From assembly GCA_027060825.1 (NCBI GenBank), contig JALSWC010000222.1, forward strand, positions 1-34,296: DNA of 34,296 nucleotides, written 5' to 3'. Under the pieces are notes generated by a model, which searched no databases, had not been told where the DNA came from, and saw nothing but the letters and a program-made list of their open reading frames with translations. The DNA comes from Sulfurimonas sp. GTDB lineage: Bacteria > Campylobacterota > Campylobacteria > Campylobacterales > Sulfurimonadaceae. Below are positions 1-34,296 of the stretch, in pieces. The position numbers and the translations under genes were made by a program. Position 1 is the first letter of the stretch, and the number at the start of each line of letters is the position of its first letter.

Positions 1-207
1 TTTGCATAAAGTTTTCATCACGCTCTACTTCAACTATCATAGGGCGTGAATGTTTATACTCTTGTGAAACTTTTGAAGAACTCACACCAACATCCAAATC
101 TGCCACATAGCTAATAACACGCCCAAAAAGCAAAGAGTAGCGTCTTTCAAAAAGTGCTTGAAGCCCAATATAACGCTCTTTTACAAGTGTCACTATTTTA
201 CGACGGT
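1..207 (-). pseudogene. Partial second copy of mutS7, truncated at its 5' side at position 207 and running off the left window edge
   Basis: Matches 5271-5477 at constant offset 5270 with 7 mismatches (positions 19, 112, 128, 146, 166, 173, 175). Minus-strand translation is open: [68 protein letters not shown]. Homology stops abruptly after 'cgacggt'. Confidence 0.9.
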
Positions 208-297
208 ACTTAGGTTTGGTGTACTAGTATATTCAACTTAATCACCTACTTAAAAATTTATTTTTCTTGATTAACCTAATATTTTTAATTATTTGGA

Positions 298-303
298 TAT
301 TAT
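298..303 (+). promoter_or_regulatory. Possible -10 element (TATTAT) upstream of the SIR2-R-M cassette
   Basis: 'ttggatattatagtgataag' about 30 nt before the ATG at 333; no clear -35. Confidence 0.3.
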
Positions 304-332
304 AGTGATAAGAAATTAAAGTAAGAGTAATA

Positions 333-1817
333 ATGAAAATAAAAGAATTTATTTCAAGTTATAAGAATCATCCTGTTTTATTCATCGGTACTGGAATTAG
401 TTTAAGATATTTAAAAAATTCATATACTTGGGATGGATTACTTAAAAAAATCGCATTTGAATTAACAAATAATAAAGAGTTCTATTTGGATTTAAAGTCT
501 AAATGTTATAAAAATGATTCATATCAATATGAAAAAATAGCTACTTTATTAGAAGAAGAATTTAATACTTTATTAAGTCAAGATAGAAATGGTAAATTTA
601 AAGAAACCAATGATATTTTTTATGAAAATATGAAGAAAGACAATTATTTAAGTAGATTTAAAATTTATATATCTCACTTACTATCTAATTTAGAATATAA
701 AGATAATATGCAAGATGAAATTATTGAATTAAAAAAAATTAGAAAAAATATCAGTTCTATAATTACGACTAATTATGATCAGTTTATAGAAGAAATATTT
801 AATTTTAATCCCTTAATTGGTAATGATATATTACTTAGTAATCCTTATGGTTCAGTTTACAAAATTCATGGTTGTATTTCAAAACAAAAGCACATTATAT
901 TTACAGAAAATGATTATAAATTATTTTCAGAAAAATATGAATTAATAAGAGCACAGCTCTTGTCATTGTTTATTCATAATCCAATTATTTTTATGGGTTA
1001 TAGCATTAGTGATAGAAATATTAAAGATATTCTAAAAACGGTCTTCACTTATATTGAACCTAACTCAGAACAAGCTGAAAAGATAAGAAATAACTTCTTA
1101 TTAGTAGAATATGAAGAAAATTCAGTCTCTAACGAAATCGTTGAACACGATATTGATTTAGAAGGATTTTCAACAATAAGAATTAATAAACTAAAAACCG
1201 ATAATTTCATTCCAATATATACAGCTTTATCAAATTTACATTTATCAGTTTCAGCTATGGATATAAGAAAAGTACAAGATATAGTAAAAGAAATTTATAG
1301 TGGTGGAGAAATCAAAGTAAGTATTACTGATAACTTAGAGGAAGTAAATAATGATGAAAAAATATTAGCTATTGGTTCAGTACATACAATTAGATATGAA
1401 TATCAAAATAAAAGTGAGATGATTTCAAATTACTTTCAGATTATAGATGAATCAAATTCTCAAGTGTTAAATCTCATCGACAAATATTCGATACAAAAAC
1501 AACAATTTTTTCCTGTTTATGGATTTTCAAAGATTAATGAAAATATTCAATGCATCGATAAATTAAAAAAACAGCAAAAAGATAAAATAACATCTATCAA
1601 TAAATCAAAATACAAAAATGAACATATTTCTATTGAATCTATTTTAAATGATATAAATATAGCTAACAGCAATAAAAATAGTACAATAATTTGGTCTATA
1701 CTGAAAAAACAAATTAATTTAGAAGAATTAGAGAAATATTTAAGAGATTTTGGCGATAAAAAAAGTACAGAATATCGTAAACTATTAGTTACTTTTGATT
1801 ATCAGAAATATAAATAA
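333..1817 (+). CDS. SIR2-like domain protein (probable defence NADase)
   Basis: SIR2_2-type motifs: VLFIGTGIS near the N-terminus, SSIITTNYDQFIEE (N147), VYKIHG (H179), IIFMGYSISDRNIKDIL. C-terminal about 200 aa not recognised. Confidence 0.8.
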   Translation: MKIKEFISSYKNHPVLFIGTGISLRYLKNSYTWDGLLKKIAFELTNNKEFYLDLKSKCYKNDSYQYEKIATLLEEEFNTLLSQDRNGKFKETNDIFYENMKKDNYLSRFKIYISHLLSNLEYKDNMQDEIIELKKIRKNISSIITTNYDQFIEEIFNFNPLIGNDILLSNPYGSVYKIHGCISKQKHIIFTENDYKLFSEKYELIRAQLLSLFIHNPIIFMGYSISDRNIKDILKTVFTYIEPNSEQAEKIRNNFLLVEYEENSVSNEIVEHDIDLEGFSTIRINKLKTDNFIPIYTALSNLHLSVSAMDIRKVQDIVKEIYSGGEIKVSITDNLEEVNNDEKILAIGSVHTIRYEYQNKSEMISNYFQIIDESNSQVLNLIDKYSIQKQQFFPVYGFSKINENIQCIDKLKKQQKDKITSINKSKYKNEHISIESILNDINIANSNKNSTIIWSILKKQINLEELEKYLRDFGDKKSTEYRKLLVTFDYQKYK

Positions 1818-1830
1818 AGGTTAAATATAA

Positions 1831-2940
1831 ATGGTATATAAAAAATTACTTATATCAATTTATGATGAAGCAAAAGAAAAGAAAAACTATTCAAAAAAAC
1901 TAAATAAAGAAATTTTAGAAAACATTGAAATAATATCAACTAAATGCTTTAATCAAAAAGGTGTTTATACGGTTTTAGTAACTTTGTCAATTTATAAAAT
2001 AAAACATCCTGAACAAGATATAAGAATACACCAAGCTCAACTAGAAAATGGTTTTTCTGGTAGAAGTATGGATACACACCATATTACACCAACTTTAAAA
2101 GAGATAGACTTACCCTCTATGGCAGAAAGTGGTTGGCTTACTCGCTCATTAGAACAACCTTTTCCTTATACATTAGATTATAATGGCAAAATAAGTGATA
2201 AAAAAGTAAAAAAAGCATTTTTAGAACTTATCAATGAAATTCAAGTTAATAATATCAATCCTAAATTTGTTCTAGTGGAACTTTTTAAACAAGTAATTAA
2301 AATACAAGAAAAAAATAAAATTGAAATTCAACCATTAGAAAATCCTGATAAATTAACAATATCCAAAATTATAAACTTATTGGATAAACAATTTTCATTT
2401 GACTATAAAACTTCCTATGGTTCAAAATTACCAGTTTTAGCTTTTTATTCTATCTATAAAATTATCATAAATGAAATATCAAGATACAATAATTGTACTT
2501 TAAAACCATTAGGTAGTCATACAGCAAGTGATAGAACATCAAAAAGTGCTGGAGATATTGAAATATTTAATAATAATGAATTATTTGAAGCTATAGAGAT
2601 AAAATTAGATAAGCCAATCGATGCAAATATACTAAGAATAGCTAAAGAAAAAATAATTAAATACAATCCTAAAAGATATTATATTTTATCATACTATGAA
2701 ATTAAAAAAGAAGACGAAGAAGAAATTAATAAAATAATTCAAGAAGTAAAAGAAGAACATGGTTGCCAAATAATTGTAAATGGAATTATGGCAACATTAA
2801 AATATTATATGAGATTAATAAGTAATTTAGAAGTCTTTTACAATTCATATTCTGAATTAATAAATATTGATGCTGAATTAAAAGCTATACATACACAAAA
2901 ATGGAATGAATTAACTGAGGAGTTAAATCATGAGCTATAA
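1831..2940 (+). CDS. Probable type II restriction endonuclease (possibly SacI-like family)
   Basis: Adjacent to and overlapping a C5-MTase gene. Contains IRIHQAQLENGFSGRSMDTHHITPTLKEIDLPSMAESGWLTRSLEQPFPYTLDYNGKI, which resembles SacI-family REases from memory. A candidate catalytic segment (GDIEIFNNNELFEAIEIKLDK) fits a PD-(D/E)xK-like pattern. Confidence 0.65.
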   Translation: MVYKKLLISIYDEAKEKKNYSKKLNKEILENIEIISTKCFNQKGVYTVLVTLSIYKIKHPEQDIRIHQAQLENGFSGRSMDTHHITPTLKEIDLPSMAESGWLTRSLEQPFPYTLDYNGKISDKKVKKAFLELINEIQVNNINPKFVLVELFKQVIKIQEKNKIEIQPLENPDKLTISKIINLLDKQFSFDYKTSYGSKLPVLAFYSIYKIIINEISRYNNCTLKPLGSHTASDRTSKSAGDIEIFNNNELFEAIEIKLDKPIDANILRIAKEKIIKYNPKRYYILSYYEIKKEDEEEINKIIQEVKEEHGCQIIVNGIMATLKYYMRLISNLEVFYNSYSELINIDAELKAIHTQKWNELTEELNHEL

Positions 2941-3994
2941 GTTTATTGATTTATTCGCAGGAATTGGTGGATTTAGAACGGGTTTTGAAAAGAATGGATG
3001 TAGTTGTGTATTTAGTTCAGAAATTGATGAACATGCAGGCAAGATGTATGAAGCTAATTATAATGAAACAGTATTTAAAGATATAACTAAAATAGATGAG
3101 AAAAAAATACCAAATCATGATGTCTTATTGGCAGGTTTTCCATGTCAGCCATTTAGTATTGCAGGAGAGAAAAAAGGCTTTAATGATACTAGAGGAACTC
3201 TGTTTTTTGAAATTGAACGAATATTAAAAGAAAAGAAGCCAAAGGCTATTGTTTTAGAAAATGTTAAACATTTTAAAAGTCATGATAATGGAAATACACT
3301 AAAAGTTATTTTAAATGCTCTCAATAAATTAGGATATACAACTCATTGGAAAGTACTTAATGCTAAAGACTTTGGTGTGCCACAAAATAGAGAAAGAACA
3401 ATTATAATAGGCTCTTTAAATGGGATTAAATTTGATTTTAATAGCTTAAATACAAAAAAAACAATCTGTATTAAGGATATTTTAGAAGAAGATAATGGAC
3501 AAATAGAATACTTAGATGAAAATGAATATACACTTATTGAGAATCCAAAAAGACAACCATCTGGACTTATATTTGTAGGTTATAGAAATAAAAATATAAG
3601 AACAAAAGGTACAAGACCTGATACAATACACTTATCAAGAGTTCATAAGCAACCAAATAGGATATATTCATCTGAAGGAACACATCCAACATTATCATCA
3701 CAAGAATCAGCTGGAAGATATTTTGTGTATCACAATGGAAGAGTAAGAAAATTGACCTTAAAAGAGTGCTATAGACTTATGGGATTTGATGACAATTTTA
3801 AATTACTTGGTTCAAAAGCAAAACTTTATAACAGAATTGGAAACTCAATTGTTATTCCTATGGTAGAAGAAATAGCAAAACAAGTAAAAGTTCAAATATT
3901 AGATAAAACGAATGAAAGAGTTAAATCTAAAAATCCTGTTCAACAGATATCGTTATTTGATTTTATAGATCAAAAAGATAAACTTACTGGCTAA
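2930..3994 (+). CDS. DNA (cytosine-5-)-methyltransferase
   Basis: C5-MTase motifs: FIDLFAGIGGFRTGFE (I), AGFPCQPFSIAG (IV), ENVKHF (VI), QNRERTIIIG (VIII), RKLTLKECYRLMGF...YNRIGNSIVIPMVEEIA (IX/X). Confidence 0.95.
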   Translation: MSYKFIDLFAGIGGFRTGFEKNGCSCVFSSEIDEHAGKMYEANYNETVFKDITKIDEKKIPNHDVLLAGFPCQPFSIAGEKKGFNDTRGTLFFEIERILKEKKPKAIVLENVKHFKSHDNGNTLKVILNALNKLGYTTHWKVLNAKDFGVPQNRERTIIIGSLNGIKFDFNSLNTKKTICIKDILEEDNGQIEYLDENEYTLIENPKRQPSGLIFVGYRNKNIRTKGTRPDTIHLSRVHKQPNRIYSSEGTHPTLSSQESAGRYFVYHNGRVRKLTLKECYRLMGFDDNFKLLGSKAKLYNRIGNSIVIPMVEEIAKQVKVQILDKTNERVKSKNPVQQISLFDFIDQKDKLTG

Positions 3995-4137
3995 AGAAGT
4001 TGAAACTTTAAAAAAGAGTTTAAAAGCTAAAAGCAAGTAAAAAACATTAGGTAAATCCCACCCCAAAAAATAAAGTAATGGTTTCAGATTTATAAGCTTC
4101 AATGATACTGATATAATTTTAAACACTCTCCGAAACT

Positions 4138-7100
4138 TTACCAATCATCCAAGACGAAGCCTTTTGGCTCGTCTTCTTCAACTTTTTTTACTTTCACATT
4201 CTCATTTATTTCAGGCTCTTGCACCTTTTTTGGTTCCACTTTTTGCATCTGTTCTTCAAACTGTAACTCAAGCCCTTTACTTGTCATTATAAAACCATTT
4301 ACATGGAGTTTTCCATCGTGAATTTGATTGTGATGTTCTTTACAGAGTGGCACAAGATTATGTTTGTTATCTTTATGAAAATGCCCTATAAAGCCAGCCT
4401 TATCTGCAAGTGATTTTTGAGATATGTGATGTACATCTTCAGCAACTGCTCCACAGATAATACACTTCGTCACATACAGCTCTTTATTGTATTTTGATTT
4501 TTTCTTCTTTACTAAAAGTTCAAGCTCATCATAATCATTTGCAAGGCGTTTTCTAATTGTATTTGCATTCTCTAAAAATTCACTATCCATATGGAGTGAT
4601 TTTGCAAATTCAAGCCCATAGATGCTACTTCCACTTCCATGTTGAAGGAGACGATTAAATATCAGTTTATCGCTCACCTCATCATACTCAACACTCAAAT
4701 GTAAATTCACTACATTAACAAGTTCTCTAATCTCTTCCATAGTAGAGAGCTGATGCAGATGCGTTGCAAAGAGAAAGAGAGCGCGTATTTTTGCAAGTTT
4801 GCCAATAGCAGAAGCGACTATTGCTACTCCAGAAAGTGTTTCTGTACCGTGGCTTATCTCATCACCTAGAACCAAAGAACGAGCCGTTGCACGGTTAAAT
4901 ATATTTTTTAGTTCAAGCATCTCAACAGCAAAAGTTGAAAGCCCTTTTGCAAGATTGTCTTTTGAGACAATACGAGTAAATATGGAGTCAAATAAACTAA
5001 ACTTCATCACAGAAGCAGAAACAAAAAAACCAGATTGTGCCATAAGTACAGCAATACCAATACTCTTCATCAATGAAGATTTACCACTTGAGTTTATTCC
5101 ATATAAAAGTACACCATTTATTTCATGTCCATCATGAACATTTACATCAAGCATAACACTCTTTGGATGAGGCAGGTCAAGATAATCACGATTGCCCATC
5201 ACAATATCATTAGGAATATAAAGCCCTCCTCTCTCTTGCACCTCTATAAGTGGATGGCGTAATTGCATTATTTGCATAAAGTTTTCATTACGCTCTACTT
5301 CAACTATCATAGGGCGTGAATGTTTATACTCTTGTGAAACTTTTGAAGAACTCACACCAACATCCAAATCTGCCACATAGCCAATAACACGCCCAAACAG
5401 CAAAGAGTAGCGTCTCTCAAAAAGTGCTTGAAGCCTAATATAGCACTCTTTTACAAGTGTCACTATTTTACGACGGTTTTTCATAATGTTATCGGAGAGT
5501 TTGTCAGTAAACGCAGAAGTTATTTTGACATTATTTGTTAATTTTTTGACACTAAACTCTGCAAAATATTCACTTTTTTTAAATGCACTCTCAATAAGAG
5601 AAAAACGGTTTTTACTAATAGAGATATAATAGCCCTCTTTTTCTAAAAGTCCCAGAGTAACTACTTTTGTACTACTTGCTACATTTGCTTCATGCAATAG
5701 CTCTTCTATTTTTCTTATTATATCTTCAAAAGCTACCAACATGACACTATTCTCTTTTACAAGTGTATCAATAACTTCATCTACACCATTCATTAAGAAA
5801 TTTTCATCAACCGTTGCATTTGTAAAACGGCGTGAAATATCCAAATCTATTGTTTTAGCAATATCACGCAAAAACTCCTCTACCTCACTCTCATGAAAAG
5901 GTGCTTTTTGAATCTTATACTTTTTAACATACTGCATCAACTCTTTAATACTTAGCATCGAGTCATACATATAATTCATCTCAAATGGATGAAGCCGTCC
6001 AAGATTAAGCCTGCGAGCCAAACGCTCCAAGTCATAGACCCCTCGCATCATCTCATCAAGATAACGCACATGAGAAGAGACTCTTTCTATAAGATTATAT
6101 CTTCGCTCAAGCTCCTCTGTCTCCATAATAGGATTTAAAAGACGCTCTTTTAGTAGTCTTCTTCCTATTGCTGTGGAGCTTTTATCAAGCATCTTTAGCA
6201 GTGTAAACTCTTTTTTATCTTTTGAGATGATACCCATCTGCTCAAGGGCATTATTGCCAAGATACATAAAACGACGATTATCTATGATTTTCGGCATTGC
6301 CATCTTTTGAATAATGTGATAATCATGCTCTATAACAAAGTTAATGAGAATTGCTAAAGATTCGGTTATCATCGGTGAGCGTTCGAGATCCAAATGCTCT
6401 ATGGATGAGAGTAACGACTGTATTTGATAAACTTCTTTAAAGAGTTCATTTTGAAAGTCGATTTTTACGCGTTTGTTATTAACTGAGTAATGATAGTGTT
6501 CGGAAATTTCCAAATACTGCATCACATGGCGTTGTTCCTCAATGCCAGCCAAAAAAGTAACAACAACCTCACTTGTTCTATAAACATTTAAAAGATTAAA
6601 AACCTCATCAAGTGCATAAGAGGGGTCTTCACTTGTTCCATGCGTCTCATAAAGCCAAGTTTTTCCTGTCGTAACATCAATGGCAGAGTACCCAACTATA
6701 TAAATATCACGGAATTTATCAATTAAAAGTGACACAATATAATTGTCATCATTATCTATAATATGGTCGAAATTTGTACCAGGAGAGATTATTTGTGCAA
6801 TATAACGGCTTATTTTTGGAGGAGTGCCTTTTTGTTTGACAACAATAACAGTATATTTTTGTTCACCAATAAGACGGCTTAAGTATCTCTCAAAAGAGAC
6901 AGCAGGAACACCTGCAAGGAGAGGATTTTTTTCTGAATTTTCAACTATTCTTTTATTTTTTTTTGTAAGCTGAATATTAAGTAGTTCTGCTATCTCTTTT
7001 GCTTTACCAATACATTCTTCATCATTATTGACTTCATAGACTTCAAAAAAGGTACCAATTTCCATAAAGACTACAGTATCTTTGCCATATTTCTCTTCAA

Positions 7101-7182
7101 AATGACGCTGTAAATCAAAGTAAGCCTGTGTAAGAAGTTTCTCTTTACTATTGAGTATTTTCTCTATTTCTGATGATAACAT
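4138..7182 (-). CDS. MutS-family DNA mismatch repair protein with C-terminal HNH endonuclease domain (MutS7-like)
   Basis: N-terminal mismatch-recognition-like [12 protein letters not shown]; Walker [10 protein letters not shown]; Walker [15 protein letters not shown]-terminal [21 protein letters not shown]...[16 protein letters not shown]. Confidence 0.92.
5271..5477 (-). repeat. Right copy of the direct repeat, inside intact mutS7; left copy at 1-207
   Basis: Direct comparison of the two segments: same orientation, 200/207 identical. Confidence 0.9.
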
Positions 7183-7201
7183 ACGACTCTTTTACTAATA
7201 A

Positions 7202-7966
7202 TTAAATATTCATTTTGAACTGCTCTTTATCAAAAAAGCTCTCTACTGAAATATTTTTAAATGCTGCATTTAGCGAAGTAAACAGTTGTGGAAACTCCTG
7301 CTCCATTTTAGCAAGCATCACTTTTGTGTCTGCTCTAGCGTGTGGCATTTTTACATCAAAACGCATAGCCGGACATGCTTCATCGCCTATAGCTTCAATA
7401 CCATTGTCTTGAACAAACGCAGTAAGTTGTCGCTCTCTCATCTGAATAAGTGGACGAATGACTATAAGCCCATTCTCTGCTCTATATTTTGGAGCTAAAC
7501 TTCGCATCTGTCCATTGTAGATAAAATTCATAAAAAAGCTCTCAGTTGCATCATCCATATGGTGTCCCAAGGCTACTTTATTGCAACCATGCTCTTTTGC
7601 TACAGAGTAGAGATACCCTCTTCGCATACGAGAAAAGAAACTACAGTATGATGAGTTTTTACGGATTTTATCTTTAGCTAATTCATAGGTCTTCGTTTCA
7701 TGTACTATATGGGGAATATCATGTTCTTTACAATGAGCAGAGAGTTTTTCAAAATTCTCACCCATACCATAGCTAATGGTTACTGCCAAAAATTCAAACT
7801 TAAAAGGAGCGCGTCTCTGTTGTTCTTTCATGGCATGAATCATAGTAAGTGAATCCTTACCACCACTCAAACCAACAAGAATTTTATCACCCTCTTGAAT
7901 AAGTTCAAACTCGGCATTTGTCTTGCCAAGTTTTGACATTATTTTTTTAGAAAGTTTTACTGCCAT
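7202..7966 (-). CDS. TtcA-like PP-loop tRNA thiolation family protein
   Basis: PP-loop LVGLSGGKDSLTMI; YCSFFSRMRRGYLYSVAKEHGCNKVALGHHMDDATESFFMN; IGDEACPAMRF. Confidence 0.8.
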   Translation of the reverse strand: MAVKLSKKIMSKLGKTNAEFELIQEGDKILVGLSGGKDSLTMIHAMKEQQRRAPFKFEFLAVTISYGMGENFEKLSAHCKEHDIPHIVHETKTYELAKDKIRKNSSYCSFFSRMRRGYLYSVAKEHGCNKVALGHHMDDATESFFMNFIYNGQMRSLAPKYRAENGLIVIRPLIQMRERQLTAFVQDNGIEAIGDEACPAMRFDVKMPHARADTKVMLAKMEQEFPQLFTSLNAAFKNISVESFFDKEQFKMNI

Positions 7967-8661
7967 TACTTTTGTGCTAACTTATCTACCATATTCATAA
8001 CAAACGCAGCACTCTGCACTGCACTTGTCTCTAAAAATTCATCAAAAGAGAAACTAGCATCCATATCTGCTGCATCACTAATTGCACGCAATATAAAAAA
8101 TGGAACATTTAAAGCATCACAAACAACTGCAACGCTAGCACCCTCCATTTCCAAAGCATCTGCACCAAAAGTATCGCCTATCCAATCTTTACGCGCTTCA
8201 TCAGCCACAAACTGATCGCCTGTTGCTATAACGCCTTCTTTAAGAGATTTTTGCATCTCTTTTGCTACTTCATGAGCCAAGCTATTTAACTCTATATCAC
8301 TCTCAACAAAGACAGCACCCTCAGGCACATACCCAAAAGGGTGACCAAAGGCAGTAATATCTAAATCATGTTGTGCTAGTTTTGTTGCTACTATTAAGTC
8401 ACCAACTTTTAAATCTGAAGATATTGCACCAGCTACACCAGAAAAAAGTAATTTTTCTGCACCAAAATGTTCGCATAATGTTGCCGCAGTCAGAGTGGAA
8501 AAAACTTTTCCTATTTTTGAGTAGGCTATGACTAAGTTTAAGCCTTTATATTGTGCTTCGTAGTAATTGTTTCCAGCATAAGAAGTTGTTTTATACTCAC
8601 CTACTCTCTCCAAAATTGGAGCTATCTCTTCAGGCATTGCACCCATTATTGCTATTGTCAT
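7966..8661 (-). CDS. mtn: 5'-methylthioadenosine/S-adenosylhomocysteine nucleosidase
   Basis: MTIAIMGAMPEEI start; LLFSGVAGAI, ATGDQFVAD, ALEMEGASVAVVC, ILRAISDAAD. Confidence 0.92.
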   Translation of the reverse strand: MTIAIMGAMPEEIAPILERVGEYKTTSYAGNNYYEAQYKGLNLVIAYSKIGKVFSTLTAATLCEHFGAEKLLFSGVAGAISSDLKVGDLIVATKLAQHDLDITAFGHPFGYVPEGAVFVESDIELNSLAHEVAKEMQKSLKEGVIATGDQFVADEARKDWIGDTFGADALEMEGASVAVVCDALNVPFFILRAISDAADMDASFSFDEFLETSAVQSAAFVMNMVDKLAQK

Positions 8662-9388
8662 CTCTTTTATCCTCTATTTCAAATGTTTTTATCTCTTCTT
8701 TAAAGAGGGGAAGTTTTTCTACTATCTCACCACTCTGCTTCACTAAACAACTTCCACCCCAAAAACCAAGTCCGTCTTCAAAACCTACTCTATTGACAAA
8801 AATAAGCTCTGCTTGAGACTCTTTGGCTACTTTCGTAATAATACTCTGCCACTTCTGCTGAATTTTTAGTCCTGTATTAGAAAAACCACGAGCAGGTGAT
8901 GCAACAAGCACTATAATCAAATCAGGATTGAGTTTTATTAATTCTTTATGAACGCTACTGTGCCATAAATCTTCACAAATAAGCATAGATATTTTTTTAC
9001 CATTACACTCAAAAGCTTCAAATTTATCGCCACCTTCAAAGTATCTCGCCTCTTCAAACATTCCATAATTTGGTAGATGAACTTTAATATGTTTAGAAAT
9101 AAGCTCTCCTCCACTAAAATAGAGAGCTGCGTTTCTAAATATATTCTCATCTCTTAAAGCAAGACCTACGGCAATATCTATCTCTTTACTTAATTGCATC
9201 AATTTATCTAACTCTTCTAATGACCAAGCATCCTCAAAGAGTTTATCTTGTAAAAGATAGCCACTCAAAGAGAGTTCAGGAAAAACTATAAGGTCTGAAC
9301 TCTCTTTTACATGAGTAATTATTTCTAAAACATCTTCTAAATTTGAACAATTTAGCTTCGGTGCAGTTTGTGCAAGTGTTACTCTCAT
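8630..9388 (-). CDS. Carbon-nitrogen hydrolase (nitrilase) family protein
   Basis: Glu-Lys-Cys nitrilase triad motifs: FPELSLSGY, HIKVHLPNYGMFEEARYFEGG, SMLICEDLWH. Confidence 0.88.
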   Translation of the reverse strand: MRVTLAQTAPKLNCSNLEDVLEIITHVKESSDLIVFPELSLSGYLLQDKLFEDAWSLEELDKLMQLSKEIDIAVGLALRDENIFRNAALYFSGGELISKHIKVHLPNYGMFEEARYFEGGDKFEAFECNGKKISMLICEDLWHSSVHKELIKLNPDLIIVLVASPARGFSNTGLKIQQKWQSIITKVAKESQAELIFVNRVGFEDGLGFWGGSCLVKQSGEIVEKLPLFKEEIKTFEIEDKRDDNSNNGCNA

Positions 9389-9389
9389 A

Positions 9390-10328
9390 TTAGGAGCAAA
9401 TTTCCTCTTTAACTTTTTCTAACGATGCCATATCTGAGATATTAAGCGTTTTTAACTCTTTTGCAATTCTTCTATTAAGCCCTTTTAAAACAACACCATT
9501 TCCAAACTCTATTGCCATATCCACTTCAGGAGCAATAGCTTGAATTGACTGTTTATATTTTACAGGTTTCACAAGTTGATCTTTTAAAAGTTGTACTGCT
9601 TCTGCTTTCGTAGCATATGGTTTTGTAGTAACATTTGAAATAACAGGTGCTTCAAAATTATCTGTAATATATTTCTCCATTAACTCAGCCAAAGGTGCTT
9701 GTGCAGGTGCTAAAATATCACAATGAGAGGCAACTGACATATTTAAAAGCAATGCTCTTTTTGCACCAGCATCTTTAAAAGTCTGCTCTAATGAAACTAA
9801 ATCTGACTTCATACCAGCAACAACAAGTTGTCCATCTTGATTATAGTTTGCAGGCCAAACCTTTTTACCATCAGCTTGTGCATCTGAACAAATTTTTTCA
9901 ACACTAGCATCGTCGAGACCTACTATAGCCATCATACCAGCATCTATTGTATCGCATGCCTCTTGCATTAATGCACCTCGTTTATGTACAAGTTCTACAG
10001 CATCAACATAATCAATAGCACCAGTTGCACATAAAGCAGAAAATTCACCTAAAGAGTGCCCTAAAAAAAATTCTACTTTTATATCTGAACACTCTGCTTT
10101 AAATAGCTTGTAGGCAATCATTTGAACAAGTAAAATAGCAGGCTGTGTATAAGCAGTTTGCCCAAGTTTTTCATTCTCTTGAAAAATTATTTCTTTAAAA
10201 TCAACACCTATTCTATCTCCAGCTTTTTCAAACATTTCACGAGCAAGTTTTGAATTTTCATAAAAATCTTTTCCCATTCCAACTGCTTGCGAACCTTGTC
10301 CTGCAAATATCATTGCTATTTTACTCAT
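9390..10328 (-). CDS. fabD: Malonyl-CoA-acyl carrier protein transacylase
   Basis: IFAGQGSQAVGMG, LGHSLGEFSALCATGA, QEACD...MMAIVG, LLNMSVASHCDIL, AIEFGNGVVLKGL. Confidence 0.93.
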   Translation of the reverse strand: MSKIAMIFAGQGSQAVGMGKDFYENSKLAREMFEKAGDRIGVDFKEIIFQENEKLGQTAYTQPAILLVQMIAYKLFKAECSDIKVEFFLGHSLGEFSALCATGAIDYVDAVELVHKRGALMQEACDTIDAGMMAIVGLDDASVEKICSDAQADGKKVWPANYNQDGQLVVAGMKSDLVSLEQTFKDAGAKRALLLNMSVASHCDILAPAQAPLAELMEKYITDNFEAPVISNVTTKPYATKAEAVQLLKDQLVKPVKYKQSIQAIAPEVDMAIEFGNGVVLKGLNRRIAKELKTLNISDMASLEKVKEEICS

Positions 10329-11096
10329 TTACTTTCCTTTTTCTAAATATTGTTTGTTCTCAGATATTTTTTTTCTTAGTGTATTTCTATTTAAGCCCAG
10401 CTTATCTGAAAGCTGGAGCTGAGACTTATATTTTTTCAAACCAGCTTTAATAAGTGGTGCTTCATATAAATAAAGAAATTTTTTATAATCATTTTTAGAA
10501 CCAAGTTTCTCGTAAAAATAATTTTCAAGTAACTCCATCAAATCTCTATCTTTTATCTCTTGTAAAAGGTAAGTAATCATCACTTGCCGTCTTAAAGAGT
10601 GTCCATTTCGAGATAAATCAGGCGTCATATTTTCTAAAGAACATAGCTCTTTACTACCACCAAAAAGTCCATGTGCTTCTTCTAAAAAAAGTTCTATTAA
10701 AGCATTTATATCCTCAGTTCTTTCACTTAAGGGGGGTAAATCAACCTTTATACTACAAAGTTCTTCAATCTCATGACTTATAGTATAATTTGATGATGTA
10801 GCAATAACACGCACGCTGTTTTTTTTTATAGATTCTACCACTCTTTGTATATTTGGAGATACATTAATATTACTAATTATAATTTCATTTGAAGATTCTA
10901 ATGCAGTAAGTAATTCATCAAAATTTGATGCATCATAGACCGTTGCATTAGGAAGAATAAAAGAAGCCAAAGTCTTTTTACCAATGCCAGAAGGACCAAT
11001 AATAAGTGCATTGACATTGAGTGTTTTTAAAAGAATGGCTGTCTTCTTAGCCTGCAAAGAGGCTTCTGAAGAGGTTATAAAATTAGTGGCATCCAC
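10329..11096 (-). CDS. Degenerate NtrC/Fis-like transcriptional regulator (AAA+ remnant plus Fis-type HTH)
   Basis: LIIGPSGIGKKTLASF (Walker A-like), DLPPLSERTEDINALIELFLEEA (NtrC-class 'LPPLRER'-like), C-terminal Fis HTH LSDKLGLNRNTLRKKI. Track start at 11186 reads through slyD; a GTG start at 11096 (VDATNFITSS) is more plausible. Confidence 0.65.
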   Translation of the reverse strand: MDATNFITSSEASLQAKKTAILLKTLNVNALIIGPSGIGKKTLASFILPNATVYDASNFDELLTALESSNEIIISNINVSPNIQRVVESIKKNSVRVIATSSNYTISHEIEELCSIKVDLPPLSERTEDINALIELFLEEAHGLFGGSKELCSLENMTPDLSRNGHSLRRQVMITYLLQEIKDRDLMELLENYFYEKLGSKNDYKKFLYLYEAPLIKAGLKKYKSQLQLSDKLGLNRNTLRKKISENKQYLEKGK

Positions 11097-11604
11097 AGCC
11101 GCTGCCGCCACCAGTACCACAACATCCTTCCTCTTCTTTTTGGTTCTCAACAGGAACACCAGAAAGAATTTCATCAGCAGATGCATCTCTTACATTGTTA
11201 ATTGCAACTGTAAACATTAACTCTTTTCCAGCTAAAGGATGGTTAAAATCAATAATAACGCTATCATCTTTAATATCTTTAACGACAACTTGAACAGTAC
11301 CACCATCTTCACCTTGACCATAAAGAGTCATTCCCTCAGTTAAGTCAATTCCTGCAAATTGTTCTTTTGGAACCTCTTGCGTAGCGTCGGCATTATATTC
11401 ACCATAAGCATCTGCTGGTTTTACTAAAACATCAGCTTTATCACCAATATTCATATCTTTAATCCCACTCTCTAAACCTGGAATGATTTGACCTTTACCA
11501 TACATAAATACCAATGGAGCTCCGCTCATATTACTATCTACAACTTGATCTCCATCACGGACTTCATATTCTATTGAAACAACTTGATTTTCTTGAATTG
11601 ACAT
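11083..11604 (-). CDS. slyD: FKBP-type peptidyl-prolyl cis-trans isomerase, SlyD-like
   Basis: EYEVRDGDQVVDSN, FMYGKGQIIPGLESGI, DFNHPLAGKELMFTV; Cys/His-rich tail GCCGTGGGSGCGCH. Confidence 0.92.
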   Translation of the reverse strand: MSIQENQVVSIEYEVRDGDQVVDSNMSGAPLVFMYGKGQIIPGLESGIKDMNIGDKADVLVKPADAYGEYNADATQEVPKEQFAGIDLTEGMTLYGQGEDGGTVQVVVKDIKDDSVIIDFNHPLAGKELMFTVAINNVRDASADEILSGVPVENQKEEEGCCGTGGGSGCGCH

Positions 11605-11679
11605 TTTTTACCCTTATAAATTAGTTTCGCGATTTTATCATAATATTCTATATTATTGCTGAAAATCATACAGCTAATT

Positions 11680-12591
11680 TTAAATATCCAAATATTTTTT
11701 AGCTTTTAGTGCTTCTTTTGAATTTGGATATTTTTCTACAATTGCATTAAAAAATGCATTTGCATGCTGTTTATCACCTGTTTTTGACATAGCAATTGCA
11801 GTATGTAGCATTAAGTTTGGCATATATGAAGCCTTTGAATACAGAGATGCACTCTTTTTAAAATAAGAAATTGCATTAGCATAATTTTTTCTTTTGAAAT
11901 ACATTTCACCAATCATATAATGCGAATAAGCAGGTTTATAATTGCGTTGAATTAAAGTTTCATAATCAGATATTGCATTTGTATATCGCTTTTGATTGTA
12001 GGCAACTTTTGCTTTGTTGTACAAACTACTACTGCTTATAACACTTTTTTTATTTTGTACTTTTCTTAGTTGCTCTAGCTCTTTTATAACAAGAGTTTTA
12101 AAATCATTTAAATTATTCACTAAAGTATTATAATCTACTTTTGTTACATAATCTAGATTTATGGCTTCTAATGATTTGCTTAACTGTAAATTCAAAGCTT
12201 TCATCTTTTGTATTGCTTGCTTATTTTCTTGAATAGAGAGACTTAATCTTTTTTGATATTCATTAATATTGCCAAATGATATATCTGAGGAGTGTTGTAT
12301 ATTTTGCAAATTCATCTTATTACTTTGTGCTTTTCTACTTAAACTTTCAATAATACTTTGGAGTCCATCAACTCTCTCTCGAAGCGAGTCTAATTGACTA
12401 GCTTGCGATTTACTCTTATCTGAAACTGTTTTGAGTTTTTTTTCTGTTGCTAGTAAGACTTTTTCATCTTTTGTTAGACCATAAGGATTATTACTAGTAA
12501 TATCTCCTGCACCAAATGCCGAAGGCTCAGCCCTTAACAATAACACCGGCGAGAAAATAAAAAATAAAAAATAAAATTTACTAAATTTCAT
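11680..12591 (-). CDS. Tol-Pal system protein YbgF/CpoB-like (coiled coil + TPR)
   Basis: Signal peptide, coiled coil, C-terminal TPRs (YNKAKVAYNQKRYTNAISDYETLI...YPNSKEALKAKKYL); adjacent to pal. Confidence 0.8.
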   Translation of the reverse strand: MKFSKFYFLFFIFSPVLLLRAEPSAFGAGDITSNNPYGLTKDEKVLLATEKKLKTVSDKSKSQASQLDSLRERVDGLQSIIESLSRKAQSNKMNLQNIQHSSDISFGNINEYQKRLSLSIQENKQAIQKMKALNLQLSKSLEAINLDYVTKVDYNTLVNNLNDFKTLVIKELEQLRKVQNKKSVISSSSLYNKAKVAYNQKRYTNAISDYETLIQRNYKPAYSHYMIGEMYFKRKNYANAISYFKKSASLYSKASYMPNLMLHTAIAMSKTGDKQHANAFFNAIVEKYPNSKEALKAKKYLDI

Positions 12592-12602
12592 CTATTGGAA
12601 AC

Positions 12603-13190
12603 TTATGGTAAAAGTTCAAAATTAACTCTACGGTTTTTCGCCCAGCACGCTCTTGTATGTGCTGTACATACAGGATTACTTTTACCATAACTTATCATGG
12701 AAATACGAGAAGCATCTATTCCATCTGCGACTAAAGCTTTCTTAACTGCATTTGCTCGGCGTAATCCTAATGCAAAATTATATTCGTCACTTCCCCATTC
12801 ATCACAATTCCCTTCCAATTTTACTTTATAAGCAGATGCTGATTTTTTTCCAATTACAGCTGCAGCATCAATTTTTTCTTCCATATCAGGTGTGATATTA
12901 TATTTGTCAAAAGCAAAATATATAGTTGGTAATTTACTCTCAATAGAATTCATAGTAGATTCACTTGTTGACGAATTTACTGATGAATTTACTGAACTAT
13001 TATCTTCACTTAAAACTGTTTCTGTCTCTACGGGCTGAACTTCTTGCGTAGTAGTAGTAGTAGTAGTAGGTACAACTTCTTTTACTGGATTATTATTCAC
13101 AGCCTTAGTATCTACAGCAGGTCCTTTTGAACTACATCCACTAAAAACTAATAGTGCTGCTACAACACCAGAAAGTACGATATTTTTCAT
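12603..13190 (-). CDS. pal: Peptidoglycan-associated lipoprotein Pal (OmpA-like)
   Basis: Lipobox LLVFSGCSS; IYFAFDKYNITPDMEEKID; EGNCDEWGSDEYNFALGLRRANAVK. Start at MKNIVLSG (13190) preferred over 13205. Confidence 0.92.
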   Translation of the reverse strand: MKNIVLSGVVAALLVFSGCSSKGPAVDTKAVNNNPVKEVVPTTTTTTTQEVQPVETETVLSEDNSSVNSSVNSSTSESTMNSIESKLPTIYFAFDKYNITPDMEEKIDAAAVIGKKSASAYKVKLEGNCDEWGSDEYNFALGLRRANAVKKALVADGIDASRISMISYGKSNPVCTAHTRACWAKNRRVNFELLP

Positions 13191-13265
13191 ACTACATTTC
13201 CTCACTATTTAAAATTTATTTATTATACCTAAAAAAAGTAATAAAATTTAATGATTATAGGCTTT

Positions 13266-14516
13266 TTACCAGTCCATTGATTGTATTCTTCCTGATTTTA
13301 TAGGAAAAAGAAAATTTTTGTTCAAATTTAATCGTATTATTCCAATAGAACTTTGACCCTTATAGTTTTTAACAAATATAATTGCATCTCCATCTTTTGA
13401 AAATTTAGGAAATTCATTTACACCTGTGGCTGTAAGTCGTCTGATAAAGTCAGTTTGTGTTGAAACTAAATGAAGATTAAAAGTATTTTGACTAAAAGTC
13501 TTTGAACTCTCTCTTGCTTTATATACAATATAGTGTCCACTAGCACTACATGCAACATTACTTTTACCATAATAAACTACCTGATTTATTTCATTTGTCA
13601 ATAAGTTTTTTGTAAAAATATTAGGATATCCTAGCCTAGAGGAGACAAAGGCTATTGTCTCTTCATTCATAAATTGCCCATCAACATCAATACCACTATA
13701 GCTAGTTTCTCTCTTATATGTATGTTTTTTTACATCATACAAATAAATATCTGGCTGTCCATCCTTTGCCATCGTTAATAAAAGATGGTTACCATCATTA
13801 CTCACATCGGAACATACCATCATACCATCAGAAGAGATAATACTTTTTACAGAAGCCGTTTTAATATTTATATATTTCAAAGTAGGTTTATCATCATCTA
13901 AAGATGTATAATAAAAAGCAGTTTGCGCCTGATTCGCCCATTTTGGGAAAAGATTAAGCCCACCTTGAATTATTATATGTTGGTATGTTAATGTATAATC
14001 AGCAATAATTATTTCACTTTTTTTAGGAGCAACAACTTTAGCAAATATAACTTTTTTCTTCATCCAACTCACTGGCTTCGCACCCATATATTCATTTATA
14101 TCATAAGCAATTGCATGTGAAACAAACACATATATATCTTTTCTATTAACACGGTAATTTTTAGAAAAAACTTCATTATCATTTTGAAGTAATTTCATCT
14201 GAATATTCATGGCATCATTGTCATCTTCAAATATTTTATATCGTAAAACATATTTCATATCTTTGTCAGCCACCAGTACAGAACTATCATTATAAGGTAC
14301 AGTTTGATAATGTCTATCTACATTAAAGAGTGAAATAACATTCAAATCAGCAACAAGAGCTTTAAAAAATTTTAACTTGAATGTATGATCATAACTAATA
14401 GAAGAGTCCTCAATAGCTAATGTTGGTAATGAATCTGCCTTTTTAACAACTTCAATAGTTGCATCACCTGCATATGCAATGTTAAACAATAAAAATAATA
14501 AAAATAAAATCTTCAA
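13266..14516 (-). CDS. tolB: Tol-Pal system translocation protein TolB
   Basis: Signal peptide; beta-propeller repeats (DVSNDGNHLLLTMAKDGQPDIYLYDVKK, ASGHYIVYKARES, FPKFSKDGDAIIFV); position between tolA-like gene and pal. Confidence 0.88.
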   Translation of the reverse strand: MKILFLLFLLFNIAYAGDATIEVVKKADSLPTLAIEDSSISYDHTFKLKFFKALVADLNVISLFNVDRHYQTVPYNDSSVLVADKDMKYVLRYKIFEDDNDAMNIQMKLLQNDNEVFSKNYRVNRKDIYVFVSHAIAYDINEYMGAKPVSWMKKKVIFAKVVAPKKSEIIIADYTLTYQHIIIQGGLNLFPKWANQAQTAFYYTSLDDDKPTLKYINIKTASVKSIISSDGMMVCSDVSNDGNHLLLTMAKDGQPDIYLYDVKKHTYKRETSYSGIDVDGQFMNEETIAFVSSRLGYPNIFTKNLLTNEINQVVYYGKSNVACSASGHYIVYKARESSKTFSQNTFNLHLVSTQTDFIRRLTATGVNEFPKFSKDGDAIIFVKNYKGQSSIGIIRLNLNKNFLFPIKSGRIQSMDW

Positions 14517-14519
14517 TCT

Positions 14520-15236
14520 CTACTCCTTAGATATTAATGTAACAGTTGTTGTACTCGTCTTTCCATTGGGATTAACAGGAAAAACCACATTCTTCAGTCT
14601 CTCTTTTATTTTATCAACTTCACTATTTAAAGCTGTACTAGAAGAATAGCTTAATACTCTAAAATCAAGCATTTTTCCAAAAGGGCCAAGCACAATTACA
14701 GTTTTAACACTATTTCCTTCTGTATTTGGCGGAACATTAAAATGTTCATAGACAATTGATTGAATTTTAGCTAAATATTCATTAACCTTTGTTGCACTTG
14801 AAAGAGTATTTAAAGTCTCATTTTCTTCTTTTTCTTCTAACTCATTAACTCTTTTTTCAATCGATTTCACTTGATTAAGCTTTTTAAACTTAATCTGCTT
14901 TTGGATTTCACTAATTCTCTTTGAATTTACTTTGCGTTTTTCCACTTTATGCTGAATCTTTTGTGTCCACACATTATTAAACAAGTTATTTACATCAATA
15001 TTTTTAGGTGATGAACTTGGAGTAACTGCTATTTTTTTTATAGAAGCTTTTGTTTTATTTACTATATTCTTTATAGGTGTAGGTGTAATAGAAACAGATA
15101 TATAATTCTTTTTTTTAAAACCATAAGTTTTAATATCTTTTACTTGAAACAGCATAACAACAAACATAAATAAAAAAAATATAAAGAGAAGAAAAGAGAT
15201 TATTCCACTGAAATAAAAGTATCGTTGATTATCCAT
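14520..15236 (-). CDS. TonB/TolA-like C-terminal domain protein
   Basis: Single N-terminal TM segment, Lys-rich coiled linker, C-terminal IVYEHFNVPP...VLGPFGKMLDFRVLSYSSSTALNSEVD; between tolR and tolB. Confidence 0.78.
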   Translation of the reverse strand: MDNQRYFYFSGIISFLLFIFFLFMFVVMLFQVKDIKTYGFKKKNYISVSITPTPIKNIVNKTKASIKKIAVTPSSSPKNIDVNNLFNNVWTQKIQHKVEKRKVNSKRISEIQKQIKFKKLNQVKSIEKRVNELEEKEENETLNTLSSATKVNEYLAKIQSIVYEHFNVPPNTEGNSVKTVIVLGPFGKMLDFRVLSYSSSTALNSEVDKIKERLKNVVFPVNPNGKTSTTTVTLISKE

Positions 15237-15621
15237 TTGTTGCTAAAGATACCTCTGTAAATCCAGCCTGCTTTACAGCTGCTAAAACTGACATTACGAC
15301 ACCATAATCTAAACGCTTATCTGCACTTATTAAAACAGTGGCTTTTTTATTAAGTTTTTTAGCATAAAGGTAAAAATTATCAGTAAATGCATTTAATAAA
15401 AAATTATTGTTATTTATCTTTATGTTTTTATCTTTATCGATAGTAATATGTACAGGTGGAATTTTTGAAAGTTGTTGCGTTGCAGAACCTTGAGGTAATT
15501 TAATATTTTCTTCAAATATAATACTAGGAGCAATAACCATCAAAATTGCAAGTAAGACAAGCATCACATCTACAAGAGGAGTTATATTTAATTCTGGTTT
15601 TTCATCCCAATCATATAGCAT
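15229..15621 (-). CDS. tolR: ExbD/TolR family biopolymer transport protein
   Basis: ELNITPLVDVMLVLLAILMVIAP; LISADKRLDYGVVMSVLAAVKQAGFTEVSLAT. Confidence 0.92.
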   Translation of the reverse strand: MLYDWDEKPELNITPLVDVMLVLLAILMVIAPSIIFEENIKLPQGSATQQLSKIPPVHITIDKDKNIKINNNNFLLNAFTDNFYLYAKKLNKKATVLISADKRLDYGVVMSVLAAVKQAGFTEVSLATNG

Positions 15622-15625
15622 AATA

Positions 15626-16192
15626 CTATACCTTACGCGCTAATATTGCATCACTTTGCATTTGAAGATAACTAACAAGTTCATATGATTTTCTCTTAAG
15701 AATTTGATGATAAGTATATGCAAATACAGCTACAAATATTCCAGATGCAGTAGCCACTAATGCATCTGAAACTCCACTAGCAATAATACTCATTGTCCCA
15801 GATGTTTGACCTATATGAGTAAAAGTACCCAAGATAGAGACAACAGTCCCAAACAATCCAATAAAAGGAGAAGTTGATGCAATTACAGATAAAACAGAAA
15901 GACCCTTTGTAGCCTCTTTCGTTGCTGCAAGCATACCCAAACCTAAAACTTCTTTTGAAATAACATTACTTGTTTGTAAAAAATTATTTAAAAATGAGTT
16001 CTCTTTTACAGTAGTAGCCCCTAATAAAAGTGCTTCTAAAGAGGCACTTTCACGAGAAAGCCAGCTAGTAATAGAAAAGTATCTATAAAAAAATACCCAA
16101 TTTAACACCAAAAAGTAAACTGCCAATAAAGCCAGAACACCAATAGTAACAGGATGACTTTTAAGATAAAAATCTATTAAATTATTCAACAT
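15626..16192 (-). CDS. tolQ: ExbB/TolQ family proton channel protein
   Basis: SPFIGLFGTVVSILGTFTHIG; SGVSDALVATASGIFVAVFAYTYHQIL. Confidence 0.92.
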   Translation of the reverse strand: MLNNLIDFYLKSHPVTIGVLALLAVYFLVLNWVFFYRYFSITSWLSRESASLEALLLGATTVKENSFLNNFLQTSNVISKEVLGLGMLAATKEATKGLSVLSVIASTSPFIGLFGTVVSILGTFTHIGQTSGTMSIIASGVSDALVATASGIFVAVFAYTYHQILKRKSYELVSYLQMQSDAILARKV

Positions 16193-16194
16193 CG

Positions 16195-16587
16195 CTATAT
16201 TAACCTCTGTGCTGCAGATTCAATTTTTGCTGAAACAGATGCAATAGCATTACCAGAATCAGCAATATCACTAATAAGTTTTTTAGCATTATCAAGTGCT
16301 TTAGCAATTTCTGATTCATTTTCTCCACGAATTGGTGCTGCACCTTCTACAAGAATAACAACTTTTCCCTCATCAACCTGAGCTACACCCCAATTAATAA
16401 CGATAGATTCGACTGATTTATCCTCTTTTTCAACATCAACAACACCAGCTTCTAATAATGTTGTCAGAGAAGCATGTCCAGCCAATACACCAAATTCTCC
16501 TTCTTCACCAGGGAGAACAACACCAGTAGCGTTATCATCATAGATAACGCCATTTGGAGTTAGGATTTCAAGTTTAAACTTATCCAT
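16195..16587 (-). CDS. atpC: ATP synthase F1 subunit epsilon
   Basis: KLEILTPNGVIYDD...VVLPGEEGEFGVLAGHASLTTLLEAGVV. Confidence 0.95.
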   Translation of the reverse strand: MDKFKLEILTPNGVIYDDNATGVVLPGEEGEFGVLAGHASLTTLLEAGVVDVEKEDKSVESIVINWGVAQVDEGKVVILVEGAAPIRGENESEIAKALDNAKKLISDIADSGNAIASVSAKIESAAQRLI

Positions 16588-16611
16588 TACAGTCCTTTAC
16601 TAAGCAAATGC

Positions 16612-18908
<2,297 letters not shown>

Positions 18909-18919
18909 AAAGTAATTCC

Positions 18920-20437
18920 TTAGTTAGCTACAAAGCTAGCTTTAAACTCTTCTAATGCTTTTGTTAATAATGCCTTAGTATCGTCATCTACTTTTTTGCT
19001 ATTTCTAATATTCTCAAAAATTTGAGGATAAGAAGCTTCAATAAATGGATATAACTCAGCTTCAAAACGAACTACATTAGACGGATCAAAATCATCTAAG
19101 AAACCTGCATTTCCTGCAAAAATAATTGCAACTTGTTTTTCAGCAGAAAGTGGTGAAAAAGGTCCTTGTTTAAGTACTTCAACCATTCTTTGTCCACGCT
19201 CTAACTGTTTACGAGAAACTTCATCAAGATCAGATGCAAATTGAGCAAATGCTTGAAGTTCACGGAATGATGCAAGGTCAAGTCTCAGTGTACCAGCAAC
19301 TTGTTTTGTTGCTTTAATCTGTGCAGCACCACCAACACGAGAAACTGAAAGACCAACATTAATTGCAGGACGAACACCTGAGTTAAATAGATCAGTTTCA
19401 AGGAAGATTTGTCCATCAGTAATTGAAATAACATTTGTTGGAATATATGCCGCAACATCACCAGCTTGTGTTTCAATAATTGGTAGAGCAGTAAGTGAAC
19501 CAGCACCCTCCTCATCAGACATTTTTGCAGCACGCTCAAGCAGACGAGAGTGAACATAAAAAACATCTCCTGGATATGCTTCACGACCTGGAGGACGACG
19601 AAGAATAAGTGACATTTCACGATAAGCAACTGCATGTTTTGATAAATCATCATAAACAATTAAACCATGTCTTGCATTGTCACGGAAGTATTCACCCATA
19701 GTAACACCAGTATATGGAGCTAAAAATTGAAGTGCAGCAGCTTCAGCAGCGGTTGCAGATACAATTATAGTATATTCCATGGCACCATTATCTTCTAAAC
19801 GACGAATAATCTGTGCTACAGTTGATTCTTTTTGACCAATTGCAACATAAATACATACAACACCATTCCCCTTTTGATTAAGGATAGCATCAAGTGCAAC
19901 TGTAGTTTTACCTGTTTGTCTGTCACCAATAATAAGCTCACGCTGTCCTCGTCCAATTGGAACAAGTGCATCAATTGCTTTAATACCAGTTGCTAAAGGT
20001 TCATGTACAGATTTTCTATCCATAATACCAGGAGCTTTTTCTTCAACAAAACGCATTTCAGTTGTTTCAATTGGACCTTTACCATCAATTGGCTCACCAA
20101 GAGCATTAACAACACGACCTAAAAGTGCATCACCAACTGGTACTTTTAAAAGTTTACCAAGACGCTTAACGCTCATACCTTCTTTTAAGGATACTCCTGA
20201 ACCAAGAATAACTACACCAACAGCACTCTCTTCAAGGTTCATAACTAAACCTCTCGTACCATCTTCAAATTCTACCATCTCTCCTGCCATAACATTGCTA
20301 AGTCCGTAAACCTGTGCAACACCATCAGCATAAGAAACAATTTTACCAGTTTCATTAATATCGACATTTAGTTCAAAATTATCGATACGCTCTTTAATTA
20401 TTGAGCTGATTTCATCAGCCTGAATTTTTGCTACCAC
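18920..20437 (-). CDS. atpA: ATP synthase F1 subunit alpha
   Basis: [56 protein letters not shown]. Confidence 0.99.
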
Positions 20438-20460
20438 TATCCTTCTCCTCTCATTTAATG

Positions 20461-20994
20461 TTATATTGCTTTAATTATATGTTCTATAATTTGACTATTG
20501 ATTCTATCTTTAGAAAAATTAATTTCTATACCTAAATCATCTACTTCCACTTTAATACCATTAAAGTCAGTTTTTTTAAATGATAGTACTATTTTAGAAT
20601 TATATTTTTTACTCAAACCTCTGCTCAAGTTTTTGATTATCTTTGCTCTTATATTTGTATTACTCAAAACTACACCTGAGTAAGTTTTTGTCATATTCGC
20701 TAAGTTTTTTCTCAACTCTTCAGCAATTGCTGGAATAATATTAATTCGTTTATTCTCTACTAAAAGTTTAATAAAGTTATTTACTTTTTGAGAGTTAGCA
20801 GACTTTACAGCATCTAAAAGTAAAGAGGCTTTATCATCTGCACTTACATCATTACTAGCCATAATATTCAAAAATTTCTCATTCTTAAAAGAATCCGATA
20901 AACCTTCAAATATAACAGTAATACTTTGTGCAAACGCAATATCAGAATCAGACAATAAAGCTTTTATATATCTTTTTGCTATTAATTCTTCCAT
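20461..20994 (-). CDS. atpH: ATP synthase F1 subunit delta
   Basis: AKRYIKALL start; [22 protein letters not shown]; position between atpF and atpA. Confidence 0.92.
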
Positions 20995-21507
20995 TTACGC
21001 CACCTTTTTCAAAATAACATTTGCCATAGCTTCTTTATCAAAACTACCTGCACTTTGACTTAATGTCTCAGTCACAATCTCTTCTACAACTTCACGAACC
21101 ATTTTTCTCTCTTCAAACTCTTTTTTAGAAAGATTTTGTTTCGCAATAGTTTCTAGCTCAGTTTCACCCTGTGCCATAAGAGCATCATAAATTAATTTAT
21201 TCTCTTTTTTAGATGATTCAGCCAATTCTTGTGCAAATCTCTCTGCCTCACTAATTTTAGCTAATGCATCTTTTTTTAGAGCAATTGATTCATCAAGTTT
21301 ATCTTGAACTTTTTTTAATTCGTCAGCAATACCTTGACTTCTTGAAGCAAAGTAATTTTTTATCGGTTCCCCTACAAGATACCATACAAGCCCAGCAAAT
21401 AAGATGAAGTTTACAGTTCTTTGAACTATATCCGTACCACCTTCTTTTACCTCTGATGCGAATGCATAAGTTGATATCATTAGTAACAATACTAGAATTC
21501 TACTCAC
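20995..21507 (-). CDS. atpF: ATP synthase F0 subunit b
   Basis: N-terminal signal-like segment, then RTVNFILFAGLVWYLVGEPIKNYFASRSQGIADELKKVQ. Confidence 0.92.
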   Translation of the reverse strand: MSRILVLLLMISTYAFASEVKEGGTDIVQRTVNFILFAGLVWYLVGEPIKNYFASRSQGIADELKKVQDKLDESIALKKDALAKISEAERFAQELAESSKKENKLIYDALMAQGETELETIAKQNLSKKEFEERKMVREVVEEIVTETLSQSAGSFDKEAMANVILKKVA

Positions 21508-21516
21508 ATTACACCC

Positions 21517-21939
21517 TTATATCTGACTAAATTTAGCTGAAACAGCTTCTTTAAACACTGGAACTTGTTTGAGCAAGTCAGTAGTCAACTCTTTTTTAGC
21601 ATTTGAAAGTGATTTTTCAAACTCTAAATATTCTTGTGCAAATTCAGCACGCTTTGCCTCTAACTTACTATCAACTAATTCCTTAGCATCCGCAATAACT
21701 TTTTCTCTTAGGGCCGCAGCTTCTAGTTTAGCATTCATAATTATTGTTTCTGCTTTACTCTTAAGCTCGTTGATTTCATCATCATTATTACCTACTTTTT
21801 CTAGGTCTTTTTTAATGTCCTCATCACGCTTATTCATAAAACTTAATAATGGATTATAAAGCCAACTATTTAGAACGGCTATAAGCGAAACAAATACAAC
21901 AAATGTAGCCAAGAGTAGTATTGGATTTATATCTAACAT
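21517..21939 (-). CDS. atpF': ATP synthase F0 subunit b' (AtpF')
   Basis: LLATFVVFVSLIAVLNSWLYNPLLSFMNKRDEDIKKDLEKV; adjacent to atpF. Confidence 0.9.
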   Translation of the reverse strand: MLDINPILLLATFVVFVSLIAVLNSWLYNPLLSFMNKRDEDIKKDLEKVGNNDDEINELKSKAETIIMNAKLEAAALREKVIADAKELVDSKLEAKRAEFAQEYLEFEKSLSNAKKELTTDLLKQVPVFKEAVSAKFSQI

Positions 21940-21961
21940 AGCACCTCCTAAAAGTTGCGTG

Positions 21962-21967
21962 ATTATA
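21962..21967 (-). promoter_or_regulatory. Candidate -10 box (TATAAT on minus strand) for the atp operon
   Basis: Minus strand reads ...aataatagTATAATcacgcaacttttaggaggtgctATG, with a strong SD (aggagg). No convincing -35. Confidence 0.45.
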
Positions 21968-22027
21968 CTATTATTAAATTGAAATGTTAGTTAAATGGAG
22001 TAGTTTTTTAATTATTTATAATAAATA

Positions 22028-22879
22028 TTAGTGAAAATGGGATATAAATTCTTCTATTTCATTTTCTGAAGTAAATGAGATGCTTAATGTATTGTTTTTC
22101 ACTTTATATCCTATATTAAATGTATCAAAAATATTTTCTACTTTTGAAAAATCATAAGTTTTAAAAACAGAATCTTTCTTTTCCAATGATTCACCTACTT
22201 GATTTTGTTCTTTTATACCTTTAATCATACTTTCTGTATCACGAACACTCAATTTTTGACCAATAATAGAGTTTACCATTAACTGTTGTTGTTTATCATC
22301 CAACCCAACAAGCATTTTTGCATGTCCAGCAGTTATTTTTTGCTCTATTAAAGCTTTTTTAGTCATTTTTGAGAGTTGGAGTAAACGAAGTGTATTTGTA
22401 ATATGCACCCTACTTTTATGAATCATTGTAGAGAGACCTTCATGTGTCATTTCATGCAGTTTTAAAAGTTCATTATATGCTTCTGCTAACTCAACAGAAT
22501 TAAGTTCTTCTCTTTGGATATTTTCAATAAGTGCAAATTGACGCATCTTATCTTCATCACTATTAAGGACAATCGCCCGAATCTCTTTCATTTTTGCTAA
22601 TTTAGATGCACGAAATCTTCGCTCACCAGCAATTAGAATATAACCATCAATATCTTCTGTAACTACTATAGGCTGTAATAAACCATCATTCTTTATAGAT
22701 TCTGCAAGTTCATGCAAAGAATCTTCATTAAATGATTTTCTTGGTTGGAAAGGATTAGGTCTAATCTCTTTAAGTGGAATTTCTAAAATTTCATCACGCT
22801 GTGTTCCCTCGTTATCATACGCTTCATCCATTTCACCTAAAAGTGCATCAAGACCTCTACCTAATTTTTGACTTTTCAC
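22028..22879 (-). CDS. parB: Chromosome partitioning protein ParB
   Basis: LGRGLDALLGE; IRPNPFQPRKSF; GERRFRASKLA; LIENIQREELN. Confidence 0.97.
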   Translation of the reverse strand: MKSQKLGRGLDALLGEMDEAYDNEGTQRDEILEIPLKEIRPNPFQPRKSFNEDSLHELAESIKNDGLLQPIVVTEDIDGYILIAGERRFRASKLAKMKEIRAIVLNSDEDKMRQFALIENIQREELNSVELAEAYNELLKLHEMTHEGLSTMIHKSRVHITNTLRLLQLSKMTKKALIEQKITAGHAKMLVGLDDKQQQLMVNSIIGQKLSVRDTESMIKGIKEQNQVGESLEKKDSVFKTYDFSKVENIFDTFNIGYKVKNNTLSISFTSENEIEEFISHFH

Positions 22880-22906
22880 TATAATAGCTCCTTAAAAAAC
22901 TAAAAA

Positions 22907-23689
22907 TTATCTAATAATAGCTTGTGCTAAATGTTGATAGGCTATAGAGCCTCTTGATTTTACATCATAAAGAATTGCAGGTTTACCAAAAGATGGAGAC
23001 TCTGCCAGTTTTACATTTCTAGGAACCACAATATATTCGTCTGTTTCATCTTTAAAAAGTTTCCCTTTAAAATGTTGTTGTAAATCTGCAAATACCTGCT
23101 TAGACAAGTTATTTTGAGAAGAGAACATTGTAGGCAAAAAACCTTTTACAACCAATTTAGGATTCATAGATTTTCTTACAAGTTTCACGGTATTTAAAAG
23201 CTGTGCTAAGCCCTCAAGTGCAAAAAACTCACACTGAATAGGAATAATAACTGAATTTGCTGCTGAGAGTGCATTAATTGTCATAGGTCCAAGAGCAGGA
23301 GGAGAATCAATAATAATATAGTCGTACTCTTTTTCTATATTTGCAACAGCTTTTTTAAGAACGAGTTCACGCCCCTTTGCTTTACCTGCATCATAATACT
23401 CTTTTTCAATTCCAACGAGTCCAATATTTGAGGGAGCAAGATGGAGTGTTGGCAGATCAGATTTTAAAATAATATCTTTAAGCTTTTTTGTTCCAATCAA
23501 GACATGATAAATATTAAATTCATAATCATTTCTATGAAAGCCAAGTGATGTTGTCGCATTCGCTTGTGGATCCGAATCAATCAAAAGCACCTTTTTTTCT
23601 GCAACAGCGAGTGAAGCAGCTAAATTTACAGCAGTAGTAGTTTTTCCCACTCCACCCTTTTGATTTGCAATTACAATTATTTCACTCAT
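22907..23689 (-). CDS. parA: Chromosome partitioning ATPase ParA (Soj)
   Basis: IVIANQKGGVGKTTTAVNLAASLA; LLIDSDPQANATTSLG; IIDSPPALGPMTINAL. Confidence 0.97.
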   Translation of the reverse strand: MSEIIVIANQKGGVGKTTTAVNLAASLAVAEKKVLLIDSDPQANATTSLGFHRNDYEFNIYHVLIGTKKLKDIILKSDLPTLHLAPSNIGLVGIEKEYYDAGKAKGRELVLKKAVANIEKEYDYIIIDSPPALGPMTINALSAANSVIIPIQCEFFALEGLAQLLNTVKLVRKSMNPKLVVKGFLPTMFSSQNNLSKQVFADLQQHFKGKLFKDETDEYIVVPRNVKLAESPSFGKPAILYDVKSRGSIAYQHLAQAIIR

Positions 23690-24327
23690 CGTTTACTATA
23701 TATCCTCTCACCATTAATACTTATACTACCATCATCTTCTAGTTTCACTCTTTGAAGTGAAATCCTCTGACCATCTTTATGTGTAAAAAACTTTTTATTT
23801 GTGTAAAATTCTAACTTATATTTACTAAAAACTTGCTTCCATAAAAGCTTTTTTCTAAGATTTATAAAATACTTCTCCAGTAATTTTTTTTTATCTATAT
23901 TTATATCTAATGTTGAAAACTCACAAACAGAAGAAATAAGGTTAATACCAACACCACAAATTATAGTTTTATCTACAATAGTAGTTATCATCCCACCAAT
24001 TTTTTTTTCACCAATATAAAAATCATTTGGCCATTTTAAAACAACTTTAGAACCAAACGAAGCAAATGTATCTTTTAAAATAAATGCAAAATAGATAGAT
24101 GCAGACTCCAATTTTAAATCTATTGGCAAATCATCTAATGGTAAAGCAAAAGAGAGAAAAAGATTTCCTTCTTTTGAAATCCAAGAATTATTTCTACTTC
24201 CTATTCCTTGCGTTTGTACTTGAGATATAACTGCTATTGGAGCATTTAGCTCTTTTAATTGTATTGATTTTTTAAGATATAATTGTGTTGAATCAATAGA
24301 TTTAAGAGAGAGTATCTTCAAGTACAA
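23686..24327 (-). CDS. birA: Biotin-[acetyl-CoA-carboxylase] ligase
   Basis: IDSTQLYLKK; SQVQTQGIGSRNNSWISKEGNLFLSF; LKWPNDFYIGEKKIGGMI; CGVGINL. Confidence 0.92.
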   Translation of the reverse strand: MYLKILSLKSIDSTQLYLKKSIQLKELNAPIAVISQVQTQGIGSRNNSWISKEGNLFLSFALPLDDLPIDLKLESASIYFAFILKDTFASFGSKVVLKWPNDFYIGEKKIGGMITTIVDKTIICGVGINLISSVCEFSTLDINIDKKKLLEKYFINLRKKLLWKQVFSKYKLEFYTNKKFFTHKDGQRISLQRVKLEDDGSISINGERIYSKR

Positions 24328-25213
24328 CTCTTTTACCGTTTATGTAAGAAGTAATATCCATCTCTTTTTTGGAGTTTGGTTGTACTCTGAAAATTCTAAT
24401 TGCACCACGCTTACAAGTCACAACTATACTATCTTTATCTATCGCTATAATTTTACCAGCTTCATCAAACTCTTTTTCTCTCTCTTGCAGTGCTATTTTT
24501 TTCAACTTTAAGCCACTTTTGAGGTAAACTCCAGGCCAAGGTGTAAATGCTCTATATTTGTTAAATAGCTCTACTGCATCATCAAAAGCAACTTCACCAT
24601 CTGCTTTAGTAATCTTTTTACAATGCGTTGCCTGCGTTTCATCTTGCTCCATAGGAGTTAAAGTAGAAAAATTTTCTAAAACATCAATAGTTAAATCAGT
24701 AGCAACATCAGTAAGCGCATCAAACAGTTCTTCAACCATCTCATCATCAGCTACTTTTATAGTTTTTACCTTTAAAATAGCACCAGTATCAAGTCCTTCA
24801 TCCATAAGCATAGCTGTTACACCAGTTTGAGATTCTCCATTTAAAAGAACTTGCTGAATAGGGCTTGCCCCTCTATAGTGTGGTAAGATAGATGCATGAA
24901 GATTAATACAAGGGGCATAAGTGAGAATCTCTTTAGGTAAAATCTGTCCATACGCTGCAACAACAATATAATCACAATCAATTGTTCTAAGCTCTTCTAC
25001 TATTTCTTCATCACGCAATCTTTTTGGTTGATAGACTGGTATATCATATTTCGTTGCTAAAGTTTTAACAACTGGAGCAGTCATAATCTTTTTTCGGCCA
25101 ATAGGTTTATCTGGTTGTGTATAAACTGCACTTACAATTATATCTTTCGTATCAAGAAGTTTTTGTAAAATTTTTTCTGCATAATCTGGTGTTCCCATAA
25201 ATATTACATTCAT
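24302..25213 (-). CDS. fmt: Methionyl-tRNA formyltransferase
   Basis: NVIFMGTPDYAEKIL; QPDKPIGRKK; AAYGQILPKEIL; NLHASILPHYRGASPIQQVLLNGE. Confidence 0.97.
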   Translation of the reverse strand: MNVIFMGTPDYAEKILQKLLDTKDIIVSAVYTQPDKPIGRKKIMTAPVVKTLATKYDIPVYQPKRLRDEEIVEELRTIDCDYIVVAAYGQILPKEILTYAPCINLHASILPHYRGASPIQQVLLNGESQTGVTAMLMDEGLDTGAILKVKTIKVADDEMVEELFDALTDVATDLTIDVLENFSTLTPMEQDETQATHCKKITKADGEVAFDDAVELFNKYRAFTPWPGVYLKSGLKLKKIALQEREKEFDEAGKIIAIDKDSIVVTCKRGAIRIFRVQPNSKKEMDITSYINGKRVVLEDTLS

Positions 25214-25980
25214 CTATTAGCCCTTTTTGTAAAAATTGTACCACCTTTATGTTTTCCATCAAGCATAAAACTTGCTACATCACTCAGATCAAACCCACTT
25301 GCTAAAAACATCTCTTTATCTGCGTTTAGCAGATACTCAGCTGCCTTTAATTTTGTAACAATTCCACCAGTGGCAAAAATATTGTTTGGATTTACATCTT
25401 TTTGTAACTCTTCTTCATCTATATTTTCTACTTTTTTCATTACTTGTGCATTTGGATTTTCACGAGGATCACTGTTGTAGTAAGCATCTATATCTGAGAG
25501 AATTATTAACATATCAGCATCTGTATGATTTGTAATATAAGCTGAAAGTTGGTCATTGTCACCTACTTCAAGTTCATCTGTTGCTGTGGCATCATTTTCA
25601 TTGACTATAGGAATGACACTATTTTTTATTAAAGTCTCAACAGTTGCTTTTATTCTTAAAATATCATCTTCTTTTTTCAAATTTGCTGATGTTACCAAAA
25701 CTTGTGCTACCACTTGTTTGTATTTGGCAAATTTTCTTGCATATTTTTGCATCAAAACTGGTTGCCCAATAGCTGCCAAAGCCTGTTTATTTGAAACAAT
25801 TGTTCTATCAAGTTTTAGCTTAGTATATCCACCAGCCACTGCACCTGATGAGACCAAAATAACTTCATATTTTTCTCGTAATTTTACCAGAAAATCCACT
25901 AGCGCCTGCATTCGTTTGAATGCTATTTCTCCATTTTGTGTTAAAACAGCACTACCAACTTTGACGACAACACGCTTCAT
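25210..25980 (-). CDS. proB: Glutamate 5-kinase (short form, no PUA domain)
   Basis: VVKVGSAVLTQNGEIAF; LVSSGAVAGGYTKL; IPIVNENDATATDEL...GDNDQLSAYI; FATGGIVTKLKAAEYLL. Confidence 0.95.
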   Translation of the reverse strand: MKRVVVKVGSAVLTQNGEIAFKRMQALVDFLVKLREKYEVILVSSGAVAGGYTKLKLDRTIVSNKQALAAIGQPVLMQKYARKFAKYKQVVAQVLVTSANLKKEDDILRIKATVETLIKNSVIPIVNENDATATDELEVGDNDQLSAYITNHTDADMLIILSDIDAYYNSDPRENPNAQVMKKVENIDEEELQKDVNPNNIFATGGIVTKLKAAEYLLNADKEMFLASGFDLSDVASFMLDGKHKGGTIFTKRANR

Positions 25981-25985
25981 AAAAA

Positions 25986-27086
25986 CTACTTTCTACTTTG
26001 GTGTACTAAATTAAAAAGTGAATATTTCAAAGGCTCTATATTTTTATTTATAGCCGAGGATATTGGAACAATAAAATAAGGTTTCTCAACATTATATCCC
26101 AATGTCTCATCTGCACTCTCTTGTATAAAATAAGGAAGCTCTGTATCAAAATCAAATTCACTCTTTTGAGTCGGACTTAGACCTAGCATTTCAATAAAAG
26201 AGTCGATTTTTTCATTTAGTTCATTTGGATCAACTATATCAATACGAGTAAGTGCAATAGCATATCTTGAAATTCCAAGTTTGTCAGAGAATGAAGCAAC
26301 TTCATTTTTAAGTGTCTCTATCTGCTCTTTCAAGTCTCTATATGATGCTAAATCAATCATAAAAAGAAGTGTTTTTGTTCTCTCAATATGGCGTAAAAAC
26401 TTAATCCCAAGCCCTTTACCCTCATGAGCACCACCAATAATTCCAGGAATATCTGCCATAACAAAAGATTCATAATCTCCTATGTTTACCTGACCTAATT
26501 TTGGTGTAAGCGTAGTAAATTCATAATTTGCTATCTCTGGTCTTGCATTTGAAACGGTAGAAATAAGTGTAGATTTACCAACATTTGGAAAGCCTACTAA
26601 ACCAACATCAGCAATAAGCTTCAAATCTAATTTAATATCTCTTGTTTGACCTTTTTCACCTGGCTGTGCATAAGTAGGTCTTTGATTTGTGGGAGATTTA
26701 AAGTGCGTGTTTCCAAGCCCACCTTTACCACCTTCAAGAAATTTTTCTTCTTGACCATGTTTGAGCATATCAAAAAGAACTTCACCACTTTCACTATCTA
26801 CAATCTGCGTTCCTGGTGGTACAATAACGACTTTTTTCGCACCAGATTTTCCAGTACAATTTGAACCTTCACCTTGACGCCCACCATCAGCTTTTATATG
26901 CATTTTTCTTTGAAAATGAGAGAGTGTATGTGTATTGTTATCACACTTAAACCAGATGTCTCCACCTTTTCCACCATCACCACCATTTGGACCACCATTG
27001 AGTACAAATTTTTCGCGACGAAATGCCACACATCCTTGCCCACCTTTTCCTGATGAGACTGTTAATTCGACACTATCTGTAAACAT
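25986..27086 (-). CDS. obgE: GTPase ObgE/CgtA
   Basis: Obg fold [17 protein letters not shown]-like; [45 protein letters not shown]. Confidence 0.98.
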
Positions 27087-27210
27087 TGTTTTATCCTTGG
27101 TTTGCTTTTATGGAAGCATAAATATTTAAAAATAGACTATTAAAAATAGATACATTATTAAAAATTTAAAAATTTACTTTTATTTTGAAAAATCCGAAAG
27201 AAAGAGTTGC

Positions 27211-27227
27211 TTAGGCATAAAGCCTAA
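27211..27227 (-). terminator. Small hairpin downstream of rpmA (possible terminator or attenuator)
   Basis: TTAGGC-ataaa-GCCTAA inverted repeat shortly after the rpmA stop; minus-strand tail is only moderately U-rich. Confidence 0.35.
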
Positions 27228-27239
27228 ACAGTTGTAGAA

Positions 27240-27497
27240 CTATGCAGCAGGTATAACTGAAACTTGTTGACGCTTTTTATCTTTTCTTTCAAACGCAACA
27301 GTACCATTAATCAAAGCAAAAATTGTATGGTCTTTTCCCATACCAACATTTTTACCTGGATGAACTTTAGTTCCTCGTTGACGGATGATGATATTACCAG
27401 GAATTACTGATTCACCACCAAATTTCTTTACACCAAGTCTTCTACCAGCCGAATCACGATTATTCTGTGTACTACCCTGACCTTTCTTATGTGCCAT
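27240..27497 (-). CDS. rpmA: 50S ribosomal protein L27
   Basis: [29 protein letters not shown]...[27 protein letters not shown]. Confidence 0.99.
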
Positions 27498-27572
27498 CTT
27501 CTGTCTCCTTTAATTTAGTTCCCAAATTTAAAGGGAACTTCTTCATTTATTTTCTAATTTTAGATTGCTTTA

Positions 27573-27881
27573 TTAAGCAGCTATTTTCGTAATGCGAACA
27601 CGAGTATAATCCCTTCTAAAACCACGCTTTACTTTACTATCTTTACGACGACGCTTTTTGAAAGTAATAACTTTCTTATCACGACCTTCACTGATAACTT
27701 CAGCAGTAACAACAGCACCATCTACGAATGGAACTCCTATTTTAAGTTCTCCAGCATTTACAGCTAGAACTTCTTTGATTTCGATAGTAGCTTCTGGTTC
27801 AAGAGACATTTTATCTAAAGATAATACATCACCCTCTTGAACTTTATATTGCTTACCACCATTTTTAATAATTGCATACAT
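27573..27881 (-). CDS. rplU: 50S ribosomal protein L21
   Basis: [18 protein letters not shown]...[27 protein letters not shown]. Confidence 0.99.
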
Positions 27882-27929
27882 CTATGGTCCTTAAATATTT
27901 TTAGGTTGTATTTCTACAAAAAGTTCGGA

Positions 27930-27935
27930 ATTATA
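27930..27935 (-). promoter_or_regulatory. Candidate -10 box (TATAAT on minus strand) for rplU-rpmA
   Basis: Minus strand reads ...gttaggTATAATtccgaac... about 50 nt upstream of the rplU ATG. Confidence 0.45.
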
Positions 27936-27975
27936 CCTAACTAAGTTTTAATTTATGTTTAATCTTGAAGATTTT

Positions 27976-28368
27976 TTAAAAAGAGTAATCGTTTACAAGT
28001 GCGACAGCATCAATTTCTACAAGCGCATTTTTAGGTAAAGTCTTTACAGCAACCGTTGAACGGGCTGGCTTATGTGTACCAAATGCTTTTTCATACACTT
28101 CATTGACTACTGCAAAAGAGTCCATATCTGCTAAAAAAATAGTTGTTTTTACAACACTATCCATTGAACTCCCAGCCTCTTCAAGCACTGCTTTGAGATT
28201 TTGTAAAACTCTCACTGCTTGTACACCCACATCCTCACTTAAAAGCTCATCTGTACCTTCTGGTGTTAATGCAATCTGCCCTGAAGTGTAAACCATACCA
28301 TTGACAACAGTTGCTTGTGAATATGGCCCTATTGCTGATGGTGCTTTATTTGTTTGTATAAGTTTCAT
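27976..28368 (-). CDS. ridA: RidA/YjgF family enamine/imine deaminase
   Basis: [75 protein letters not shown]. Confidence 0.95.
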
Positions 28369-28377
28369 TTTTTCTCC

Positions 28378-29487
28378 TTATCTGCTTTTTGTATTCCAAT
28401 TTTTCATGAGTATTGAAAAAACCTCACATAAACCTTCCACTTCTTCTACAGTTGTTCTCTCGTTTATAGAGTGAATTGTATCATTTTTCACACCAAACTC
28501 TATAACATCTATTCCAAACGCAGCAATAAATCGTGCATCGCTTGTTCCACCTGCTGTTGAGTGTTTTGGTACTCTATTTGTCACTTTTTCAATAGCTACA
28601 TCAATATTTTTAACAAGTTTTGTATCTGTATTCGTTTTAAACGGATACGAACCTTGTGTTAAACGCAACTCATAGTCAAAATCTTTCAAATACTTTTGAA
28701 CAAATGCTCGAACTTCTTTTTGTGTTGTTTTTGTATTGTTTCGTACATTAAACATCATTTTCAGTTCATTTGGAGTTACATTTGTCACTTGCATCCCCGC
28801 ACGAATATCTGTAACGACAAACTTTGAAGGAGCAAAATACTCATCACCATTATCTAAATCAACACCTGCCATACTTCCAAGCACCTTCGATATTTGATGT
28901 ATCGGGTTTATTGCTTTTTCAGGATACGCAGCATGTCCTTGCTTCCCTTTTATCCTAATATATCCATTTATAGAACCTCGTCGTCCTACCTTTATAGCAT
29001 CACCAAAATTTTCTTCACAAGTAGGCTCTGCTACAATGCAAACATCAGGGAGCATAGCATGTTCTTTGAGATATTCTAAAACTTTCACAGTTCCATTTAT
29101 AGCATCACCCTCTTCATCAGAAGTTAATAGCAAAGAGAGTGTTCCCCTAAATGCAGTTGCCTCTTTTAGAGCCTGAGTAAACGCAGCAACACCACTTTTC
29201 ATATCTTGTGTGCCACGCCCATAAATATAGTCATCTTTTTGTGTTGCAATATAGGGGTCACTATCCCAGCCATCTCCTGCTGGAACGACATCAACATGCC
29301 CTGCAAAACAGAGATGCTCTCCCTCTGAAAATTTTTTATAAATAAAAAGATTTTTCACATCTTCTACATCAACTCTAATGGCACTAAAACCCTTAAGATA
29401 ATCTTCTATAAAATTTAAAATTCCACCATCATCTGGTGTTTCACTTTTAGAATTTATAAGATATTTAAAAAGTTCTATAAGATTCAA
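28378..29487 (-). CDS. dapE: Succinyl-diaminopimelate desuccinylase
   Basis: CFAGHVDVVPAGDGWDSDPY; YGRGTQDMKSGVAAF; LLLTSDEEGDAINGT; VGRRGSINGYIRIKGKQGHAAYPEKAINPIH; GGTSDARFI. Confidence 0.95.
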   Translation of the reverse strand: MNLIELFKYLINSKSETPDDGGILNFIEDYLKGFSAIRVDVEDVKNLFIYKKFSEGEHLCFAGHVDVVPAGDGWDSDPYIATQKDDYIYGRGTQDMKSGVAAFTQALKEATAFRGTLSLLLTSDEEGDAINGTVKVLEYLKEHAMLPDVCIVAEPTCEENFGDAIKVGRRGSINGYIRIKGKQGHAAYPEKAINPIHQISKVLGSMAGVDLDNGDEYFAPSKFVVTDIRAGMQVTNVTPNELKMMFNVRNNTKTTQKEVRAFVQKYLKDFDYELRLTQGSYPFKTNTDTKLVKNIDVAIEKVTNRVPKHSTAGGTSDARFIAAFGIDVIEFGVKNDTIHSINERTTVEEVEGLCEVFSILMKNWNTKSR

Positions 29488-29490
29488 AAC

Positions 29491-29835
29491 TTAATACTTT
29501 GGATTTTCATAAAAAATGTATGGTGTAGAGTAGTTACTTATCTCAAAATAGAGCTTTCTTTCTCCTTCATCTACACGAAAATTACGGTTTGTGTCAAGAT
29601 AACCATATCCATATCTATAATCTCTAGTATCATTCCCTTTTGTGCTTGTAGCACTAGTTAATTTTGCAATGTTAATAAATCTTTTTACAAGTTTACCACC
29701 CATATAAATATCTAAAACACCATCACTTCCTGTCCAGTTTTGTAAAGAGCGTCCAATCTCATTTTGTGTTTCTTTTGTACATCCTGCAAAAAATAGACTT
29801 GCGCCAACAATTGCTACTAAAACGATTTTTCTCAT
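29491..29835 (-). CDS. Hypothetical lipoprotein
   Basis: Lipobox ASLFFAGC in [24 protein letters not shown]; rest not recognised. Confidence 0.65.
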   Translation of the reverse strand: MRKIVLVAIVGASLFFAGCTKETQNEIGRSLQNWTGSDGVLDIYMGGKLVKRFINIAKLTSATSTKGNDTRDYRYGYGYLDTNRNFRVDEGERKLYFEISNYSTPYIFYENPKY

Positions 29836-30626
29836 TATATTTCTCCATATTTTAATTTTTTCAACGCTGCCTCTTCATTATCTTGACGCATCAAAGATTC
29901 GCCAACCAAAAAGGCATCTACACCAGCTTTACTTAAATCTTCAAGCTGTTCATGTTCGTAAATACCACTCTCCGCGACAATAATTTTTCCATTTGGGATA
30001 AGAGGCATCAACTCATACGAAAGGTTCATATTCATCTCAAAAGTTTGTAAATTTCTATGATTTATTCCAATGATGTCTGCACCAGCATAAATAGCTTTTA
30101 CTAAATCTTTTTTATCATGTACCTCAACAAGAGCTTCCATTCCTAAATGTCTCGTATAGTTAAGTAACTCTTTGAGCTCACTTTTACTCAGTGCTGCTGC
30201 AATTAAAAGTACAAAATCTGCTCCAAAGACAAGTGCCTCTAAAAGCTGATATTTTGAGATAATAAAATCTTTTCTAAGCAGGGGAATTCCCACATATCTT
30301 CTAATACCAGCAAGATAATCTAATGAACCTTGAAAAAAGTGTGGTTCAGTTAAAACAGAAATAGCACTAGCACCACCTCTTTCATAACTCTGTGCAATAG
30401 CCAAAGGGTCAAAATTTTCACGAATAACACCTTTTGAAGGTGATGCCTTTTTTACTTCAGATATAATTCTATAAGGGTCCTCCTTTGTAGCTTTAAGATA
30501 GGGAACAACCTCTCTTGGTTGTCTTGCATTATATGCCAAAGAGCGTCCCAACCAATCAAGAGAAAACTCTTTTTCCCGTTTTACCAAATCTTCTTTTGTC
30601 TTTTTTATAATATCATCTAAAATCAT
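29835..30626 (-). CDS. trpC: Indole-3-glycerol phosphate synthase
   Basis: [85 protein letters not shown]. Confidence 0.96.
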
Positions 30627-30628
30627 TT

Positions 30629-31921
30629 CTACTTTCTTACCTTTTTCGTTTTATACGATTTATTGAAACACTTATTCACTGCATTTATATGTTTTATTAC
30701 TTCTGGGTTATCGCCACCTTCCAAAGTAGCCACTTTTTTGAAAATTTTCTCAGCTTTTTTACACTCTCCTAGCTTGTAATATCCCCATCCTAAAGAGTCT
30801 AAATAGTATGCAGAATCAGGATTTTTCTTTAAAACATTTTCAATATATGCCATTCCTTTTTTCACATCAATACTACGATCAATAAGAATATAACCTAAAT
30901 AATTTTCATACAAAGGATTTTGCGTTTGAGACACTACATCTTCAAGCTTTTTTACGACCTCTGCAACTCTTTTTTTAGAAATATTATTCTCATGACTTTC
31001 ATAATCAAAAATAGCACTCTGCCCCAAATACTTCACATCTGCAGTTTTTGCATAGAGTTTATCTGCCAATTTATAAGCTTTATCATAATCTTTACTAGTT
31101 ACATAAAGTTGTAATAAAACATTATTATCTGCACCACTCTCTTCAAGAAAATTCATAAGATGGATATAATCTCGTTTATATGCATAAATTTGTATAATTT
31201 TTTGTGCAATATTCTCACTTTTATGTACACTATAAAGTCGCTTATAAATAGATAAAAGTCCATCTACATTATTTTCATTACTATAAATACCTATCAGTCT
31301 ATTGCATATAAGCTTCGAGCAACCATTTGTACGAATATATGTTTCCAAATAAGCAATGGCGTCTTTTTTTCTATGTAAATTTACATACAGTATAATGGCC
31401 ATCTTATCTAAGATTTTTTCATTATAGTTTTCTACATAAGCACTATCAAGATATTTCAATGCCATGTTGTACTCTTTTTTCTTTATAAACACATCACTCG
31501 CTAAAAGATAGTCATCAGCCTCTTTTGTTTTCGCAGCGAGGGATACAGCCAGTTTTCTTGCCTTGTCAAGTTTATCTAGTTGTATCAAAGCCCTAATTTT
31601 ATATCTCATCAACTTTACATCTGCTAAAGAGCCTTTACTCAAAGCATCAACGCGTACTATAACTTTTTTATATTCACCAGCTTTTAATGCATCAGTTAAA
31701 GAGCGATAAAGATACTCTTTTTTTAAAGATTTTTGATAAAGCTTTTCAAACAGTACGGTAGCACTCTTATAATCTTGCATCTCTTCTGCATTTAAAGCAA
31801 ATAAAATATAAGTATCTTCACCATTAAAAGCCTTTTCATTTGCTTTTACAGGAACATGTTGTGTCGAACATGAGATAAAAGCAAACGATAATAATACAAT
31901 AGTAACAATTTTAATCATCAA
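30629..31921 (-). CDS. TPR-repeat lipoprotein
   Basis: Lipobox [13 protein letters not shown]-like helices; C-terminal [60 protein letters not shown]. Confidence 0.8.
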
Positions 31922-32291
31922 TAATTCCTGGACACTCTTTTTTTAATTCATCCACTCTCGTTTTAAAATAATCCCAAAAAGGAAAAGTTTTACACTGAGA
32001 TGGTCTTGCCATATATATTTTACAGCCATTTGATTCTCTATCATAAAAAACACATTCATAAGAGTCGTTAAACTTCTGCTCTTTTATGGAAAATTTATAA
32101 CCTTTTTGAAAAAGGTATTTTACCCTGAAATCGTTAACCTTCATCCCCAGTAGAGAAGCAATATTTTCAATTTCACCTTTAGTCACAAAAATGTAACCAC
32201 TCTCACCTGTACAACAACGACCTTGACATGTAGCACATGCATCAGCATTAAAACTATAGGGATAACCATCTTTTTTTATTATATTTGACAT
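31911..32291 (-). CDS. YkgJ-family cysteine cluster protein
   Basis: CATCQGRCCTGESGYIFVTKGEI; CVFYDRESNGCKIYMARPSQCKTFPFW. Confidence 0.88.
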   Translation of the reverse strand: MSNIIKKDGYPYSFNADACATCQGRCCTGESGYIFVTKGEIENIASLLGMKVNDFRVKYLFQKGYKFSIKEQKFNDSYECVFYDRESNGCKIYMARPSQCKTFPFWDYFKTRVDELKKECPGIIDD

Positions 32292-32974
32292 TTTATACTC
32301 TGTGTATTTGCTTTTTTATATATCTCTTGAACTTTTGGTGAAGGTTTATCGCCTTCAAAACTAATAAACGGCGCCCATACTTTTAACATAGATTTTGAGC
32401 CATTCCTTGCATGAACCATTACCAATGAAGCATTTCTATCACGCTTAGGATGCACAAACTGTACATCTTCTACTCGCATTTTCACTTTTGCTAAGAGTTC
32501 ACAAATAAGAGAAAACTGCGTAGCATCATAACAAAATATAAAATGAGAGTGAGGCTTTAAGAGTTGTGAAACTTTTTTAAAAAATGGCTCAAGTGGAAGG
32601 TTTACATTATAACGGGCATAAAAAAGCATCTCATTTTCACTCTTTTGCACTCCATCAGGATAAAAAGGAGGATTTGAAATTATATAATCATATTTTTCTG
32701 AATTATCAAGCGCTAAAAAATCACCTGCATATAAACGCAACTCAATATTATTTACCCTTGCATTTATTTTGGCATATTCTCTAAATGTAGCCTGTTTTTC
32801 CACTGCTTCTAAAGTCACTTTTTTATTATCTCGTGCTACTAACAAGCCTACAATACCACACCCTGCTCCAACATCTAAGAGTTTCCCTTTTGGTTTAAAG
32901 AAATTGATGAAATCATATAGAAAAATAGAATCACTGTTGTAACAGTAGCCTGATTGTGGCTGATAAAGAAGCAT
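32279..32974 (-). CDS. tRNA1(Val) N6-adenine methyltransferase-like (TrmN6/YfiC family)
   Basis: LLDVGAGCGIVGLLVARDN (SAM motif I); DYIISNPPFYPDG (NPPF); RDRNASLVMVHARNGSKS. Confidence 0.85.
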   Translation of the reverse strand: MLLYQPQSGYCYNSDSIFLYDFINFFKPKGKLLDVGAGCGIVGLLVARDNKKVTLEAVEKQATFREYAKINARVNNIELRLYAGDFLALDNSEKYDYIISNPPFYPDGVQKSENEMLFYARYNVNLPLEPFFKKVSQLLKPHSHFIFCYDATQFSLICELLAKVKMRVEDVQFVHPKRDRNASLVMVHARNGSKSMLKVWAPFISFEGDKPSPKVQEIYKKANTQSIKCQI

Positions 32975-32993
32975 TAATTAAAGTCCCTTGGGT

Positions 32994-32999
32994 TATAAT
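32994..32999 (+). promoter_or_regulatory. Candidate -10 box TATAAT for kdsB
   Basis: cccttgggtTATAATgttgc, 32 nt upstream of ATG 33031, in the divergent intergenic region. Confidence 0.45.
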
Positions 33000-33030
33000 G
33001 TTGCAATTATATCATAAAGGTTTATTTACA

Positions 33031-33747
33031 ATGATTATCATTCCTGCAAGACTCGCTTCAACGCGTTTTCCACAAAAAGTACTCGCTGAAATTGACGGAC
33101 TTCCTATGGTTGTGCGTACTGCAAAAAGAGTTGCTCATTTAGACAAAGTTGTTGTTGCTGCTGATGATGAGATTATCATCAAAAAGTGTAAAGAGTATGG
33201 CATCGATGCCATGCTTACTTCAACAACACATAAAAGTGGAACAGATAGAATCTATGAGTGTGCTTCACTGCTTGATTTACCTGATGATGAGCTTATCATT
33301 AATGTCCAAGCAGATGAGCCTTTTATTGAGCCTGATGTTGTCAAATCACTCATGAACAAACTAAAAGAACTCCAAACGCACCAAAGAGAGTTCATTATGG
33401 GAAGTTGTTATAACTCTATAAACACAGAAGCAGCAACTGATCCAAACCTTGTAAAAGTAGTACTCGATGCCGAGGGTAATGCTATTTACTTCTCTCGTGC
33501 AAAAATTCCTCATAACCAAAGTGGAGAAGCAGTTTATTTTGGACATATCGGCATCTACGGATTTTCAAAAAAAAGCCTTAAAGAGTTTTGTAATCTTAGC
33601 GATGCACCTATAGAAGATATAGAAAAGTTAGAACAACTCCGTGCAATTTATCATCAAAAGAAAATTGCTATGGTAAAAGTGGCAAGCACTGGTTTTGGAA
33701 TTGATACGAAAGAGGATTTAACAAGAGCTGTTGAAATATTTTTATAA
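33031..33747 (+). CDS. kdsB: 3-deoxy-manno-octulosonate cytidylyltransferase
   Basis: IIPARLASTRFPQKVLAEIDGLPMVVRTAKR; INVQADEPFIEPDVV; YFSRAKIPHN; GHIGIYGFSKKSLKEF. Track start at 32956 extends into the divergent gene; ATG at 33031 fits the family N-terminus. Confidence 0.95.
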   Translation: MIIIPARLASTRFPQKVLAEIDGLPMVVRTAKRVAHLDKVVVAADDEIIIKKCKEYGIDAMLTSTTHKSGTDRIYECASLLDLPDDELIINVQADEPFIEPDVVKSLMNKLKELQTHQREFIMGSCYNSINTEAATDPNLVKVVLDAEGNAIYFSRAKIPHNQSGEAVYFGHIGIYGFSKKSLKEFCNLSDAPIEDIEKLEQLRAIYHQKKIAMVKVASTGFGIDTKEDLTRAVEIFL

Positions 33748-33756
33748 TACAATTAA

Positions 33757-33780
33757 AAAAGTGGAATAAAATCCACTTTT
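33757..33780. terminator. Probable bidirectional intrinsic terminator between convergent kdsB and MCP genes
   Basis: AAAAGTGGA-ataaaa-TCCACTTTT: 9-bp perfect stem, with A run upstream and T run downstream. Confidence 0.75.
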
Positions 33781-33781
33781 C

Positions 33782-34296
33782 TTAAACTCTAAACTGTTTA
33801 ATATCAGAATCCAAAATAGAGACGATGTTAGAAGCATTTGATGAAATTTCTAAAAGTTTTTTAGCTATTTCACTGTTTTTATGTGCAGAGTCTTCTACTT
33901 TGTTCGATGTACTTACTAACTCTCTCATTTTACTATTGATGTTTGTAATTTCCTCTTTCATCTCTTGTGAATTTTGCATAGAGAACATTGTTTTTTCTTT
34001 CGTATCATCAGCAAGTTTAATGACATCCTGCGTTTTAACAATAATCTCTTCAGCAGATGTCGCAGACTCATCAATAGCACTTTGCGTTTCAACAACACCT
34101 TGGACTATCATAGAAGTTGTTGTCTCTATCTCTGTAAGGCTTTTTTGTGTTCTCTCGGCAAGTTTTCTAACTTCATCAGCAACAACAGCAAAACCTCGTC
34201 CATGTTCTCCTGCACGGGCTGCTTCTATGGCAGCATTGAGTGCTAGAAGATTTGTCTGTTCTGCTATATCTTTAATAATTCCTAAAATAGAACGAA
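33782..34296 (-). CDS. Methyl-accepting chemotaxis protein, C-terminal signalling domain (5' end beyond window)
   Basis: Minus-strand translation from the window edge contains [51 protein letters not shown], the MCP hairpin tip. ORF-track start at 34111 is internal. Confidence 0.95.

Follow-up and report, generated by a model that had tools for sequence, protein, structure and literature searches.

A PDC-S25 SIR2-domain gene directly upstream of a SacI-like Type II restriction-modification pair in a putative mobile cassette beside mutS of Sulfurimonas sp.

Within the Sulfurimonas source genome, genes for a SIR2-domain protein, a restriction endonuclease (REase) and a DNA methyltransferase (MTase) follow one another on contig C222. 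The whole stretch of 34,296 nt that was analysed is called the window here. The locus is composed of the following features:

1–207, minus strand: partial copy of the mutS interior (pseudogene fragment), a direct repeat of 5271–5477 with 200 of 207 positions identical, running off the contig end
208–332, plus strand: AT-rich leader from the mutS-copy junction to SIR2, with promoter-like sites at chance level
333–1817, plus strand: SIR2-domain protein of 494 aa, PADLOC candidate family PDC-S25, predicted NADase, with G19/G21, N147, D149, H179, G222 and D227 invariant
1792–1830, plus strand: SIR2 3' end and 13-nt spacer with an AAAGG motif, a junction common to genome G389, where it is the sole SIR2 remainder
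1831–2940, plus strand: SacI-like REase of 369 aa, RE_SacI, with a GD...EIK motif
2930–3994, plus strand: C5-cytosine DNA MTase of 354 aa, DNA_methylase, of the Type II restriction-modification (R-M) pair
3995–4137, no strand: right end of the cassette; the homology of empty-site relatives begins with the mutS stop codon (4137/4138)
4138–7182, minus strand: MutS, full-length and intact with a C-terminal HNH-like domain, the gene at the insertion site, convergent to the MTase

SIR2, REase and MTase are all encoded on the plus strand. The gap between SIR2 and REase is 13 nt long (1818–1830) and AAAGG, a ribosome-binding-like motif, overlaps the SIR2 stop ahead of the REase, while 11 nt are common to REase and MTase. 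According to the ORF list, the coordinates, the common direction, the gap and the overlap are exactly those of the original prediction. A single candidate promoter ahead of SIR2 had also been proposed. This claim was dropped because a scan for sigma-70-like promoters could not be distinguished from shuffled sequence, with 32 matches compared to 35 ± 8 in the shuffles and none above chance. Thus, the operon call is based on spacing and strand only; co-transcription of the three genes is predicted. Neither the Rfam nor the tRNA scan of the window gave a match.

The SIR2 protein contains a SIR2_2 domain (PF13289, E = 1.6e-21 in Pfam) and is matched at full length by the PADLOC profile PDLC04968 of PDC-S25 with 523 bits (E = 2.4e-157; residues 2–494 on profile positions 13–515 of 517). 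PADLOC lists PDC-S25 as a one-gene phage-defence candidate, and a literature search found neither a paper naming PDC-S25 nor a published experiment on it. G19, G21, N147, D149, H179, G222 and D227 were invariant in 52 out of 52 homologues. N147 in a TTNYD motif and H179 in a KIHG motif had been pointed out before and are indeed kept throughout; in the alignment, the counterpart of H179 in the NADase KomC is H146, the residue mutated in PDB 9xvc. The AlphaFold2 model of the protein (mean pLDDT 82) matches the folds of ThsA, Avs5, KomC and DSR2, the matches being carried by the SIR2 domain and not by the C-terminal half. Domain, invariant predicted catalytic residues and NADase-type fold are consistent with the suggested NADase effector. 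Hydrolysis of NAD+ is plausible and abortive infection is predicted as its role. In the model, helices predominate in the C-terminal region (approx. residues 300–494), and confidence is low at 324–357. As in the original prediction, this region was not recognised: structure comparison of the AlphaFold2 model did not identify its fold. This region may be the sensor.

With ThsA (Thoeris), DSR2, KomC (Kongming) and Avs5, the protein shares the SIR2_2 NADase-type domain and the catalytic N/H pair in sequence and fold. However, a TIR/ThsB, Kongming or STAND partner was not found beside it, and its C-terminal region is much shorter than that of DSR2 or Avs5. The C-terminal domain of ThsA is a SLOG domain. 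A Thoeris reading was rejected, as the corresponding region of the window protein is modelled as mainly helical, unlike SLOG, and its neighbours are REase, MTase and mutS with no ThsB.

The REase with its RE_SacI domain and the adjacent C5-MTase resemble SacI-type Type II R-M systems, although the Pfam score of the REase is weak with 22.6 bits (E = 1.1e-4; Pfam cut-off 19.3, which it exceeds). The MTase matched DNA_methylase with E = 2.5e-100 (Pfam). The pair is conserved in relatives. REase matches were found in 15 of 397 genomes of the phylum, including the Sulfurimonas source genome, and a family-wide search added one. The R-M orthologues in the genomes G389, G199, G130 and G490 share about 87–91% DNA identity with one another, and the SIR2 protein had no match in these four genomes. 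In G199, the REase-MTase pair stands alone between unrelated genes and in G130 it lies downstream of an N6-MTase gene, both without SIR2; G490 has a truncated REase and SIR2 is absent. The REase of G130 (locus L188, 6585–7670) has an in-frame gap of 8 residues that deletes AIEIKLDK with the presumed catalytic EIK, and its MTase is intact, so that at this locus the REase is probably inactive and the MTase still functional. In a further genome (L177, 1501–1656), only the first 52 REase residues are left behind a leader that resembles the one of G130; by its sequence, it is a decayed R-M remnant. One distant REase relative was found on plasmids. Single-protein queries, with which only close relatives are detectable, returned no REase relatives in phages or viral contigs, so there is no support for carriage of the R-M pair by phages.

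G389 belongs to another family than the source genome. Ahead of its R-M orthologue is a stretch ending in TATGATTATCAAAAATATAAATAAAGG; it encodes YDYQKYK followed by a stop and lines up collinearly with the 3' end of SIR2 in the window. This tail is preceded by a transposase end of an IS element, which we take to be of the IS3 type. The tail is short and its score of 38 alone is no better than that of stretches that were rejected. The grounds for accepting it were its collinearity and reading frame, the identical stop and spacer, and its specificity in a pattern scan of 397 genomes, where the 27-base SIR2-REase junction was matched exactly in the source genome and G389 only. One match with two mismatches, in G519, had neither SIR2 nor REase nearby and shows the background. 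Weak SIR2-like stretches ahead of the REase at the other loci were rejected as low-complexity AT-rich sequence (scores 28–55). Given the remnant at the same junction, the SIR2-REase linkage is older than the source genome. Most likely, SIR2 was once located upstream of the R-M pair in the family of G389 as well and was then lost while the R-M pair stayed.

Loci of SIR2 homologues were obtained from a scan of the genome collection (79 loci), a plasmid tblastn search, which gave further close homologues, and viral contigs (80 loci). The best-scoring 80 loci per scan were sampled, some of them on short contigs. With the limited query set used for R-M neighbour genes, no adjacent R-M was detected for about 90% of approx. 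100 close homologues in genomes, plasmids and proviruses. Eight of the 63 close loci in genomes and plasmids lie inside an R-M operon, and they represent six independent lineages:

Muribaculaceae (L093, L094): HsdM-HsdS-DUF4145-SIR2-HsdR operon
Wenyingzhuangia (L088): HsdM-HsdS-SIR2 operon
Peptoniphilus (L087, L106): C5-MTase-SIR2-Eco57I/ResIII operon
Lachnoclostridium (L096): Eco57I/ResIII-SIR2 operon
Myroides (L099): Type ISP-SIR2 operon
Clostridia (L085): C5-MTase, Vsr, a gene of unknown function and SIR2

The R-M types partnering SIR2 (type I, ISP, Eco57I/ResIII-type and C5) are mutually unrelated. Explaining R-M adjacency on the SIR2 tree takes six changes, so it seems to have been gained several times, although only two of the changes are enforced by well-supported branches. 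Its frequency did not differ significantly between close and more distant loci (8/63 and 1/27, Fisher p = 0.27). A more distant SIR2 directly after HsdM-HsdS in Clostridium luticellarii (L116, 5001–5891) indicates that R-M embedding is not peculiar to PDC-S25. SIR2 homologues that are never linked to R-M genes would have refuted the original prediction. This is not the case, as linkage exists in six lineages with unrelated R-M types, but the family as a whole is mostly unlinked.

The close plasmid homologues (51–61% identity) have no R-M neighbours. Their annotated neighbours are resolvases, integrases, tellurite genes and ToxN/AbiQ, and a Pantoea plasmid of only 5.6 kb carries a homologue surrounded mostly by replication functions. 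Recombinases were the commonest Pfam families among 103 neighbour proteins scanned from the remaining SIR2 loci, with a single match to a Type II MTase model. One 2.17-Mb Neisseria gonorrhoeae record (NZ_CP119140.1) is filed as plasmid and is evidently a chromosome; in it, a DEAH helicase (hrpA-like) gene is in two parts, with a PDC-S25 gene and a sulfatase-like gene between them. On viral contigs, the single-protein SIR2 query matched nothing while an alignment query gave 80 loci, and the first negative result was thus a matter of sensitivity. Among these best 80 loci, 38 are close to the PDC-S25 SIR2. None of the 38 has a directly adjacent R-M gene, and at a single locus a C5-MTase lies at a distance of about 2.5 kb. 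As at least 38 viral or proviral contigs carry close homologues, the PDC-S25 SIR2 is a common phage-borne cargo gene.

Taken together, the locus is probably a mobile cassette in which a self-sufficient SIR2 NADase is stacked on an independent Type II R-M system. SIR2 would act as a one-gene system whose N-terminal domain hydrolyses NAD+ upon activation; the infection cue would probably be sensed by the C-terminal region of the same protein (about 300–494). Such a self-contained sensor-effector would be DSR2-like in logic. REase and C5-MTase would restrict unmethylated DNA independently of SIR2, and the shared gene direction would serve co-expression and joint mobility with no shared sensor. 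Both SIR2 and R-M occur on their own elsewhere, which argues for two independent defences stacked and not for one two-layer machine. Against this, the 13-nt gap with its ribosome-binding-like motif, the junction in G389 and the repeated R-M embedding leave room for coupling.

In a coupled, PrrC-like system, the R-M complex, its products or its inhibition would gate the SIR2 NADase and the cell would be killed if restriction fails. The idea of coupling immunity to suicide was published in 2012 and extends to Sir2 genes associated with Type I R-M (Makarova et al. 2012, PMC3506569). The window shares with it and with PrrC-PrrI the toxin-like gene within an R-M operon; it differs in that the R-M system is Type II and the SIR2 family is mostly stand-alone. 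The tight, operon-like spacing, the junction common to G389 and the presence of the same SIR2 family within type I, C5/Eco57I/ResIII and Type ISP operons are in agreement with coupling. Nevertheless, it is considered unlikely. R-M is absent beside most close SIR2 homologues, and the R-M orthologues persist without SIR2: the toxin gene is missing in G199, G130 and G490, is reduced to its last codons in G389 and is hence no consistent part of the R-M locus. For these reasons, the originally proposed SIR2 back-up that depends on R-M is not favoured. Partner-specific divergence of the C-terminal half was not seen; C-terminal versus N-terminal conservation was equal in R-M-embedded and stand-alone proteins (Mann-Whitney p = 0.96). 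Since the partner types are mutually unrelated, a single binding interface is unlikely, and a protein-specific gate would have to suit several of them and still be dispensable in most homologues.

The mobility of the cassette is suggested by its surroundings. Its GC content is about 20–28% compared to 30–40% around it, and positions 1–207 of the window are a direct copy of mutS (97% identity). Like the full-length PDC-S25 match, both features had been missed in the original prediction. The intact MutS shows weak DUF968 and HNH_2 matches in its C-terminal HNH-like domain and resembles MutS7 proteins. Of 135 genomes of the genus, 121 gave a MutS match. In a relative with an empty site (G159), mutS abuts a GatB/Yqey-like gene. 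In the source genome, the GatB/Yqey-like gene is joined to a second mutS 3' end on contig C61, and the full mutS abuts the cassette on contig C222. The simplest reading is the order GatB/Yqey – partial mutS – SIR2 – REase – MTase – full mutS. The cassette would have landed beside mutS and left a long partial duplication of it; such an insertion is likely, with a target duplication estimated at about 1.3 kb and no contig spanning both copies. The copies differ at seven positions; both relatives share the base of the partial copy at four of these and that of the full gene at one, and at two neither copy agrees with them. Long target duplication upon R-M insertion, with a length in the order of 100 bp, is attributed to Nobusato et al. 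2000 in the passages citing it (PMC3874152, PMC3031569). Here, a direct duplication of the target gene would likewise flank the cassette, but the copies are 97% and not 100% identical over the visible part and the estimated duplication is longer.

Alternatively, the sample could be mixed and the left mutS copy belong to a second strain. It would then be an assembly artefact and the cassette would not be flanked by a duplication. The contig ends within the mutS repeat, the genome consists of 274 contigs with 2% contamination and the copies differ at 7 of 207 bases, all of which fits this explanation. The second mutS 3' end on C61 is joined to the neighbour gene of the empty site as a duplication predicts, though a mixed population would give the same picture, and the SIR2-REase junction is independently supported by G389. 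An artefact is judged improbable and would concern the insertion history only, not the order of SIR2, REase and MTase.

Beside the stacking of independent defences, little credence is given to a third possibility, in which PDC-S25 SIR2 proteins would be general suicide modules that were repeatedly captured by unrelated R-M systems and are gated by a shared restriction product, e.g. DNA ends. Restriction itself would then be the trigger and no specific protein contact would be needed. It is very doubtful that SIR2 and R-M are linked in an addiction-type manner, each aiding the persistence of the cassette (R-M by post-segregational killing) with little anti-phage synergy: the AT-rich cassette, apparently inserted with a long duplication, and the documentation of R-M systems as selfish mobile units (PMC3874152) fit this, but an antitoxin for SIR2 is not visible at the locus and single-gene PDC-S25 on phages and plasmids fits a conditional defence effector better.

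The window SIR2 is a member of a known candidate family beside a known kind of R-M system, and its novelty is modest. It matches the PDC-S25 profile at full length and differs from the one-gene listing in lying immediately ahead of a Type II R-M pair. The analysis shows the distribution of PDC-S25, a widespread predicted anti-phage gene: it stands alone as a rule, is embedded in diverse R-M operons in a recurrent minority of cases and is carried by proviruses and plasmids. The useful new material is the comparative series of SIR2 present, remnant and absent. With the same R-M pair accompanied by SIR2, by a SIR2 remnant or by no SIR2 in related bacteria, a clean natural test of the coupling idea of 2012 is at hand.
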